This document shows, piece by piece, positions 1-64,000 of a stretch of DNA of 64,000 nt (positions are counted from its first letter, which is position 1; the number at the start of each line of letters is the position of its first letter). Under the pieces are notes generated by a model. The model saw only the letters and a list, made by a program, of their open reading frames with translations. It was not told the origin of the DNA and ran no database searches. Source of the stretch: Rhodanobacter sp. (GTDB lineage: Bacteria; Pseudomonadota; Gammaproteobacteria; Xanthomonadales; Rhodanobacteraceae); assembly GCA_024711345.1 (NCBI GenBank), contig JANJTA010000035.1, forward strand, positions 1-64,000. Reading direction: 5' to 3'. The position numbers were made by a program, and so were the translations under genes.

Positions 1-1003
<1,003 letters not shown>

Positions 1004-1198
1004 GAAAAGCCTGGGTCGGAAGCAGGCGGGTCGGCGCCCGCAGCCGCCCATGATAGCGGCGATGACGGCGAATCGCCCCGGCACCGCCGCACGCAGGCGA
1101 ATGCCGAACCCATCGCATTCGGCGGGCGCCGGCGTGGCGCAGCCCCGACGGTTCTGCTACAACGACGCCGCATACAGCCTTGTATGGAGAGGGGAGCC

Positions 1199-1558
1199 AT
1201 GGTCAAGTTCAGTTTGCCGATCGTCGTCATGCTGGCCGCTGCCGCCGGCCTGGCCGTAGCGCAGTCGGCCGGTGCGGCGCAGTCGCGCGAGCACGGCGAC
1301 AGCCTGCTGATCCACCGCGTGCAGCAGGAAAAGGACATGAACCTGCCCCGTCGCGGACTGAGCATGGCCCAGGTCGAGAAGACCTGGGGCGCGCCGCAGC
1401 GCAAGCTGTCTCCACGCGGCGGCGACAGCAAGAAACATCCGCAGATCAACCGCTGGGAATACTCGAACTTCATCGTGTACTTCGAGCACAGCCACGTGAT
1501 CCACGCGGTGCTCAACACGCCGGCCGGCAACAACACCAACCCGGCGGACGCCAACTGA
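1199..1558 (+). CDS. Small secreted protein, possible BamE/SmpA-like fold
   Basis: 119 residues, starting at the ATG with a strong purine-rich ribosome site (GGAGAGGGGAG). Residues 1-28 form a typical signal peptide (KF, then a Leu/Ala core, then AGAAQ), with no lipobox cysteine. The mature part contains GLSMAQVEKTWGAP followed by WEYSNFIVYFE; this pattern of a helix then strands resembles the small BamE/OmlA-like domains of envelope proteins. Function is not known. A perfect terminator follows directly, so it is probably monocistronic. Confidence 0.8.
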   Translation: MVKFSLPIVVMLAAAAGLAVAQSAGAAQSREHGDSLLIHRVQQEKDMNLPRRGLSMAQVEKTWGAPQRKLSPRGGDSKKHPQINRWEYSNFIVYFEHSHVIHAVLNTPAGNNTNPADAN

Positions 1559-1576
1559 GCTGACTTTCCGACCGAC

Positions 1577-1606
1577 GCGGCCCGCGGCGACGCGGGCCGC
1601 ATTTTT
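1577..1606 (+). terminator. Rho-independent terminator of the 1199 gene
   Basis: A 10-bp perfect GC stem (GCGGCCCGCG / CGCGGGCCGC) with a GCGA loop is followed by ATTTTT. It starts 18 bases after the stop codon. Confidence 0.85.
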
Positions 1607-1754
1607 ATGCCACGCACGGCGTGCGCCATCCCGGCGAGCGCTCCCGCGTGCGCGCACAACGGCGATGGCGCCGTGCCGGCACGCCGCCATCGCGTAAAAT
1701 GCACGGCCCGGCGTCGACGCAGGCGCCAAACTTCACGCCACGAGAATCCCCGTC

Positions 1755-2789
1755 ATGACCGACCACTCCTTGCGCCTGCCGGCGGAATGGGAACCGCAGG
1801 CCGCAGTGCTGATCGCGTGGCCGCATGCCGGCACCGACTGGGCCGAGCGGCTGGCCGCGGTGGAAACCACCTACGTGGCGCTGGCCGCCGCGGTGACCCG
1901 CTTCCAGCCGCTGATCGTGGTGGTCGCGGACGCGGCGCTGCGCGCGCACGTGCAGGCGCAGCTGCGCGGCGCCGGCGTGGACCTTGCGAGAGTCCGCTTC
2001 GTCGAGTTGCCCTACGACGACACCTGGCTGCGCGATTCCGGCCCGATCACCCTGGCCGACGACGCCGGCGGCTTCCAGCTCACCGACTTCCGTTTCACCG
2101 GCTGGGGCGGCAAGTTCGGCGCCGCGCAGGACGATGCGCTGGTCGCCGGCCTGGTGCAGGCCGGCGTGTTCGGCCAGGCCGCGCACCGGCGCATCGACTG
2201 GGCGCTGGAAGGCGGCGGCATCGAAAGCGATGGCGCCGGCACCGTGCTCACCACCTGGAAGTGCCTGCACCAGCGCCACCCCGAGCAGTCGCGCGAGGCA
2301 ATGGACGCGATCCTGCGCGACGGCCTGCACGCGGCGCGGGTGCTGTGGCTGGACCACGGCTACCTCGAAGGTGACGACACCGACGCGCACATCGACACCC
2401 TCGCCCGCTTCGCGCCGGGCGAGCGCATCGTGTACCAGGCCTGCGACGACGCGGCCGATCATCACCACGCCGAACTGCAGCGCATGGGCGAGGAACTGGC
2501 CGCGCTGCGCACCGTCGACGGTCGCCCGTACCGGCTGCACCCGCTGCCGTGGGCAAAGCCCGTTCTCGACGAAGGCCGCCGGCTCGCCGCGTCCTACGCG
2601 AACTACCTGATCGTCAACGGCGCCGTGCTGGTGCCGGCCTACGGCGACACCGCCGACGCCGAGGCCGCGCGCATCATCGGCGAGGCGCACCCGGGCCGGG
2701 AGGTGGTGCAGGTGCCATGCCGCCCGCTGATCTGGCAGAACGGCAGCCTGCACTGCATCACCATGCAGTTGCCGGCCGGGATCGCCTGA
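1755..2789 (+). CDS. aguA: Agmatine deiminase
   Basis: Hydrolyses agmatine to N-carbamoylputrescine and ammonia in the arginine-decarboxylase route to putrescine. 344 residues, the usual family length. Motifs of the guanidino-modifying (PAD-like) superfamily are present: YDDTWLRDSGPI near residue 90, the GGGIE loop near 155, DAHIDTLARF (catalytic His) near 212, and the nucleophile Cys334 in LHCITMQ. The gene for the next enzyme follows after 51 bases, so the two probably form an operon. Confidence 0.95.
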   Translation: MTDHSLRLPAEWEPQAAVLIAWPHAGTDWAERLAAVETTYVALAAAVTRFQPLIVVVADAALRAHVQAQLRGAGVDLARVRFVELPYDDTWLRDSGPITLADDAGGFQLTDFRFTGWGGKFGAAQDDALVAGLVQAGVFGQAAHRRIDWALEGGGIESDGAGTVLTTWKCLHQRHPEQSREAMDAILRDGLHAARVLWLDHGYLEGDDTDAHIDTLARFAPGERIVYQACDDAADHHHAELQRMGEELAALRTVDGRPYRLHPLPWAKPVLDEGRRLAASYANYLIVNGAVLVPAYGDTADAEAARIIGEAHPGREVVQVPCRPLIWQNGSLHCITMQLPAGIA

Positions 2790-2840
2790 CTCGCATCGGC
2801 TAAACTGCAAGGTCCGGCCCAAGCCTGAGGATTCACGCCG

Positions 2841-3731
2841 ATGACCCGCAAGACCCTCAAGGTCGCGCTGTTGCAGGAAACCGACCGCGGCAGCCGCGAC
2901 GCCAACCTCGATGCCATCGAAACCGGCCTGCGCCAAGCCACCGCCGCCGGCGCTGAACTGGTGCTGCTGCAGGAACTGCACAACGGCCCGTACTTCTGCC
3001 AGCACGAGTCGGTGGAGATCTTCGACCAGGCCGAGAGCATCCCTGGCTCGGGCACCGCGCGCCTCGGCAAGCTGGCCGATGAACTGCAGCTGGTGCTGGT
3101 CGCCTCGCTGTTCGAGCGTCGTGCCGCCGGGCTGTACCACAACACCGCGGTGGTGTTCGACCGCTCCGCAGCGATCGCCGGCGTCTATCGCAAGATGCAC
3201 ATCCCGGACGATCCGGCATTCTACGAGAAGTTCTACTTCACCCCGGGCGACCTCGGCTTCGAGCCGATCGACACCTCGGTCGGCCGGCTCGGCGTGCTGG
3301 TGTGCTGGGACCAGTGGTATCCGGAAGCGGCACGCCTGATGGCGCTGGCCGGCGCCGAACTGCTGCTCTACCCCACCGCGATCGGCTGGGACCCGAACGA
3401 CGAACAGGCCGAGAAGGACCGCCAGCGCGACGCCTGGATCACCGTGCAGCGCGGCCATGCCGTGGCCAACGGGCTGCCGCTGCTGTCGTGCAACCGCACC
3501 GGTTTCGAAGCCGATCCGTCGGGGGTGGGCGCCGGCATCCAGTTCTGGGGCTCCAGCTTCGTCGCCGGTCCGCAGGGCGAGTTCCTGGCCCAGGCCGGCA
3601 CCGACGCGCGCGAACTGCTGCTGGCCGAGCTCGACCTGGCGCGCAGCGAGCACGTGCGACGGATCTGGCCGTTCCTGCGCGACCGCCGCATCGACGCCTA
3701 CGCCGACCTGCTCAAGCGCTTTCGGGATTAA
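2841..3731 (+). CDS. aguB: N-carbamoylputrescine amidase
   Basis: Nitrilase-superfamily amidohydrolase that converts N-carbamoylputrescine to putrescine, CO2 and ammonia, completing the pathway begun by the upstream gene. The Glu-Lys-Cys triad is visible as Glu45 (LLQELHNGPYF), Lys118 (YRKMHIPDDP) and Cys155 (VLVCWDQWYPE). The 296-residue length is normal. A GAGG element lies 12-15 bases before the ATG. Putative operon with aguA. Confidence 0.95.
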   Translation: MTRKTLKVALLQETDRGSRDANLDAIETGLRQATAAGAELVLLQELHNGPYFCQHESVEIFDQAESIPGSGTARLGKLADELQLVLVASLFERRAAGLYHNTAVVFDRSAAIAGVYRKMHIPDDPAFYEKFYFTPGDLGFEPIDTSVGRLGVLVCWDQWYPEAARLMALAGAELLLYPTAIGWDPNDEQAEKDRQRDAWITVQRGHAVANGLPLLSCNRTGFEADPSGVGAGIQFWGSSFVAGPQGEFLAQAGTDARELLLAELDLARSEHVRRIWPFLRDRRIDAYADLLKRFRD

Positions 3732-3821
3732 TGCGATCATCCCTGGCCGCATTCTTCACTTGCTTCGCGCGGGATGCGTCCCCATGCATGGATCTCTCCC
3801 CACCATCGGCCTGCTGAACGC

Positions 3822-5057
3822 ATGAGCGCCCCCGAAACCGAAGTCACCGCGCCGCCCGCCGCCCTGCACGGCCAGCCGATCGAGCGCGTGCAGCGCGACG
3901 GCGTGGAATACGTGGTGCTGGGCACCGCGCACGTCTCGCGCAGCAGCATGGAGGCGGTCGAGGCACTGCTGGAGCATGAGCACTTCGACGCGGTGGCGGT
4001 GGAATTGTGCGACAGCCGCGCGCAGAGCATGCGCGACCCGGAAGCGTTCAAGCAGATGGACCTGTTCAAGGTGATCCGCCAGGGCAAGGCCGGCATGGTC
4101 GCCGCCAGCCTGGTGCTGTCGACGTTCCAGAAACGCCTGGCCGACCAGTCCGGCATCCAGCCCGGCGCCGAGATGAAGGCGGCGATGGACGGCGCCGAGG
4201 CGCGCGGACTGCCGCTGTGGCTGATCGATCGCGAAGTCGGCACCACGCTCAAGCGCGCCTGGCGCAGCGTCGGCTTCTGGCAGCGTTTCGGCCTGCTCGG
4301 CGGCCTGCTGGCCAGCGTGTTCGAGCGCGAGGACATCGAACAAAGCGAGATCGAGAAACTGAAACAGGGCGACCTGCTGGAAAGCGCGTTCAGCGAGTTC
4401 GCCAGCAGCTCGAAGCCGCTTTACGACAGCCTGATCGGCGAGCGCGACGCATTCATGGCCGCCCGCCTGCGCGAGGAAGCCGCGCGCACAGCCACGACGG
4501 AACAGCGCCGCGTGCTGGTGGTGATCGGCGCCGGCCACCTCAAGGGCCTGTGCACCTTGCTGCGCGAGCAGCAGGACAACCCCGCCGCCAAAGTGGCCGA
4601 ACTGGCCGTCCCGCCGCCGAAGGCGCGCTGGCCGAAGTGGGTGGCCGCCGCTCTGGTGCTGCTGGTCTTCGCCGCGATCGCCTGGGCCTTCCACCGCAAC
4701 GCCTCGTTGGGCACACAGGCCTTGCTGGCCTGGGTGCTGTTCACCGGCGGCTTCGCCGCACTCGGCGCGCTGCTCGCCGGCGCCCATCCGTTCAGCATCA
4801 CCGCCGCGTTCATCGCCGCGCCGATCAAGCCGTTCCGCCCCGGCATCCCGGCCGGCGGCATCAGCGCGATGGCCGAGGCCTGGGCGCGCCGCCCGCGGGT
4901 GGTCGACTTCGACACCCTGCGCGACGACATCGTGCACTGGAGCGGCTGGTGGAAGAATCGCGTGGCGCGCACCCTGCTCAACTTCTTCCTGGTCAGCGTG
5001 GGCACGATCGTCGGCGAGTACAGCGCCGGCATCCACATCTTCAAGAGCCTGTTCTGA
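3822..5057 (+). CDS. TraB/PrgY-family membrane protein
   Basis: 411 residues from the ATG at 3822; an in-frame ATG at 3774 would add 16 residues without family similarity. The N-terminal domain carries the family hallmark GTAHVS near residue 34 and later GAGHLKG, both typical of TraB/PrgY-type proteins in bacteria and eukaryotes. The C-terminal third has about three hydrophobic segments (from about residue 270), so it is probably an inner-membrane protein. The biochemical role is not established; a peptidase-like activity is only proposed for relatives. Confidence 0.85.
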   Translation: MSAPETEVTAPPAALHGQPIERVQRDGVEYVVLGTAHVSRSSMEAVEALLEHEHFDAVAVELCDSRAQSMRDPEAFKQMDLFKVIRQGKAGMVAASLVLSTFQKRLADQSGIQPGAEMKAAMDGAEARGLPLWLIDREVGTTLKRAWRSVGFWQRFGLLGGLLASVFEREDIEQSEIEKLKQGDLLESAFSEFASSSKPLYDSLIGERDAFMAARLREEAARTATTEQRRVLVVIGAGHLKGLCTLLREQQDNPAAKVAELAVPPPKARWPKWVAAALVLLVFAAIAWAFHRNASLGTQALLAWVLFTGGFAALGALLAGAHPFSITAAFIAAPIKPFRPGIPAGGISAMAEAWARRPRVVDFDTLRDDIVHWSGWWKNRVARTLLNFFLVSVGTIVGEYSAGIHIFKSLF

Positions 5058-5118
5058 GCCGGCCACAGACGCGTCGCGTGCTACGATGCGCCCGCCCGCG
5101 CAGCACCGCGGACGCCAC

Positions 5119-5202
5119 GCCCGGATGGCGAAACTGGTAGACGCAAGGGACTTAAAATCCCTCACCCTCACGGGTATCCCGGTTCGATTCCGGGTCCGGG
5201 CA
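5119..5202 (+). tRNA. tRNA-Leu (anticodon UAA)
   Basis: 84-nt class II tRNA. Acceptor stem GCCCGGA pairs with TCCGGGC, the anticodon stem AGGGA/TCCCT flanks the loop CTTAAAA (anticodon TAA), and there is a variable arm and a T-arm with GGTTCGATTCC. The CCA end is not encoded. In enteric bacteria leuZ(UAA) follows glyW-cysT after pgsA; here the Leu gene is on the other side of the prophage and in the opposite direction. Confidence 0.95.
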
Positions 5203-5229
5203 CACCTCTCTCCTGCCTGCGGCGCGCCC

Positions 5230-5265
5230 ACAAAAAAAGTGCGGCGGGATCGCCCGCCGCACTTT
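5230..5265 (-). terminator. Terminator of the HU-family gene
   Basis: A 13-bp stem (AAAGTGCGGCGGG / CCCGCCGCACTTT) with a 4-nt loop. Read on the minus strand it ends in a run of seven T. It may also act weakly on the tRNA-Leu transcript from the plus strand. Confidence 0.8.
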
Positions 5266-5293
5266 CGACTTCGGAACTAGAGGAACGGAGCGA

Positions 5294-5674
5294 TCAGGCC
5301 GCCGCGTCCTTCAGCTTTTTCAGCGGGCGGATCTTGATCTTGACCGACGCCGGCTTGGCCGCGAACCACTGCTCTTCCTTGGTGAACGGGTTGATGCCCT
5401 TGCGCTTCGGCTTGGCCGGCACGTTCACCGCGGTGATCTTCAGCAGACCAGGCAACTGGAACGAGCCGGCGCCCTTCTTGTGCACCGAGCCGGCCACCGC
5501 GCCTTCCAGCGCTGCCAGCACGGCACGCACGTCCTTGGCCACCACGCCGCTGGCTTCGGCGATGTGCGCCACCAGGCCGGACTTGCCCAGGACTTCCTTG
5601 ATCGGCTTGGGTGCGGCCGGTGCGGCCTTGGAGGCCGGCTTGCTCTTTGCAGCTGCTTTCTGCGTCTTTGCCAT
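5294..5674 (-). CDS. HU-family DNA-binding protein with Ala/Lys/Pro-rich N-terminal tail
   Basis: 126 residues. The N-terminal 40 residues are low-complexity Lys/Ala/Pro (KAAAKSKPASKAAPAAPKP); the rest is the HU/IHF fold with the DNA-binding arm around GINPFTKEEQWFAAKPAS. Such tailed HU paralogues are found in Xanthomonadales and presumably bend or compact DNA non-specifically. The start was chosen at the ATG preceded by GAGGGG at 5682-5687; the open frame continues upstream but without similarity. It is the last host gene before the prophage. Confidence 0.9.
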   Translation of the reverse strand: MAKTQKAAAKSKPASKAAPAAPKPIKEVLGKSGLVAHIAEASGVVAKDVRAVLAALEGAVAGSVHKKGAGSFQLPGLLKITAVNVPAKPKRKGINPFTKEEQWFAAKPASVKIKIRPLKKLKDAAA

Positions 5675-5925
5675 GGGTTTCCCCTCGTGAATATGTGGTT
5701 GTTGGTTCGTATGCCTCGCGGCACGCTGAATGTAGGGGAATTCAGCGGTGCCGCCAACGGGTCGAGCGGCAAAAACCGCAAAAAAACCGCGGCAACGACG
5801 CGATCGACCGTCCCACGGGCGAGGACAAGCGCGAAATGGCCATGCCTCTGCGGCAAACATGCTCATGCGCGCCTTGACCGGCACGATGCGGAGAGCCGAA
5901 AGCCGCCGTTCGAAACGGCACAAAA
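5675..5925. other. Host intergenic region upstream of the HU gene
   Basis: About 250 bases without a convincing gene. It must hold the leftward promoter of the HU gene; no promoter hexamers could be fixed with confidence. Confidence 0.4.
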
Positions 5926-5946
5926 AAACCCGCCGAGGGCGGGTTT
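5921..5946 (-). terminator. Native host terminator of the tRNA-Cys transcript, stranded by prophage insertion
   Basis: A 9-bp stem (AAACCCGCC / GGCGGGTTT, GAG loop) followed on the minus strand by seven T. It lies 26 bases beyond the left attachment repeat, exactly where the end of the tRNA-Cys transcript would be without the prophage. The right end of the prophage carries its own substitute. Confidence 0.75.
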
Positions 5947-5971
5947 CCTGCGGCTGCCTGCAGCCGGTTGC

Positions 5972-6019
5972 GCAATGGAGGCCAAGGTCGGAATCGAACC
6001 GGCGTACGCGGATTTGCAG
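5972..6019 (-). repeat. Left attachment site: 48-bp repeat, 3' remnant of tRNA-Cys
   Basis: 48 bases identical to 45956-46003. The sequence is the 3' end of tRNA-Cys (encoded CCA, acceptor 3' strand, T-arm, variable loop, up to the anticodon loop). Identity stops at 6020, where phage DNA begins. It is the product of site-specific recombination by the integrase at 44692-45813. Confidence 0.95.
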
Positions 6020-6151
6020 GGCGTTGATAGCACATGGTATCAACGGGTTGCGCGTGCTGCCGCCTCGCTTTGCCACCCGCGCTATGTTGCGCGCTGGCGC
6101 GATGCCTGCAGCGTACGCCCGCCGGAGCCGCCCCCGCAAGCATCGTTCGCC

Positions 6152-6475
6152 TCAGCGGATTACCCCACGCTCGCGCAACTTGCGCATGCACGCATGCTCG
6201 CGCTGGCGGATGGTTACTTCGCCGGCATAGATGCCCATGGCGTCGGTCGCCCAGCTGTCCATGCTGGGGAGCATTTGCGCTGCGGGCGTCGTGATAGCCG
6301 GCAGCGGCGGCAGCTGCGCCGGCGGCTGGGTTAGGTCACAGGTGACCGTTGGCGGCGGCATTGGCGGCACGTAGGGCCGCGTCGAGTTCTGCTTGCACGC
6401 CGGGAGGGCGCACGCAAGCAGGGCTGCCAGCAGGCAGCGACAGGTAGACGGTCTGGATGCGATCGACGGCGGCAT
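6152..6475 (-). CDS. Rz1-like outer-membrane spanin lipoprotein
   Basis: 107 residues from the ATG at 6475. It starts inside the Rz gene in another frame and runs past its end, the classical overlapping Rz/Rz1 layout. A signal sequence with Leu/Ala core ends in the lipobox LPAC, followed by a proline-rich stretch (PPMPPPTV, PPAQLPPLP), both typical of Rz1. Predicted to join Rz across the periplasm and fuse the membranes in the last step of lysis. Its C-terminal part is longer than that of lambda Rz1. Confidence 0.75.
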   Translation of the reverse strand: MPPSIASRPSTCRCLLAALLACALPACKQNSTRPYVPPMPPPTVTCDLTQPPAQLPPLPAITTPAAQMLPSMDSWATDAMGIYAGEVTIRQREHACMRKLRERGVIR

Positions 6476-6752
6476 GGGTGTTGACCTCGATTTTCGGCAA
6501 CGCGATGTCCAGGCTGGCATGCATGTCGATGCCAGCCTGCGCGGCGACACCAGCGCGGGTGTCGGCGTCGAGGCGGGCCTGTGCGGCGGCGATGGCATCC
6601 TCCGCGATGACAGCGTTGCGGCCGGCTTGGTACTGGCGCTGGCCGTAGTCGTGGACGGCGCCGATGGCCTCAATGGCGAGGACGACCAGCAGCAGCGCAG
6701 CCAAGATGGCGCGCCAGTGCGCGCGGACGAAGATCAGCGCGCGAGCAGTCAT
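6336..6752 (-). CDS. Rz-like inner-membrane spanin
   Basis: 138 residues. One N-terminal membrane anchor (about residues 13-32) is followed by a long Ala/Gln/Asp-rich helical region (YGQRQYQAGRNAVIAEDAIAA), as in i-spanins. It overlaps the preceding membrane-protein gene by ATGA and contains the start of the Rz1-like gene in another frame. Assignment rests on topology and gene context. Confidence 0.7.
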   Translation of the reverse strand: MTARALIFVRAHWRAILAALLLVVLAIEAIGAVHDYGQRQYQAGRNAVIAEDAIAAAQARLDADTRAGVAAQAGIDMHASLDIALPKIEVNTHAAVDRIQTVYLSLPAGSPACVRPPGVQAELDAALRAANAAANGHL

Positions 6753-7075
6753 GTCGGGCGGCGGCAGTCGATGGGCGCGCCGCCATGCCCTTTGAACACG
6801 TAGCGCCACCAGGGGCACGGCGACTGCATGGCCATGATGCCGGTGAGGCAGCATCGCAGGGCGACTTCATAGAGCGATGCCGTGCGCGCTTCCGGCAGCA
6901 CCAGCAGCACGACGGCTGATGCGGTGATGCCGACCAGCAAGGCCAGCCGCAGCACGTGGCGCAGCCAGCCGCGCGGACTGGTGTCGGCCGGGGTGCGGTG
7001 CGCGTCTTGCAGCATCGCCAACCCCGTGAGCGCCGCCACCAGGGCAGCGAGCCAACCGATGGCGGTGAGGATCAT
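6749..7075 (-). CDS. Small phage membrane protein, holin/antiholin candidate
   Basis: 108 residues from the ATG at 7075. Two hydrophobic segments (about residues 4-24 and 43-64) separated by a polar loop with HRTPADTSPRGW. It lies between the larger holin-like gene and Rz in the lysis cassette, so a holin or antiholin role is inferred from position. The start is inside the 3' end of the upstream gene (4-base overlap). Confidence 0.55.
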   Translation of the reverse strand: MILTAIGWLAALVAALTGLAMLQDAHRTPADTSPRGWLRHVLRLALLVGITASAVVLLVLPEARTASLYEVALRCCLTGIMAMQSPCPWWRYVFKGHGGAPIDCRRPT

Positions 7076-7470
7076 GGTGTGCCTCCGCTCGAGCCGGTGG
7101 ATCCCCTGTCGTTGATTTCGCGTTGCAGCCGGCCGCGGGCGGCGGGAACGGCAGCCTGCGCGAAGAAGCCAAGCAGGCCGGCGATAGCCGGGCCGGCGTC
7201 CCGCATCCATTCCAGGTGCGGGATGCTGCCCAACAGCACCGCGGCCACCGCAGCAAAGAACGCATACGCGAGCGTGAGCAGGAACATCACGATGCGCGAC
7301 GCTTTCGGCGGTTGCAGGATGAGCCCGAACGCCACACCGGCCAGGGCCATGAAGACGATCGGCGCGGGCAGGCCCACGAATTCCAGCGGGCTTGTCCATG
7401 TCGCGGCGGCCGCCGCGGCGGAGTAGATCAAGCCGACGAAGGCGCCGGCGCGGGTCTCCAGCATCATCAT
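7072..7470 (-). CDS. Putative holin
   Basis: 132 residues with three or four hydrophobic segments (about 9-25, 34-52, 60-84 and 93-110) and a short charged C-terminal tail (RGRLQREINDRG). It directly follows the lysin gene with a 4-base overlap, which is the normal lysis-cassette arrangement. Holins vary too much for sequence alone to prove the role. Confidence 0.6.
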   Translation of the reverse strand: MMMLETRAGAFVGLIYSAAAAAATWTSPLEFVGLPAPIVFMALAGVAFGLILQPPKASRIVMFLLTLAYAFFAAVAAVLLGSIPHLEWMRDAGPAIAGLLGFFAQAAVPAARGRLQREINDRGSTGSSGGTP

Positions 7471-8039
7471 GTCGCGCCCTCGTACGTTGCGAATACACCC
7501 GGCTGCAGGCCGCGCGCGAGCATGGAGGCCACCTTCGCGGTGGCCTCGGCCTTGGTGACCTTGCCGTCGCGGTTGGCGTCCAACCCGGAGTTCTGGCGGT
7601 AGGCGACGCCGCCGGAGAACAGCACGGCGTCTTCCGGCTGGCCGATGTACTTCGGCAGCAGGATGGCCATGTACATGTCCGACAGGCTGGCAATACGGCG
7701 GGCGTAGGGGCGGAAATAGCTGCGCACGTAGTCGAGCTGGGATTCCGCCGAGAGCAGCGCGAGATTCTCGACCGTGGTGCCCAGGCCGGGCGCCGTCGAT
7801 GGCATGAACTGGATGAGCCCCACGGCGCCGCTACCCGCGCCGTTGCGCACCGATGGGCTGAACGCAGTGCCGGTTTCGAATGCGATGCACGCCATCAGCC
7901 AGCTCGCGTGCTGCGGCCCCCAGCCGAATTCCTTGCAGATGCTGAACACCACCTGTGCAAAGGCGGTGCTGACGCGCGCGCCCCAGGCCAGCTGGATGGG
8001 CTTGGCACGATCGGTCGGCATCGGTAGCGGCAACGTCAT
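7467..8039 (-). CDS. Endolysin, lytic-transglycosylase/lysozyme-like
   Basis: 190 residues from the ATG at 8039; a GTG at 8054 is an alternative. The segment IAFETGTAFSPSVRN...GLIQFMPSTA carries the catalytic Glu and the GLIQFMP motif of the soluble lytic transglycosylase fold. A C-terminal EF-hand-like loop (DANRDGKVTKAE) may bind calcium. No signal peptide, so export through the holin is expected. The start lacks a Shine-Dalgarno sequence and lies 21 bases below copy A of the three-copy hairpin element. Confidence 0.75.
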   Translation of the reverse strand: MTLPLPMPTDRAKPIQLAWGARVSTAFAQVVFSICKEFGWGPQHASWLMACIAFETGTAFSPSVRNGAGSGAVGLIQFMPSTAPGLGTTVENLALLSAESQLDYVRSYFRPYARRIASLSDMYMAILLPKYIGQPEDAVLFSGGVAYRQNSGLDANRDGKVTKAEATAKVASMLARGLQPGVFATYEGAT

Positions 8040-8060
8040 GGCCGCAGGGTGCACGACGCG

Positions 8061-8090
8061 GCGGAAACGACTGAGGCAAAGTGTTTCCGC
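8061..8090 (-). repeat. Three-copy hairpin element, copy A (upstream of endolysin)
   Basis: Perfect 8-bp inverted repeat (GCGGAAAC / GTTTCCGC) around a 14-nt loop containing TTTGCCTCAGT on the coding (minus) strand. It ends 21 bases before the endolysin ATG. Related copies are at 23733-23760 and 25859-25886. Confidence 0.8.
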
Positions 8091-8106
8091 CGCCGGCGGA
8101 TGGCAA

Positions 8107-8433
8107 CTAGACCGCCGGCGGCGCCGGCCAGTCGATGGTGTCGGGGAATCCGGTCTGTTCAGGCACGTCGCGCAGCGCCTGACGGTAGGCGGCCCAGGCG
8201 GACTTCTGCGCCGCGGTCAGCGGCGAGTCCGGGGATTGGGTCCAGTCGCAGGCGCGGAGCAAGCCATCGCGCTGCGCTCGCGCATCGGCGGCCCGAGTAT
8301 CAAGTTCGGGCTGCGGCACGCCCCCGGCTTGCAACCACGCCTCGTAGTCGTTCCACCAGCGGTGGCCGCGCGGAACGATGGCGCCATCATCGAGCCGGAT
8401 CACTTCATTGGGATGCTTCGTCAGTTGATACAT
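8107..8433 (-). CDS. Tail fibre assembly-type protein
   Basis: 108 residues with the features of small proteins encoded behind phage tail fibre genes: CDWTQSPDSPLT followed by AWAAYRQALRDVPEQTGFPDTIDWP. Members are thought to act as fibre chaperones or attach to the fibre tip. Starts 3 bases after the fibre gene stop. Confidence 0.7.
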   Translation of the reverse strand: MYQLTKHPNEVIRLDDGAIVPRGHRWWNDYEAWLQAGGVPQPELDTRAADARAQRDGLLRACDWTQSPDSPLTAAQKSAWAAYRQALRDVPEQTGFPDTIDWPAPPAV

Positions 8434-8436
8434 GGC

Positions 8437-9354
8437 TCAAAACTCCGCGTCAGCAGTCCATTGCATGTCGAGGTTCACTTGCGTGCCACCAGCGGTGTTG
8501 CCCCACCAGATGAAACTGGTGGTTGCACCACCCGCCAGCGAACCGGCTACGTCCACGCCGTTAGCGTTGTCGCGCAACTTGCCGGCCGCACCTGTGGCGG
8601 AGCTGTACATAGTGATTGCCGGTGGTATCCGTTTTGCCGCCGTGAATTGTGTCGATGCCTGCCCCAGATTCGATCCTGCCGTGACGCCGGAAAACGCCAC
8701 CGCCGATTTCCCTTGCTGCGCGATCGCCCCAGGTGCTACGCCGTCGGAATACGACTTCTCGTAGTAGCGTTTGCACAGCGCTAGCTCGATCGCCACCGGA
8801 CGCCACTCAAACGCCGTCGCCACACTTCCCAGCTCAACCTGCACGCGCTTGTAGTTCACCGCACCGCTCGCGGGTGTAAGCGTCACCGTCACGTTACCCG
8901 TGCTGGTGCCCGGCACGGCGATCGACACGCCCGATCGTCCAGCCGACGCGACGATCACTCCCGCCACGCCCTCCACACTCACCGACAGGTTGCCGCCGCT
9001 CAGCCCGTCGACGCTCACCGTAATAGTCTTTCCGGCCAGATTAGGCGCCTCGATCACTTGCACCAGTGGACCGCTGGTATGCGTCAAAACTCCTGCACTC
9101 AGCGAGATGTTGCAGCCGCCCGTGCCCGCTTTCCACCGGTCGAACCCGTAGACGCCGGCAGCCAGCGCGCCACCAGCAAAGACGCGCTGATTGATGGCGA
9201 AATCGCCGTTGATCAGATAGTTCTTAAAGCCCGGCGTCGACATGGCACCAATCTGCGCTGCAGTCGCGCTTTTGTCGCCGGCGATGCCCAGCTCGATCGG
9301 CTCGGTGCCGGTCAATGCAGTGACCGGTGCTAGTTGGGAAATCTTGAGGGCCAT
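8437..9354 (-). CDS. Tail fibre / receptor-binding protein
   Basis: 305 residues. The N-terminus (MALKISQLAPVTALTGTEPIELG) is a phage-attachment segment seen in tail fibres; it is followed by YLINGDFAINQR and a beta-rich region, the pattern of carbohydrate-binding fibre domains. It is the last tail gene before the lysis cassette. It contains no variable repeat of the DGR, so it is not a DGR target. Confidence 0.75.
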   Translation of the reverse strand: MALKISQLAPVTALTGTEPIELGIAGDKSATAAQIGAMSTPGFKNYLINGDFAINQRVFAGGALAAGVYGFDRWKAGTGGCNISLSAGVLTHTSGPLVQVIEAPNLAGKTITVSVDGLSGGNLSVSVEGVAGVIVASAGRSGVSIAVPGTSTGNVTVTLTPASGAVNYKRVQVELGSVATAFEWRPVAIELALCKRYYEKSYSDGVAPGAIAQQGKSAVAFSGVTAGSNLGQASTQFTAAKRIPPAITMYSSATGAAGKLRDNANGVDVAGSLAGGATTSFIWWGNTAGGTQVNLDMQWTADAEF

Positions 9355-9356
9355 GT

Positions 9357-11564
9357 TCAGGTCTCCACGATGCGTTGGGCACCGCTTTCGGTGGTGCGCA
9401 GCTCGCCGCTCTCGGTGATCCGGCGCGCGGTGCGGTAGTAGTCGAAGGTGGCGGTAAGCGCCTGCCAGCTGGTGTAGCCGTCGCGCTGTGCGGTGACCTG
9501 CACCTGCACGGTGCCGTCGCCGCTTACTGCCGGCGTGATGGTCGTGGCGGTAATGCCGCTGGCGGTGCTGTCGAGTACGCCGTTGAGGTAGACCGCGACG
9601 GTGTACGTAGTGCCGGCTTCCGGGCCGATGTTGGAGGCCGCGGTGTCGATCAGCTGGTCGGCCTGCAAGGTGCGATCGCGGTGCGACCAGGTGAGTGCGA
9701 GCGCGCCCTCGACCACCGCGGGATATGCCGCGCCGGCGATCAGCAGGTTACCGGGCGGGTACGGGCGGATCTGGCGCTGTGCGAGCGTAACGCTGGTCGT
9801 GATTGCTGCGGCCGGGTCGAGTGTGCCCAGGCCGGCGACCGTGAGCAGCTTGGCCTGGATCGCTTCGCCGGTGATGTACTCCGTGGGGTCGGCGCCGGTG
9901 GTGCCGTCGGTGAACCAGACTCGCGCGCCGGCGGCGTGCGTGGCGGGCGTGCTGTCCACGCAGCCGCGCGCGAGGGTCACCGCGGCGGTGCCGGCGTTGA
10001 CGGCCACCACGCGGCACACTTCGCCGTCCACGATCGCCTCGCTGCCGACGACGACCTGATCGATGTCGACGGCGGAGTCGAGCGTGACAAGCGTGGGGCC
10101 GGCTTCCTGCGCCATCACGGCATGCAACAGGCCGGTGGGCGCGAACGGTGCACTGGCCACGGGCTTGAAATCGCCAGTGGTGGCGATGCGCGTGGTGAGC
10201 TGGTAGCCGTAGGCCGCATTGGTCGGCCGCGCGGCCAGGGCGCCGACGAAGCCGCTGTCGGCGGTGAGCTGCGCGCGATCGGCGGGGCGCATGATCGCGG
10301 CGAGGTCGCGGTAACTGGCCTCCACCAGCCGCTGCGCCACCACGGGCTGCGGCGTAAGGTCGGGCTTCACCCACAGGCCGGGCTGGCCGCTCACCCAGCC
10401 GGAGCTGGGCATAGCGTAGACGTCCTGGCTGCAGGTGAGCGTGATGCGATTATCGGTGGGCGTGCCGCGGTCGATGTCAAGGATGCGGATGGGCATCCGC
10501 GAGATCTGCAGCTTGGCCCAGGAGAATGCGCGCACGTCGCCCTTGCGAATGTCCAGGTCGCCGCGCACCGACAGCTTGATCTTCGCCGGCAGCGCCGCGT
10601 AGGCACGGGCGTCGCGTTCGGCCAGCTGGCCGGCCAGGTCCTTGTTCCAGACGCCCGGATAATCGTTGGTCTGGCTGATGATGCGGCCGCCCTGCGCCTC
10701 GATGCTGGCCAGGATGTTGGCCGGCACGGTGGCGTCCTTGTTGGTCTCGATGTCGCGGTACTTCACGATCACCTGATTGACCGACCCCGCGAGCACGCCC
10801 GGCTCGTAGCTGCTGAGCTCCAGGATGTTGCTTTCGTCCAGCAGATCCAGCGTGGCAATGTCGTAGTCGCCGCGCAGCAGCTTGAGGTATTGCAGGCCGG
10901 TGCTGAAATCCGTGGCCATCACGCCGCCGGCGTGGTTGCACACGCGCTGCACGAAATCGCCCACCACGTCCTTGCGCGACCAGCGCAGGCACAAGCCGAG
11001 GCCTTCGTCGTACAGCGTCTGCGCGGCCTGCTGCATGCGCGCGAGGTCGAACGTGTCGGCGGGGTCCAGGCCCAGGCCGGTCACGGGGTCGGTGTGCGCG
11101 CGGTAGATGAAGTGCGCGGGGTTCATGCCCATGCCGACCTTGGCCAGCGCCGGCTGCCACACCGGCGTGCGCCAGCCTGCGGTCCAGCGCGAGGCACGCA
11201 CGGCCCACGGCTTGATGTAGGGCGACATGGCACTGAGCAGGCCGTTGTACAGCAGCATCACCAACCCGCGGTAGCCGGGCACCAGGTCGCCGTGCACCGC
11301 AACCAGCGCCGCGGGCGGCGCCTGGTCTTCGGCGCCCATCAACACGGAGAGCGTCCCCTGCAGGCCACCTTCCTTGTGCTTGCCGCCGAACAGCTCCGGC
11401 GAGTTGACCGCGAGGTCGGTATTGGCGGTGATCGAGCCGCGCCAGAACTCGCGGCCGCCGGCGGTGAGGCGGTCGATCTGGTCGACCGGCCCGTAGCAGA
11501 TTCCCATGAGCAGCCACTTCATGCCGTACCAGGCGCCGATGACGGGGTTGCTGTTCTTACCCAC
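9357..11564 (-). CDS. Large tail tip / hub protein
   Basis: 735 residues from the GTG at 11564, which has a strong ribosome site (GAGGAGG); the open frame upstream of it has the composition of a shadow of the preceding gene. The protein is the largest downstream of the tape measure and directly precedes the fibre gene, the place held by the central tip protein (gpJ position) in siphophages. The C-terminal part contains strand-rich repeats resembling fibronectin-type domains (VTAQRDGYTSWQALTATFDYY). The role is inferred from position and size. Confidence 0.6.
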   Translation of the reverse strand: MGKNSNPVIGAWYGMKWLLMGICYGPVDQIDRLTAGGREFWRGSITANTDLAVNSPELFGGKHKEGGLQGTLSVLMGAEDQAPPAALVAVHGDLVPGYRGLVMLLYNGLLSAMSPYIKPWAVRASRWTAGWRTPVWQPALAKVGMGMNPAHFIYRAHTDPVTGLGLDPADTFDLARMQQAAQTLYDEGLGLCLRWSRKDVVGDFVQRVCNHAGGVMATDFSTGLQYLKLLRGDYDIATLDLLDESNILELSSYEPGVLAGSVNQVIVKYRDIETNKDATVPANILASIEAQGGRIISQTNDYPGVWNKDLAGQLAERDARAYAALPAKIKLSVRGDLDIRKGDVRAFSWAKLQISRMPIRILDIDRGTPTDNRITLTCSQDVYAMPSSGWVSGQPGLWVKPDLTPQPVVAQRLVEASYRDLAAIMRPADRAQLTADSGFVGALAARPTNAAYGYQLTTRIATTGDFKPVASAPFAPTGLLHAVMAQEAGPTLVTLDSAVDIDQVVVGSEAIVDGEVCRVVAVNAGTAAVTLARGCVDSTPATHAAGARVWFTDGTTGADPTEYITGEAIQAKLLTVAGLGTLDPAAAITTSVTLAQRQIRPYPPGNLLIAGAAYPAVVEGALALTWSHRDRTLQADQLIDTAASNIGPEAGTTYTVAVYLNGVLDSTASGITATTITPAVSGDGTVQVQVTAQRDGYTSWQALTATFDYYRTARRITESGELRTTESGAQRIVET

Positions 11565-11781
11565 GGCCGGCCTCCTCGCGCGCCAGCGCCGCCGCGCGCT
11601 GCGCGTAGGCGTCGTCGATGGCATCCACCTGCGCGATCGGCAGGCCTTCGGTGGCCAGTTGGTGCAGATCCACGCCGCGCTGGCGGCACCACTCGCGGAT
11701 GCCCGGCGCGCACAGCACGCCGGCGCCGGCGAGGCGCGCGGCGCGGGCATGGCGCATGTGCACGCGGAGGCCGTCCATCAT
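11557..11781 (-). CDS. Small phage protein of unknown function
   Basis: 74 residues beginning at ATGATGG, overlapping the stop of the preceding gene (ATGA) and itself overlapping the tail-tip GTG start. Mostly helical with C-terminal REEAGRG, whose codons also supply the ribosome site of the next gene. Not recognised. Confidence 0.6.
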   Translation of the reverse strand: MMDGLRVHMRHARAARLAGAGVLCAPGIREWCRQRGVDLHQLATEGLPIAQVDAIDDAYAQRAAALAREEAGRG

Positions 11782-12002
11782 TTGCCGCCGTCGGCGCGCA
11801 CAGGCAGCGTGTAGAGGCCGCCGTAGTCGACCACGTTGCCGTCGTCGATCCAGTTGGTGCCGCCGATGTCCATGATTTCGCGGCCGTCCTCGGCCACGGG
11901 CACGGTGAGGCTGCTGTCCGACGGCGCGGGCGGCTGTTTGCGGGCCATGACCGCCGCGGCCAGGACCACGGCGGCGATCAGGAGAACGAAGAGCACAACC
12001 AT
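11778..12002 (-). CDS. Small single-pass membrane protein in tail operon
   Basis: 74 residues. One N-terminal transmembrane segment (VVLFVLLIAAVVLAAAVMA) is followed by a polar acidic domain with NWIDDGNVVDYGG. Conserved small proteins of this type sit between the BR0599-like and tip genes in related phages, but the role is unknown. Confidence 0.65.
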   Translation of the reverse strand: MVVLFVLLIAAVVLAAAVMARKQPPAPSDSSLTVPVAEDGREIMDIGGTNWIDDGNVVDYGGLYTLPVRADGGK

Positions 12003-12014
12003 GATGGCCTCCAG

Positions 12015-12803
12015 TCAATAAATGGGGTCGGTGCCGAAAGGGTTCTTGTCCGGCAACCACGCCATGCCGCCGTAGTTGACGATGTTGTTGAACTTGTCCC
12101 GGCAGGTGGTGGCCAGTTGGTCGCAGCCCGGCATGAGCACAACGGCGGTGCCCACGGGCGCCGACATGGGCATGAGCAGCGTCAACGTATCGCCCACGTG
12201 GTTCACGATGGCGCGCCGCTCGGTCGCCAGGCCCGCCTGCCACTGCACCCAGCCGCGGGTGAACCAGCCGTCAGGCTTGCCCGCCGCCGCGGCGCACTGG
12301 ATAACGGCGCCGGTCACCGACGTGAGCGTGCCATCGACGCGCATGGCGGTGCGGCTGGCGTTGCAGGCGCCAAGCCCCGTGCTGTACAGCGGTTTGTGGC
12401 AGGTCTTGCTCCACGGTTGGGTCATGCCAAGCGCGCTGGCCGCCGCCGACGGCGGCGAATGGTGGAGCACCACGTCGCGGCCGCTGAACGTCGGGTTGGT
12501 GAGCACGCCTTTCCACGCAATGCTCACCAGGCTGTTGCGCATCTGGTAGACGGTGAGGTGGATGACTTCCATCGGCACGCTGCCGCCGGCGTACAGCTCC
12601 AGCAGCGGCAGGCTTAGCGGCGCGGTGACGTCCAGCCGGTTCTTGGCCGGCTCCTGGGTATCCGCCAGCGACGACCGCTTGAGCGCGGCGTGCTGGTAGG
12701 CCTGGCTGTTGAATACCACGTCGCGATCGCCGCTGGCGTAGCGCCAGTGCTGGACGCCACGCGACCAGTCGAACAGCTCGGTCTTGCGCGCGAACAGGCT
12801 CAT
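12015..12803 (-). CDS. Phage BR0599-family tail protein
   Basis: 262 residues. N-terminal DUF2163-like region and a C-terminal domain ending in CRDKFNNIVNYGGMAWLP, the Cys...NN..NYGG signature of the BR0599 family. Proteins of this family form part of the distal tail near the tip. Overlaps the upstream gene by 4 bases. Confidence 0.8.
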   Translation of the reverse strand: MSLFARKTELFDWSRGVQHWRYASGDRDVVFNSQAYQHAALKRSSLADTQEPAKNRLDVTAPLSLPLLELYAGGSVPMEVIHLTVYQMRNSLVSIAWKGVLTNPTFSGRDVVLHHSPPSAAASALGMTQPWSKTCHKPLYSTGLGACNASRTAMRVDGTLTSVTGAVIQCAAAAGKPDGWFTRGWVQWQAGLATERRAIVNHVGDTLTLLMPMSAPVGTAVVLMPGCDQLATTCRDKFNNIVNYGGMAWLPDKNPFGTDPIY

Positions 12804-14503
12804 GGTTCCTCCGCCGGCACGCCGGCGAACTTCGCGCTGCTGCGCGCGATGCCCATGCTGTCGGTGTCATGCATGATGTCCACGCCGTCGCCGGCCAGGG
12901 TGGCGAACATCAACCAGCTGATCTGGCGCACGTCGGCAGGCGCCACGTCCACGCCGAGGGCGCTGTCGAGCGCGAGCTGCTCCGTGTCGCCGCCGTCGGT
13001 ACTGGCCAGGATGCGACGGTAGAACACGACGCCCGTGGCGAGCTCGATGCGCAGATGCCGGCGACCCGGCTGGCGGCGCTGGTACAGCGTGACGCCGGCC
13101 CAGTCGACGACAAGCGTCGCGGATGCCGCGGCGGTTGGAGCGGCCAGGGTGAGGTCTGCCGCGCCACTGGGCACCCACAACGCCTGCGCACGCCCCTGCA
13201 GCCAATAAAGCAGCGAGCGGTGCGCAGCACGTGCCGCGCGCCCCTGCAGCAGCCAGGTGAACGGCAGCGTGAGCCAAGCGAGGCCGCTGGGGTCGAGCAC
13301 GTCGGGCCGGCCGATGCTGTTGTCGGTGATCTGCAGCTGCCGCGCGTAGCCAGCTTCGCGGCCGCCGCCCCAATCCGCGGCATCTTCCAGCACCGGCACG
13401 CCGAGATACGCGGCAGCGGGCGCAGCGGCCGGCCAGTCGCAGGGTTCCACTGCCTGCATGCGTACTGTCGCGGTCATCATGTCGTCGGTCCGGCGGCTGA
13501 CCGATTGCGTATCCACCAAGCGCGCCTGGCGGCAGGGGTAGATGCGATCGCCCACGCCGTAGCCAGCTACGGTCGGCCGCGCGAACGTGAGCGTGGCATC
13601 ACTGATCGCGCTGATCTCCACCGTTTCCCAATGGCGCGCGTCGCGGTACAACATGGCCAAGCTGCCCACAGCGAAATCGAGATAGCGCGTGTCGATGGCC
13701 ATGCTGCCGGCGCCGGCGGCGACGGGCGACGCCAGCCAGGTCACGTCCGTCCACACCGGCAGCAGCCAGGTGCGGGCGCCCCAGTCATAGAGCGCGCTTT
13801 CAAGAATGCGCCGGTCGGCGCCTGCGGCGAGCACTGCGAACTGCCAGTCGCGGCGCGGCGCCTGGCGCAACACCTCGCGCAGCTGGTCGCCGTTGTCGCT
13901 CTGCTGCACGTCGGTAAGCCACGCCAGCGTTTCCCTGACGCCATCGGCCCAATCCGGCGGCAGCATCCACGCGACCAGGCGGTTGCCGGTGATGCTGGCC
14001 TGCACGCTGTCCCCGGTGGCGAACAACCAGGCGAGCGTGGCCGCGATCACGCCTGGGCCGTCGGTGTTCACGTTGATCGTCCAGGCGCGCTGCTGCAGCG
14101 GCGCGAACGCGAGCGGCAATGCGCCCTCGCCGGTCGCGGTGATGCCGTCGGCGTCGAGCAGCTGCAGGTCGGTCAGCGATCGCGGCTGGTCGGGCCAGGC
14201 GTTCCAGACCACGACGCTGCGCGTCTGCGCGCTGACCAGGTTGCCCAGGTCGATGCGCGATGGAATCAGGTGCACGCGGTAGTAGTAGTCGGCCATATAG
14301 CCGTTGGCCGGTGTCGCGGCGATCGCCGCGGGCACGGTGGCGGGCCAGACGCGGGCGATCGCGGACAGCGACGAGACCGGCGCCGCATCGACCGCATGCG
14401 CCGGCCAGTAGTCGACCGCGAAGCTGCGCAGGGCCGCCGACACGTGCGGGTTGACGTAGCCTGCGGCGGCAGCGGCACCCGCAATGGCGAGGATCACGGC
14501 CAC
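12800..14503 (-). CDS. Distal tail protein, family not recognised
   Basis: 567 residues from the GTG at 14503, inside the tail operon after the two paired virion proteins. It starts with an Ala-rich hydrophobic stretch (VILAIAGAAAAAGY) and continues as a mixed strand-rich protein. Position between the tape measure and BR0599-like genes suggests a distal tail component. It ends with a 4-base overlap with the next gene. Confidence 0.65.
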   Translation of the reverse strand: MAVILAIAGAAAAAGYVNPHVSAALRSFAVDYWPAHAVDAAPVSSLSAIARVWPATVPAAIAATPANGYMADYYYRVHLIPSRIDLGNLVSAQTRSVVVWNAWPDQPRSLTDLQLLDADGITATGEGALPLAFAPLQQRAWTINVNTDGPGVIAATLAWLFATGDSVQASITGNRLVAWMLPPDWADGVRETLAWLTDVQQSDNGDQLREVLRQAPRRDWQFAVLAAGADRRILESALYDWGARTWLLPVWTDVTWLASPVAAGAGSMAIDTRYLDFAVGSLAMLYRDARHWETVEISAISDATLTFARPTVAGYGVGDRIYPCRQARLVDTQSVSRRTDDMMTATVRMQAVEPCDWPAAAPAAAYLGVPVLEDAADWGGGREAGYARQLQITDNSIGRPDVLDPSGLAWLTLPFTWLLQGRAARAAHRSLLYWLQGRAQALWVPSGAADLTLAAPTAAASATLVVDWAGVTLYQRRQPGRRHLRIELATGVVFYRRILASTDGGDTEQLALDSALGVDVAPADVRQISWLMFATLAGDGVDIMHDTDSMGIARSSAKFAGVPAEEP

Positions 14504-14507
14504 GTCG

Positions 14508-15407
14508 TCACGGCCCCGTGTAGCGCACGGCGTAGCCCAGCGTGCCGGTGCCGCCGCCGGCGGGCGTGGGCTCATAGGTACGCGGCGAGCTGCGACGCCA
14601 CAGCGGGTACACCATCCACTTGTCGGGCGACAGGTCGATGATCTGGCGGTCGACCAGGTTGTCCAGCATCACCCAGCGGATGTGCCTGGTCTGCAGCACC
14701 GGCGAAAACAGGCTCGACGGGCGGAACGTGTAGACGATGATGGGGCTGAGCACGGACTCGCCATTCCACGCGCTCGGCGAATTCTGCTGGATCGGCCAGC
14801 GGTCGGGGTACGAAACATAGCTGCTCCACTGCCCGGCAGCGTCCATCTGATGGTCGATGCCGCCGATGCCACCGCCATAACCTTGGAGAGCATCGAAGAG
14901 CCCCGGATTGAAGGTCGAGCCGTTCGTGCCACCACCGCCGATCGTACGGAAGTCCCAGATCGACCCGCTGGTATTCGTGCCGGCCGTTCCGTAGTACCAG
15001 TTGCCCGACCCGACCAGGCCCGGCTGATCGCTCTGGCCGAACGCCAGGTACTGGTAGCAGGTGGTCTCGTAGTTGACGAACAGGTAGACCTCGTCCGGCG
15101 CTGCGTTGAGGTGGATCTCGTAGGTCACCGGAAACACGATGGGATGGGCAACCGCGGCGGTCGGGCCGGTGTAGACGGTCAGCCCGATCAGCGACGGCTG
15201 CGCATTGCTGCGACCGCTGAGCACGCCGCCGGACTGGCCGCTGCCGCCCTGGATCTGCAGCGTGCTGCCCACCACCTTGGCCTCGACGAACAGCGTGCCC
15301 TTGCTCAGCACGTTGCCCGTGAGCGTATAGCCGTTGGCCGTGCACGCGGCCTGCAGCGCGGCCAGCAGGTCGGCATAGGAATTGGCCGTGCCGGTGACGT
15401 AGGCCAT
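14508..15407 (-). CDS. Virion structural protein (paired with 15407-16261)
   Basis: 299 residues, beta-rich, Gly/Ser/Tyr-rich middle (IGGGGTNGSTFNPGLFDALQGYGGGIGG). It shares the MAY start and the aromatic strand pattern of its upstream neighbour (YLFVNYETTCYQYLAFGQSDQ), suggesting related folds. TAATG overlap with that gene. Exact place in the tail is not known. Confidence 0.6.
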   Translation of the reverse strand: MAYVTGTANSYADLLAALQAACTANGYTLTGNVLSKGTLFVEAKVVGSTLQIQGGSGQSGGVLSGRSNAQPSLIGLTVYTGPTAAVAHPIVFPVTYEIHLNAAPDEVYLFVNYETTCYQYLAFGQSDQPGLVGSGNWYYGTAGTNTSGSIWDFRTIGGGGTNGSTFNPGLFDALQGYGGGIGGIDHQMDAAGQWSSYVSYPDRWPIQQNSPSAWNGESVLSPIIVYTFRPSSLFSPVLQTRHIRWVMLDNLVDRQIIDLSPDKWMVYPLWRRSSPRTYEPTPAGGGTGTLGYAVRYTGP

Positions 15408-16261
15408 TACTTGAGCTCCAGCAGGTAGTAGTCGCCGAACCCGGTGCGGGTCACGTCGCGCAGCACGACGTTGGTCACGCCGTCGATGACGCAGGTGTTC
15501 TCGACGTTCTGGTTGAAGCCGCTGATGAAGCGCACGCCATCCAGCTCGCCCCACACGTTGCCGGGGTTGTAGAGCGCGAGGCGCTTGCCCAGGTAGTAGC
15601 CGCCCGTTTCGCGCAGGTTGATGCCGGCGTTCCAGGGCGCGGAGTAGGCTTGTTGCCAGGTGCCCATCACGTCGCGGATGCGCGCGTTCGGGCCGTTGTA
15701 CGCCGAGCTGGCGGCGATGTAGCCCTTGTAGCCCATCGAGTAATTCGTGTCGGAGTAGCGCGTCGCCGGTACGCCGTTGAGCATGCCGAAAACGGCGACC
15801 GGGTACGGGTACTGGCCGGGCGTGCCGTAGGGCAAGAACTTGCCGGCGTACGCGCTCTGGTAGTTGCCGACACCGACTTTCAAGCCGAACACGATGCGCT
15901 GCGCATTCGCGCACAGCCAGTAGTCGATGCGCGAATTGTGGGCGGGGACACCGCTTTCCATGTAGCCCGGCTGCGAAGTGAACGCCGCCGCGCCGACGTA
16001 GCCGGTGAACGCGGCGACACTGAGGTTGTAGTAGTCGCTGGCCACGCTGTGGTAGCTGCGGAAGCCGATGAAGATCTGCTCGGTGCCGCTCAGGCCCACG
16101 CCCCGCATGATCAGCTCGCGGTTGCTGCCGTCCGTGGGGATCACGTAGCGCAGCGTGGTCCAGCCGTTGGCCTCGGCGAAGGTCTTGATCTTGAGCAGCA
16201 TCTGCCAGTGCGCCAGGCCCTCGGTGCCGGTGTTGTCGACGAAGCCGATTTCGTAGGCCAT
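15407..16261 (-). CDS. Virion structural protein following the tape measure
   Basis: 284 residues. Starts with MAYEIGFVDNTGTEGL, then a helical segment MLLKIKTFAEANGWTTLRY and a strand-rich domain with YWLCANAQRIVFGLKVG. ATGA overlap with the tape-measure stop indicates coupled expression. Homologues occur downstream of tape measures in other siphophages; function unassigned. Confidence 0.6.
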   Translation of the reverse strand: MAYEIGFVDNTGTEGLAHWQMLLKIKTFAEANGWTTLRYVIPTDGSNRELIMRGVGLSGTEQIFIGFRSYHSVASDYYNLSVAAFTGYVGAAAFTSQPGYMESGVPAHNSRIDYWLCANAQRIVFGLKVGVGNYQSAYAGKFLPYGTPGQYPYPVAVFGMLNGVPATRYSDTNYSMGYKGYIAASSAYNGPNARIRDVMGTWQQAYSAPWNAGINLRETGGYYLGKRLALYNPGNVWGELDGVRFISGFNQNVENTCVIDGVTNVVLRDVTRTGFGDYYLLELK

Positions 16262-18915
16262 CAGCCGATTCCCTGTTTGATCGTGTTGCCGTTGCGCATG
16301 ACATGGTTGACGACATGGGTTTCCGCGGCCGGGCCGCTGAGGATCCGCTCGCGCAGGTCGTCGATGTCGATGTAGTTGTGGTTGTGCAAGGTGAGCGCGG
16401 TGCTGCCGGCGCCGGCTGGTATATCCGCCGGCGGGCTGGCCGGCTCGGGGTTGCCCACGAAGCCGCCGTCGGCGTAGCCGCGGTAGCCCAGGCGCATGGC
16501 CTCGACTACGCCCACGCCACCGGCGCGGGCGATGTCGCGCTGCGACCACACCACTTCGCCGCGATGGACCACGCCGGCCGGTTCCTTGACGCCGCCGGGG
16601 CCGGTGTAGCCGCCGACGTCGAAGTTGGTGTTCTGCGAGCGGATCTGCGCGACGTTGGCGAGGCCGGCGGCGATGGCGGCGGCGGCGGCGGCGATACCGA
16701 GCGCCGGGCCGACATAGGGGATGCCGGCCAGCGAGGCGTAGGCCGCGGTGGCGCTCTGGTAGGTGTTGATCATGGCCTGCGCGATCGCGGCGGCCTTGCC
16801 GATGGCGGCGACCTTGTTGTTCTGGCTGTGCTGCAGCTGCGCCACCTGGCCGAAGAAATCGCCCATGGCGGTGATCGATAGCTGGTGGCGGGATTGTTCG
16901 ATGACGGCGCTCTTGTCGGCGTAGTCTGAGTCCAGCTGCGCCTTGGCGGCGAGGTAGGCCTGATGCCGCGCAAGATCGTCGCCGTCGAGCCGCGCCTTGA
17001 GGTCGGCGGACTGCTGGGTGTAGGCGGCCTCGAGTTCCTGCTGCGCGCGAAAGTTTTTCGCCAGCTCGCTGTTCACGCCGCCGACGCTGGCGTCGACGCC
17101 CTGGTATTTCGGGAGTTCGGCGACGGTGGACTGGCCGATGGCGCGCAGCGCAGCCTGGTAGTCGCCGGCGCTGATGGGTACTTTGTTGAGCAGGTCGTTG
17201 AGCTGGCGGATTTGCTCTAGCGCCTTGTCGATGCGCACCTCGGCCGGCGTGCGCAGGCTGGCCTTGAGTTTTTCCCAAGCGGTGGTGGCCTTATCGCTGA
17301 GCTGGTCCAGCGCGGCGTCACGCTGCTGCGCGGCGAGCTGGATGATGTCGTTTTTCCGCGCGTCGATGGCGGCGACGTTGGCGCCCTTGGCCTTTTTCGC
17401 CTGCTCGGCGTCGGCGGTGGCTTTCTCCACTTCCTGGTTGTACTTGACCCATGCGGCGGCGGCGGGGTCGAGCGCGCCTTGCAGCCCCTGCAGTTGCTTG
17501 ATGAGGGCGTCGCCGGCGGCGAGGTACTTGTCGTTCTGGTCCTTGCCGGCGCTGGCGCCGGCGCCCCTGGTGCCTACGCCTGGCTGGAACGGCGCGCGCA
17601 CGGTGACGGTGGGCAGCATGTCCGGGCCAGCGGCGGGCTTGTTGGCCTGGTCGCGCAGGCGCTGGCCGACGGCGAGCAGGTTCTGTAGGCGCGTGATTTC
17701 GGCGGCGTTGTCTTGCATCTGCTGACGGATGCCATCGCGCGAGCCGATGGATTTCCAGCTGTCGAGGGACTTCTGCAGGTTGCTCTGCTTTTCCGTCGCG
17801 CTTGCGATGGCCGCTTCGATGCCGGCGGTGTCGTCGATCGCGAAATTGCCGGTACGCCGCGCGATTTCCTCGCCGACGAACTTGGTGAACTTGCTGACCT
17901 CGCTCATGGCCGTGACGGACCACTCGGCGATTTTCGCCAAGCCGCTGATGAACAGATTGAAGCCTTCGGCGGTGGCCGGGTCCTTCAGCGTGTCGGTGAG
18001 TTCGCGCACCGTTTCCGTGAACGGGCCCATGCTGTCCTTGCCGGCCTCCACGTAGAGGTCGGTGACGGCGTTGCGCAGGCGGTTGATTTCGGCGTTGAGG
18101 CCCTTGGCCGCTTCCTGGCTGGCAGGGCCGTAGGCGTGTTGCAGGGCTTCGGCGAAGCGCGGCAGGAACGCGTCGGCGGCGATCTGGCCTTTTTCCAGCC
18201 ACTGGGTGAGTTGCGCGGTGTTGGTGCCGAGCGCCTCGGCGGCGAGTTCGAACGCGCCGGGCAGGCGCTGGCCGAGCTGCAGCACCAGTTCCTGAGTCTG
18301 CACGCGGCCCTTGCTCATCATCTGCTCGACGGCGAGCAGCACGCTTTGCGTTTCGTCCGCGCTGAGGTGCAGCACGGTGGTGGCCTGCGACACGCCCTCG
18401 AAGATGCTGTGCACGCTGGCGCGCAGCGGCTCGCTGTTCTTGGCCGCGGCCACGAGGCGGCTGTAGGCCTGCGCGGTGCTGAGGTATTCCAGGCCGAGCT
18501 GCTCGGCGACGCCGCGCACGTATTCCAGTTCCTGCCCGGATTTCTGCGCGCTGCCGGTGGCGGCCTGCAGCGTGAAAAACGCCTGCTGGTACCTGAGGTT
18601 CACCTCCACCGCTTTCTTGCCGAACTCGACCATCTGGTCGATGGCGAACGCGGCGACGATGGCCTGGCCGAGGCGCTTTAAATCCACCTCGGTGGTCTTG
18701 GCCTGGGTGCTGAGTTTCTTGGCATTGTTGCCGGCGCGGTCGCTGGCGTCGGCCATCTTGTTGAGACCGGCGGCGGCACCCTGCCCGCCCTTGCCGAGTC
18801 CGTCCGCGGTGGCGCTGGTGCTGCCGAGCTTGGTCTTGAGGTTGTCCAGCCCCGAAAGGGCCTGCTGCAGATCGGCCCTTACGCGCAGCAGCAGTTCATA
18901 GTCCTGCACGGCCAT
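16261..18915 (-). CDS. Tail tape measure protein
   Basis: 884 residues, the longest gene of the late operon, directly after the G/GT chaperone pair. Long coiled-coil regions rich in Ala/Gln/Lys/Glu, a central hydrophobic segment (GIPYVGPALGIAAAAAAIAAGLANVAQ, near residue 725) that may insert in the host membrane, and a C-terminal GGYTGPGG/GEVVWSQRDI region seen in lambda-type tape measures. It sets tail length. Confidence 0.9.
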   Translation of the reverse strand: MAVQDYELLLRVRADLQQALSGLDNLKTKLGSTSATADGLGKGGQGAAAGLNKMADASDRAGNNAKKLSTQAKTTEVDLKRLGQAIVAAFAIDQMVEFGKKAVEVNLRYQQAFFTLQAATGSAQKSGQELEYVRGVAEQLGLEYLSTAQAYSRLVAAAKNSEPLRASVHSIFEGVSQATTVLHLSADETQSVLLAVEQMMSKGRVQTQELVLQLGQRLPGAFELAAEALGTNTAQLTQWLEKGQIAADAFLPRFAEALQHAYGPASQEAAKGLNAEINRLRNAVTDLYVEAGKDSMGPFTETVRELTDTLKDPATAEGFNLFISGLAKIAEWSVTAMSEVSKFTKFVGEEIARRTGNFAIDDTAGIEAAIASATEKQSNLQKSLDSWKSIGSRDGIRQQMQDNAAEITRLQNLLAVGQRLRDQANKPAAGPDMLPTVTVRAPFQPGVGTRGAGASAGKDQNDKYLAAGDALIKQLQGLQGALDPAAAAWVKYNQEVEKATADAEQAKKAKGANVAAIDARKNDIIQLAAQQRDAALDQLSDKATTAWEKLKASLRTPAEVRIDKALEQIRQLNDLLNKVPISAGDYQAALRAIGQSTVAELPKYQGVDASVGGVNSELAKNFRAQQELEAAYTQQSADLKARLDGDDLARHQAYLAAKAQLDSDYADKSAVIEQSRHQLSITAMGDFFGQVAQLQHSQNNKVAAIGKAAAIAQAMINTYQSATAAYASLAGIPYVGPALGIAAAAAAIAAGLANVAQIRSQNTNFDVGGYTGPGGVKEPAGVVHRGEVVWSQRDIARAGGVGVVEAMRLGYRGYADGGFVGNPEPASPPADIPAGAGSTALTLHNHNYIDIDDLRERILSGPAAETHVVNHVMRNGNTIKQGIG

Positions 18916-18918
18916 GGA

Positions 18919-19529
18919 TCAATCCTTCAGCTGTCGCAGGCGCTGTTTGCCGAACTCGCCACCGCGGTGGCCGGCGGCGATGTCCGCGATGTCGCTGCGG
19001 CGCTGTTGCCTTTCGCGGCGCAACGCGGCGACGAAATACAGCATCAGTTGACGCTCCGTGTACTGGCCGAGGCGGCTGGGGTCGTGGCCGGCGCATGCGA
19101 GGGTGGCGTAGACGTCAGACCAGCGGAGGCCTTGAGCTGATGCACCATCAGGCTTTCCCGCACGCGCCGTACGAAAAAATGGCTGTTCACCGCCCACCAC
19201 AACAGCTGCAGGCTGCTGCCGTCGTTGTCGTTGAGGCCGGCCACCCAGGCCACGGGCTGGTCGCAGGCGGTGGCGATGAGCTGCGTGACGGCATCGGCGT
19301 GGTCGCCGAATACCGGACGCAACGCATCCGTATCGGCCAGCTCGCCGGACAGCGCCACGGCCTTGATCGCGTCGACGATCGGGGTGATGAGGGCATGCAG
19401 GCGCATGCCTTCGACGAAGCCGTATTCGCGCATCACCAGCGGCACGCCGGCGATGGTGGCGTGCCGCTCGGGGTGCAGGATGGCGAGGTCGTCGGCGCCA
19501 CCCTGCCCGACGGCGGGCTGCTGGGCCAT
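18919..19529 (-). CDS. Tail assembly chaperone GT, made by -1 frameshift
   Basis: The upstream frame starts at 19529 (ATG). At 19173-19179 the ribosome can slip -1 on T TTT TTC in the correct phase (codons CAT TTT TTC) and continue in a second open frame to 18919, giving about 203 residues. The fused C-terminal part (HDPSRLGQYTERQLMLYFVAALRRER) resembles the T domain of lambda gpGT, which binds the tail tube protein. Location between tail tube and tape measure is diagnostic for G/GT. Confidence 0.7.
19044..19529 (-). CDS. Tail assembly chaperone G (unshifted product)
   Basis: 161 residues from the ATG at 19529. Mostly helical; ends in a low-complexity Ser/Thr/Pro/Ala tail (TSTPPSHAPATTPAASAST), which is probably coding only because the frame stays open after the slip site. 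Expected to coat the tape measure together with GT during tail assembly. Confidence 0.75.
   Translation of the reverse strand: MAQQPAVGQGGADDLAILHPERHATIAGVPLVMREYGFVEGMRLHALITPIVDAIKAVALSGELADTDALRPVFGDHADAVTQLIATACDQPVAWVAGLNDNDGSSLQLLWWAVNSHFFVRRVRESLMVHQLKASAGLTSTPPSHAPATTPAASASTRSVN
19173..19179 (-). promoter_or_regulatory. Programmed -1 ribosomal frameshift site
   Basis: Heptamer T TTT TTC (X XXY YYZ form) read in phase in gene G. The -1 frame is open from upstream of the heptamer to 18919 and gives the GT protein. A lambda-type GGGAAAG heptamer 12 bases further on is out of phase for slipping. Confidence 0.7.
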
Positions 19530-19532
19530 GGC

Positions 19533-20300
19533 TTAGCCCACCTGCGTGATGCTGCCGAACTGGCCCAGCGCGCCGCTGGCCGGCTTGCTGCTGTCCAGCA
19601 GCACGCCGCCGGTGATCTGCATGCCGGCGACGTCATTGCCGGTGGTGATGAGCGCCAGCTCGGCCAGCGGGTCGGGGGCCAGCTTGTACAGGTCGACGAT
19701 GACCGGCGCGTTGCCCTCGGCCAGGTTGACGCCTTCGTAGCGCAGCGCGAAGTTCTTCTGGCCCGTGGTGAACATGCCAACGGCCTTGCGCGCGCTGTAG
19801 CTGTACGCCACCTTGAACGGCTGCACGTAGGTACCGACATTGAGGATGGTGATGCGGCCGAATGCGGCGTCGACGGTGTAGTCGGTGCCTTCCACAAGCG
19901 TCAGGGGCGTGCCCGTGCTGTCGGTGACCACGACGCTGGAAACGCCGGGGTTGGCCAGGCTCACCTGCGAGCCGGCCACCAGCGCGGACGGCAGCGATTC
20001 CGCAGAAACGGTGCCGAGGGCGGTGCTGGTGCTGTTGCCGGTAAGCGCGAGCGCGAGGTTGTCCACGTCCACCTGGTGCAGGGTCATGTCGACGGTGGCG
20101 CTCTTGCCGATCGGGAAGCTGCGCACCAGCGAGCGCTGGCCGCTGTAGCTTTCCTTGTGCTCGACCTTTTCCACGGCCAGCTTGACGCTGAACGCGCTCA
20201 CGTCGCCCACCCAGCGCTGCAGGCCGGGCACGCCGGTGACAGCGTCGCGCTCGGCGAGGTAGATACGGCCCTGGCCGTAATAGAAGGTATCAGCGCTCAT
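19533..20300 (-). CDS. Major tail tube protein
   Basis: 255 residues from the ATG at 20300, which has ribosome site GGAGACGACC. Strand-rich (SADTFYYGQGRIYLAERD; KVEHKESYSGQRSLVRSFPIGKSATVDMTLHQ), typical for phage tail tube subunits, and directly upstream of the G/GT pair. It contains a central Thr/Val-rich stretch that may be an inserted Ig-like loop. Confidence 0.8.
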   Translation of the reverse strand: MSADTFYYGQGRIYLAERDAVTGVPGLQRWVGDVSAFSVKLAVEKVEHKESYSGQRSLVRSFPIGKSATVDMTLHQVDVDNLALALTGNSTSTALGTVSAESLPSALVAGSQVSLANPGVSSVVVTDSTGTPLTLVEGTDYTVDAAFGRITILNVGTYVQPFKVAYSYSARKAVGMFTTGQKNFALRYEGVNLAEGNAPVIVDLYKLAPDPLAELALITTGNDVAGMQITGGVLLDSSKPASGALGQFGSITQVG

Positions 20301-20544
20301 GGTCGTCTCCGGTGATGTCGTGGTCCGCGGTGTGCGGTGTGATGGACTTGTGCTTGCGGATGGGCGCGGCGGCGGGCTCACCCGCCGCCGGTGCCGCGCT
20401 CTTGAGGGTCTGGTGTTCAGCCGGCTGCGCGACGCCGTGCGCGGCCAGCCAGGCGGCGGTGGCGACGTCCACGCGCAGAGGCGTACCGGCGCGGTACAGC
20501 GTGCCGGCGTGGGTGTGGTCGCGCAGCAGGGTCACGGCAGGCAT
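20290..20544 (-). CDS. Small phage protein between tail completion and tail tube genes
   Basis: 84 residues from the ATG at 20544. The first half (VTLLRDHTHAGTLYRAGTPLRVDVATAAWLAAHGVA) matches a short family common in phage head-tail regions (H..G..Y..G..I.V....A.WL pattern). The second half is an Ala/Pro/His/Lys-rich tail. Function unknown. Its end overlaps the tail tube start by 11 bases. Confidence 0.65.
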   Translation of the reverse strand: MPAVTLLRDHTHAGTLYRAGTPLRVDVATAAWLAAHGVAQPAEHQTLKSAAPAAGEPAAAPIRKHKSITPHTADHDITGDDHER

Positions 20545-20545
20545 G

Positions 20546-21088
20546 TCAGCGCACCCCCAGCAGGCGTTGCTGCTCGGCTTGCAGCACGCGGATGGCGAAC
20601 TCGGCGAGGCGCTCGGGGCGGCGGCCGTGCTTGAGCATCTGGCCGATGCTGGGGCCGTAGACGGCCTGCAGCGGCAGGCGTGCCTTGCCCTTGCGTTCGA
20701 ACACGAGGCGGTTGTTGCTCTTGCCGGTGGCGATGAAGGCGCCATCGCGGCCGCCGCGATCGCCGCCGCGCTTGATGGCGTAGCGCGCACCGCCTTTCAT
20801 GCGGCGCGACCAGGTGGCGCCGAACTGGATAGCGTTGATGCCACGGGCCTTGCCGATGAGCGCCATGCCGTCGGGTGTGTTCTTGACCTGCAGGCCTTCG
20901 GCGATGCGACCGGCCTTGAGGTTGTACTCGGCGCCGATATCGCGCTTGGCCTCGGTGCCGAGGCGGCGGCGCAGCGTGCCGAGCGCGCGCTTCTGCGCGC
21001 TCAGGATGCGCGCGGGAACGGCGCTGAGCTGCTGCATGGCGTCGAGCGCGCCGGTAAGTTCCACGGCGAAGCTGGTGTATTTGCTCAC
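20546..21088 (-). CDS. Minor tail protein Z-like (tail completion)
   Basis: 180 residues, basic. Long helix (AQKRALGTLRRRLGTEAKRDIGAEYNLKAGRIAEGL) then a strand part with RYAIKRGGDRGGRDGAFIATGKSNNRLVFERKGKARLPLQAVYGPSIGQML, a pattern of the prophage gpZ family. Placed between head-tail adaptor and tail terminator-like genes, as gpZ is in lambda. Confidence 0.75.
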   Translation of the reverse strand: MSKYTSFAVELTGALDAMQQLSAVPARILSAQKRALGTLRRRLGTEAKRDIGAEYNLKAGRIAEGLQVKNTPDGMALIGKARGINAIQFGATWSRRMKGGARYAIKRGGDRGGRDGAFIATGKSNNRLVFERKGKARLPLQAVYGPSIGQMLKHGRRPERLAEFAIRVLQAEQQRLLGVR

Positions 21089-21537
21089 CGGAAGTACCTC
21101 GCCACGATGCGCGCCTGCATGGCGATGACGGCCGCGCCTTCCGGCCGGTCGAGGATGGCGATGTCGGCCACGCTCATGGGCGTGACCTGCATGGCTTCGG
21201 GACGCATGGCCTGCGCGCGGGCGTAGGCTTTCATGCAGGTTTCGAGGTCTTCGATGATGGCGTGGATCTGCTGTTGCGCGTCGTCGAGGTCGGTGCCGAT
21301 GGCGGCTTCCACCAGCAGGGTGAAGTCGCGCACGGGCTTGCCGGGGCGCTCGTGGTCGAGGCCCGGGCCGGTGATGGATTCGCTGTAGATCATCAGGCCC
21401 AGCGCATCGGTGCGCTGGCCATCGGTGGTCCAGATGTTGGCCCCGACGTCGGTGATGTAGCCGTTGGCCACCGTGATGGTGGCCAGCTGCGCCTGCAGCG
21501 CCAGGATCAACGCCCAGCTGCGCGACGGGTCAGCCAT
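21085..21537 (-). CDS. Tail terminator-like protein (gpU position)
   Basis: 150 residues. Starts helical (ILALQAQLATITVANGYITDVG) and has alternating strands and helices (DFTLLVEAAIGTDLDDAQQQIHAIIEDLETCM), similar to small proteins that cap the tail tube. Overlaps its neighbours by 4-8 bases. The assignment is by position and pattern. Confidence 0.6.
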   Translation of the reverse strand: MADPSRSWALILALQAQLATITVANGYITDVGANIWTTDGQRTDALGLMIYSESITGPGLDHERPGKPVRDFTLLVEAAIGTDLDDAQQQIHAIIEDLETCMKAYARAQAMRPEAMQVTPMSVADIAILDRPEGAAVIAMQARIVARYFR

Positions 21538-21829
21538 GCATCACCACCGTGACGACGATACCGTCGTCGGTAAGGATTTCTTCCACCTTGCTGGTGCGCC
21601 CGCGCACGGTGATGACGTCACCGCGGGAAGGCTGCCAGTCGTCGCGCAGCATGCCGAGCACGCGCTTGTTGCCGACGACGCGGCCGTACTGGCCCACGTC
21701 CTGCACGGCGTCGTCGACGTACAGCATCAGCGTGACCGGGGCCGACGCGCCGCGTACCACGGTGCCCTGCTCGCCAAGGGTGGCGAGCAGTTCACGCGAG
21801 GCGGCGGCGAAGTCGGCCCAGGCTTCCAT
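21530..21829 (-). CDS. Head-tail adaptor/stopper protein
   Basis: 99 residues, short helix then beta barrel (VTLMLYVDDAVQDVGQYGRVVGNKRVLGML...GDVITVRG). It directly follows the capsid gene, where lambda FII-type or HK97 gp7-type connectors lie. Confidence 0.65.
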   Translation of the reverse strand: MEAWADFAAASRELLATLGEQGTVVRGASAPVTLMLYVDDAVQDVGQYGRVVGNKRVLGMLRDDWQPSRGDVITVRGRTSKVEEILTDDGIVVTVVMHG

Positions 21830-21832
21830 GGC

Positions 21833-23710
21833 TTAGACGGTGATGGCGTCGGTCATGGCGGCGAACGACTCCGGGTGGCGCACGGCGAGGTCCACGTCCT
21901 CGAACGCGCGCACGATGACGCTGCCCGAGTCGCCGGCGCTGTACGGATCCACCTGCAGCTCCAGGCCGCCCCAGGTGCCGAAGATCAGATCGGCGAAGTT
22001 GCCGAAGATGATGCTCGACAGGCCGGTGCCGGTGCCCTTGGTGCCGTTGCTGGCCACCGCATTGGTGACGCCGGCCTGGTAGCCGTTGAGCGGCGTGTTG
22101 CCGGACGACCAGATGGCGTCGCCGCCCGGATTGGTGGTGAACTTCTGCACGCCCTTGAGGTAGCCGCGCACCGATGCGTTGGTGAGGTAGCCCAGCGTGC
22201 CGACGTCCGCGTTGGCCACCGCCACGGCGGTTTCCAGCCCCACGATGTTCTTCCAGGTGGGGTTGGCGCCGTTGGCGCCGCCGACGACGGAGCCAATGCC
22301 GGCGGTGCCCAGGATGCCGGTGGGCTCGTTGGCGCCGCCGCCCTTGATGGCCGCCGCCTGCAACGCCAGGCCGAGCACCTTGGCGAGGTCGTTGCGCACG
22401 AAGCCCTCGACGTCGATGGACGACTGGATCAGCAGCTTGCGGCTGATCTGCGTGCGACCCATGAGGGTCTTCGGGTTCATCGGCACCTGGTCGATGGACT
22501 GGCTGCTGTTGGAGCCGGTACCGGACTCGGCCACCCAGTAGGCGGTGGCGCCGCCACTCTGGCGCGGGATGGCAATGTTGCCCACCAGGCCGGTGAGGTA
22601 CTGCGCACCCAAGCGGTTGACGACCATGGCGTTGCGCAGCAGGTCGATGAAGCTGCCGCTGAGCAGGTCGGTGGTGACCAGGTTGCCGCCCTTGGCGGCG
22701 GTGCCCTTGACCATGTCGTCGGCACGCGCGGCGAGCACGTCGAACGGCACCAGCATGCCCTTGACGCTGCGCGCCTGCTTGTTGGCGGCCGCCTGCGACA
22801 CCTCATGCTCGAACGCGGCGGCCTCGCGGGCGCGCTGGTCGGTGGGGTTGGCCATGGCGTGCAGCGCACGCACGACGCTGTACTGACGCACTTCCTTGTC
22901 GCTCATGCCGATGTCGGCGGTGGGCAGCGGCTTGCTGGTGACGATTTCCAGCGCCTTGGCGCGGAACTGGTCCATGCTCCAGCCGCTGCGGATGGCCTCG
23001 GAGGCCACTTCGCGCATGCCTTCGTACTTGGCGAGCTGGTCGGCGCCGGCGGTGATGTCGCTGATGCGCTTGCGCTCGTTTTCGGCGCCGCTGCGCTGGG
23101 CTTCGGCGGTGATCTTGCTGGTGTCGATGACCGGCGCGGCCGGCTGGTTCTGCTGCTCGCTCATGGTGTTCTCCGGGGAATGCGGTTTGGGTTTTTCGGC
23201 GCTGCGGCCCACACCGACTTTCGCGTCGGCGGGCACGCTCACCAGGGAAATTTCGTAGGGCTCCCAGTCGGTGACCCGATAGGTGCCGATGCCGTCCGTT
23301 TCGGACTCGAGGATGACGTCCCAGATGCGGTAGCCGACGGAGACGTTCTGCCGGATGCCGTCCACCACGTCCTGGAAGATCTCGCTGGCGCGCGCGCTTT
23401 TCCCAAAGCGCACCACGGCGCGGGCCACCCGGTCCGCACCGATCTGCACCGATTCGATCACTCCCACCTGGTCGCGCTGGTCGTGGTCCATCAGCACCGC
23501 GCCGCCGCTCTTGAGGCGGCCCTGGCGGATGGAGCGCGATTGCACGTCCAGCACTTCCACGCCCCAGTACCGATCCACCGGGGTTTCGCTGGCAAAGGCC
23601 AGCGTGACGGTGCGCGCGGCCTCGTCGATGGTGGCGCGCTCGGCGTCGATGCGCAGGAAGCGCTCGCCGGTGCTGCCGGGGGTGAGTTCGCTGGGCGTCT
23701 TGATGGTCAT
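21833..23710 (-). CDS. Fused prohead protease and HK97-type major capsid protein
   Basis: 625 residues. Residues about 1-175 are the U35 prohead protease: LMDHD with the catalytic His, QNVSVGYRI with the Ser, and YEISLVSVPAD. A linker and scaffold-like helical region (ENERKRISDITAGADQLAKYEGMR) follow, then the HK97 capsid domain (about 290-625) with AYWVAESG and NDLAKVLGLALQAAAIKGGGANEPTGIL. Self-cleavage should release mature capsid. An internal ATG at 23164 with its own ribosome site may give a separate capsid-plus-scaffold product. Confidence 0.9.
   Translation of the reverse strand: MTIKTPSELTPGSTGERFLRIDAERATIDEAARTVTLAFASETPVDRYWGVEVLDVQSRSIRQGRLKSGGAVLMDHDQRDQVGVIESVQIGADRVARAVVRFGKSARASEIFQDVVDGIRQNVSVGYRIWDVILESETDGIGTYRVTDWEPYEISLVSVPADAKVGVGRSAEKPKPHSPENTMSEQQNQPAAPVIDTSKITAEAQRSGAENERKRISDITAGADQLAKYEGMREVASEAIRSGWSMDQFRAKALEIVTSKPLPTADIGMSDKEVRQYSVVRALHAMANPTDQRAREAAAFEHEVSQAAANKQARSVKGMLVPFDVLAARADDMVKGTAAKGGNLVTTDLLSGSFIDLLRNAMVVNRLGAQYLTGLVGNIAIPRQSGGATAYWVAESGTGSNSSQSIDQVPMNPKTLMGRTQISRKLLIQSSIDVEGFVRNDLAKVLGLALQAAAIKGGGANEPTGILGTAGIGSVVGGANGANPTWKNIVGLETAVAVANADVGTLGYLTNASVRGYLKGVQKFTTNPGGDAIWSSGNTPLNGYQAGVTNAVASNGTKGTGTGLSSIIFGNFADLIFGTWGGLELQVDPYSAGDSGSVIVRAFEDVDLAVRHPESFAAMTDAITV
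23162..23176 (-). promoter_or_regulatory. Internal ribosome site and in-frame ATG inside the protease-capsid gene
   Basis: GGAGAACACC directly before ATG (MSEQQNQP) at 23164. Translation from here would give a 443-residue product lacking the protease, comparable to the nested C/Nu3 arrangement of lambda. Confidence 0.55.
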
Positions 23711-23732
23711 GGGGTCAGCCTCGCAGGACGGC

Positions 23733-23760
23733 GGGAAATGACTGAGGCAAAGCGTTTCCG
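23733..23760 (-). repeat. Three-copy hairpin element, copy B (upstream of protease-capsid)
   Basis: Near-palindrome with GGAAA/TTTCC arms and the same loop (CTTTGCCTCAGT on the coding strand) as copies A and C. It lies between the portal stop and the capsid ATG and ends 22 bases before that ATG. Confidence 0.8.
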
Positions 23761-23761
23761 G

Positions 23762-25294
23762 TCACGCGCCACTGTTGGCGGCCTTGGTTTTCTTGGCGGC
23801 GGTGTCCTGGTTGCCGGCGTCGTTGCCGCTGGCGGCGACGGCGCTGGCGATGGTGCCGGTGGGCGCGGTGGTGCCGGTGAGCACGACGCCGCGAGCCTTG
23901 AGCAGCTGCTGGAAGGTGGCGAGGTCGTCGATCACTTCCTCGATGTCGCGGCCGGTTTGCGCGGCGATCTGCTGCGGGCTGGCCAGGCCGTTCTCGATCG
24001 CCAGCACGCTGGCGGCCATGTCCTTGAGCGGATCCACCCACTGCCAGCGGCGGCCCTGCCACTGGTGGTCGAGGAATTTGGTTTTCTTGGCCAGCGGCAG
24101 CGCGCTGCCGTTGGGCAGCAGTACGGCTCCGCGCAGCAGGGCCATGTCGAGCCAGTCTTCGTACACGGGCACCAGCAGGCTGGTGATGAGCCAGCGCTGG
24201 ATGGCCATCCACTCGTCGCGCTCTTCCAGCGTGCCGCTGCGGATGCTGGAGAAGCTCACGCCCTCGAGGTCGTTGGCGAGGCTGTGATAGCTGCCGGGTA
24301 CGCCGCTGGCGATGCCGCGCATCGCGGCCTTGCAGAACGCGTCGAACTGCGCGTGTGGGTAGTCGGGGTTGAAGGTCTTGAAGTCGTAGCCGGCAGGCAC
24401 CACGCCGAAGGTGCCGGGGGTGGCCTCGGTGATGAACTCGCCGTCCTTGGTTTTTTCGTCGGCGACGGCGGAGGGGTCGCCGTCCGGGGCGGTGAAGAAG
24501 CCCATCTTGGCGGCGCCGATGCGCGCGGCGATGACGGCGGCCTCGCGGTAGCCGTTGAGGTCGTTCATGCGGCGCATGACGGCGTGAAGCCACGGCACAC
24601 CGCGCGTCTGCTCGTCCTCCAGCGGGATGAAGCCGTGGAAGATTTCATCAGCCGGCACGCGCTCGCGCTGGCGCTCCGCATCGGCGGCTTCGCCGGGGTG
24701 GCGGTTCCACAGGTGGTAGGCCACGGGCTTGCGCCACTGGTCCACCTCCACGCCGTTGATGACGGCGTTGCGGCCGTTGCCGGGCATGACGTTGTAGAGG
24801 GTGTCGAGGCGGTCCACGTCGAGCAGCTGCAGCTGGTAGCCGAAGAAACCGGCGCCCGCGCCGCGGCGCTTGCGGATGAGGTATTCGCCATCGCGCGCCA
24901 CGGCGAGCATGGCGGCGGCGCAAAGGTCGGCGAAGCTGCGCTTGCCGCGCACGTCGCACTGGTCGGGCCGCGACCACTGCCAGAACGCCTTTTCGATGGC
25001 CTTGTTGGCCATGGTGTCGAGGCTGCCGGCGTCGGCGGCGCGTGCCTGGAAGCGGAAGCCTTCCGGCCCGACGACGTTGGATTTGACGGTGCGGCCGAAC
25101 TTGGCGGCGTACTCGTTGTTCTTGAACAGGTCGCGGCTGCGGGCGCGCAGGCGGTCGAGGTCGGTGCGCAGCTCGGCGTCGATGGAGGTGTTGACGCTGA
25201 GCCAGCTGGCGGTGAGCCGGTTGACGATGGCGGCGTCGAAGCGGCGCAGGCCGGCGGCGGGCACCCTGGGCGAACGACGGAACCAGCCGAACAT
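23762..25294 (-). CDS. Portal protein, lambda gpB family
   Basis: 510 residues from the ATG at 25294, which overlaps the upstream stop (ATGA). Lambda-type portal features: SWLSVNTSIDAELRTDLDRLRARSRDLFKNNEYA at the start, VVGPEGFRFQAR near 75, and FDAFCKAAMRGIASGVPGSYHSLANDLEGVSFSSIRSG near 315-355. It forms the dodecameric ring through which DNA enters and leaves the head. The C-terminus is an Ala/Thr/Lys-rich tail. Confidence 0.9.
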   Translation of the reverse strand: MFGWFRRSPRVPAAGLRRFDAAIVNRLTASWLSVNTSIDAELRTDLDRLRARSRDLFKNNEYAAKFGRTVKSNVVGPEGFRFQARAADAGSLDTMANKAIEKAFWQWSRPDQCDVRGKRSFADLCAAAMLAVARDGEYLIRKRRGAGAGFFGYQLQLLDVDRLDTLYNVMPGNGRNAVINGVEVDQWRKPVAYHLWNRHPGEAADAERQRERVPADEIFHGFIPLEDEQTRGVPWLHAVMRRMNDLNGYREAAVIAARIGAAKMGFFTAPDGDPSAVADEKTKDGEFITEATPGTFGVVPAGYDFKTFNPDYPHAQFDAFCKAAMRGIASGVPGSYHSLANDLEGVSFSSIRSGTLEERDEWMAIQRWLITSLLVPVYEDWLDMALLRGAVLLPNGSALPLAKKTKFLDHQWQGRRWQWVDPLKDMAASVLAIENGLASPQQIAAQTGRDIEEVIDDLATFQQLLKARGVVLTGTTAPTGTIASAVAASGNDAGNQDTAAKKTKAANSGA

Positions 25295-25836
25295 CACAGC
25301 TGCACCAGGATGCGGGCGCCAAACGGGCGGCCGCTGCGCTGCTCGGCGGCGACCTCGGCGCGGTAGCGGTCGCGCAGCTTGAGCAGGTCGGCCAGCGGGT
25401 ACCAACTGATCTTGCGGCCGTTGATTTCCATGGCACCGGCCACGGGCGCCTTGCTCTCCAGCCAGGCCTCGAGGCTGTCGAGCACCTTCTGCGCGTGGCT
25501 GCGGTTGTCCATGCCGGTCGTGGCGACGGCAAGGTCGGGCAGCACGCGCAGCGCGGTGACGCCGATGGTGTGCCGCTCGGTTCCGAGGGTGACATATTCC
25601 TGCACCTGGTACTGCCCCGCGGCCCACGTGGCAGTGTCGGTGGCCGGCACAGTGGCGACGAAGCTGTCGCCGTCGGCCGTGGCCGTGGCCGTGACGGTGA
25701 ACGCGGCGGTGCGGCTGACCAACTTGTAGGCGAGCACCCAGCCGGCGCTGGCCGGGTAAAGCGCCAGCGTGCGGCGCCAGGTGGCGGTATCGCCGGCGGT
25801 GATCTCGGCGGGGATGCAGGAGTTTTCGTCGGCCAT
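25294..25836 (-). CDS. gpW-like head-tail joining protein with N-terminal Ig-like extension
   Basis: 180 residues from the ATG at 25836. Residues about 1-95 look like an Ig-like strand-rich domain (ITAGDTATWRRTLALYPASAGWVLAYKLVS). The C-terminal 70 residues (AQKVLDSLEAWL, then MEINGRKISWYPLADLLKLRDRYRAEVAAEQR) have the helix-hairpin-helix layout of lambda gpW, which lies at the same place between terminase and portal. No ribosome site; hairpin copy C ends 22 bases upstream. Confidence 0.6.
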   Translation of the reverse strand: MADENSCIPAEITAGDTATWRRTLALYPASAGWVLAYKLVSRTAAFTVTATATADGDSFVATVPATDTATWAAGQYQVQEYVTLGTERHTIGVTALRVLPDLAVATTGMDNRSHAQKVLDSLEAWLESKAPVAGAMEINGRKISWYPLADLLKLRDRYRAEVAAEQRSGRPFGARILVQL

Positions 25837-25858
25837 GCGCGCAGGCTGGCCGGAGTTT

Positions 25859-25886
25859 CGGAAACGACTAAGGCAAACCGTTTCCG
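25859..25886 (-). repeat. Three-copy hairpin element, copy C (upstream of gpW-like gene)
   Basis: Perfect 8-bp stem (CGGAAACG / CGTTTCCG) and a 12-nt loop. The loop contains the TAG stop codon of the upstream HTH-protein gene, so the last residues of that protein are encoded by the element. Confidence 0.8.
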
Positions 25887-26176
25887 GTGTCGCAGGCGAG
25901 GATCTGCCGCACGCGCTTGACGCTGATGCCGTGGCGACGGGCGATGAGTTCGTCGTGGTCGCCGGCGTGGTGCTCGCGGCAGATCTGCCGGTCGCGCTCG
26001 GCGAGCTGGGCCTTGCCGCTTTCGCCGACCTTGGCGATGTAGTGGCGTTCTCCACCCCAGTCGGCGCGCACATCCTGCTCCACTTGCTGCAACACCTTGA
26101 TGGGCAGCTTGGCGTGTTTTTCGGCGATGCGCTGGAAGATGTCGGCAACGAGATCGAGGTGGGCCATGCGTGTCAC
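25868..26176 (-). CDS. Small HTH protein, possibly Mor-like
   Basis: 102 residues from a GTG at 26176 overlapping the terminase stop; ATG at 26167 is an alternative. N-terminal helical part (DLVADIFQRIAEKHAKLPIKVLQQVEQDVRADWGG) and C-terminal helix-turn-helix (HDELIARRHGISVKRVRQIL). The layout resembles Mor-family activators of phage middle/late genes, but no search was possible. Lying in the late operon it could regulate late genes. Confidence 0.55.
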   Translation of the reverse strand: MTRMAHLDLVADIFQRIAEKHAKLPIKVLQQVEQDVRADWGGERHYIAKVGESGKAQLAERDRQICREHHAGDHDELIARRHGISVKRVRQILACDTGNGLP

Positions 26177-28080
26177 CAGTTGGTTGCGAAGCCGCCGCGG
26201 CGGCGTGGGAGCGTTCCACGTGGAGCGATGGACGTCTTGACGTCCGTTTCCGGGGCCTTTTCAGGCCCCTGTTGTTGGACAGCCGACTGCAGCCGTGCTT
26301 CGCGGGCATCCCAGTCGGCCTTGGTCAGGCGGTGCAGGCGCAGTTCGGGGTGGTGGGCGGCGGCGTAGCTGTACACCCAGGTGTCGAGCGGTTCGTTGCG
26401 CGGGGCGCCCTTGCGCTTTTCGAAGCGGTTCTTGGTGGGGTTGTAGGTTTCAGCCACCAGGCCGCCGAAGTAGTCGGCGGGCAGATCCTCGCTCAGGTGC
26501 ACGGTGCGGGCGTCGGCCTGCTTGTCGGCGTCGGTGGATAGGCGCGAGTACAGCCAGTGCTTGATGCCGACGGTGCCGACGTGGTGGATCATGACGCCGC
26601 GCTTGTCGGCCTGGCCGCGCCAGTTGACGTCTTGCAGTTTGCCCTTGCTGAGCACCGGCGCGTTGTTGGGCACTGCGCCGAAGATGCACAACGGGCGGCG
26701 GATGACGCGGCGGCGCACGTAGGCTTTCACCGCCTCGGTGCGGTGGCCGCCGGCGTCGATGGCGGTGGCCTCCACGCGCAGCAGCGCGCCCCAGGCGTGT
26801 TCGATCGGCCTGTTGATCAGGTCGGTGAGCGCATCCCATACGGCGTCGTCGGCAGGGTCGCCGGGCAGCTCGACGTAGTCGAGCGTCCAGAAGGCCATTC
26901 CTCGGCCCCAACCGGTGAAGTGCACGGCCAGACGGTTATCTTGCGTGTCGACGCCAGCGGTGATGGCGAGCACGCTGGCCGGCGCGCTGCGCAGGCGGTA
27001 GGGTTCGGCGCGATCGGCGATGACGTTGTGCTTGACCGCGCGCATGGCGGGGTCTTCCCACGGCTCGGCGAGGCGGTCGTTGACGAAGGTCTTGAGCTTG
27101 GCGGGGTCGCCCTGGGCGTCGCGCCACTTGGCCACCAGGTCGAGCCAGCGCGGGCCGAGGCCGATGGGGTAGTAGAGGCAGTTGATGGTGTAGCCGCGGA
27201 TTTTACGCTCGGGGTGCTCGGGCACCCACTGGCCGGCGGCGATCATGTCGGCCTTGCGGTGTTCGTCGATGCACACGCCGCATTCGCGGCAGACGTACCA
27301 GCACTGGCCGCCGTCGGGCGTCCAGTGCAGGCCGGCCCACTCCAGCGGCTGCTGGTGGCCGCAGTCCGGGCATGGCACCAGGTAGCGACGCTGGTCGGAC
27401 TTGGCCCACAGGTATTCGATGCGGCTGGTGCCCTGCATCTGCGGGGTGCTGATGTACAGGCGCTTGCCGGTGGCCGGGAACGACGAGGTGCGGCCGTCGA
27501 GCATTTCGACGGGGTCGTCGCCGCCGCTGAGGTTGCCGGCGAACTCGTCCAGCTCGTCGACGATGAGTTTCTTGACGGTGGTGGATTTGAGGCGGCTGGG
27601 GCTGCCGGCGTGCTCGAGGTAGAGCTGGCCGCCGGCGAAATCCTTGAAGGTGCGCGTGTTGCTGCTGTCGCGGCTGGCCACACTGGTCAGCGCGCGCTGC
27701 GCTGCTGGCGTTTCCTCCAGCATGGGGTTGAGCTTCTGCGCCACCCACTTGTTCATCGACACTTCGCCGGGCAGGCACACCATTACCGGGCCCGGGTCGT
27801 GGTCCATGCTGTAGCCGAGCCAGTTCACCGCCACTTCGGTCTTGCCGAACTGGATGGGGAACATCAGCACCACGTCCTGCACGGTGCTGCGCGCGCTGAG
27901 GCAATCCATGGGCTCTCGCAGCGGCGGGTTGCGGTGCGTGCGCCAGCGGCCCGGCTCCGCGCTGCCCTTCGCCGACAGCACGCGCTCCGCATCCGCCCAC
28001 TGCGACACGGTGAGCGGCTTTCGCGGCGCGAGCGCGCGGGCGATGGCGGCGTGGATGCGCGGGGCGGCGGGGAGGGTCAT
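26173..28080 (-). CDS. Terminase large subunit, GpA family
   Basis: 635 residues. GpA-type DNA packaging ATPase and nuclease: VLMFPIQFGKTEVAVNW holds the atypical Walker A near residue 80, LIVDELDEF the Walker B acidic pair near 170, and a zinc-like CPDCGHQQ...CRECGVC pair of motifs near 240-280. The nuclease region begins around ITAGVDTQDNRLAVHFTGWG near 380. Start overlaps the methyltransferase stop (ATGA). Confidence 0.95.
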   Translation of the reverse strand: MTLPAAPRIHAAIARALAPRKPLTVSQWADAERVLSAKGSAEPGRWRTHRNPPLREPMDCLSARSTVQDVVLMFPIQFGKTEVAVNWLGYSMDHDPGPVMVCLPGEVSMNKWVAQKLNPMLEETPAAQRALTSVASRDSSNTRTFKDFAGGQLYLEHAGSPSRLKSTTVKKLIVDELDEFAGNLSGGDDPVEMLDGRTSSFPATGKRLYISTPQMQGTSRIEYLWAKSDQRRYLVPCPDCGHQQPLEWAGLHWTPDGGQCWYVCRECGVCIDEHRKADMIAAGQWVPEHPERKIRGYTINCLYYPIGLGPRWLDLVAKWRDAQGDPAKLKTFVNDRLAEPWEDPAMRAVKHNVIADRAEPYRLRSAPASVLAITAGVDTQDNRLAVHFTGWGRGMAFWTLDYVELPGDPADDAVWDALTDLINRPIEHAWGALLRVEATAIDAGGHRTEAVKAYVRRRVIRRPLCIFGAVPNNAPVLSKGKLQDVNWRGQADKRGVMIHHVGTVGIKHWLYSRLSTDADKQADARTVHLSEDLPADYFGGLVAETYNPTKNRFEKRKGAPRNEPLDTWVYSYAAAHHPELRLHRLTKADWDAREARLQSAVQQQGPEKAPETDVKTSIAPRGTLPRRRGGFATNW

Positions 28081-28729
28081 GCGATCAGCCTCCCTTGGCG
28101 CTGTGCGTCCTCGATGCGGCGGCAGGCAATGTCGAAATATCGCGGCTCGATCTCACAACCGATGAAGGCGCGACCAAGGTTTGCGCAGGCAACTCCGGTG
28201 GTTCCGCTGCCCATGTATGGATCGATAATCGTTCCTGCGTCGCTGCACTGCCGGATACAAAACTCCATCAGCGCAATCGGTTTCTGCGTCGGGTGATAAC
28301 GCTCTTTCCCGATGCCTTTTTCACTGGCTTTGCAGATGCCCTTCCACAGGTGGCTGAAAATGCGATCCTTGCCGCGACCCTTGTGCCACGCAAACTCCAC
28401 ATCCGAAAAGCTGTCGAACGCCTCCATGCCTGCCAGCTTGTCCCATGCAATCCAGCGCCCGTGCGGAAGCCGCGCCGCGAAGTGATTAGCGCCCCACAGG
28501 ATTACATCTGCGAAGTCGATCCAAGGCGCCGGGTCGAACGGTTCCGCATCGCCTGCAATGGTTTCGGTATTGCGCACCGTGTGCTTGCCTTTACCGCCGG
28601 AGCCTTTGGCGTAGGCGATGCCGTAGGGCGGATCACTGACCATCGCCCCCCCCTTGGAAGTTGCGGCAGTAGTTCGCGACAGTCGCCTAGATACAACGTG
28701 GCGTTGCCGATGATGACGGGATCGATCAC
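28077..28729 (-). pseudogene. DNA methyltransferase (beta-class, DPPY) split by a G8 tract
   Basis: The first part (GTG 28729, overlapping the small terminase stop) reads IGNATLYLGDCRELLPQLPRGG and then goes out of frame at eight consecutive G (28646-28653, minus strand). The rest, in another frame, reads VSDPPYGIAYAKGSGGKG and ends with DPYMGSGTTGVACANLGRAFIGCEI. Together they make one complete amino-methyltransferase with catalytic motif DPPY before the FxGxG-type motif. One extra G, or two fewer, restores the frame. Either a real inactivation, a phase-variable tract, or a read error. Confidence 0.8.
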
Positions 28730-29343
28730 GCCGTCACCGCCTTCGCGATATTCGCGAACTGCCGCGACGCTTCCTCGAGCGCATGCTCGATCGCTTCGGC
28801 CAGCGTGGCGCGGGCCTGGGCTTCGTCGCTGATGGCGGCGAGCTGCGGGCCGAGCACGTCGGGAAGGCCTTCCAGCCGGGCGCGCAGGGTGGTGGCGGCG
28901 CTGGCGACGGCGCTGGCCACTTCGTGGGCGTCCATGAGTTTGCCCATGGCGACCTCGTAGGCGCGCTGGGCTTCCAGCGCCTGGTAGTGCTCGCGCCTCG
29001 CACGGCTGGATTGGTAGTCGGCGTTGCCGGCCGGCGCATCGGTGGCGCTGTCGTCATCCCCCGCCCCTGCGGCTGGCGCGGAAGAGACGGGCGCGGTGGT
29101 GGGCTCGCTGGCGGCCTTGGCGGCGCGCTCGGCAGCATGACGGGCGACGACGCCGGCTTTGCTGGGGTCGGCGGTGTCGCGGATGCGTTGCTGGCTGGCG
29201 GCGATGTGCACGCGCTTGCCGTCGTCGGTGAGCACCAGGCGGCCGGCGTGGCGCAACGCGGTGACGGCGGAGGGCTTGACGCCAAGGATCCGGGCAAAGC
29301 CGGCGAGGCTGGCGGTTTCGGGCTGGTCGGCGGCGCTGGTCAC
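28726..29343 (-). CDS. Terminase small subunit, Nu1-like
   Basis: 205 residues from the GTG at 29343 with ribosome site GGAGGA. The N-terminal winged-helix segment (SLAGFARILGVKPSAVTALRHAGRLVLTDDGKRVHI) is the DNA-binding domain of Nu1-type small terminases. A low-complexity Ala/Thr/Asp linker and a C-terminal helical part for contact with GpA follow. It lies directly downstream of an array of twelve repeats that could be its binding sites. Confidence 0.85.
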   Translation of the reverse strand: MTSAADQPETASLAGFARILGVKPSAVTALRHAGRLVLTDDGKRVHIAASQQRIRDTADPSKAGVVARHAAERAAKAASEPTTAPVSSAPAAGAGDDDSATDAPAGNADYQSSRARREHYQALEAQRAYEVAMGKLMDAHEVASAVASAATTLRARLEGLPDVLGPQLAAISDEAQARATLAEAIEHALEEASRQFANIAKAVTA

Positions 29344-29684
29344 AGGGAGTCCTCCACTACTTTTCCTTTCGCGGCAGGCGAAAAAGAAGAAAAACGGGCG
29401 CGCGCGTGCGGGTGTGCGGCATGCGGCGGGTGTGTGCGGCATGGTGTGCGCTATGCGAATGGCTGAGCGGCGCGGCGTGTGCGCCATGTGCGCTATGTGC
29501 GGCATGGGCGCGGACGCACGGGCGCACGCGCGGGTGTGCGCGCAGGTGCGCGCGCCCGCTCGTGTGCGTAGGGGATGGCGCACATAGCGCACAGTGAGGC
29601 GCCACAAGGGTTTGATGCCGCACGGGATGCCGCACAGCATGGCGCACATAGCGCACTGGTACAGTTATTCCGTTGGTGCGCGGG
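29344..29684. other. Non-coding region between primase and terminase genes
   Basis: 341 bases without a convincing gene, strongly biased to G/T on the plus strand at 29400-29570. It contains the twelve-copy 12-mer array and, next to the terminase start, a purine/pyrimidine-rich stretch (TTTTCCTTTC, GAAAAAGAAGAAAAA). Candidate packaging site or origin. Confidence 0.6.
29412..29658. repeat. Array of twelve 12-mers, six direct then six inverted
   Basis: Consensus GTGTGCGSYATG. Direct copies start at 29412, 29432, 29444, 29477, 29486 and 29495. Inverted copies start at 29574, 29583, 29614, 29626, 29638 and 29647. Neighbouring copies often overlap by 3 bases (9-bp step). The two halves flank a GC-rich core of about 67 bases. 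No comparable cluster was noticed elsewhere in the window. Confidence 0.75.
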
Positions 29685-32087
29685 TCAGTCATACGCCTCG
29701 CCCTTGAACACGCCGACGGCGCGGCGGAAGGCCTTGATCTGTTCGGCCAGCCAGTCGGCCTCTGACTCGCCTGGCGGGCAGGCATCACCGCCGAGGTAGA
29801 GCACGGCGTGTGGCCCGGCCCGGCCGTCAGGCTTGGTGACATCGGTGTAGCGCTTGCGCTGGTTGTGCACGCCGCATTTGCGCTCGAGCGCGTTGGTGAA
29901 TTTCGGCATGGGCGCGGCGCGCTCGTTGGTGCGCGCGCACCACACGCGGTAGAGGTCGAACACGTCGACGGCGAGCGCGGCGCGACATCGCACGCCGTGG
30001 ATGTCGCCGGCGGCGAGCTGGCGGAAGAACCGCACGGTGCTGTCGAGACTGAGGTTGATCAGCTCGTCTTTCGCGTCGGTGTAGGGCGGCAGGGTGCCGG
30101 GGCCGAAGTCGCCGAGGTCGTGGTGCAGCAGGTGGTGGTGCAGCGCGGCCACGCCGCCGGCGGCCAGCTCCGCGAGCACCTCGCGGTAGAAGTCGGGGCC
30201 GAGCTTGGCGGGTGTCCAGATGACGGCGTGGCGGCGGTCGTCTTCGTCGATGACCACGGGCATGACTTCGTTGGAGAGGAACACGATGTTGACGTGGTTG
30301 CGCTCGTCGTAGCCCGCCATGTTCTTGGGGTTGATGCGGATCCACTCGCCGGTGATGAAGGCCTTGAGCTTGTTCTTGACGTGGTAGAGGTCGGAGCGCG
30401 CCACGACTTCGTCGGCGATGAGGAATAGGCGGCGACTGGCCCAGTCGTTGAAGCGGTCTTCGATGGCGTTCTGGTCGATCACCCGGCCGTACTGCCCGTA
30501 GATGGCCATGAGCGCTTCGAAGAACAGGTTTTTGCCGGTGCCTTGCGGGCCGTGCAGCACCAGGGTGGTTTTCATCTTGGCGCCGTGGTGCTGGATGGGG
30601 TACGCGATCCAGTTGAGCACCCAGTTGTAGAGGGTGTTGGGGGCGCCGTCGTCGCTGCACATGTAGCGCAGCATGTCGAGCAGTTTCTCGCAGTTGCCGG
30701 CTTTGGCTTCGGTGGGCCAGCCGGCCCACAGGTTGCACTTGATGGCGGGATCCTCGCCGCCGGGGTCAAAGCCGACTTCGCGCACGCGCACGATGGCGCG
30801 GTCGGGGTGCTCGGCCCAGGCGCGGTGGATCTCGCGCGACATGCAGGCGTCGCGCATGTCGCTGAGCGCGAGCAGGCAGTGTTCCTGCCGATCGAACACG
30901 GTGCCGCCCTGCCCGTACACCAGCGCGAAGCGCTCGAGCAGTTCGTCGATGGTTTCGATGGGGCGCAGTTCGCTATTCCCCTCCCCCCCGTTGGCCGGTG
31001 ACCGCGGCTTGCGGCCAGCCGGGGACCAGCCCAATTCCGAGAGGCGGGCCTCGACTTGCGTGCGCACCACGTGCAGGCCTTCGGCGGCGTGCAGGTCGTT
31101 GAAGTCGGTGAGCTTGATGCCGCGGTCGATGAAGGCGGCGTGGCGGGCGTTCGCGTCGGCGAACACCGGCACCATCCACGCGCCGGCGACCTCGAGCGCG
31201 GCGGCGCTGGCGCTGGTGACGCCGGTGTTGACGCGACCGTGTTCTTTCTGGCACGCCGCGTTCGGGCAGATCGGGCCGTCGCGCCAGGGCGACATGTTGA
31301 TGCGCGCGCTGCAGTGCGGGCAGGTAGCGAATACGTCGTCGTCGGCGCAGATCAGCACCTTCGCCAGCTTGTAGCGCTTGTGCAGGTTGGCCGCGACGGG
31401 GCCGAGGTTGCCGGCGTCGAACGCGACAGCCACCGGCAGGCCGGTGGCTTCGTGCAGGCTGGCGGCGGTGGCGTAGCCTTCGGCCACCAGCACGATCCAC
31501 GTGGGCGTGCCGATCAGATGGAAGTGACCCTTCTTGACCAGGCCGGCCGGCCAGAAGTCCTTGTCGCGGCCGCGCTCTTTCTTCGGGCGGATGACCTGCA
31601 GGCCGTGGATCTTGCCGGACGTGTCCAGCATCGGCACCACGCACGCGCCGGAGGGTGAGAACCGCAAGCCGTGTGCCTGCACGCCCTTGCGCGCCAGGTA
31701 GTCGGAGTCGCCGGTGGGCGAGCACATCGCCCAGACCTTGGTCGCACGTGCCGCGGCTCGCGCGGCTTCGGTGGCGCGCACCTGGTCTGCGCGCTTGCGG
31801 TCGTCCAGCATCCGCCGCTGGATCGCGGCGCGCTGCTCGACGGTGAAGGCGGTCTTGGTTAGCGCCACCTTCTGCGCGCCGTTGTCGGATCCGCGCCACA
31901 CGCCGAAGCTGCCGACGATCAGCAGGTCGCCGCCCTGCCCGGTCAACTCGTGCAGCATGTACCAGCCGCGCCGCTCGCGATCGCCCTCGACCCGACAGCG
32001 CACCATGCGCCCGATCTCCAGCGAGTCGACCTGAAGCCCGGCGGCGCGCAGCTGGTCCAGCACATCACTGTAGTTCGTGGCGGCCAT
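29685..32087 (-). CDS. Phage primase-helicase (TOPRIM plus DUF5906/SF3-type helicase)
   Basis: 800 residues. TOPRIM-like primase region: LVAEGYATAASLHEATGLPVAVAFDAGNL near 205-235 and KVLICADDD near 250. A four-cysteine zinc motif (CPHCSARINMS...CPNAAC) interrupts this region. The C-terminal half is an SF3/D5-type helicase with Walker A HGPQGTGKN near 515 and Walker B LFLIADE near 560. It starts replication, priming and unwinding phage DNA. Four palindromes lie 77-161 bases upstream of the start. Confidence 0.9.
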   Translation of the reverse strand: MAATNYSDVLDQLRAAGLQVDSLEIGRMVRCRVEGDRERRGWYMLHELTGQGGDLLIVGSFGVWRGSDNGAQKVALTKTAFTVEQRAAIQRRMLDDRKRADQVRATEAARAAARATKVWAMCSPTGDSDYLARKGVQAHGLRFSPSGACVVPMLDTSGKIHGLQVIRPKKERGRDKDFWPAGLVKKGHFHLIGTPTWIVLVAEGYATAASLHEATGLPVAVAFDAGNLGPVAANLHKRYKLAKVLICADDDVFATCPHCSARINMSPWRDGPICPNAACQKEHGRVNTGVTSASAAALEVAGAWMVPVFADANARHAAFIDRGIKLTDFNDLHAAEGLHVVRTQVEARLSELGWSPAGRKPRSPANGGEGNSELRPIETIDELLERFALVYGQGGTVFDRQEHCLLALSDMRDACMSREIHRAWAEHPDRAIVRVREVGFDPGGEDPAIKCNLWAGWPTEAKAGNCEKLLDMLRYMCSDDGAPNTLYNWVLNWIAYPIQHHGAKMKTTLVLHGPQGTGKNLFFEALMAIYGQYGRVIDQNAIEDRFNDWASRRLFLIADEVVARSDLYHVKNKLKAFITGEWIRINPKNMAGYDERNHVNIVFLSNEVMPVVIDEDDRRHAVIWTPAKLGPDFYREVLAELAAGGVAALHHHLLHHDLGDFGPGTLPPYTDAKDELINLSLDSTVRFFRQLAAGDIHGVRCRAALAVDVFDLYRVWCARTNERAAPMPKFTNALERKCGVHNQRKRYTDVTKPDGRAGPHAVLYLGGDACPPGESEADWLAEQIKAFRRAVGVFKGEAYD

Positions 32088-32164
32088 TCAGTAACTTCCC
32101 GCCTCGCTAACTACACGGTTTTTGCGGCCGTGCCACCCGCATAAGGCATCGCGGCGGGAGGACC

Positions 32165-32248
32165 CGTTCAGGTACCTGAACGGTTCATGTACATGAACGA
32201 CGTTCAGGTTTGTGAACGAGAATCGACACCCGTTCAGGTTTGTGAACG
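32165..32248 (-). promoter_or_regulatory. Four operator-like palindromes upstream of the primase-helicase
   Basis: Sites at 32165-32182 (perfect 18-bp palindrome CGTTCAGGTACCTGAACG), 32183-32198 (perfect 16-bp GTTCATGTACATGAAC), and two identical sites at 32201-32218 and 32231-32248 (CGTTCAGGTTTGTGAACG). Centre spacings are 17, 19 and 30 bases. Consensus GTTCANGTNNNTGAAC fits binding of a dimeric HTH regulator or an origin-binding protein. Confidence 0.75.
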
Positions 32249-32275
32249 CATCCGGGGGAGACGGGGCGAAAGCGA

Positions 32276-32599
32276 TCATGCGGTCGTCGCCCTCGCCCAG
32301 TTGAGGTCGTGCAGCACGTCGACCAGGCTGGGGCCGGGGCCAGGCTTGCCGCGCAGGTCATGCCGGGAGTACGTCACCAGAAGATGGTCGATGCATTGGC
32401 CAAGCATCACCGCATCGGCACGCGAGCCCACCAGCACCACCGCCACCGTGCCGCAGGGCCAGCGGTATACGCGCACGCCCTGCCTGCGCCATGCGCGCTC
32501 AACGATGATGCCGGCCAGGCGCCGCACGTCGTGGCCGGGGCGGTACACCTGCACGGACATGCGCAGGCCATCCGGCAATGGCGATACCCACGCCGTCAC
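32276..32599 (-). CDS. Small phage protein, unknown
   Basis: 107 residues from a GTG at 32599 that overlaps the upstream stop (GTGA). Contains SVQVYRPGHDVRRLAGIIVERAWRRQGVRVYRWPCGTVAVVL, an alpha/beta pattern, and a C-terminal helix. Part of the leftward early operon. Not recognised. Confidence 0.55.
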   Translation of the reverse strand: MTAWVSPLPDGLRMSVQVYRPGHDVRRLAGIIVERAWRRQGVRVYRWPCGTVAVVLVGSRADAVMLGQCIDHLLVTYSRHDLRGKPGPGPSLVDVLHDLNWARATTA

Positions 32600-32790
32600 G
32601 ACTTCACCGACAGCGGCAGCGCCGCTTGGCGCGGCTGCCGGGCAGCTTGCAACTCGGCCCGGGCCTGTGCCAGGTGCTCCGGCGTGCAGCCCTGTTCCAG
32701 AAACCGTTGCACAGCGGCGATGGTTTCGCGCGCCGTGCGCGACGGCGGTTGTTTGCGTTGCCTGCATGTCAGATGGCCGTGCGAGCCCAT
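32596..32790 (-). CDS. Small phage protein, unknown
   Basis: 64 residues from the ATG at 32790. Basic N-terminus (HLTCRQRKQPPSRT) then an amphipathic helix (ETIAAVQRFLEQGCTPEHLAQARAELQAAR). Coupled to its neighbours by overlaps. Function unknown. Confidence 0.55.
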   Translation of the reverse strand: MGSHGHLTCRQRKQPPSRTARETIAAVQRFLEQGCTPEHLAQARAELQAARQPRQAALPLSVKS

Positions 32791-32987
32791 GACTGGGCCC
32801 TCCGCTCGGCATCGCGCTGGCAGTCGATGCATAACTGCGCACCCATCGCCTGGCGCACCGGCGCGATCGGCGCGCCGCAATCCTGGTCGATGCAATGCGT
32901 ACGCCGCAGCCCGGTCGTTTGGCGCCCGGCCAGTGCGTGTTCGATGTCTTCCATCTGCCGCCGTTGCGCCACATCAATCATGTCCAT
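32769..32987 (-). CDS. TraR/DksA-type zinc finger protein
   Basis: 72 residues. Helical N-terminus (MIDVAQRRQMEDIEHAL) and the four-cysteine finger CIDQDCGAPI...LCIDCQRDAE typical of phage TraR/DksA-like proteins. Relatives bind the secondary channel of RNA polymerase and alter promoter choice. Encoded in the leftward early operon. Confidence 0.8.
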   Translation of the reverse strand: MDMIDVAQRRQMEDIEHALAGRQTTGLRRTHCIDQDCGAPIAPVRQAMGAQLCIDCQRDAERRAQSWARTAI

Positions 32988-33171
32988 CGCCCGCGCCCCC
33001 TTTCTTCGGCCGCAGTCGCAGCGGAATCACCTTGCCGGGCAGATCAAGCAGCGCATAACGCGCCCGCAGTTCATCCGCCACCATCTGTTCCACCGTCTTG
33101 CCTGTCGCCGCCGCAGCCATCTCGATCCGGCGCAGCTCGGCTTCAGTCACATCAATCGCGATTTCTGGCAT
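32974..33171 (-). CDS. Small phage protein, possible ribbon-helix-helix
   Basis: 65 residues. Begins with a strand (PEIAIDVTEAELRRIEMAAAATGKTVEQMVADELRARY) followed by two helices, as in ribbon-helix-helix DNA-binding proteins. Overlaps the TraR-like gene start by 14 bases. Confidence 0.55.
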   Translation of the reverse strand: MPEIAIDVTEAELRRIEMAAAATGKTVEQMVADELRARYALLDLPGKVIPLRLRPKKGGAGDGHD

Positions 33172-33185
33172 GGCCGCCCCCCGTT

Positions 33186-33205
33186 AAGGCCCTCATAAGG
33201 GCCTT
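33186..33205 (-). terminator. Intergenic hairpin, weak terminator or attenuator
   Basis: Perfect 8-bp stem (AAGGCCCT / AGGGCCTT) with a 4-nt loop, directly after the stop of the 33402 gene. No T tract, so probably an attenuator or processing site inside the operon. Confidence 0.45.
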
Positions 33206-33402
33206 CAGGCCGCCTGGTTCGTGTCGGTACTCTGTGCCTCGTGTGCCTCACAACGGGACACGCTGGCCATCACCAGTTCACGGATGAAGGCGGCGCGCTG
33301 ACGTCGGTTGTAGCGAGCCAGCGCATCCACCACCGCCAGCTCCGCATCGCTAAGCCGCACCTTGATTTCGTGGTCGCGGATATGGGTCGGGTCGTCGTAC
33401 AT
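33205..33402 (-). CDS. Small phage protein, ribbon-helix-helix-like
   Basis: 65 residues from the ATG at 33402. HEIKVRLSDAELAVVDALARYNRRQRAAFIRELVM matches the strand-helix-helix pattern of CopG/Arc-type regulators. Divergent from the plus-strand gene at 33510, with 107 bases between them for promoters. Confidence 0.6.
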   Translation of the reverse strand: MYDDPTHIRDHEIKVRLSDAELAVVDALARYNRRQRAAFIRELVMASVSRCEAHEAQSTDTNQAA

Positions 33403-33509
33403 GACAGTCAGCCTCGGAGAAACCATGGGGAACAACGCGGGGAACGAACAAAGCGCGGCCCTGCCGGTAAGCTGGAAGGTGCCAACCAAACCGCCCACAG
33501 GAGGGCCGC

Positions 33510-33770
33510 ATGAATCAGAACTACGAAATCAGGAACGGACTGCATCAGGCCAATGCAGGCCTTACCTATGCGTTGGACGTGTTCGGCGATCAGCTCGCAA
33601 AGCGCGAGAAGTACAAGAGCGGCCTGCACGGATTGGAAGCCGTGCGCTACTACCTCATGCAGAAGCATCACTGGCTCCCGCGCGACGTGCAGACGATGAG
33701 CGATGCCGACCTGGAATTCGCGATGCGCGAAGAGCTAGCAGGCTGGACTTTGCCGAAAGCAGCGCGCTGA
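33510..33770 (+). CDS. Small phage protein, unknown
   Basis: 86 residues with a strong ribosome site (AGGAGG). Helical, with NGLHQANAGLTYALDVFGDQLAKREKYKSGLHGLEAVRYYLMQKHHWLP. It is oriented against the leftward early operon, so it is expressed separately, perhaps in lysogens. Not recognised. Confidence 0.7.
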   Translation: MNQNYEIRNGLHQANAGLTYALDVFGDQLAKREKYKSGLHGLEAVRYYLMQKHHWLPRDVQTMSDADLEFAMREELAGWTLPKAAR

Positions 33771-33873
33771 CCAGCGGGTTACTCGCCTGCTCGGCACGTT
33801 GCCGCAGCAGGCGAGATTCTGCAGCGTCGCGTATCGCGACGGCCTCGGCATACGTACGCGGACAACGGGCCAT
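33655..33873 (-). CDS. Possible small leftward gene overlapping 33510-33770
   Basis: 72 residues from the ATG at 33873 (PRTYAEAVAIRDAAESRLLRQRAEQASNPLVSALLSAKSSL). The first half lies in otherwise empty DNA and looks like a genuine helix; the second half is antisense to the 33510 gene. No clear ribosome site. Weakly supported. Confidence 0.3.
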   Translation of the reverse strand: MARCPRTYAEAVAIRDAAESRLLRQRAEQASNPLVSALLSAKSSLLALRASRIPGRHRSSSARRAGASDASA

Positions 33874-33954
33874 ATCAGCCGGCCTCGCGCAGGAAGATGC
33901 CGGCCTGCCGGTACGATGGGAGTGCCAACCCACCACCGCTACCGGAGACCGACG

Positions 33955-34248
33955 ATGCAGAAACCTGTTCAAGCCGCTGGCATGGCCTGGTTTGAGGAAG
34001 ACGATTACGAGGCATTTCGATCAATCCTCCCCGACCGCAGCTGGCACGCGACTTTCAGTGCATGGGAAGCCGCTGCGAACGAGGGCATCGAACGCCTCAA
34101 ACACCAGGGCGTCCGGGCCATCAAGGCTCAGGCACGATCCGCCGACTTCGTTGCCTGGTGTCGGCACACCGGCCGAAACGTCAACACCCAGGCATTGTTG
34201 GATTTCGCCAACGAAGCCGCGTATCGGGAAATTGTGGGCGACCACTGA
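33955..34248 (+). CDS. Small phage protein, unknown
   Basis: 97 residues from the ATG at 33955 with GGAGA upstream. Helical, acidic then mixed (GMAWFEEDDYEAFRSILPDRSWHATFSAWEAAANEGIERLKHQG). Similar small proteins occur in prophage immunity regions. Convergent with the Cro-like gene 10 bases further on. Confidence 0.65.
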   Translation: MQKPVQAAGMAWFEEDDYEAFRSILPDRSWHATFSAWEAAANEGIERLKHQGVRAIKAQARSADFVAWCRHTGRNVNTQALLDFANEAAYREIVGDH

Positions 34249-34258
34249 GATCCGCATG

Positions 34259-34495
34259 TCAGCCGGCCTCTCGCAGGTCGGCGGCGGGTGCTTCGCCGAA
34301 GACGTCGGGGCGCAGCATCGCGCGCGTCACCTGGCCGTTCGTGGCCGTTTCAATGGCACCGCAGCGTTCCGCACGCACCTTCAGCCGGCCCGCACACCAG
34401 TGCCACACAAGCCCTTGGGATACGCCCAATTGTTTGGCCAACGCGGTTTGTCCGCCGGCCAGCTCCACTGCTCGCGTGATCGCGTCTACGTTCAT
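34259..34495 (-). CDS. Cro/YdaS-like regulator
   Basis: 78 residues from the ATG at 34495; an ATG at 34507 would add four. HTH of the YdaS/Cro type: ITRAVELAGGQTALAKQLGVSQGLVWHWCAG with helix-turn-helix at QTALAKQLGVSQGLVWHW. Divergent from the repressor gene at 34583, so it is the likely Cro of the lysis/lysogeny switch and first gene of the leftward transcript. Confidence 0.8.
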   Translation of the reverse strand: MNVDAITRAVELAGGQTALAKQLGVSQGLVWHWCAGRLKVRAERCGAIETATNGQVTRAMLRPDVFGEAPAADLREAG

Positions 34496-34507
34496 GGTTG
34501 CGCACAT

Positions 34508-34582
34508 TAGCGCAGCTAGTCACATCAACGCAATAGCCTGCCTAGTGGCAACAAAAACACTTACCTAATAGCTTTGCTAGTC
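34508..34582. promoter_or_regulatory. Divergent repressor/Cro control region with ACTAGS motifs
   Basis: 75 AT-richer bases between the Cro-like and repressor genes. Three CTAG-centred sites (34516, 34542, 34577) read ACTAGC, ACTAGG and ACTAGC on the minus strand. The first two are 26 bases apart, the same spacing as the two sites near the early promoter at 35868 and 35894. Probable operators of the repressor. Confidence 0.65.
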
Positions 34583-35119
34583 ATGAAAAAGCCCTCGAGA
34601 AAGCCGCCGCTGACCTCGGAAGAAATCCGGATCGCCGCCATGATCAAGGCGAAAATAGCCAGCGACCCGAACCTCACCGAGGAAATCGTCGGCAACGCGG
34701 TCGGCGTTACGCAGGGCCAGATCTCACACTGGTCCGGCGCCCGGCTGCCCGTGCCGGCGAAGCGCGCTGCAGCGCTGGCCAAGGCATTGGGGTTCGACGA
34801 CCCGGGCATCCTCAGCCCAGCCTTTCGAAAGCTGCAATCGCAAGCGGTCAGGGAAACGCCAGGGCACTATGACGCGGCAGCGCAAGCGCTCGCTGACCTG
34901 CGACGTGAAGTGGACGCGTTGCGCGCCATGGTCGTCACTGTGATGACGATCGCCGCGATCCATAGACCAATCGAAGCCGCGGACGTGGCGAAACGCCTCC
35001 GGAAACATCTGCACCCTGCGCTAGTGAAAGAGACAACTGTTGCGGAGACGCTGAAGACAATCGAGCAACTGGTGACACGCTCGGCGCCGCCAAAGAAAGC
35101 CGGCGCAGCAGATCGCTGA
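34583..35119 (+). CDS. XRE-family repressor of lysogeny
   Basis: 178 residues from the ATG at 34583. HTH near residues 30-55 (LTEEIVGNAVGVTQGQISHWSGARLPVPAKRAAALAKAL). The C-terminal half is helical (QALADLRREVDALRAMVVTVMTIAAI) and lacks the Ser/Lys protease signature of LexA/CI proteins, so induction would not go through RecA-stimulated self-cleavage. Divergent from the Cro-like gene. Confidence 0.8.
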   Translation: MKKPSRKPPLTSEEIRIAAMIKAKIASDPNLTEEIVGNAVGVTQGQISHWSGARLPVPAKRAAALAKALGFDDPGILSPAFRKLQSQAVRETPGHYDAAAQALADLRREVDALRAMVVTVMTIAAIHRPIEAADVAKRLRKHLHPALVKETTVAETLKTIEQLVTRSAPPKKAGAADR

Positions 35120-35218
35120 GCGCAACATCAAGTTCATCCTGCATCCCTGTCTCCTTCCCCGATCGAATTTACTGGACCACGCCACAATCGCAAACACTGC
35201 GACCGTACAGGAGGTCAC

Positions 35219-35866
35219 ATGGCCCTGCGCAAGCGCGGCATCGTCGTCGCCATTGGATTCGGCATAGCGGCCCTCATCGGCCTGCGCCAGTACGCCACCC
35301 AACCCGCACCAACCGCAGCATCACCGTCCATCGTGCGCCCGCCGTCCGTGCCAAAGCCAGCGGCGGAACAAGCCATCGACCGCGGCCACAACATGCTGGC
35401 GCTCATGGCCAACGCCGACGCCGCGTGGCCCGGTGATGCCTGGTTCGACGAGGCGCTGGCCGCGCTGCGCGCCGTCCCGCCCACGGCACCCGAACACGCA
35501 CAAGCGGTCCAGATCCTTTCCGACTACGAAATGCACCACGCCGCATGGCGCGCCGCACATGACGCCGCCGCGGCCAAGGTGCAGGCCGCACGTCAGGAAG
35601 CGCTACACGCCGCGCAGGAAATCGAGCGCATCGCCTACCGTGGAAAGCTCGAAGACGTGATGCTCTCCAAGGGCATCAACGTCGACATCACCCTCGCCGG
35701 CAAGCAGCACGACCGCCTGACCATCAAGTACGCGCTGGCATCGAAAGTCACGGCCTACCAGTTCTCGCACAGCGAATTCCCGCAACAGTGGAGCGCGATG
35801 GGCTTCCGCAAAGTCACCCTCACCGATGGCTACGACGAAGCCTATGAATGGGTTTTCGAAAGATGA
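35219..35866 (+). CDS. Membrane-anchored protein, possible lysogenic-conversion gene
   Basis: 215 residues with a strong ribosome site (AGGAGG). One N-terminal anchor or uncleaved signal (GIVVAIGFGIAALIGL), a Pro/Ala linker, then a helical domain and a strand-rich C-terminus (VDITLAGKQHDRLTIKYALASKV; YDEAYEWVFER). Standing next to the repressor and upstream of the early promoter, it may be expressed from the prophage and act in the host envelope. Not recognised. Confidence 0.65.
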   Translation: MALRKRGIVVAIGFGIAALIGLRQYATQPAPTAASPSIVRPPSVPKPAAEQAIDRGHNMLALMANADAAWPGDAWFDEALAALRAVPPTAPEHAQAVQILSDYEMHHAAWRAAHDAAAAKVQAARQEALHAAQEIERIAYRGKLEDVMLSKGINVDITLAGKQHDRLTIKYALASKVTAYQFSHSEFPQQWSAMGFRKVTLTDGYDEAYEWVFER

Positions 35867-35879
35867 ACTAGCCGCGCTA

Positions 35880-35907
35880 TTGACACAAACTAACTAGCGG
35901 TAATAGT
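35880..35907 (+). promoter_or_regulatory. Rightward early promoter with embedded ACTAGC operator
   Basis: -35 TTGACA at 35880-35885, 16-bp spacer, -10 AATAGT at 35902-35907. The spacer contains ACTAGC (35893-35898) and a second ACTAGC lies 26 bases upstream (35867-35872). It should start the operon that runs through the DGR. Confidence 0.6.
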
Positions 35908-35943
35908 CTCGCTTCCCGTGCCATCCAGCACGAGGAGCCGGAC

Positions 35944-36213
35944 ATGATCGAACGCATCATCACCCACCCCGCCGCGCGCTTCGTGCGCTGCAAGCGGTGC
36001 GGCAGCGAGCCGCGCCACATCCGCACCAGCGGCCGCAGCAGCCGCGAGCCCGTGCAGTTCATCGCCGCCGTCGCCCGGCATAGCCTGGAATGCCGCTGCG
36101 GCGCGCGCACCGCCCGCCACGACACACTGGCAGCAGCTGAAGCCCAGTGGGGCGCCGACTGCGCCCAGCTCGCCCTGCCGCTGCGCGCCTCGCGGCGCCG
36201 GAGGGTGGCGTAA
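35944..36213 (+). CDS. Small zinc-finger protein, Lar-like
   Basis: 89 residues, ribosome site GAGGAG. Two cysteine pairs (RCKRCGSEPRH and LECRCGART) and a C-terminal helix LAAAEAQWG match the pattern of restriction-alleviation (Lar) proteins and their relatives. First gene of the rightward operon. A role against host restriction is plausible but unproven. Confidence 0.65.
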   Translation: MIERIITHPAARFVRCKRCGSEPRHIRTSGRSSREPVQFIAAVARHSLECRCGARTARHDTLAAAEAQWGADCAQLALPLRASRRRRVA

Positions 36214-36527
36214 TGGCCAACGACATCAGCCTCCCCAGCGCCGCGCGCGGCATCACCATGCACGTCACGCGCAGCCCGCAAAGCCCGCCGAGCTACAGCG
36301 TGTCGCTGTACCAGGCCCTGGCCACCCGCGGCCAGCCGCTGGTGCAGCTGGCGTACGCCGTCGGTGATGCCATCGAGCTGATCGCGCAACACCACAACCA
36401 AGCCTTCGCGCTGTGGCTGCGCGAGGACGGCCGCCGCCGCGTGTGCTTCGAACTCACCGCCGACGCAGCCGCCGCCGTCGCCGACTTCGCCGGCATCGCG
36501 CTGCCAGCCGCGCTGGAGGCCGCATGA
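36213..36527 (+). CDS. Small phage protein, unknown
   Basis: 104 residues, start TAATG overlapping the previous stop. Alternating strands and helices (GITMHVTRSPQSPPSYSVSLYQAL; AFALWLREDGRRRVCFELTADAAAAVADFAG). Not recognised; coupled member of the rightward operon. Confidence 0.65.
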   Translation: MANDISLPSAARGITMHVTRSPQSPPSYSVSLYQALATRGQPLVQLAYAVGDAIELIAQHHNQAFALWLREDGRRRVCFELTADAAAAVADFAGIALPAALEAA

Positions 36528-36778
36528 GCACCCAGACATACACCCAGCGCCGCGCCCTGCGGGCGTACAACGAAGCCCGCCGCGAAGCCCTCCACCTCGC
36601 CGAGCGCGAACGTCGCATGCGCGAACCGCGCGCGCCAGAGCCGGTCAACTTCTGCGCGCCGGCCGAACCGGACACGCGCGAACCATTCGACTGGATCGAC
36701 AGCGCCGTATTCCTCAGCTGCGGCGTGATCGTGGCGGCGCTGATTTTGGTGCTCAGCTGGGCGGGGTGGCTGGCATGA
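36524..36778 (+). CDS. Small membrane protein
   Basis: 84 residues. Charged N-terminal half (RRALRAYNEARREALHLAERERRMRE) and one C-terminal membrane segment (AVFLSCGVIVAALILVLSWAGW), so tail-anchored. ATGA overlap with the gene before and after. Confidence 0.65.
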   Translation: MSTQTYTQRRALRAYNEARREALHLAERERRMREPRAPEPVNFCAPAEPDTREPFDWIDSAVFLSCGVIVAALILVLSWAGWLA

Positions 36779-37110
36779 GCGGGCCGGTGGATGTGCTGGC
36801 GGCAATGGCCTCGCTCGCGTCTTTTGGCGGCACGATTGCGCCGCGACAGGTGCGCGCCGAGTGGAACCTGCCGCGCGGCACGGGGCTGATCGCAAACCGC
36901 GCCCGCTGGCTCAATGGCCTGCACACGACGTCGCCCACGACCGCGGAAGTCGGGCGCGCGCTTCGCCGTGCAGAGCGCGCCGGGCTGGTTCGCCGGTGCG
37001 GGACTGGCGCGACGTACTGCAAGACGTGGAACAAGAGCGCGGCAGACGACCGCGAAATCTACTGGCAGATGACGGCCGCCGCCCTGGTCGGCGCAGGCGG
37101 TGCGCAATGA
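36775..37110 (+). CDS. Small phage protein, possibly winged-helix
   Basis: 111 residues. Contains TIAPRQVRAEWNLPRGTGLIANRARWLNGLHTTSPTTAEVGRALRRAERAGLVRRC, a helix pattern ending with a possible wing, as in small winged-helix regulators. Function unknown. ATGA-coupled. Confidence 0.6.
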   Translation: MSGPVDVLAAMASLASFGGTIAPRQVRAEWNLPRGTGLIANRARWLNGLHTTSPTTAEVGRALRRAERAGLVRRCGTGATYCKTWNKSAADDREIYWQMTAAALVGAGGAQ

Positions 37111-37343
37111 CCGCCACCACCATTCCCCACGCCAACGACACACTGCGCCGCGCCGAATTCGAGCTGGCGCTGCAGGGCGAGCGCAAGCTCGCTGCCGACG
37201 TGGGCAACGTGCGCCACACCGTCGCCGCCCTGGTGCGAGCCATCCACGCCGAACGCGAAGCCAGCACCGAGCTGGCCCAGCGCGCCGCCCAGCGCGACCT
37301 GCGCAGTGCCCTGGCCCAGCTGCGCGAGGGCAATCGCTCATGA
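37107..37343 (+). CDS. Small helical phage protein, unknown
   Basis: 78 residues, almost entirely helical (LRRAEFELALQGERKLAADVGNVRHTVAALVRAIHAEREASTELAQRAAQRDLRSALAQL). Coupled by 4-base overlaps to both neighbours. Confidence 0.6.
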   Translation: MTATTIPHANDTLRRAEFELALQGERKLAADVGNVRHTVAALVRAIHAEREASTELAQRAAQRDLRSALAQLREGNRS

Positions 37344-37531
37344 CCACCTGGGTGCCCGAACTCGACGGCTCCGCCGCGCTGCTCGACGAGTGGCATGCCC
37401 ACCTGCACGGCGACCCGCGCTACACCGAACCCGACGTACCCGCACCGCGCTACGTCGCGCAACTCCGCGCCACCACCGAAACCATCCACCGCAGGGCCGC
37501 GCTCGACGCGCAGGCCGAGGACCAGCCATGA
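37340..37531 (+). CDS. Small phage protein, unknown
   Basis: 63 residues (ELDGSAALLDEWHAHLHGDPRYTEPDVPAPRYVAQLRATTETI). Directly precedes and overlaps the first DGR target start by 4 bases, so the target genes are in the same transcript and translationally coupled. Confidence 0.6.
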   Translation: MTTWVPELDGSAALLDEWHAHLHGDPRYTEPDVPAPRYVAQLRATTETIHRRAALDAQAEDQP

Positions 37532-38064
37532 GCCACTTCCAGAAAATCACCGCCACCGGCAAAGCCGCCCGAGCCACCGCGAAAACGCATGCCGCCGTCA
37601 TCGACCAGCGCACCGGCCTGATGTGGACGGCCAAGGACGCCGGCACCGCCACGTTCTGTGACGCGCCGGCGCTGATTGCCGACCTCAACGCGAAAGCCTT
37701 CGCCGGCTTCACCGACTGGCGCCTGCCGACGCTGCAAGAGCTGTTCGGCATCGCCGACCACAGCCGCTTTTCGCCCGCGATCGACACCGACGCCTTCCCC
37801 AGCTGCAAGGGCGGCTGGTACTGGTCCAGCACCGTCTATGCGTCGCCCCCTCGGTCTACGCATGGTGCGTCTACTTCGGCGGCGGCAACGCCTACTACCT
37901 CCACCAGATCAACGGCGGGCGGGTGCGGGCGGTGCGGTCGGTGTCGTCGCCGGCGTCCGGTCAGTAATCGGCCTTTTGGCCACCGCCGCCATCACCGCGC
38001 CACCCAGCGCGCCGACATCCAGCGCCTGCTGCGCAAAGCCAACCGAAAAGGAGCCACCCCGTGA
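37528..38064 (+). CDS. DGR target 1 (DUF1566/C-type-lectin fold), frame-shifted in its variable repeat
   Basis: Starts MSHFQKI; DUF1566 features DQRTGLMW, FTDWRLPTLQELF and FPSCKGGWYWSSTV (paralogous to target 3). A single T is missing between 37845 and 37846 relative to the template and the other two repeats, so the last 40 residues go out of frame and the ORF runs to 38064 (178 residues). With the T restored it would end at 37967 with AWCVYFGGGNAYYLHQINGG and the common tail RAVRSVSSPASGQ. The shifted stop overlaps the GTG of target 2 (GTGA). Confidence 0.8.
   Translation: MSHFQKITATGKAARATAKTHAAVIDQRTGLMWTAKDAGTATFCDAPALIADLNAKAFAGFTDWRLPTLQELFGIADHSRFSPAIDTDAFPSCKGGWYWSSTVYASPPRSTHGASTSAAATPTTSTRSTAGGCGRCGRCRRRRPVSNRPFGHRRHHRATQRADIQRLLRKANRKGATP
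37840..37961 (+). repeat. DGR variable repeat 1
   Basis: 122 bases against the 123-base template at 39549-39671. Thirteen substitutions, all at template adenines, all inside the AAC-rich window; the GC-only 3' part is identical. One-base deletion near the 5' edge causes the frame shift. Confidence 0.95.
37970..37981 (+). promoter_or_regulatory. Hairpin downstream of variable repeat 1
   Basis: GGCC-TTTT-GGCC, starting 8 bases after the end of the repeat. Same element at 38561 and 39037; absent after the template repeat. In the Bordetella phage DGR a hairpin at this place is needed for target recognition. Confidence 0.7.
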
Positions 38065-38558
38065 ATCCAGCCACCGTCATCCACATCGGCGTCATCCACC
38101 TGCATGTGCCTTCGCCGGGCGTACTGCTCAACACCGAGCACCTGGCCGAAGCCGCGTCGATCGCCCACCCAGCCGCCGCCGCACCCGATGGCGTCGTGGT
38201 CGATCACGCCACCGGCCTGATGTGGTCCAAGGCCACCGTCGCCAAGGGCAAGACCTGGGCAGAAGCCAAGGCCGTCGCCGAGGCCGTACGCCTGGGCGGC
38301 TACACCGACTGGCGCCTGCCCACCCGCGCCGAGTTGCTCACGCTGGTCGACGACACCCGCAGCAACCCCGCCATCGACACCAGCCGGTTCGACTGCGAAA
38401 GCGACTGGTACTGGACATCCACGCCGCTGGCGTCGTCCCCCTCGGTCTTCGCATGGGTCGTCTTCTTCTACGACGGCTACGCCCTCTACTTCCGCCAGGT
38501 CAACGGCGGGCGGGTGCGGGCGGTGCGGTCGGTGTCGTCGCCGGCGTCCGGTCAGTAA
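38061..38558 (+). CDS. DGR target 2 (DUF1566/C-type-lectin fold), intact
   Basis: 165 residues from a GTG at 38061 with ribosome site AAAGGAG. The N-terminal 45 residues (TVIHIGVIHLHVPSPGVLL) differ from targets 1 and 3. DUF1566 core: DHATGLMWSKATV, GYTDWRLPTRAELLTLVDDT, ESDWYWTSTPLASSPSV. The last 43 residues are the variable repeat, reading AWVVFFYDGYALYFRQVNGG and the common tail ending SSPASGQ. No signal peptide. Predicted diversified ligand- or receptor-binding protein. Confidence 0.9.
   Translation: MNPATVIHIGVIHLHVPSPGVLLNTEHLAEAASIAHPAAAAPDGVVVDHATGLMWSKATVAKGKTWAEAKAVAEAVRLGGYTDWRLPTRAELLTLVDDTRSNPAIDTSRFDCESDWYWTSTPLASSPSVFAWVVFFYDGYALYFRQVNGGRVRAVRSVSSPASGQ
38430..38552 (+). repeat. 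DGR variable repeat 2
   Basis: 123 bases, same length as the template. Seventeen substitutions, every one at a template adenine, including one in the TAC codon upstream of the AAC block and one in a CAC codon. No change at C, G or T. Confidence 0.95.
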
Positions 38559-38560
38559 TC

Positions 38561-38572
38561 GGCCTATTGGCC
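38561..38572 (+). promoter_or_regulatory. Hairpin downstream of variable repeat 2
   Basis: GGCC-TATT-GGCC, starting 8 bases after the repeat; stem identical to that after repeat 1 with a different loop base. Confidence 0.7.
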
Positions 38573-38596
38573 TTCCCTTTCCAACGGAGATTCACC

Positions 38597-39034
38597 GTGT
38601 CCCACTTCCAAAAGATCGGCGCCGACGGCGCGCAACTGCCCGACAACGCCACCGACCATGTGGCCGTGCTCGATACCCGCACCGACCTCATGTGGTCAGC
38701 CGCCGATATCACCGACAAGCCGCTGCCGTTCAAGAAGTGCGCCGCCGCCTGCGAAGCACTGACCCTCGCCGGCTTCACCGACTGGCGCATGCCAACCGCC
38801 GAGGAACTGTTCGCCCTGGCCGATCGCAGCCGCCACGACCCGGCCATCGACACCGACGCCTTCCCCAGTTGCAAGGGCGGCTGGTACTGGTCCAGCACCG
38901 TCGATGCGTCGTCCCCCTCGGTCTACGCATGGAACGTCGGCTTCGGCCACGGCGGCGCCAACGTCAACCACCAGAACAGCAACGGGCGGGTGCGGGCGGT
39001 GCGGTCGGTGTCGTCGCCGGCGTCCGGTCAGTAA
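38597..39034 (+). CDS. DGR target 3 (DUF1566/C-type-lectin fold), intact
   Basis: 145 residues from a GTG at 38597 with GGAG upstream; the start residues SHFQKI match target 1. DUF1566 core: LDTRTDLMWSAADI, FTDWRMPTAEELFALADRS, FPSCKGGWYWSSTVDASSPSVYAW. The variable part reads NVGFGHGGANVNHQNSNG, followed by the invariant tail RAVRSVSSPASGQ. No signal peptide. Closest to the template of the three, so possibly the most recently rewritten or the least selected. Confidence 0.9.
   Translation: MSHFQKIGADGAQLPDNATDHVAVLDTRTDLMWSAADITDKPLPFKKCAAACEALTLAGFTDWRMPTAEELFALADRSRHDPAIDTDAFPSCKGGWYWSSTVDASSPSVYAWNVGFGHGGANVNHQNSNGRVRAVRSVSSPASGQ
38906..39028 (+). repeat. DGR variable repeat 3
   Basis: 123 bases. 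Nine substitutions at template adenines and one at a template T (38963, T to G, next to an A change at 38964). Confidence 0.95.
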
Positions 39035-39036
39035 TC

Positions 39037-39048
39037 GGCCTTTTGGCT
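39037..39048 (+). promoter_or_regulatory. Hairpin downstream of variable repeat 3
   Basis: GGCC-TTTT-GGCT, starting 8 bases after the repeat; one G.T pair in the stem. Confidence 0.65.
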
Positions 39049-39060
39049 GAGTAGCCCAGC

Positions 39061-39492
39061 ATGTCATTTTCCCTCCCGCCCATCGTGAAACTCGCCGAAC
39101 GCCTGCTCGTGGATATCGAGCAGGCCGTGCGGCGGTTCGCGCGCTTCCATAAGTACAGCTTCGGCGCAGACCTGCGTGCCCAGGCCATGAAAGTGGCACG
39201 CCTCGCGCACCGCGCCTGGCGCGATCGCGCACGACAGGCGGAATGGGTCGGACAACTGGTGTGGGCGGTGGACGATCTCAAGCTGTCCATGCAACTCGGC
39301 AGCCGCATCCGTGCCTTCGCCAGCTTTGGTCAGTTCGAACAGCTCGCCCGCCTCGCCGCCGACCTCGGCCGGCAGACGGGCGGCTGGCATCGCCAGCTGC
39401 ATCCCAATGTCCAGAATGGCCCGCATCGAATCGCCGGCCAGCGTGACCAGATACTGAGTTCCCGCGCCACCCCAGCCGGGGTCAAGCCATGA
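39061..39492 (+). CDS. avd: DGR accessory variability determinant (Avd)
   Basis: 143 residues. Four-helix-bundle protein with the family pattern: IVKLAERLLVDIEQAVRRFARFHKYSFGADLRAQAMKVARLAHRAWRDR, then LVWAVDDLKLSMQLGSRIRAFASFGQFEQLARLAADLGRQTGGWHRQ. Basic surface. Avd forms a pentamer that binds the reverse transcriptase and template RNA in the Bordetella system. Placed between targets and template as in that system. Its stop overlaps the ATG of the next ORF (ATGA). Confidence 0.9.
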   Translation: MSFSLPPIVKLAERLLVDIEQAVRRFARFHKYSFGADLRAQAMKVARLAHRAWRDRARQAEWVGQLVWAVDDLKLSMQLGSRIRAFASFGQFEQLARLAADLGRQTGGWHRQLHPNVQNGPHRIAGQRDQILSSRATPAGVKP

Positions 39493-40865
39493 CGAAACCG
39501 TGCCAACCCGCCATGGGCCGTGCGGAAGAGTCACAAGCGCACGGGATAGCGTCGTCCCCCTCGGTCTACGCATGGAACGTCAACTTCAACAACGGCAACG
39601 CCAACTACAACCACCAGAACAACAACGGGCGGGTGCGGGCGGTGCGGTCGGTGTCGTCGCCGGCGTCCGGTGAGTATCAGGGTGCACCACAAGGCGAGGT
39701 CAGCTTCCGCGACCTCCACCGCGCCTGGCAGCGCGCCCGGCGCCAGAAGGTGCCCAGCCAGAACCAGCTGCAGTTCGAAGCCCAGTGGATCGACGGCCTG
39801 CTCGACCTGCAACAGCAGATCAACGCCGGCCAGTGGCAACCCCGCGCTACCACCTGTTTCATCGCCACCAAGCCCAAGGCGCGGCAGATCCACGCGCCCG
39901 ACTTCGCCGACCGCATCGTGCACCACTGGCTGGTGCCGCAGCTCGAAGCCATCCACGAACCTGGCTTCATCCACCACAGCTACGCCAACCGCACCGGCAA
40001 GGGCACCCATGCCGCCGTCACCGCGCTGCGCACCATGGTGCGCCAGGTGCACAGCGGCCAGGGCGGCGGCTGGTACCTGCAGCTCGACATCCGCAACTTC
40101 TTCAACAGCGTGCACCGCCCCACCCTGTACCGCATGCTCAAGCAGCGCATGCAGCGCCGCCGCCTGCCGCTCATGGTGCAGCACGTGGCCCATGCCCTGC
40201 TGCGCCAGTCCGTCGAACACCAGGGCGTGGTGCATCGCTCCACCGCCGCCGAGCGCGCCCGCGTGCCCGCGCACAAGCGGCTTGAGAACGCCTCCCCCGG
40301 CTGTGGCCTGCCCGTCGGTAACCTGTCGTCGCAATTCTTCGCCAACGTCTACCTGGACGCGCTCGACCAGTTCGCCAAGCGCACCCTGCGCGCACCCCGC
40401 TACCTGCGCTACGTCGATGATTTCGTGCTGGTGCACCATAGCCGCGAGCAGCTCCAGCAGTGGCTGGGCCAGATCACCACGTTCCTGCGCGACACGCTCC
40501 GGCTCGAGCTGAAAGCCGACATCCGCCTGCGTCCGCTCACCGACGGCATCGACTTCCTCGGCTACGTCACCTACCCCACGCACACCCGCGTGCGCCGCCG
40601 CGTCGTGCAGCACGCCGCCACCGCGCTGGCCACCTGGCACCGCACCCATTGCACGCCGACTGGCGTGCGCTGCACCCCGGCCGAGCTGCGCCAGCTCAGC
40701 TCCACCTGGGCCAGCTACCGCGGCCACTTCGCGGGCGCCGACAGCCACCGCCTGCAGCAGATGTTCCGCGATCGCCATCCATGCATCGCGCTAACCGATA
40801 CCAAGCGCCGCTTCGATCACCGCATCGAAGGCCGGCGCATCACCTTGAGGGTTTCCCATGCCTGA
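39489..40865 (+). CDS. DGR reverse transcriptase
   Basis: 458 residues from the ATG at 39489, coupled to avd. Residues 21-61 are the translated template repeat, identical in frame to the C-termini of the target proteins. The RT proper begins near residue 70: FIATKPKARQIHAPDFADRIVHHWL, LQLDIRNFF with catalytic Asp200, GNLSSQ at 277-282 (the DGR form of the motif-4 region), YVDD at 308-311, then FLGYVTYPTHTRVRRR. It makes adenine-mutagenised cDNA from template RNA. The true start could also be a GTG within the template, as no ATG lies between template and RT domain. Confidence 0.95.
   Translation: MTKPCQPAMGRAEESQAHGIASSPSVYAWNVNFNNGNANYNHQNNNGRVRAVRSVSSPASGEYQGAPQGEVSFRDLHRAWQRARRQKVPSQNQLQFEAQWIDGLLDLQQQINAGQWQPRATTCFIATKPKARQIHAPDFADRIVHHWLVPQLEAIHEPGFIHHSYANRTGKGTHAAVTALRTMVRQVHSGQGGGWYLQLDIRNFFNSVHRPTLYRMLKQRMQRRRLPLMVQHVAHALLRQSVEHQGVVHRSTAAERARVPAHKRLENASPGCGLPVGNLSSQFFANVYLDALDQFAKRTLRAPRYLRYVDDFVLVHHSREQLQQWLGQITTFLRDTLRLELKADIRLRPLTDGIDFLGYVTYPTHTRVRRRVVQHAATALATWHRTHCTPTGVRCTPAELRQLSSTWASYRGHFAGADSHRLQQMFRDRHPCIALTDTKRRFDHRIEGRRITLRVSHA
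39549..39671 (+). repeat. DGR template repeat
   Basis: 123 bases with ten AAC codons in the centre and a GC-only 3' part. It is the source of the three variable repeats. Beyond its 3' end the sequence (GAGTATCAGG) differs from that after the variable repeats (CAGTAATCGG), and no hairpin follows. Confidence 0.95.
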
Positions 40866-41463
40866 ACTCAAACCCATCGCCTGCGCCATGCCCGACGGCC
40901 GCGTGGCCGTGTACATCGGCGCCATGTATTCCTACCTGTCGAGGGATAAAGCGCGCGAACTCCAGGCGCAGATCGGCGAGGCGCTTGGCGATGTGCCCGA
41001 AGCCGCGGGTATGGATGAAGACTCGATCGCCCTTCAATCCGCCCGCGAGATTGCCGAGATGGCCGAGCTGGATCACTCGCAACTGGTGGCGAAAATTCAG
41101 GTGCGCGTGCTAGCCGCCATGAAAACGGTCAGCGGCCGAGGCGCCGCCGTGCCGGTTGATGGTGTCGCGCTGATCGCGGCCGAGCGCCAGCGGCAGAAAG
41201 ATGTCGAAGGATGGACCTCTGAGCACGACGACAAGGAGAGTGCTCCGGGCAGTCTCCCGATGGCGGCGGCAGCGTATGCGCTTCGAGAAACGCATGTCGG
41301 CGAACACATCCTTTGGCCATGGGGCATGAATTGGTGGAAGCCTGGCGAAGGCATCGCCGGCCGCATCCGCGACCACGTCAAAGCGGGTGCGCTGCTCGCG
41401 GCTGAAATTGATCGCTTGCAGCGCATGCTCGCCACCGCCCACCAGGAGCCGGTCAATGGCTGA
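40858..41463 (+). CDS. Phage protein, unknown, two-part
   Basis: 201 residues; overlaps the RT end by 8 bases. N-terminal part with AMPDGRVAVYIGAMYSYLSRDKARELQAQIGEAL. C-terminal part (LIAAERQRQKDVEGWTSEHDDKE...WPWGMNWWKPGEGIAGRIRDHVKAGALLAAEIDRL) is a domain common in phage early proteins of unknown role. Possibly a fusion of two small genes. Confidence 0.7.
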   Translation: MPELKPIACAMPDGRVAVYIGAMYSYLSRDKARELQAQIGEALGDVPEAAGMDEDSIALQSAREIAEMAELDHSQLVAKIQVRVLAAMKTVSGRGAAVPVDGVALIAAERQRQKDVEGWTSEHDDKESAPGSLPMAAAAYALRETHVGEHILWPWGMNWWKPGEGIAGRIRDHVKAGALLAAEIDRLQRMLATAHQEPVNG

Positions 41464-41704
41464 CCTCGAGCAAATCCTCCTGCACCTGTGCCGCTTCGGC
41501 AGACCCAGGCTATCCCGGATGGACCGCGGCTGGCATTGCTGGGTCAGCATGCATGTGCAGGCCGTCGGCGCCGCCGTCGAAATCAAGTCCGAATTCGACC
41601 ACGCCACCCCTCTGGAATCCGCGCAAGTCTGCCTCGACCGCGTTCAGGCCGTGGTGCGCGACATCAGCAAGCTGGCCGACAACAAGGCGCTCACTCATGG
41701 CTGA
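41456..41704 (+). CDS. Small phage protein, unknown
   Basis: 82 residues from the ATG at 41456. WHCWVSMHVQAVGAAVEIKSEFDHATPLESAQVCLDRVQAVVRDI suggests a strand then a helix. Overlaps both neighbours by 8 bases. Confidence 0.6.
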   Translation: MADLEQILLHLCRFGRPRLSRMDRGWHCWVSMHVQAVGAAVEIKSEFDHATPLESAQVCLDRVQAVVRDISKLADNKALTHG

Positions 41705-43532
41705 CGGCTCCCAGCAGCACGCCTTCAACTTCCCCACCAAACCGCTGACATCAGCCCTGCGCCCCTGCGAAATCGTGGTCGATTTCTTCGCCGGCGGCGG
41801 CGGTGCCAGCGAAGCGCTGCGCCAGGCGCTGGGCCGCGACCCCGACGTGGCCGTCAACCACGACCCCGACGCGCTCGGCATGCACGCCGCCAACCACCCG
41901 TTCACCCGGCACATGGAAGCCGACGTGTGGGCGGTGGACATCCTGCGCGAAGTCGCCGGCCGCCCGGTGGGCTGGTTCCACGGCAGCCCGGACTGCACGC
42001 ATTTCAGCCAGGCCAAGGGCGGCCAGCCGCGATCGCGCGCCACGCGCTCGCTCAGCTGGGTCATGGTCAAGGTTGCCGGCACGCTGGCACGCCACGGCCT
42101 CGCACCACGGCTCATCAGCCTGGAGAACGTGCGCCAGATCCTCACCTGGTGCCCGCTGGTCGCCAAGCGCGACAAAGCCACCGGCCGCGTCGTGCGCCTC
42201 GACGGCACCGTGGCCGCACCCGGCGAACGCACCCCGCTGCGCGAGCAGTTCCTGGTGCCGGACAAGAAGCGCGCCGGCAGCATCTGGCGGCAGTTCGTCG
42301 CCGCGCTGCGCGCGCTGGGTTACGTCGTGGAGTGGCGCATCCTGCGCGCCTGTGACTACGGCGCCGGCACCAGCCGCGAGCGCCTGTTCCTCATCGCGCG
42401 CCGCGACGGCGAGCCCATCGTCTGGCCTGGGCCGACGCACGGGCCCGGCCGCGCACAGCCGTATGTCACCGCCGCCGACTGCATCGACTGGTCCATCCCG
42501 TGCCCTTCCATCTTCACCCGCAAGAAGCCGCTGGCCGACGCCACCCAGCGCCGCATTGCTCGCGGCGTGATGCGCTACGTGGTGGAGGCAGCTGAACCGT
42601 TCATCGTGCAGTGCGCCAATGCTTCGGCCAATGGCATCGCGCCCGCCAGCGATCCGCTTGGCGTGGTCACCGCGTGGCCGAAGGGCGGCGCGCATGCAGT
42701 GGTGGCGCCGACACTGGTGCAGACCGGCTACGGCGAGCGGGCCGGCCAGGCCCCGCGCGCGCTCGATCTGCAGTCGCCACTCGGCACCGTCGTCGGTGGA
42801 GGCACCAAACACGCGCTGGTCACCGCACTGCTGGCCGGCGTCGGTGGCCGCGCGGGCGACACCGAGCCACGCCCGGTCAACCAGCCGGGATATACAGTCA
42901 CCGCAAAAGCCGACTGCGCCGTCGTCACCGCCTTCCTCGAGCAAGCCAACGGCGGCGGCGAGAACGGCAACCCGGCCCGCTCGCGTGGCGCCGATGAGCC
43001 GGTGAACAGCATCACCGGCAGCGGCAACCAGCAGCGGCTGGTGACGGCGCACATGGCCAAGCTGCGTGGCACCAGCAGCGCCGCCGACGTGGTCGACCCG
43101 CTGGCCACCATCAGCGCCGGTGGCGAACACCACGCCGTGGTCGAATGCACGCTGAGCCCGGAACACGAAGCCGGCGCGCTGCGCGTCGCCGCGTTCCTGG
43201 TCAACTACTACGGCAACGGCGCCCCGCGCGACCTGCGCGAATCGCTCGACACGGTAACCACCCGAGACCGCCTCGCACTGGTCACCGTCACGATCAAGGG
43301 CACGCCCTACGTCATCGTGGACATCGGCCTGCGCATGCTCAAGCCGCGCGAGCTATACCGCGCTCAGGGCTTCCCCGCCGACTACATCATCGACCGCACC
43401 GCCAGCGGCAAGCCGCTCACCATCAGCGCGGCCGTGCGCATGGTCGGCAACAGCGTCAGCCCGCCGCCCCTCTGCGCGATCGCGCGGGCCAACCTCGACC
43501 CGGTCGATGTACGGGAAAGGCTCGTCGCATGA
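41697..43532 (+). CDS. DNA cytosine-5 methyltransferase
   Basis: 611 residues from the ATG at 41697. Motif I VVDFFAGGGGASEAL near residue 24, motif IV SPDCTHFSQ with the catalytic Cys near 99, motif VI LENVRQI near 142, motif VIII-like GAGTSRERLFLIARR near 222, and motifs IX-X (ELYRAQGFPADY, MVGNSVSPP) at the C-terminus. Between about 320 and 535 lie six repeats of a unit with PLxTVxxxxxHALV, longer than usual for the recognition region. It probably protects phage DNA from restriction. Confidence 0.9.
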   Translation: MADGSQQHAFNFPTKPLTSALRPCEIVVDFFAGGGGASEALRQALGRDPDVAVNHDPDALGMHAANHPFTRHMEADVWAVDILREVAGRPVGWFHGSPDCTHFSQAKGGQPRSRATRSLSWVMVKVAGTLARHGLAPRLISLENVRQILTWCPLVAKRDKATGRVVRLDGTVAAPGERTPLREQFLVPDKKRAGSIWRQFVAALRALGYVVEWRILRACDYGAGTSRERLFLIARRDGEPIVWPGPTHGPGRAQPYVTAADCIDWSIPCPSIFTRKKPLADATQRRIARGVMRYVVEAAEPFIVQCANASANGIAPASDPLGVVTAWPKGGAHAVVAPTLVQTGYGERAGQAPRALDLQSPLGTVVGGGTKHALVTALLAGVGGRAGDTEPRPVNQPGYTVTAKADCAVVTAFLEQANGGGENGNPARSRGADEPVNSITGSGNQQRLVTAHMAKLRGTSSAADVVDPLATISAGGEHHAVVECTLSPEHEAGALRVAAFLVNYYGNGAPRDLRESLDTVTTRDRLALVTVTIKGTPYVIVDIGLRMLKPRELYRAQGFPADYIIDRTASGKPLTISAAVRMVGNSVSPPPLCAIARANLDPVDVRERLVA

Positions 43533-43723
43533 CCCGCGAATCCACCCAGCAGCGCGAAGAACGCCGCCTCACCGCCGCTGCGGAACGCGCCACCGGCCAA
43601 TTCCACTGCTCGTCGTCCGCCCACTGGGCCACCGGCGAGCCCGTCATCATCCGCGGCCGCAAGGTGTGCCAGGCCTGCGCCGCCAAGCGGCGCAAAACGC
43701 TCAAGGGGAAAGCCCATGGCTGA
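43529..43723 (+). CDS. Small phage protein with CxxC-like pattern
   Basis: 64 residues, basic. REERRLTAAAERATGQFHCSSSAHWATGEPVIIRGRKVCQACAAKRRKTLKG; the Cys...CxxC arrangement may bind zinc. ATGA overlap with the methyltransferase. Confidence 0.6.
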   Translation: MTRESTQQREERRLTAAAERATGQFHCSSSAHWATGEPVIIRGRKVCQACAAKRRKTLKGKAHG

Positions 43724-44042
43724 CATGCCAACCACCGCGGCCGCCAACGACGAAACCCTCGGGCTGGAGCAAGCCGCCACGCTGCTGCACCTCGGCCTCG
43801 AGGCGATGAAAGACCTGGTGCGCGAAGGCGCCGTGCCCGCCCTGCAGCTCAACCAAAAGCACACCGTGCTGCTGCGCGCCGACCTGCTCGCCTACGTGCG
43901 CGAGGAAGGCCGCAAGCAAGCCGAGCAGCGCCGTCGCATGCGCAAGGGCGGCAACACCCAACCCGTCGACGCCGCCAGCAGCAGGACACGCCGCGCGCGT
44001 GCACCGAAGCCGGACCTGAGCAGGTACGAAGCACAGGGATAA
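43716..44042 (+). CDS. Excisionase-like HTH protein
   Basis: 108 residues. LGLEQAATLLHLGLEAMKDLVREGAVPALQLNQKHTVLLRADLLAYVRE is the winged-helix HTH of excisionase/MerR-like DNA-binding proteins, followed by a basic tail (RRMRKGG, SRTRRARAPK). Its place near the integrase suggests control of excision direction. Confidence 0.7.
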   Translation: MADMPTTAAANDETLGLEQAATLLHLGLEAMKDLVREGAVPALQLNQKHTVLLRADLLAYVREEGRKQAEQRRRMRKGGNTQPVDAASSRTRRARAPKPDLSRYEAQG

Positions 44043-44121
44043 CCCTTAAATTGAGCGGCGGCAACTTGTTGCCGTCCGTCTCGAATGATGTGTTAGGGCG
44101 CGTGCCCGAACGGAGCGAAAC

Positions 44122-44298
44122 ATGGAAACCGAAACCTGCCCGAATTGCGATGCGCCGATCCCAGCCGATTGCGATGGCAGCGGCGAGGTGATTTGTAGCG
44201 AGTGCGGCGAAGAAACCGGCCACATCGGCTGCGGCGAATGCATGCTTGAAGGTGACGACGGCACCGATTCAGACGACGGACTGCGCCAAGCGGCCTAA
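44122..44298 (+). CDS. Very small zinc-ribbon-like protein
   Basis: 58 residues from the ATG at 44122 with ribosome site CGGAG. Eight cysteines in pairs (CPNCDAPI, DCDGSGEVICSECG, HIGCGECM) and an acidic tail. Probably binds one or two metal ions; function unknown. Confidence 0.6.
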   Translation: METETCPNCDAPIPADCDGSGEVICSECGEETGHIGCGECMLEGDDGTDSDDGLRQAA

Positions 44299-44321
44299 CA
44301 CCGAAGTAAGGAACTGCGACC

Positions 44322-44771
44322 ATGGCGGATGAAATCGTAGGCCACAAGACATTCATCGACGGTCGCGGCAGGTTCAGCCACGAACCGTTGTACCAGAGCG
44401 AGGCCGATGCCTTGCTCAAGAAGGTCGCAGAGGAAGAAGCGCGCCGCGCCGCACTGATGCCGGACGAACAGGCGGCGATCGACATGTTCTTCGATGCATG
44501 GCTGCGCCTGAAAGACTTCGGCTGGCGCGAAGCGTCCTACTGTCCGAAAAACGGCCGCACCTTCCAGGCTATCGAGGCAGGCAGCACCGGCATTCACTTG
44601 TGCCATTACGAAGGCGAGTGGCCCACCGGAACCTATTGGACACACTCGATCGGTGACCTGTGGCCATCACGCCCGACGTTGTTCCGCGAACTCACCACAA
44701 CCGACTCGCCAGCTTGCTCCCCCGCAGGTTCGCATACCGCGCCAGCATCGCCAGGTTCCGATGGCCCGTGA
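44322..44771 (+). CDS. Phage protein, unknown
   Basis: 149 residues. Middle part DMFFDAWLRLKDFGWREASYCPKNGRTFQAIEAGSTGIHLCHYEGEWPTGTYWTHSIGDLWPSRPTLF resembles small phage proteins of unknown role with Trp/Tyr-rich strands. The last 27 residues are antisense to the integrase end (convergent overlap 44692-44771). Confidence 0.65.
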   Translation: MADEIVGHKTFIDGRGRFSHEPLYQSEADALLKKVAEEEARRAALMPDEQAAIDMFFDAWLRLKDFGWREASYCPKNGRTFQAIEAGSTGIHLCHYEGEWPTGTYWTHSIGDLWPSRPTLFRELTTTDSPACSPAGSHTAPASPGSDGP

Positions 44772-45813
44772 TCTTCGCGATCTCCAAGTCGCTCAGCTCC
44801 GTGCGTTCGAACAGCCGGCTGGTGGCCTCGTGCCGCAGATCGTGGAAGCGGAGGTCGACGCACTTGGCCGCCGCGAAGATCCGCGCGTACTGCCGCGACA
44901 ACCGCGACGTGGTGCGTTCCAGACTGCGCCGGCTCAGGTCGCCGTCCCACCACGGGAACAGCAACGCATCCGGCGCCATGCCTTGCACGTAGCCGGCCAG
45001 CACCGCACGCGCCACCGACGATAGCGGAACCTGCCGCTTGTCGCCGTTCTTGGTCTTGTCGAGGAACACCGTCATGCGCGGCAGGTCGACCTGCCGCACC
45101 TCCAGCGTGTACATCTCGCGCATCCGCATCGCCGACTCGAGCGCCAGGTCGAACAGCACCACCAGCGCCTCGACCTCCCGCCGCGCCAGTGCGCGCTGAC
45201 GCCCCTCAGGCTTCTCGCCGGCCAGGATCGCGCGTATGCGCAGTTCCTCGCCATCCTCCAACCGGCGGTCGCGCTCTTCTTCCTCTTTCGCCTCGCCATC
45301 AATCACTGTCACCGCCTCAACATCGTGCGGCGTGTACGTGGCATAACCCTTGGCCAGCAGTCGCAGCGGGTTGAACGGCAACTCGCCGCGCGCCGCCAGC
45401 CAGTCCAGGCACCGCGCCAACGCGCCCACGTGCTTGCGCACCGTGCTCGGCGACAGGTTCTGTTCCCGCTTCAACGCCGACACCCAGCCCTGCGCCCACA
45501 CGAAGCTCAACGCCGGCAGGCCCAGCTCGCGCGGCAGCCGCATCGTGACGACGTCCAGCAACCGCTTGTCCTCCACCGTGACGTGCTGGTCGAGCAGGTA
45601 GCGCCGCACCCCATCGCGCAGCGTGTTCGCTATCTCGCGCTTTTCCGCAAACTCGTCCGGCACCACGCCGCGATCGAGCAGCGCCTCCACGCGCCGCACG
45701 TACTCATCACCCTCGGCCTCATCGGCGAAGCTCAAATAAAGCGGCCTGGGCAACAACCCAAGCCGCTTGATCGTGTAGTGCCAGGTATCCCCTCGTCGGC
45801 GCTTCGTCGCCAT
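44692..45813 (-). CDS. int: Tyrosine-recombinase integrase
   Basis: 373 residues from the ATG at 45813; the open frame continues upstream through the tRNA genes but that part is not protein-like. N-terminal Arm-binding part (WHYTIKRLGLLPRPLYLSFADEAEG), core-binding helices (LSPSTVRKHVGALARCLDWLAARGELPFNPL), and catalytic residues in AMRMREMYTLEV (Arg), HDLRHEA (His, Arg), TGHRN (His) and the Tyr in ARYANL. It integrates the phage into tRNA-Cys, whose intact copy lies 147 bases upstream. Confidence 0.95.
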   Translation of the reverse strand: MATKRRRGDTWHYTIKRLGLLPRPLYLSFADEAEGDEYVRRVEALLDRGVVPDEFAEKREIANTLRDGVRRYLLDQHVTVEDKRLLDVVTMRLPRELGLPALSFVWAQGWVSALKREQNLSPSTVRKHVGALARCLDWLAARGELPFNPLRLLAKGYATYTPHDVEAVTVIDGEAKEEEERDRRLEDGEELRIRAILAGEKPEGRQRALARREVEALVVLFDLALESAMRMREMYTLEVRQVDLPRMTVFLDKTKNGDKRQVPLSSVARAVLAGYVQGMAPDALLFPWWDGDLSRRSLERTTSRLSRQYARIFAAAKCVDLRFHDLRHEATSRLFERTELSDLEIAKITGHRNLAMLARYANLRGSKLASRLW

Positions 45814-45955
45814 CGCCAAAACTCCCGTCCACGGAAAACGCTCAACCTTCCACGAGTTTACCGCCCGAAACCGGGTGGCAAGCAAGCGATTTCGCCCCAC
45901 AAACGCAAGATTCAACGCAACAAAAAAGCGCCCGAAGGCGCTTAAGTGCTTGATT
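45814..45955. other. Phage attachment arm between integrase and attR
   Basis: 142 bases without a gene. It holds the integrase promoter region, presumably integrase arm sites (not resolvable by eye), and the phage-encoded replacement terminator. Confidence 0.5.
45922..45943 (-). terminator. Phage-supplied replacement terminator for tRNA-Cys
   Basis: Perfect 7-bp stem (AAGCGCC / GGCGCTT on the plus strand) with a 4-nt loop and six T on the minus strand. It lies 12 bases beyond the 48-bp repeat, so it ends the host tRNA transcript in the lysogen and keeps it out of the integrase gene. Confidence 0.75.
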
Positions 45956-46003
45956 GCAATGGAGGCCAAGGTCGGAATCGAACCGGCGTACGCGGATTTG
46001 CAG
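45956..46003 (-). repeat. Right attachment site: 48-bp repeat within intact tRNA-Cys
   Basis: Identical to 5972-6019. Includes four phage bases beyond the encoded CCA, then the 3' half of tRNA-Cys up to the anticodon loop. Confidence 0.95.
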
Positions 46004-46033
46004 TCCGCTGCATGACCACTCTGCCACCTGGCC
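45960..46033 (-). tRNA. tRNA-Cys (anticodon GCA), integration target
   Basis: 74 nt with encoded CCA. Acceptor GGCCAGG/CTTGGCC (one G.T pair), anticodon loop CTGCAAA, T-arm GGTTCGATTCC. Reconstituted by the phage; the 3' 44 nt lie in the att repeat. Confidence 0.95.
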
Positions 46034-46078
46034 ATTGCTTGGTGCATCGCGACCATGATGATCGCAGCTTGCCTGTAA

Positions 46079-46105
46079 AAAACAAAACCCCGGTGGACCG
46101 AGGTT
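46079..46105 (-). terminator. Hairpin between tRNA-Gly and tRNA-Cys
   Basis: On the minus strand a stem AACCTCGG/CCGGGGTT is followed by TTGTTTTTT. Probably a partial terminator or processing hairpin in the tRNA transcript. Confidence 0.5.
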
Positions 46106-46117
46106 ATGCCTGAAGAC

Positions 46118-46193
<76 letters not shown>

Positions 46194-46286
46194 ATCGGAG
46201 CCGCGAATCATAGCAGAACGAAGTTGCTTGTGAATAGCCTCGACACGGCTTCCGCCACGACGTGCGCGAGCGGGCGCCGATACGAC

Positions 46287-46312
46287 AAAGCCCCGGGCGG
46301 GCCGGGGCTTTT
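46287..46312. terminator. Hairpin between the two tRNA-Gly genes
   Basis: 10-bp perfect stem (AAAGCCCCGG / CCGGGGCTTT), 5-nt loop, with a short T run on the plus strand and TTTG on the minus strand. Likely an attenuator or processing site. Confidence 0.5.
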
Positions 46313-46320
46313 CTGCAAAC

Positions 46321-46396
<76 letters not shown>

Positions 46397-46465
46397 ATCG
46401 GAGGCGCGCATTCTAATACGTGAATGCGGCTCGTCAAGCCTGCGCCGCCTCCTCGGCGCCGGTAC

Positions 46466-47065
46466 TCAGGCCTGGCCGTTGCCCGACGCACCGTCCGCGC
46501 GGAGGCTCGGCCACGCGGCGCGCAGATAGTGCAGGCCCGACCAGATCGTCAGCACGCCGGCGACCACCAGCAGGCCCTCGCCGATGTGGTACAGCCGCAG
46601 CGCCTCGGCGGCCTTTTCGTGCTGCACGATCAGCACCACCAGCGCGACCATCTGCATCACCGTCTTCAGCTTGCCGATGAAGGCCACCTTGACGGTGGCG
46701 CGCATGCCGATCTCGGCCATCCACTCGCGCAGCGCCGACACGCTGATCTCGCGCCCCACGATCACCGCCGCCGTCACCGCCATCAGCACGCCCGGCCAGC
46801 CGCCGCGGTGCGATTCGACCAGCAGGAACAGCGTCACCGCCACCATCAGCTTGTCGGCGACCGGGTCGAGGAACGCGCCGAACGCCGAGGTGAGGTTCAG
46901 CCGCCGCGCCAGGTAGCCGTCCAGCCAGTCGGTGACCGCCGCCAGCACGAACACGATGGCCGCGGTGATGTTGTGCCCCGGAAACGGCAGGTAGAACACC
47001 ACCACCATTACCGGCAGCAGGGCAACACGGAAAAGGGTCAGCCAGGTCGGCAGGTTGATGTGCAT
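46466..47065 (-). CDS. pgsA: CDP-diacylglycerol-glycerol-3-phosphate 3-phosphatidyltransferase
   Basis: 199 residues, integral membrane enzyme making phosphatidylglycerophosphate. The CDP-alcohol phosphotransferase motif is complete: DGYLARRLNLTSAFGAFLDPVADK near residues 56-80. Five or six membrane segments. Start at the ATG of MHINLPTWLTLFR, the conserved N-terminus; an upstream in-frame start is less likely. Downstream of uvrC. Confidence 0.95.
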   Translation of the reverse strand: MHINLPTWLTLFRVALLPVMVVVFYLPFPGHNITAAIVFVLAAVTDWLDGYLARRLNLTSAFGAFLDPVADKLMVAVTLFLLVESHRGGWPGVLMAVTAAVIVGREISVSALREWMAEIGMRATVKVAFIGKLKTVMQMVALVVLIVQHEKAAEALRLYHIGEGLLVVAGVLTIWSGLHYLRAAWPSLRADGASGNGQA

Positions 47066-47137
47066 GGTTCGTCCCGATGGTTTGCCGCAGTTTCGCACGC
47101 CGGTGCGCCACTGCCGAGTGAATGCGCCTGCCGGCGA

Positions 47138-48964
47138 TCAGCCGTGCAGGCTGGCGTAGATGCGTTCGGCCAGGCCGCGGTCGATGCCCTTCACTTGCAT
47201 CAGCTCCTCGACGCCGGCGCGCTCCAGTCCCTGCATGCCGCCAAACGCCTTCAGCAGGGCGGAACGCCGACGCGCACCGATACCCGGCACGTCTTCCAGC
47301 ACGCTGCGCTCGCGCGCCTTCTCGCGCCGCTTGCGGTGGCCGCTGATGGCGAAGCGGTGCGCTTCGTCGCGCACCGCGGCCACCAGGTGCAGTGCCGGCG
47401 ACGACGAACCCGGATGCAGCTCGCGGCCGGAGCCTGCCAGCACCAGGGTTTCCTCGCCGGCGCGCCGGCCCGGCCCCTTCGCCACGCCGACCACCTCGAT
47501 GCCGGTGACGCCGAGATCGCGCAGCACCTCCAGTGCCTGCGCCACCTGCCCGCCACCGCCATCGATCAGCAGCACGTCCGGGCGCGCGCCCTCGCCTTCG
47601 GCCAGTTTGCGGAAGCGTCGGGTCAGCGCCTGATGCATCGCCGCGTAGTCGTCGCCGGGCGTGATGCCGGCGATGTTGAAGCGGCGGTAGTGTGATTTCT
47701 CCGGGCCTTCCGGGCCGAACACCACGCACGAGGCCACGGTGAGTTCGCCCATGGTGTGGCTGATGTCGAAACACTCGATGCGCCGCGGCGACTCGTCCAG
47801 GCCGAGCACCTTCTGCAGGTCGTCGAAGCGCGTGCCCAGGGTCTGCCGGCTGGCCAGCCGTGCGGTCAACGAGGCCTGCGCGTTGCGCTCGGCCATCTGC
47901 AGAAACTGCGCGCGCTCGCCGCGCACGCTGGATTTCAGCTCCACCGCATGGCCGGCCTGCTGGCCGAGCAGCTCGGCCAGGATGGCCTGGTCGGCCAGCG
48001 GCTCGCCCAGGATCAGCTCGCGCGGCACCGGGCGATCCAGGTAGTACTGCGCGATGAACTGGGCCAGCACGTCGGCCGGCTCCGCGTCCAGCGGCAGACG
48101 CGGAAAGAAGTCGCGCGTACCCAGGCTGACGCCGTTGCGGAAGAACAGCACGCTGACGCAGGCCAGGCCCGCCTCGATGCGACAGGCGATCACGTCCATG
48201 TCCGCGCTGGCGCCCTGCACATGGTTCTGCGCCTGCAGCTGGCGCAGCGCGGCCACCTGGTCACGCAGTTTCGCCGCGCGCTCGAACTGCAGCGCCTTGC
48301 TGGCCTGCTCCATCGCTTCGGCCAGTTCGTCGATCACCGCGTTGCTGCGCCCTTCCAGGAACATCTCGGCGTGGCGCACGTCGTTGCGGTAGTCCTCCAC
48401 GCTGATCAGGCCGACGCAGGGCGCGCTGCAGCGGCCGATCTGGTACAGCAGGCAAGGCCGCGTGCGGTTGCGGAAGTAGCTATCCTCGCACTGGCGCACC
48501 TTGAACAGCTTCTGCATCAGGTTGAGGCTCTCGCGCACCGCGTAGGCGCTGGGGTACGGCCCGAAGTAGCGCCCCGGCAGGTTCTTCGCACCGCGATGGA
48601 AGGCCAGCCGCGGGTAGTCCTCGCCGCTGGAGAGGTAGATGTACGGGTAGCTCTTGTCGTCGCGCAGCAGGATGTTGTAGCGCGGCTTGAGCGACTTGAT
48701 CAGCTGCGATTCCAGCAGCAGCGCCTCGCCCTCGGTGCGCGTCACGGTGATCTCGACGCGGGCGATCTGCGCCACCATCGCGGCGATGCGCGGCTCCATC
48801 CGCGGTTTCAGGAAATAGCTGCCGACGCGCTTCCTGAGGTTGCCCGCCTTGCCCACGTAGAGCAGCTCGCCGGCCGCGTCGAAGTGGCGGTAGACGCCGG
48901 GCGAAGTGGTGAGCGTGCGGACGAAGGCCTTGCCGTCGAAGGGGGGCGGTTGCGCGGACTGCAT
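47138..48964 (-). CDS. uvrC: Excinuclease ABC subunit C
   Basis: 608 residues. Makes both incisions in nucleotide excision repair. N-terminal GIY-YIG nuclease (PGVYRHF...LLYVGKAGNLRKRVGSYF), the UvrB-binding UVR region near 205-240, an RNase-H-like C-terminal nuclease (RIECFDISHTMG; VLLIDGGGGQV) and tandem HhH (LEDVPGIGARRRSALLKAFGG; LMQVKGI). Usual family length. Confidence 0.95.
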   Translation of the reverse strand: MQSAQPPPFDGKAFVRTLTTSPGVYRHFDAAGELLYVGKAGNLRKRVGSYFLKPRMEPRIAAMVAQIARVEITVTRTEGEALLLESQLIKSLKPRYNILLRDDKSYPYIYLSSGEDYPRLAFHRGAKNLPGRYFGPYPSAYAVRESLNLMQKLFKVRQCEDSYFRNRTRPCLLYQIGRCSAPCVGLISVEDYRNDVRHAEMFLEGRSNAVIDELAEAMEQASKALQFERAAKLRDQVAALRQLQAQNHVQGASADMDVIACRIEAGLACVSVLFFRNGVSLGTRDFFPRLPLDAEPADVLAQFIAQYYLDRPVPRELILGEPLADQAILAELLGQQAGHAVELKSSVRGERAQFLQMAERNAQASLTARLASRQTLGTRFDDLQKVLGLDESPRRIECFDISHTMGELTVASCVVFGPEGPEKSHYRRFNIAGITPGDDYAAMHQALTRRFRKLAEGEGARPDVLLIDGGGGQVAQALEVLRDLGVTGIEVVGVAKGPGRRAGEETLVLAGSGRELHPGSSSPALHLVAAVRDEAHRFAISGHRKRREKARERSVLEDVPGIGARRRSALLKAFGGMQGLERAGVEELMQVKGIDRGLAERIYASLHG

Positions 48965-49003
48965 GGGGTCATTCTAGCGGCGATGACCTCATCACATGGA
49001 GAC

Positions 49004-49783
49004 TCAGTGCTGCGCGCGCAACCACTGCTCCGCGCGCTCCAGGTCGGCCTCGGTGTCGATGCCGGGCGGGAACGGCTCCGGGGTCAGCCGCACGGCGATC
49101 GCATGGCCGTGTTCCAGCACGCGCAGTTGCTCCAGCGATTCGGTCTGCTCCAGCGGCGTACGCGGCAGACGGCTGTAGCGGTCGAGGAAGCCGGCGCGGT
49201 AGGCGTAGATGCCGATGTGGCGCAGGAACGGCGAGCCGGACGGCAGCGCGTGGCGGTCGACGGCGAACGCGTCGCGCGCCCATGGCAGCGGCGCGCGGCT
49301 GAAATACAGTGCGCGGCCGTTGACGGTGCGCACCAGCTTCACCACGTTCGGGTCGAACAGTTCCTCGGCATCGATGATCGGCGTGGCCAGGGTGGCCATC
49401 GGCGCGTCGTCGCCGGCCAGCGCCTGCGCCACCGCGCGGATGCCGGCGGCGGGCGCGAAGGGCTCGTCGCCCTGCAGGTTCACCACGATGCTGTCGTCAG
49501 CCCAGCCGTAGTGCTGTGCGCACTCGGCCAGCCGGTCGCTGCCCGAGGCATGGTCGCTGCGGGTCATGCACACGTCCACGCCTTCCTGCCCGGCCAGCGC
49601 GTCGGCGATGCGACGGTCGTCCACTGCCACCACCACCTGGCGGGCGCCAGCCTGCAGCGCGCGCTGCGCCACCCGCACCACCATCGGCACGCCGTCGATC
49701 GCGCGCAGCGGCTTGGCCGGCAACCGGGTCGAGCCGTAGCGGGCGGGAATGGCGACGATGAACGGCGGCACGGCGTTGGACAT
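49004..49783 (-). CDS. kdsB: 3-deoxy-manno-octulosonate cytidylyltransferase
   Basis: 259 residues. Activates Kdo as CMP-Kdo for lipopolysaccharide synthesis in the cytoplasm. N-terminal [15 protein letters not shown], then [15 protein letters not shown] and NLQGDEPF, all conserved in the family. Follows aroA with a 24-base gap. Confidence 0.95.
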
Positions 49784-49807
49784 GGTGATTCCGATCGATG
49801 GGTAATG

Positions 49808-51118
49808 TCAGGCCGCGGTCCGCAGGGCAAAGCCGCAGCCGTTGGCCAGTTCCCGGAAGCCGGGAAACGACGTGGCGACGTGGCTGCAGTCGCTGATCCG
49901 CACCGGATCGGCGGCGACCAGGCCGGCCACCGCGAAACTCATGGCGATGCGATGGTCGAGGTGGCTTTCCACCGTACCGCCGCCCAGCCGCCCGCCATGG
50001 ATGACCGCGCCGTCCGGGGTTTCCTCGATCGCCGCGCCGAGCGTGCGCAGGCCGGCGGCCATGGTGGTGATGCGGTCCGATTCCTTCACGCGCAGTTCGG
50101 CCGCACCGCGGATCACCGTCGTGCCGCCGGCTACCGCGGCGGCGATGAACAACGCGGGGAACTCGTCGATCATGTCCGGCACCAGCGCCTCGGGCAGCTC
50201 GACGCCGTGCAGCGGCGCGTGGCGCACCACCAGATCGCCCACCGGTTCGCCGCCCGCCTCGCGCGCGTGCTCGATCACGATGTCCGCGCCCATCAGGCGC
50301 AAGGCCTCGAGCAGACCGGTGCGGCGCGGATTGAGCCCCACCGCCGGCAGACGCAACTCGGAACCGGGCACGATGCTGGCGGCGACCAGGAAGAACGCCG
50401 CCGAGGAAAAATCAGCCGGCACCTCCACGTCGGTGGCATGCAGCGCGTGGCCGCCGGAAAGCTTCGCCCGACCCGGCTCGAACGCGATCGGCCAGCCGAA
50501 CGCGGCCAGCATGCGCTCGGTGTAGTCGCGGGTCGGATGCGGCTCGATGATTTCGGTCTCGCCATCGGCATACAACCCGGCCAGCAGCAGCGCCGACTTC
50601 ACCTGCGCGCTGGCCACCGGCAGCGCGTAGTGGATGCCGTGCAGCCGCTGCCCGCCATGCACCAGCAGCGGCGGCAGGCCGCCCTGCGTGTCGATGCGCG
50701 CGCCCATCAGCGCCAGCGGATCGGTGACGCGGCGCATCGGCCGCTTCGACAGCGAGGCGTCGCCGACCAGCGTGCTGTCGAACGCCTGCCCCGCCAGCAG
50801 GCCGGCCAGCAGGCGCATGCCAGTACCGGCGTTGCCGCAGTCCAGTGGCTGCGCGCTTCCGCGCAGACCATGCAGGCCCACGCCGCGCACCACGCGCTCG
50901 CCTTCCGACGGCGTCTCGATGCGCACGCCCAGCCGTGTCAGCACGGCGGCGGTGGCGCGGGTGTCCTCGCCTTCGAGAAAGCCGCGGATGCGCGAGTCAC
51001 CCTCGGCGATCGCCGCCAGCATCAGCGCGCGGTGCGACACCGACTTGTCGCCGGGCACGCGCACGCTGCCATGCAGCGGGCCGCTGGCCCCGCTGCTCCA
51101 GTCCAGGCGGCCGCTCAA
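49808..51118 (-). CDS. aroA: 3-phosphoshikimate 1-carboxyvinyltransferase (EPSP synthase)
   Basis: 436 residues from a TTG at 51118 overlapping the pheA stop (TTGA). Sixth step of the shikimate pathway. Motifs: PGDKSVSHRALML near residue 22, LDCGNAGTGMRLL near 95, and LRVKESDRITTMA near 345. An upstream open extension belongs to the pheA shadow. Confidence 0.95.
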   Translation of the reverse strand: MSGRLDWSSGASGPLHGSVRVPGDKSVSHRALMLAAIAEGDSRIRGFLEGEDTRATAAVLTRLGVRIETPSEGERVVRGVGLHGLRGSAQPLDCGNAGTGMRLLAGLLAGQAFDSTLVGDASLSKRPMRRVTDPLALMGARIDTQGGLPPLLVHGGQRLHGIHYALPVASAQVKSALLLAGLYADGETEIIEPHPTRDYTERMLAAFGWPIAFEPGRAKLSGGHALHATDVEVPADFSSAAFFLVAASIVPGSELRLPAVGLNPRRTGLLEALRLMGADIVIEHAREAGGEPVGDLVVRHAPLHGVELPEALVPDMIDEFPALFIAAAVAGGTTVIRGAAELRVKESDRITTMAAGLRTLGAAIEETPDGAVIHGGRLGGGTVESHLDHRIAMSFAVAGLVAADPVRISDCSHVATSFPGFRELANGCGFALRTAA

Positions 51119-52203
51119 GGCAGCGCCACCGGATAGGAGCCAAGCACGCGGATGGTCGCCGCCGACGTGCCGATCTCCTGCACCGACGCCTGCAAGGCAG
51201 GGTCGTCGATGTGGCCGGAGACGTCGATGAAGAACGCGTACTGCCATTTGCCGGTGTGCGCCGGGCGCGACTCGATGCGGTTCAGGCTGACGCCGTGCTT
51301 CGCGAACGGGCTGAGCACGTCGTACAGCGCGCCAGGCTTGTCGTTCACCGTGACCAGCAGCGAAGTGCGGTCGTTGCCGGACGGTGGGAACAGCGTGCGG
51401 CCGATCACCAGGAAGCGGGTGGTGTTGTCGGCGCGGTCCTCGATGCCTTGCGCCACCGTCTTCAGCCGGTAGACCTTGCCCGCGCTTTCGCCGGCGATCG
51501 CCGCGACGTCGTCGGCATGCAGCGCCAGTCGCGCCGCCTCGGCGTTGCTCGACACCGCGACGCACTCGACCTCGGGCAGGTTGATGCGCAACCAGGTCTT
51601 GCACTGCTGCAGCGACTGCGCGTGGGCATAGATGCGGCGCACGTCCTCCAGGCGGCCGCTGCGCGAATGCAGGCACTGGTGCACGCGCAGCTCGATCTCG
51701 CCGCAGATGGTGGCCGCGGAGGTGAGAAACATGTCCAGCGTGACCTGGATCATGCCCTGCCCCGAGTTCTCCACCGGCACCACGCCGAAGTCGGCATGCC
51801 CGGCGGCGACTTCCTGGAACACCTCCTCGATGCTGCCCAGCGGCAGGCCGTAGGCAGCGTGGCCGAAGTGCTTGCGCACGGCCTGCTCGCTGAAGGTGCC
51901 TTCCGGGCCGAGGAAACCGATCTTCAGCGGGTCTTCCTGGGCCAGGCACGACGACATGATCTCGCGGAACAGCCGCACCATCTCGACGTCGGACAGCGGC
52001 CCCTGGTTGCGGTCCACCACCATGCGCAGCACATGGGCTTCGCGTTCGGGGCGGTAGTAGTCGATCGCCGAAAGCCCCTCGCCCTTGACCTTCGCCACCG
52101 TGCGCGCGTGGTTCGCGCGCTCGGAAATCAGCTGCTGGATCTGCCGGTCGATGCTGTCGATGCGCTCGCGCATCTCGCTCAACGGGGTCTTCGGTTCGGT
52201 CAT
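51115..52203 (-). CDS. pheA: Bifunctional chorismate mutase / prephenate dehydratase
   Basis: 362 residues. Phenylalanine synthesis. Chorismate mutase domain at 1-90 (MRERIDSIDRQIQQLISERANHARTVAKVK), prephenate dehydratase from about 95 (GFLGPEGTFSEQAV...PVENSGQG) with the catalytic-region TRFLVIG near 265, and a C-terminal ACT domain (GALYDVLSPFAKHGVSLNRIESRP) for feedback by phenylalanine. Confidence 0.95.
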   Translation of the reverse strand: MTEPKTPLSEMRERIDSIDRQIQQLISERANHARTVAKVKGEGLSAIDYYRPEREAHVLRMVVDRNQGPLSDVEMVRLFREIMSSCLAQEDPLKIGFLGPEGTFSEQAVRKHFGHAAYGLPLGSIEEVFQEVAAGHADFGVVPVENSGQGMIQVTLDMFLTSAATICGEIELRVHQCLHSRSGRLEDVRRIYAHAQSLQQCKTWLRINLPEVECVAVSSNAEAARLALHADDVAAIAGESAGKVYRLKTVAQGIEDRADNTTRFLVIGRTLFPPSGNDRTSLLVTVNDKPGALYDVLSPFAKHGVSLNRIESRPAHTGKWQYAFFIDVSGHIDDPALQASVQEIGTSAATIRVLGSYPVALP

Positions 52204-52278
52204 GCGTTCAGCCGCCTGGATGGATGGAAGTCCAAATGAAGAAGCGGCATCTTGCCGTAAAACATCGTCCGCGTCCGC

Positions 52279-53367
52279 TCAGCCGTGCCGCTGCGCGAAG
52301 TCATGCATGAACGCCACCAGCGCCTCGACCGCCTCCGGCGGCACCGCGTTGTACAGCGAGGCGCGCATGCCACCCAGCGCCTTGTGGCCCTTCAGCGCGA
52401 GCAGGCCGGCCGCCTCCGATTCCTGCAGGAACGCCGCGTCGAGCGCAGCGTCGTGCAGGGTGAAGCGCACGTTCATGCGCGAGCGCGCGGACGGCTCGAC
52501 CGGGTTGCGGTAGTAGCCGCCAGAGCCGTCGATGGCCTGGTACAGCAGTTCGGCCTTGACCCGGTTGCGCGCGGCCATCGCGCCCAGCCCGCCCTGTTCC
52601 TTCAGCCACTGGAAGGTCAGCCCGGCCACGTACCAGCCCCAGGTGTTCGGCGTGTTGAGCATCGAGTCGGCGGCGGCGTGCTCGGCGTAGCGGAAGATCT
52701 TCGCCATCGGCCGGCCGGTGCGCTGCAGCAGGTCGCGGCGCACGATCATCACGACCAGGCCGGACGGGCCGATGTTCTTCTGCGCGCCGGCGTAGATCAG
52801 CCCGAAACGACTCACGTCCAGCGGCTCGGACAGGATGTTCGAGGAAAAGTCGGCCACCAGCGGCACCGTGCCGCCGACATCGGGGACATCGTGGAACTCC
52901 ACGCCATGGATGGTCTCGTTCGGCGTGTAGTGCACGTAGGCGGCGTTCGGGTCGAGTCGCCAGCGCTCGCGTGGCGGCAGCTTCAGGTAGTCGTCCGCCT
53001 CGCTGCTGGCCGCCAGGTTGACGCGCAGGTAGGGCTTCGCCTCGCTGGCCGCCTTGGCGCTCCAGTGGCCGCTGACGACGTAGTCGGCGCTGTCGCCTTC
53101 GCCAGCGAGGTTCATCGGGATCTGCGCGAAGTGCTGGGTGGCACCGCCCTGCAGGAACAGCACGGCGTAGTCCGCGGGTATGCCCACTAGCTCGCGCAGG
53201 TCGGCCTCGGCCTGCGCGGCCATCGCAATGAAGCGCTTGCCGCGGTGCGACTGTTCCATCACCGAGGCGCCGCTGCCGTTCCAGTCCAGCATCTCGCGCT
53301 GGGCGCGTTCGAGTACCGCCAGCGGCAACGCCGCCGGGCCGGCGCTGAAATTCCAGACTCTGCTCAC
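52279..53367 (-). CDS. serC: Phosphoserine aminotransferase
   Basis: 362 residues, class V PLP enzyme of serine (and pyridoxine) synthesis. N-terminal [19 protein letters not shown] near 42, and the PLP-lysine in [21 protein letters not shown] near 190-200. First gene of the serC-pheA-aroA cluster, typical for gammaproteobacteria. Confidence 0.95.
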
Positions 53368-53449
53368 GTGCGCCTGCGTCCTTGTCGAAGGGGGTTCCGC
53401 GCATTATGGCGCGGCGCAGCATGACGCCGTCAACTGCCGGAATCCGTCA

Positions 53450-54217
53450 TCAGAAGCGGATCAGCAGCACCAGCGCGATGCCCAGCGCCAGCACAGCGGC
53501 GGTGACGATCAGCCACCACACTTCGCCGCTTGGGCCAGCCGACTCTTCCGGCAGGCGCGGCGGCAACGGTTCGGCCGGCACGATCTCGGGTTCCGGCTCC
53601 ATGCCCGGACCGTCGAGCACGAAGCGGTGCATCGCCACGCCGATCTGGTCGCCGGGGTGCAGGGCCAGCTTCTGCGCCGCCACGCCGTTGACCCGCAGCG
53701 GGTGCTGCTCGCACGCGCGGGTGGTCTCCAGCCACAGCTGACCCCCTTCCCAGAAAATCCGCAGCGCCACGACGCCGCCTTGCGGCAACTCCAGCGGATA
53801 GTCGCCGTGCGGCCCGAGCGTCAGGCTGTCCTGCAACGGCAGCACGCGGCCCGATAGCGGACCGGCCACAGCACGCAGGGCCACGGTGCAACGGCCCTGC
53901 GCGGGCACATCCAGCGCCGGGCGCCGGGTCGGGTCCTCGTCATCACGCAGCAGCAGGCGGCAGTCGCCCACGCTGACCACGTCGCCGGCGCGCAGCAAGG
54001 CGCGCTCGCGCACCGGCCGCGCGTTGACGTAGATGCGGTCGGCCGACGGCAGTACCTGCAGCACCCAGCCGCGGCGGTCCTGCTGGATGCGCAGGTGCTG
54101 CGGCGCCGCCTGGCTGGCGGCCAGTACCAGGTCGTTGTCGGGCGCGCTGCCGATGCGCAACTGCGCCTGCGCCCAGTGGAAATCCTCGCGGGCCGCATGG
54201 GGGAATTCGATACGCAT
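53450..54217 (-). CDS. FHA-domain protein with C-terminal membrane anchor
   Basis: 255 residues. The N-terminal part (LRIGSAPDNDLVLAASQAAPQHLRIQQDRRGW...VNARPV) matches an FHA-like fold with a degenerate recognition loop; a second similar domain covers about 105-190. A Pro/Glu-rich linker and one C-terminal transmembrane segment (VWWLIVTAAVLALGIALVLL) follow. Probably a membrane-bound phosphopeptide- or partner-binding protein; partner unknown. Confidence 0.75.
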   Translation of the reverse strand: MRIEFPHAAREDFHWAQAQLRIGSAPDNDLVLAASQAAPQHLRIQQDRRGWVLQVLPSADRIYVNARPVRERALLRAGDVVSVGDCRLLLRDDEDPTRRPALDVPAQGRCTVALRAVAGPLSGRVLPLQDSLTLGPHGDYPLELPQGGVVALRIFWEGGQLWLETTRACEQHPLRVNGVAAQKLALHPGDQIGVAMHRFVLDGPGMEPEPEIVPAEPLPPRLPEESAGPSGEVWWLIVTAAVLALGIALVLLIRF

Positions 54218-54296
54218 GGATCAACCGGTCGATGGACCGCGAGACTCTAGCATGCAGCCACATCGCATTAAGATGCATCTTTGCCAGGAGCCCGCC

Positions 54297-54572
54297 ATGC
54301 CCAGGATCGACATCCGCCGCCCGCACCAGTTGCCGATTGCCGAAGCCCGCGCCGTGGTCGACCAGGTGGCCGCGCGCATGCACGAGAAGTTCGGCATGAA
54401 CGGGCGCTGGCTGGACGACACCCTGCTGTTTTCCCGCCCCGGCGTCAGCGGTTCGATCGCCGTGGGCCAGCAGGAGATCCAGGTCAAGGCCGAGCTGGGC
54501 CTGCTGCTGGCGCCGCTGAAAGGCGTGATCGAACAGGAAATCCAGCGCAAGCTGGACGAGCATTTCGCCTGA
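54297..54572 (+). CDS. Polyhydroxyalkanoic-acid-system-type small protein
   Basis: 91 residues with ribosome site AGGAG. IDIRRPHQLPIAEARAVVDQVAARMHEKFGM and GLLLAPLKGVIEQEIQRKLDEHFA match the PHA-granule-region family of small conserved proteins. Function not established. Confidence 0.8.
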   Translation: MPRIDIRRPHQLPIAEARAVVDQVAARMHEKFGMNGRWLDDTLLFSRPGVSGSIAVGQQEIQVKAELGLLLAPLKGVIEQEIQRKLDEHFA

Positions 54573-54604
54573 CCTGCGCCGCCCGGGCCGACGCTGATGA
54601 TTCT

Positions 54605-54632
54605 TTGACCATGCCCCCATCCGTGGCATAAT
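54605..54632 (+). promoter_or_regulatory. Promoter of infA
   Basis: -35 TTGACC and -10 CATAAT with a 16-bp spacer; the infA ATG is 46 bases downstream of the -10. Confidence 0.6.
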
Positions 54633-54678
54633 CGACGGCTTACGCAGCCATGACGGCTGTGCGTGAACCCCGGAACAC

Positions 54679-54897
54679 ATGGCCAAAGACGACGTCATCG
54701 AAATGGAAGGCACGGTCCAGGAGACCCTGCCGAACACCATGTTTCGTGTGCAACTGGAAAACGGGCACGTGATCATCGCCCACATTTCCGGTCGCATGCG
54801 CAAGCACTACATCCGCATCCTTACCGGCGACAAGGTCAAGATCGAAATGACCCCGTACGACCTGAGCAAGGGCCGCATCACCTACCGCATGAAATAA
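54679..54897 (+). CDS. infA: Translation initiation factor IF-1
   Basis: 72 residues, exact family length. S1/OB-fold sequence ([45 protein letters not shown]...[11 protein letters not shown]). Binds the ribosomal A site during initiation. Convergent with clpA, the pair separated by a bidirectional terminator. Confidence 0.97.
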
Positions 54898-54951
54898 GCG
54901 CGGCGGTGTTGCCGGCTGCCGCGCCCGCGAGGCGGCGGCACCGGACATGAC

Positions 54952-54977
54952 AAAGGCGGCGCCCACGCGCCGCCTTT
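54952..54977. terminator. Bidirectional terminator between infA and clpA
   Basis: 11-bp perfect stem (AAAGGCGGCGC / GCGCCGCCTTT) with a 4-nt loop; short T runs on both sides. Confidence 0.85.
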
Positions 54978-54997
54978 GCTTTGCCTAACCGTCCGCC

Positions 54998-57268
<2,271 letters not shown>

Positions 57269-57334
57269 TCGGATCGTCTCCGCTTTGCATGGTGAGCGGC
57301 CTTCAGCGCCGCAATGAGCCCAAAATGGGGGCGC

Positions 57335-57661
57335 TCAAAGCTTTTCCATAGTGCACAGCAACGGGTGCTGATGGGAACGTGAATACTCGTTGACGTGGGT
57401 TACCTTGGTTTCGGCCACTTCGCGGGTAAATACACCGCACACGCCACGCCCGCGCGTGTGGACGTGCAGCATCACCTGTACCGCCTGCTCCTGGTCCAGG
57501 TTGAAGAAGGTGCGCAGCACCTCGACCACGAAGTCCATCGGGGTGAAGTCGTCGTTCAGCAGCAGCACCTGGAACAGTGGCGGTCGCGCCACTTCGGGCT
57601 TGGCGGTTTCCAGCGCCAGGCCGCGGCCGCTGTCGTGCTCGTTGTCGGGTTGATGGGCCAT
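57335..57661 (-). CDS. clpS: ClpA adaptor ClpS
   Basis: 108 residues from the ATG at 57661 with GGAA upstream; an ATG at 57673 is possible. Core [24 protein letters not shown] and [24 protein letters not shown] are highly conserved and form the N-degron pocket. Delivers N-end-rule substrates to ClpAP. Confidence 0.97.
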
Positions 57662-57778
57662 GTTTTCCGGCATCGTGTTTCTGGCTGGGAGTATACGCTG
57701 CGACGGCGTGTCCACCTGTCGCGGTGCGAGGGCAGAGGTGATGGCACAATGACGCTTTTTCCAGCCCCGCGTTCCCGC

Positions 57779-58264
57779 ATGTCCGCAGCCTCCGCCCCCG
57801 CCGAAGTCTGGCGCCCGCACGTCACCGTCGCCTGCGTGGTGGCCGACGGCGGGCGCTTCCTGATGGTCGAGGAAGAGGTCAACGGCCGGCTTGCCTGGAA
57901 TCAGCCGGCCGGCCACCTGGAAGACGGTGAAAGCCTTGCCGCAGCCGCCCGGCGCGAGACGCTGGAGGAAACCGGCTGGACGGTGGAGCTGCAGCACCTG
58001 ATCGGCGTGCACCAGTGGCGCAGCACCGAGCATGGCGACGCAGTGATCCGCTTCAGCTTCGCCGCGCGTGCGCTCGGCCACGACCCGCAGCGTGCGCTGG
58101 ACACCGACATCCGCCGCGCCGTATGGCTGAGCCGCGCCGAGATCGCCGCCCTGGGCGAACGCCTGCGCAGCCCGATGATCCTGCACAGCATCGACCTGTG
58201 GCTGGCCGGCCAGCGGCTGCCGCTGGGTGTCCTGAATCATCTGTCGGAAGACGGCAAGCCATGA
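57779..58264 (+). CDS. nudJ: NUDIX hydrolase (NudJ-like phosphatase)
   Basis: 161 residues from the ATG at 57779; an in-frame ATG at 57749 would add ten. Complete Nudix box [23 protein letters not shown] near 41-63. Homologues hydrolyse thiamine pyrophosphate and other pyrophosphates. Position in front of mnmA and hflD is conserved with E. coli. Stop overlaps the mnmA ATG. Confidence 0.85.
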
Positions 58265-59409
58265 AGGTGATGCTGGGCATCTCCGGTGGCGTCGACTCCT
58301 CGGTGGCGGCCCTGCTGCTGCAGCAGGCCGGCTACCAGGTCGAAGGCCTGTTCATGCAGAACTGGGAGGAGGACGAGCGCAGCGGCCCCTGCACCACCGA
58401 TGCCGACCGCAAGGACGCCGTGGCCGTGTGCGGCCGGCTCGGCATCCCGTTCCACGCGCGCAATTTTGCCGCCGAATACTGGGACGGCGTGTTCGAGCAC
58501 TTCCTTGCCGAGTACCGCGCCGGGCGCACGCCGAACCCCGACGTGCTGTGCAATCGCGAGATCAAGTTCAAGACCTTCCTCGACGAGGCCCGCGCGCTCG
58601 GGGCCGAGAAGATCGCCACCGGCCACTACGCCCGCATCGACTGCAAGGACGGCCGCTACCGGCTGTTGCGCGCGGTGGACGCGGCCAAGGACCAGAGCTA
58701 TTTCCTGCACGCGCTGGGCCAGCAGCAGCTGGCCGCCACGCTGTTCCCGCTGGGTGGGATCGAGAAGCCGCGCGTGCGCGAGATGGCCCGCGCGGCGGGG
58801 CTGCCGACCCATGCGAAGAAGGACTCCACCGGCATCTGCTTCATCGGCGAGCGCGATTTCCGCGGCTTCCTGGCCCAGTACATCCCCGCCCGCCCGGGCG
58901 AGATGCGCACGCCCGACGGCGAGCTGGTCGGCGAGCACCAGGGCGTCATGTACTACACGCTGGGCCAGCGCCACGGGCTGGGCATCGGCGGCCGTCACGG
59001 CGCCGACGGCGAGGCGTGGTACGTGGTCGGCAAGGACGTGGCGGCGAACGTGCTTTACGTGGCCCAGGGCGGCGAGAACCGCTGGCTGTACTCGCGCCAT
59101 CTGCGCTCGGAGCGGCCCAGCTGGATCGACGGCGCCGCACCGGCCACCCGTTTCCGCTGCACCGCGCGTACCCGCTACCGCCAGGCGGACCAGACCTGCG
59201 CGGTCGAGGTGGGCGACGACGGACTTGAGGTACGCTTCGACGAACCCCAGCGTGCCGTCACCCCCGGCCAGTCGGTGGTCCTCTACGATGGCGAGGTCTG
59301 CCTCGGCGGCGCCGTGATTGCCGCCACCGACGCACCCTACGGCGGCCTGCTGCCGCCGTTCCAGTCGTCCCCCACGCGTTCCGCAGGAGAACCGCAAGCT
59401 CGTGTTTGA
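58261..59409 (+). CDS. mnmA: tRNA-specific 2-thiouridylase
   Basis: 382 residues. Thiolates U34 of Lys, Glu and Gln tRNAs. PP-loop GISGGVDSS at 6-14, first catalytic Cys in [10 protein letters not shown] near 43, second in [16 protein letters not shown] near 199, and the C-terminal barrel ending with [19 protein letters not shown]. Overlaps nudJ by 4 bases. Confidence 0.97.
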
Positions 59410-59419
59410 GACCTTTTCC

Positions 59420-60043
59420 ATGACCGAAGAGCGCGTCCTCGCCCTCGCCGGCCTGTTCCAGGCCTGCGCCCTGGCGCAGCAGCTGGCCAACGAGGGGCGC
59501 TGCGACGAGGCCGCGATGGAAGCCAGCGTGGCCAGCGTGTTCCGCATCGACGCGCCTTCGGTGGTCGGCGTATACGGCAACATCTCGAACGTGCGTCTTG
59601 GCCTGCGCACGCTGATCGCGCAACTGGACCAGAGCACCCCCGACATGTCGGTGACGCGCATGACGGTGACCGTGATGCGGCTGGAGCGCAGCCTGTCGGC
59701 GCGCGCGGACCTGCTGGAGAAACTGCAGCAGGGCATCATCGCCGCCCAGCGGCAGGTCGAGCATTTCGGCCAGGATTCCAGCCAGGTCAACAGCCGGCTG
59801 GCCGAGGTCTACGCGTCCACGCTGTCGATCCTCAAGCCGCGCGTGATGGTCAGCGGCAACCCGCAGCAGCTGCAGCAGACCAGCGTGGTGGAAAAGGTGC
59901 GCACCAACCTGCTCGCCGCCGTGCGCTCGGCGGTGCTGTGGCGGCAACTCGGCGGGCGCCAGTGGCAGCTGCTGCTGTACCGGCGCCAATGCAGCATGCT
60001 GGCCCGCGGCCTGCTGACCGGGGCCACGCTGGACCAACGCTGA
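59420..60043 (+). CDS. hflD: High frequency lysogenization protein HflD homologue
   Basis: 207 residues, 10 bases after mnmA. Helical protein with ERVLALAGLFQACALAQQLANEG and YGNISNVRLGLRTLIAQL, the family signature. In E. coli HflD is a peripheral membrane protein that binds lambda CII and favours lysis by destabilising it. Confidence 0.92.
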   Translation: MTEERVLALAGLFQACALAQQLANEGRCDEAAMEASVASVFRIDAPSVVGVYGNISNVRLGLRTLIAQLDQSTPDMSVTRMTVTVMRLERSLSARADLLEKLQQGIIAAQRQVEHFGQDSSQVNSRLAEVYASTLSILKPRVMVSGNPQQLQQTSVVEKVRTNLLAAVRSAVLWRQLGGRQWQLLLYRRQCSMLARGLLTGATLDQR

Positions 60044-60070
60044 CGACGGATCACCCGGCGGCGGAAAAGC

Positions 60071-60097
60071 AAACGGCGGGCTGATGCCCGCCGTTTT
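60071..60097 (+). terminator. Terminator of nudJ-mnmA-hflD
   Basis: 11-bp perfect stem (AAACGGCGGGC / GCCCGCCGTTT), TGAT loop, T run on the plus strand. Confidence 0.85.
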
Positions 60098-60187
60098 CCT
60101 TCCCTGGGTGGAACTCCCTTGCGATAGACCGCCTGTCGCTCAACCCGTGCGGGCAGCATGCCGCCCGCACGTGTCAGCGGCATGGCG

Positions 60188-61444
60188 TCAGAATGACACT
60201 TCGCCGAACACGCCGATCTCGTTGGTCTTGGTGTTCTGCACGTGCGGCGGCACCGGCGTGGCGACCGACTTCTCGACCTTGCCGTGCTTCCACACGCCGG
60301 CCAGCTTGAAGCCCTTGGTCACCTGGTATTCGACGCCGGCGTTGTAATAGGTGTCCTTGGCGTCGCGATCCAGCGTCTTGCTGAGCTTGGCGTTGTCGTA
60401 GCGGGCGAACAGGTTCACGTTGTCGGCCACCGCCACGCTGCCCCAGACCGAGTAGCCGTCGGCCTTGTCGGCCAGCGGGCTGAGCACGTTGTTCCAGTTC
60501 TTCGCGGTGAAGTACTCGGCACCGAGGCGGAACGCCTTGCTGGCGTAGGCCAGCATGAAGTCGCCGCGCTCGGCGGTGTGCGCGGCGTCGATGTTCTCGG
60601 TCTCCTGTCCACGGTGGCCGCTGTAGCCGCCGACCGCCACCACCATGTTCTCGAACGGCACGAAGCCCACGCGGCCTTCGACGTCCACGCCCTTGCTGCG
60701 GCCGGGGTTCTTGTAGCCGTTGCCGTTGACCACCGACACCGCATAGTTGAGCGACTTGCTGGCGCCGATGTCGCCGCCCAGGTGCAGGCCCCAGTCAGCC
60801 GAGTTGCCATACTTCAGGCGGTCGGTGATGGTGTTCTCGACGTAGCGGAAGCCGTAGTACTTCTCGGCGAACGGGATCCACGGCATGTCGGACGAACCGA
60901 CGCGGAACACCGCGGCGTCGTCGAACTTGCCCTGCACGTAGGCCTTCTTGACGAACACGCTGGTCTGGCCGTCGCTGCTGGCGTAGTTGAAGTCGGTGGT
61001 GAGGTTGGCCGACCAGATGTCGTTGAACTTGTGGTCGACGCCCAGGTAGAAGCGCTTCACGTCCAGGCCGATGCCGGACTTGTCGCTCTTGCCCTTGTCG
61101 CTGTTCTTGTCGTCGATGCTGGTGAAGTCGAAGAACATCTTGCCCGACAGCGTGGTGTTGTTGATCGCCTTCGACAGCGCGGCGAGCTTCTTGTCGCTGG
61201 CCGCCGTCACGTTGGTGGCCTTCTCCACTGCCTGGCCGGTGCTGACGTTGATCTCGGACTGGGCGTCGGTGCGCTGTTCCAGTTCGTCCACCTTGGCCTG
61301 CAGCGCGGCCAGTTGGGCCTTCAGCTGTTCGATCTCGCCGTTGTTGGCGACGGCCGTCCTGCCCTGCGCCGGCGCCGCGGTAGCCGCAACACTGGTCAGG
61401 CCAAGGCCGGCGGCAATCGCCACCGCAATCAGTTTGGAACGCAT
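60188..61444 (-). CDS. OprP/OprO-type phosphate-selective porin
   Basis: 418 residues. Signal peptide (KLIAVAIAAGLGLTSVAATAA), then a coiled-coil segment (EIEQLKAQLAALQAKVDELEQR), then a beta-barrel ending in Phe (IGVFGEVSF), the signal for outer-membrane insertion. Sequences KFNDIWSANLTTDFNY and AYVQGKF are typical of this porin family. Phosphate specificity is supported by a Pho-box-like site upstream and by pstS nearby, not by residues seen. Confidence 0.8.
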   Translation of the reverse strand: MRSKLIAVAIAAGLGLTSVAATAAPAQGRTAVANNGEIEQLKAQLAALQAKVDELEQRTDAQSEINVSTGQAVEKATNVTAASDKKLAALSKAINNTTLSGKMFFDFTSIDDKNSDKGKSDKSGIGLDVKRFYLGVDHKFNDIWSANLTTDFNYASSDGQTSVFVKKAYVQGKFDDAAVFRVGSSDMPWIPFAEKYYGFRYVENTITDRLKYGNSADWGLHLGGDIGASKSLNYAVSVVNGNGYKNPGRSKGVDVEGRVGFVPFENMVVAVGGYSGHRGQETENIDAAHTAERGDFMLAYASKAFRLGAEYFTAKNWNNVLSPLADKADGYSVWGSVAVADNVNLFARYDNAKLSKTLDRDAKDTYYNAGVEYQVTKGFKLAGVWKHGKVEKSVATPVPPHVQNTKTNEIGVFGEVSF

Positions 61445-61557
61445 GTGATTCTCCGCAAGTGGGTGGAAAGCATCTCGATCGCCCCGTCGATCCGATGGCC
61501 GGCTAGCGATTGGTTAACAAGTCTGCCCGGGGATTTTTACGGTTGGGTGCCGCTTTG

Positions 61558-61575
61558 ATGACAAATCGGAGACAG
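61558..61575 (-). promoter_or_regulatory. Pho-box-like site upstream of the porin
   Basis: On the minus strand CTGTCTC and TTGTCAT start 11 bases apart, the half-site spacing of a PhoB box; each deviates slightly from CTGTCAT. Lies 114 bases before the porin ATG. Confidence 0.45.
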
Positions 61576-61630
61576 CGCCGCGGGAAGGCACGCATCTCGC
61601 GCCATATGATGCCGCTGATATGCTTCGCCG

Positions 61631-62293
61631 ATGGATATTCCCAGCAGCAACATCGTCGCACCGCGCATGGCCGAGCGGTTTCGCGGCTTCCTGCCCGTCG
61701 TGGTCGACGTGGAAACCGGCGGCTTCGACGCCGAGCACGACGCCCTGCTGGAGATCGCCGCGGTGCCCTTGGCCATGGACGAAGGCGGCTACCTGCACCT
61801 GCAGCCCACCGTCTCCACGCACGTGGAGCCGTTCCCCGGCGCCAACCTGGACCCGCGTTCGCTGGAGATCACCGGCATCGACCCGACCAACCCGCTGCGT
61901 GGCGCGCTGGCCGAGCGGCAGGCACTGGACCACATTTTCCACGTGGTGCGCGAAGCGATGCGCGCGGCCGGCTGCCAGCGGGCGATCCTGGTCGGCCACA
62001 ATGCCGCGTTCGACCTCGGTTTCCTGAACCAGGCGGTGCGCCGCTGCGGCCACAAGCGCAACCCGTTCCACCCGTTCAGCTGCTTCGACACGGTCAGCCT
62101 CGGCGGCCTCGCCTACGGCCAGACCGTGCTGAGCAAGGCGGTGCAGGCGGCAGGCCATGCGTTCGACAGCCGCGAGGCGCACTCGGCGGTGTATGACGCC
62201 GAGCGCACCGCCGAGCTGTTCTGCAGCGTGGTCAACCGCTGGCGCCAGCTGGAGCTGTTCGAGCAGGCCCGCAGCGGGCTCGACGCGGCCTGA
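61631..62293 (+). CDS. rnt: Ribonuclease T
   Basis: 220 residues. DEDDh exonuclease that trims tRNA 3' ends. Motifs: [11 protein letters not shown] (Exo I) near 24, [12 protein letters not shown] (Exo II) near 118, and the catalytic His with the Asp in [14 protein letters not shown] (Exo III) near 184-195. Confidence 0.95.
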
Positions 62294-62332
62294 CCCCGGC
62301 GCAGGGACGGCGCGAAGCGGCCATGTGACAGC

Positions 62333-62350
62333 CTGTCATACGTCTGCAAC
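62333..62350 (+). promoter_or_regulatory. Pho box upstream of pstS
   Basis: CTGTCATA, 3 bases, CTGCAAC: two half-sites 11 bases apart, first one perfect. It lies 76 bases before the pstS start, consistent with PhoB activation at low phosphate. Confidence 0.65.
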
Positions 62351-62425
62351 ATTCATTTCATCCAATGGCAACACGAAAAGCCTGAAATGGCGGGGTCGCA
62401 TCCGACTTCCCTCCAAGGAGCTACC

Positions 62426-63460
62426 GTGTTGACCACCAACAAAACCCCGCTTCGCTTCGCTGCCGTGGCCGCGCTTGCCGTGGCCTCGACCTTCGGTGCA
62501 GCCGCGCACGCCACCGACATTACCGGCGCCGGCTCCAGCTTCGTCTACCCGGTCATGTCCAAGTGGTCGGCCGCATACGCCGAGAAGACCGGCAACCACC
62601 TCAACTACCAGTCGGTGGGTTCGGGCGCGGGCATCGCGCAGATCAAGGAAGGCACCATCGACTTCGGCGCCTCCGACGCGCCGATGAAGGCCGAGGACCT
62701 GCAGAAGTACGGCCTGGGCCAGTTCCCGGTCGTGGTTGGCGGCATCGTGCCGGTGGTCAACGTCACCGGCGTGCAGGCGGGCCAGCTCAAGCTGGACGGC
62801 GCCACCCTGGCCGACATCTTCCTGGGCAAGATCACCCGCTGGAACGACCCGAAGATCGCCGCGCTGAACGCCGGCCTCGCCCTGCCCGCCGTGAAGATCA
62901 CCGTCGTGCACCGCTCGGACGGTTCGGGCACCTCGTTCAACTTCACCAACTACCTGTCCAAGGTCAGCAACGAGTGGGCGACCAAGGTGAAGTTCGGCAC
63001 GGCGGTGGAATGGCCGACCGGCGTGGGCGGCAAGGGCAACGAGGGCGTGTCGCAGTACGTGCGCCAGATCAAGGGCTCGATCGGCTACGTCGAATACGCC
63101 TACGCGGTGAAGAACAAGATCAGCTGGGTCGAGCTGAAGAACGCCGCCGGCAACGTCATCACGCCGAACGCCGACAGCTTCGCCGCCGCCGCCGCCACCG
63201 CGGACTGGGCCAGCGCGAAGGACTTCAACCTGATCATGACCAACGCCCCGGGCGCCAAGGCCTGGCCGATCACCGCCACCACCTGGGTGATCATGTACAA
63301 GTCGCCGAAGAACGCCGCCAACAGCAAGGTCGCCTTCGACTTCTTCAAGAGTGCGCTGGAGCAGGGCCAGCAGGCCGCCGTCTCGCTCGACTACGTGCCG
63401 CTGCCGGCGTCGCTGGTCAGCCAGATCGAGGCCTACTGGGCGTCCGAGTTCAAGCACTGA
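62426..63460 (+). CDS. pstS: Periplasmic phosphate-binding protein PstS
   Basis: 344 residues from a GTG with ribosome site AAGGAG. Signal peptide (FAAVAALAVASTFGAAAHA). Phosphate-binding motifs ITGAGSSFVYPVMSKW, GSGAGIAQI, DFGASDAPM and VHRSDGSGTSFNFTNYL are all present. Binds phosphate for the PstCAB transporter; pstC follows. Confidence 0.97.
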   Translation: MLTTNKTPLRFAAVAALAVASTFGAAAHATDITGAGSSFVYPVMSKWSAAYAEKTGNHLNYQSVGSGAGIAQIKEGTIDFGASDAPMKAEDLQKYGLGQFPVVVGGIVPVVNVTGVQAGQLKLDGATLADIFLGKITRWNDPKIAALNAGLALPAVKITVVHRSDGSGTSFNFTNYLSKVSNEWATKVKFGTAVEWPTGVGGKGNEGVSQYVRQIKGSIGYVEYAYAVKNKISWVELKNAAGNVITPNADSFAAAAATADWASAKDFNLIMTNAPGAKAWPITATTWVIMYKSPKNAANSKVAFDFFKSALEQGQQAAVSLDYVPLPASLVSQIEAYWASEFKH

Positions 63461-63474
63461 TGCGGTAACCGGAG

Positions 63475-63503
63475 ATCCCCCGCCGATCGTATCGGCGGGG
63501 GAT
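63475..63503 (+). terminator. Hairpin between pstS and pstC (attenuator)
   Basis: 13-bp perfect stem with a 3-nt loop, followed by TTCGAGTTTTC. A partial terminator here would explain excess of binding protein over permease. Confidence 0.7.
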
Positions 63504-63534
63504 TTCGAGTTTTCACCCGTAGCACGGGATTTCC

Positions 63535-64000
63535 ATGCCAGCCACCGAAACGGCCATCCCCGCCACCGACATCCTGGAACAGCGCAGCCGTCGCGACGCC
63601 CGCCACGAGCGGCTGTTCCGCTGGCTGTTGCTGGGTTGCGCGCTGATCGTGCTGGCCTCCCTGCTTGGCGCCGCCGGCGCCACGCTGTGGGGCGGCCGCG
63701 ACGCCTTCGGCACGTTCGGCTGGCGCTTCCTGGTCAGCTCGGAATGGGATCCTGGCAACGAGGTCTACGGTGCGCTGGTGCCGGTCTACGGCACGGTGAT
63801 CACCTCGTTCATCGCCTTGCTGATCGCCGTGCCGATCAGCTTCGGCATCGCGGTCTACCTTTCCGAAGTCGCGCCGACCTGGCTGCGCACGCCGGTCGCC
63901 TCGGCGATCGAGCTGCTGGCCGGCATCCCTTCGATCATCTACGGCATGTGGGGCCTGTTCATCTTCGCCCCGTTCTTCGCCGACCACATCAAGCCGTGGC
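63535..64000 (+). CDS. pstC: Phosphate ABC transporter permease PstC, 3' end outside window
   Basis: 155 codons visible from the ATG at 63535. First membrane segment LLLGCALIVLASLLGAAGATLW, then VYGTVITSFIALLIAVPISFGIAVYLSE and ELLAGIPSIIYGMWGLFIF, the conserved permease core of PstC. Forms the channel with PstA. Confidence 0.95.
   Translation, partial: MPATETAIPATDILEQRSRRDARHERLFRWLLLGCALIVLASLLGAAGATLWGGRDAFGTFGWRFLVSSEWDPGNEVYGALVPVYGTVITSFIALLIAVPISFGIAVYLSEVAPTWLRTPVASAIELLAGIPSIIYGMWGLFIFAPFFADHIKPW

Follow-up and report, generated by a model that had tools for sequence, protein, structure and literature searches.

A prophage diversity-generating retroelement of Rhodanobacter with a template repeat that is probably translated as part of the reverse transcriptase

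A prophage of Rhodanobacter sp. carries a diversity-generating retroelement (DGR) in which the template repeat (TR) is probably translated within the reverse transcriptase (RT), and in which a covarying three-way-junction RNA lies directly 5' of the template. The analysed DNA, hereafter the window, comprises positions 1 to 64,000 of contig JANJTA010000035.1 (assembly GCA_024711345.1). The cassette is a real DGR, with one TR, three variable repeats (VRs), the accessory protein Avd and a DGR-type RT. It is an ordinary member of its clade, and belongs to a well-populated DGR family that occurs chiefly in Xanthomonadales/Lysobacterales and in phages of these groups. Features are listed in Table 1.

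Table 1. Features of the prophage and of the DGR cassette (window positions).
Feature	Position	Strand	Basis or remark
Prophage, about 40 kb	5972-46003	.	Perfect 48-bp direct repeat at both ends; structural genes
att direct repeat, 48 bp, perfect	5972-6019 and 45956-46003		Second copy within the 3' part of tRNA-Cys
Phage integrase	44692-45843	-	Profile matches
Target 1, Lcl_C protein	37528-38064	+	PF07603, E 4.9e-24; open frame departs from VR frame
Target 2, Lcl_C protein, 165 aa	38061-38558	+	PF07603, E 1.2e-27; GTG start
Target 3, Lcl_C protein, 145 aa	38597-39034	+	PF07603, E 1e-27; GTG start; predicted C-type lectin fold
Four repeat copies	37846-37981, 38437-38572, 38913-39048, 39556-39691		Repeat search without bias to adenine mismatches
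VR1	37846-37961	+	13/13 mismatches at TR adenines (116-nt core)
VR2	38426-38552	+	19/19 mismatches at TR adenines over 127 nt
VR3	38906-39028	+	9/10 mismatches at TR adenines
CAGT and inverted repeat GGCC-TTTT-GGCC, 3' of VR1	37962-37981	+	Read by eye
Near-identical copies after VR2 and VR3	38553-38572 and 39029-39048		Read by eye
avd, 143 aa	39061-39492	+	PHROG 3206 'Avd protein of DGR', E 1.7e-15; stop overlaps RT ATG (ATGA)
Three-way-junction RNA element, 93 nt	39453-39545	+	Covariation; covariance-model match
ACTGAGT of RNA element	39453-39459	+	
Outer stem	39461-39467 with 39539-39545	+	
First hairpin	39469-39472 with 39479-39482	+	
Second hairpin	39497-39503 with 39520-39526	+	Outermost pair not formed in window
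TR, AAC-rich	39549-39671	+	Inside RT open frame, in RT reading frame
DGR RT open frame, 458 aa	39489-40865	+	Motifs, profile searches; residues 1-65 predicted disordered

One template and three variable repeats

The first-pass annotation had recognized a prophage DGR, and adenine-specific VRs, Avd, a DGR-type RT, the att repeat and phage genes (terminase, head, tail and integrase) bear this out. The identity of the accessory protein as Avd is confirmed by the PHROG match; matches to NCBIfam Avd (E 1.1e-8) and Pfam bAvd (E 6e-4) are weaker, both under curated cut-offs. The motifs LQLDIRNFF, GNLSSQ (which we take to be DGR-typical) and YVDD are all found in the RT open frame. Compared by sequence with the PDB, the RT profile matches best 8ub7 (E 1.6e-52), a 328-residue RT that is presumably Brt of phage BPP-1, also 328 aa in length. 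The next match, a group II intron RT, is at E 1.7e-19, supporting the earlier assignment to DGR-type rather than group II intron RTs. In NCBIfam, the best RT match is a group II intron model, at 109.9 bits against a cut-off of 300, and PADLOC matches at the window are to general RT and defence-RT only.

The four repeat copies, with the AAC-rich one as template, were recovered as first described, both by repeat search and by TR/VR alignment. Within the 116-nt core common to all copies, TR adenines account for 39 of 40 TR/VR mismatches (17/17 in VR2), while about 9 of 40 are expected there by chance (25 A in 116 bases). The sole non-adenine mismatch is a T to G change in VR3, which neighbours a changed A. 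Throughout the clade, 2434 of 2455 mismatches in 172 VRs occur at adenines, a figure not counted as proof, as the VR scan favoured adenine mismatches. Two further DGR hallmarks are present. The TR and VRs differ at their 3' boundary, which in the TR is GAGT (39672-39675, read by eye) without the inverted repeat that follows the VRs. Moreover, a C-type-lectin-like target carries the VR at its C-terminus, as indicated by Lcl_C matches and by the model of target 3, whose best PDB match in Foldseek is the C-terminal domain of Legionella Lcl (E 8.8e-6). The targets are small free-standing lectins, whose genes and the structural genes lie on opposite strands; target 3 had no tblastn match in the phage records searched.

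The earlier statement that one template serves three lectin proteins is correct as to the number of VRs, but just two of the targets are in frame. VR1 lacks, at its 5' edge, the T preceding CCCCC in the other three copies; because VR1 is one base short, the open frame of target 1 is out of the VR frame, and the gene is not intact. The number of targets is not special: several targets per template are ordinary in the clade. Two or more VRs were found in 66 of 93 non-redundant related cassettes, and three or four in 12 of these 66, all counts being lower bounds limited by the extent of flanking sequence. We therefore rejected the three targets as a novelty. Multi-target DGRs with DUF1566 targets are already in print, as described in parts of PMC6642488.

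VR substitutions are tied to template adenines also in related genomes. In five pairs of loci with identical TRs and non-identical RTs, 11-16 of 23 adenine sites differ per VR compared, and no other site does. Pairs with TRs 1-4 bases apart also feature 1-4 non-adenine VR differences, as TR drift would give. At the level of sequence, this comparison shows adenine-directed diversification of Lcl_C lectin genes in the family. The window cassette itself could be a decaying remnant, with a frameshifted target 1 and an element that no longer mutates. VR1 is out of frame, about 2.8 kb are absent next to target 1 relative to the related locus L091, and the assembly is a draft of 41 contigs. We consider decay unlikely, however, as the RT, Avd, TR, RNA element and two targets are intact and all three VRs are mutually different. 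Furthermore, 17 of 25 adenine sites of VR3 are different in each of the two comparisons with L091, whose TR departs from that of the window at 2 of 116 bases.

The template repeat in the RT reading frame

The order target-target-target-avd-template-RT first proposed is accurate along the strand, but the TR does not stand on its own between the two genes: it is part of the open frame of the RT. The RT frame is open through the TR in all 98 TR-bearing loci of the clade, some of which are one genome or virus present in two collections. This frame usually opens with an ATG overlapping the avd stop, an overlap that the automated scan did not recover in some loci (e.g., L013 and L032). No start codon occurs after the TR in 92 of the 98 loci. 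In the other 6, a start codon is found at or after the TR end. In three of them (L049, L078 and L104), the TR is traversed in a different reading frame, and the RT could be initiated from a GTG located where the TR ends; in L021, L032 and L047, the start codon was found after the TR. Among thinned loci, the RT frame exceeds 400 aa, unbroken from the chosen start, in 58 of 58. Leader sequences point in the same direction. Downstream of the ATG, 34 of 35 gap runs have a length divisible by 3, and single-base codon differences, counted over all sequence pairs with kinship ignored, are synonymous in 42% of cases in the RT frame vs 26% and 24% in the other two. By these alignment measures, the leader evolves like coding sequence.

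Alternatively, the TR might be an ordinary non-coding template. The RT would then start from a GTG that lies either in the constant 3' portion of the TR or immediately downstream, and the open frame further upstream would be incidental, the TR having been copied from coding sequence in DNA rich in GC. GTG codons do occur in the RT frame inside the TR, six clade loci have the downstream start codons described above, and the RT starts after the TR in 34 of 62 distant TR-bearing loci. This reading is nonetheless distinctly unlikely, given the leader gap runs, the surplus of synonymous differences in the RT frame, and an RT frame that stays open across the TR in every clade locus vs 28 of 62 distant ones; one of these 28 is BPP-1, in which the annotated brt starts after the TR. 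Translation of the TR within the RT is the reading that we regard as probable. The peptide encoded by leader and TR (RT residues 1-65) is predicted to be disordered (pLDDT <50) and is read in another frame in three loci; it was accordingly rejected as a conserved RT domain.

A TR overlapping the RT 5' end is in itself an already known class. As outlined in parts of PMC3521204, structural group 3 of DiGReF consists of DGRs whose RT ORF overlaps the TR with its 5' end, an arrangement also found in the window. In what that source presents, group 3 is an annotation class, whereas the present loci feature a coding constraint on the leader and an RNA element 5' of the TR.

A structured RNA element 5' of the template

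The RNA element covers the avd stop and the RT start, contains the RT ATG within its junction and ends 3 nt before the TR. In the alignment, 96.5% of cells are paired, and 119 cells are changed on both sides, compared with a mean of 26.9 in shuffles, none of 500 being as high, in a region that is also protein-coding on both sides of the RT start. The pairing signal is lost on sliding the partners by 1-3 columns. A covariance model matches window positions 39429-39557 at 106.8 bits, the window being one of the model's own sequences. The single-sequence fold of the window element is unremarkable (z -1.17), and an Rfam search of the window gave no match near a cut-off at the element.

Downstream of the TR, 12 segments reaching from its end to +720 were compared in 58 loci; no comparable covarying RNA was detected there, where a divergent one is possible. 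Pairs changed on both sides numbered at most one in each of these segments, and up to 13 in segments that include the RT start. On this ground, and because 84 RTs exhibit no excess synonymous conservation at the RT 5' end, we rejected a 3' spacer RNA concealed within the 5' part of the RT coding sequence. Two other candidates were discarded: base pairing between the ACTGA motif on the 5' side and a UCAG located 3' of the TR, as the 3' partner is variable while the 5' motif is invariant, and an RT start codon held in a helix, as variation occurs on one side only.

The position of the element over the avd stop and RT start, with the RT ATG in the junction, would fit a role restricted to translation control at the avd-RT junction, with no part in template use. 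We find this rather unlikely. The covariance model places the element next to the TR also in L111, L113, L108, L109 and L117, loci labelled as having the RT start after the TR. The element therefore accompanies the template and is not confined to RT starts. RT-15 and BPP-1 RNAs flank the TR as well.

Known systems and a possible dual use of the transcript

The earlier note had likened the order of the cassette to that of the Bordetella phage DGR (mtd-avd-TR-brt), which has one target. Gene order is superficially the same, and RT type, Avd, adenine-specific TR to VR transfer and the TR/VR boundary difference are shared; the BPP-1 target Mtd also has a lectin-like fold. The likeness does not extend to the template. 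In BPP-1, the TR (2187-2320) lies outside brt (from 2465) and the RNA RF03022 (Phage_DGR) lies 3' of the TR, whereas here the TR is in the RT frame and the RNA is 5'; RF03022 has no gathering-level match in the window. In addition, the targets found here are free-standing lectins outside tail genes. Another parallel, from a related host group, is the DGR of Stenotrophomonas sp. SKA14, which has several DUF1566 targets but two TRs and six VRs, as opposed to one and three here; it is known to us from its description in parts of PMC6642488.

In the BPP-1-based working model, as set out in parts of PMC12875486, a 3' spacer RNA flanks the TR, recruits the RT complex and primes cDNA synthesis. A large clade with the template in RT coding sequence and a conserved RNA on the opposite flank would imply that DGRs have no fewer than two RNA architectures. 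A possible role is thereby also suggested for Rfam family RT-15 (RF03018), which stops at the beginning of the TR in three DGRs of Pseudomonas and Burkholderia phages (L172-L174). As in the window, a structured RNA is located directly 5' of the TR and the RT frame is open through the TR. The two RNAs are not matched by each other's models: RT-15 has no same-strand match in the window (a weak opposite-strand match inside the RT scores 20.4 bits vs 82), and the model of our 5' element does not reach E 1 in L172-L174. In the parts of the DGR literature covered, namely sections of PMC3521204, PMC6642488, PMC8144416 and PMC12875486, neither a translated TR nor a 5' three-way-junction RNA is described, and the two may be new in print.

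We tentatively propose, as a possibility short of probable, that the TR is also message, translated as the N-terminus of its own RT. The 5' three-way-junction RNA, and not a 3' spacer, would mark the template, and binding by RT-Avd would turn message into template and limit RT synthesis. Under this proposal, avd, the RNA element, TR and RT would form one transcript. Ribosomes finishing avd would re-start at the overlapping ATG and read through the TR, yielding an RT with a disordered tail. RT-Avd would then bind the folded 5' element, so that the same RNA alternates between message and template. Synthesis of cDNA would begin near the TR 3' end, make errors at A and stop at the 5' junction. Finally, the cDNA would take the place of a VR, with the CAGT boundary and the inverted repeat, which is absent from the TR, as guides. 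The shared architecture would make the use of one RNA by both ribosomes and RT testable.

Translation through the template may be more widespread. In 26 of 34 loci, a stop in the TR frame is placed between -12 and +15 nt relative to the RT start, a proximity partly built in, as the search for RT starts was directed to the sequence immediately downstream of the TR. In L109, L111 and L130, a short frame contains the TR and ends within about ten bases of the RT start, and ribosomes may therefore cross the TR in many DGRs.

A prophage-borne DGR and its repeats

The diversity-generating retroelement (DGR) resides in a prophage bounded by a perfect 48-bp repeat. The terminase, major head, tape measure, major tail, tail fibre and primase genes map to the minus strand, and an integrase gene is found at the right end. 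The DGR occupies the plus strand close to the integrase gene rather than among the tail genes. Its reverse transcriptase (RT) has its nearest named relative in Rhodanobacter thiooxydans LCS2 (95%), and a genome of the same genus, G007, carries a 95% RT. The tRNA-Phe predicted by ARAGORN ahead of the DGR, which received no support from the Rfam tRNA model, is probably a false call.

Features of the DGR region and of related loci
Sequence	Feature	Position	Strand	Remark
Window	Prophage repeat, left	5972-6019		
Window	Extra 44-base match (whole-genome search)	7536-7579		
Window	DNA methyltransferase (phage)	28077-28643		Beside terminase genes
Window	tRNA-Phe (ARAGORN)	36432-36523	minus	
Window	Target 1	37528-38064	plus	
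Window	Remnant frame	37978-38064		Between VR1 and target 2
Window	Target 2	38061-38558	plus	
Window	Target 3	38597-39034	plus	
Window	avd	39061-39492	plus	
Window	RNA element	39453-39545	plus	
Window	RT	39489-40865	plus	
Window	Template repeat (TR)	39549-39671	plus	
Window	DNA methyltransferase (phage)	41553-43532		Just 3' of DGR
Window	Prophage repeat, right	45956-46003		3' part of tRNA-Cys
L091	Intact frame	4468-4836		
L109	Leader and TR frame	4165-4362		
L111	Leader and TR frame	2297-2491		
L130	Leader and TR frame	2340-2534		
L172	RT-15 RNA	4717-4909		
L173	RT-15 RNA	4677-4867		
L174	RT-15 RNA	4739-4921		

The four repeat copies claimed in the first-pass annotation, TR and the variable repeats VR1-VR3, were recovered by a method free of adenine bias. 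Over a common 116-nt core, VR1, VR2 and VR3 differ from TR at 13, 17 and 10 positions, and 13, 17 and 9 of these, respectively, are TR adenines; the claimed DGR is real. Searching the whole genome with the avd-RT segment returned the three VRs and one extra match. By eye, CAGT and then GGCC-TTTT-GGCC, exact or nearly so, come 3' of each VR; TR features GAGT in place of CAGT and lacks the GGCC repeat.

Three lectin targets had also been claimed. All three VRs are present, but a base is missing from the 5' edge of VR1; the target 1 frame consequently departs from the VR frame and extends to 38064. In L011, which carries the same element as L091, a relative of the window cassette, the corresponding distant target enters its VR in frame. 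Compared with L091, the window lacks about 2.8 kb just after VR1, and the junction sits at the VR1 inverted repeat. The stretch between VR1 and target 2 is the remnant 3' end of a frame intact in L091. The 2.8 kb were either lost from the window or gained by L091. Across 154 nt, target 1 is 83% similar to target 3. The target 3 model (pLDDT 89.5) best matches the Legionella Lcl C-terminal domain (E 8.8e-6, TM 0.57), with weaker matches to C-type lectins.

Diversification and target number in related loci

Two collection scans, each capped at the 80 best of over 570 relatives, yielded a sample of 160 loci; the window and six phage records brought the analysed set to 167. Of the 100 clade loci (RT identity at least 57%), some of which are the same genome or virus counted twice, a TR was found in 98, and it was found in 62 of the 67 others. 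Three targets per template had been set against the single one of the Bordetella phage DGR. Several targets are ordinary, and the window DGR is ordinary in this respect: in the stretch covered, 66 of 93 non-redundant clade cassettes have at least two VRs (one, 27; two, 54; three, 11; four, 1).

VRs were compared in pairs of loci with RTs of equal length. In five pairs with identical TRs and 93-95% identical RT DNA, the compared VRs differ from one another at 11-16 of the 23 adenine sites and nowhere else. The upstream target is 87-98% identical in three of them (L079/L081, L054/L082 and L070/L076), and targets are unrelated in L054/L077 and L077/L081. Pairs with TRs 1-4 bases apart also show 1-4 non-adenine VR differences. 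In seven pairs the RTs are identical and so are the VRs, as though one genome or virus had been sampled twice.

Length changes were also noticed. L014 provides a second case beside VR1: its VR some 1.2 kb ahead of the RT match is, within the repeat, a base shorter than TR, which takes the target out of frame. The VRs nearest avd in L051 and L084 are one codon longer or shorter than TR, as RT slippage on an AAC-rich template would give.

The template within the RT frame

The template had been described as a separate step in an avd-template-RT order. TR does lie 3' of avd, but it falls inside the RT frame, which is open across TR in 98/98 clade loci; 92 of these have no start codon between TR and the RT core. 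In most clade loci, the avd stop and the chosen RT ATG share bases within ATGACG, and an unbroken frame of more than 400 aa follows this ATG in all 58 thinned loci. In the leader, the RT frame ahead of TR, synonymous changes are enriched, and 3' of the ATG the length of a gap run is divisible by three in 34 of 35 cases, the odd one out being L049, whose TR is read in another frame. The first 65 residues of the RT model score below 50 in pLDDT.

Overlap of TR with the RT ORF is a recognised DGR class (PMC3521204). By script, 28 of 62 distant loci have frames open through TR, including VP58.5, phiARM81mr and Magia, as well as the Bordetella phage BPP-1, although its annotated RT gene, brt, starts after TR; in the RT tree, BPP-1 was labelled "separate" on the basis of its annotation, contrary to the script. 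The 27 sampled clade members, all open through TR, form one branch (SH-aLRT 100, quick method), and the closest rows (L108, L109, L111 and L113) all have RT after TR. The open/separate label changes 13 times across 89 rows. In L109, L111 and L130, a leader and TR peptide of 64-65 aa is encoded by a short frame that opens within the RNA element and closes no more than about 10 bases from the RT start, an arrangement that would suit a small TR cistron coupled to RT.

A covarying RNA 5' of the template

When 58 loci were aligned about the RT start, a three-way junction of 16 pairs emerged, with 96.5% of cells paired and both-side changes in 13 pairs. Both-side-changed cells number 119, against a shuffle mean of 26.9 (0/500 shuffles as high); relatedness is controlled by column sliding rather than by shuffles, and all five covariation measures drop when partners are slid one to three columns. 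Both-side changes affect 4 to 13 pairs in the segments that span the RT start, and at most one pair in any of the 12 segments between the TR end and +720.

R1, the covariance model of this element, found it whole in 39 of 41 clade sources, among them the window, a training row, and many near copies of training rows. The element is cut in L016, and none was found in L075, a locus with 117 bases of sequence ahead of the RT match. Among 67 distant loci and phage records, R1 matched L111, L113, L108, L109, L115 and L117 at E <1e-5, each match adjoining TR, and others weakly. Across 250 genomes of the order, it matched three: the window's genome, G007, where the match adjoins the 95% RT, and G236. 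An Rfam search of the RNA-element stretch gave no match near any cut-off.

Sequence comparison establishes that change in the family is adenine-directed, that TR falls within the RT frame, that the leader is under coding constraint and that the RNA covaries. Translation may be coupled from avd through TR; RT-Avd would bind the 5' element, where the cDNA would end, and a single transcript may alternate between message and template. A TR inside the RT gene and a 5' RNA absent from Rfam make this family a variant worth experiments.

In BPP-1, the Rfam RNA is located 3' of TR; in contrast, the covarying RNA of the window family lies 5'. In three phage DGRs, those of Cruim01, LPPA56 and Magia (records L172-L174), the Rfam RNA RT-15 ends at the TR start, to within 3 bases, which suggests that RT-15 forms the 5' portion of a template RNA in DGRs.
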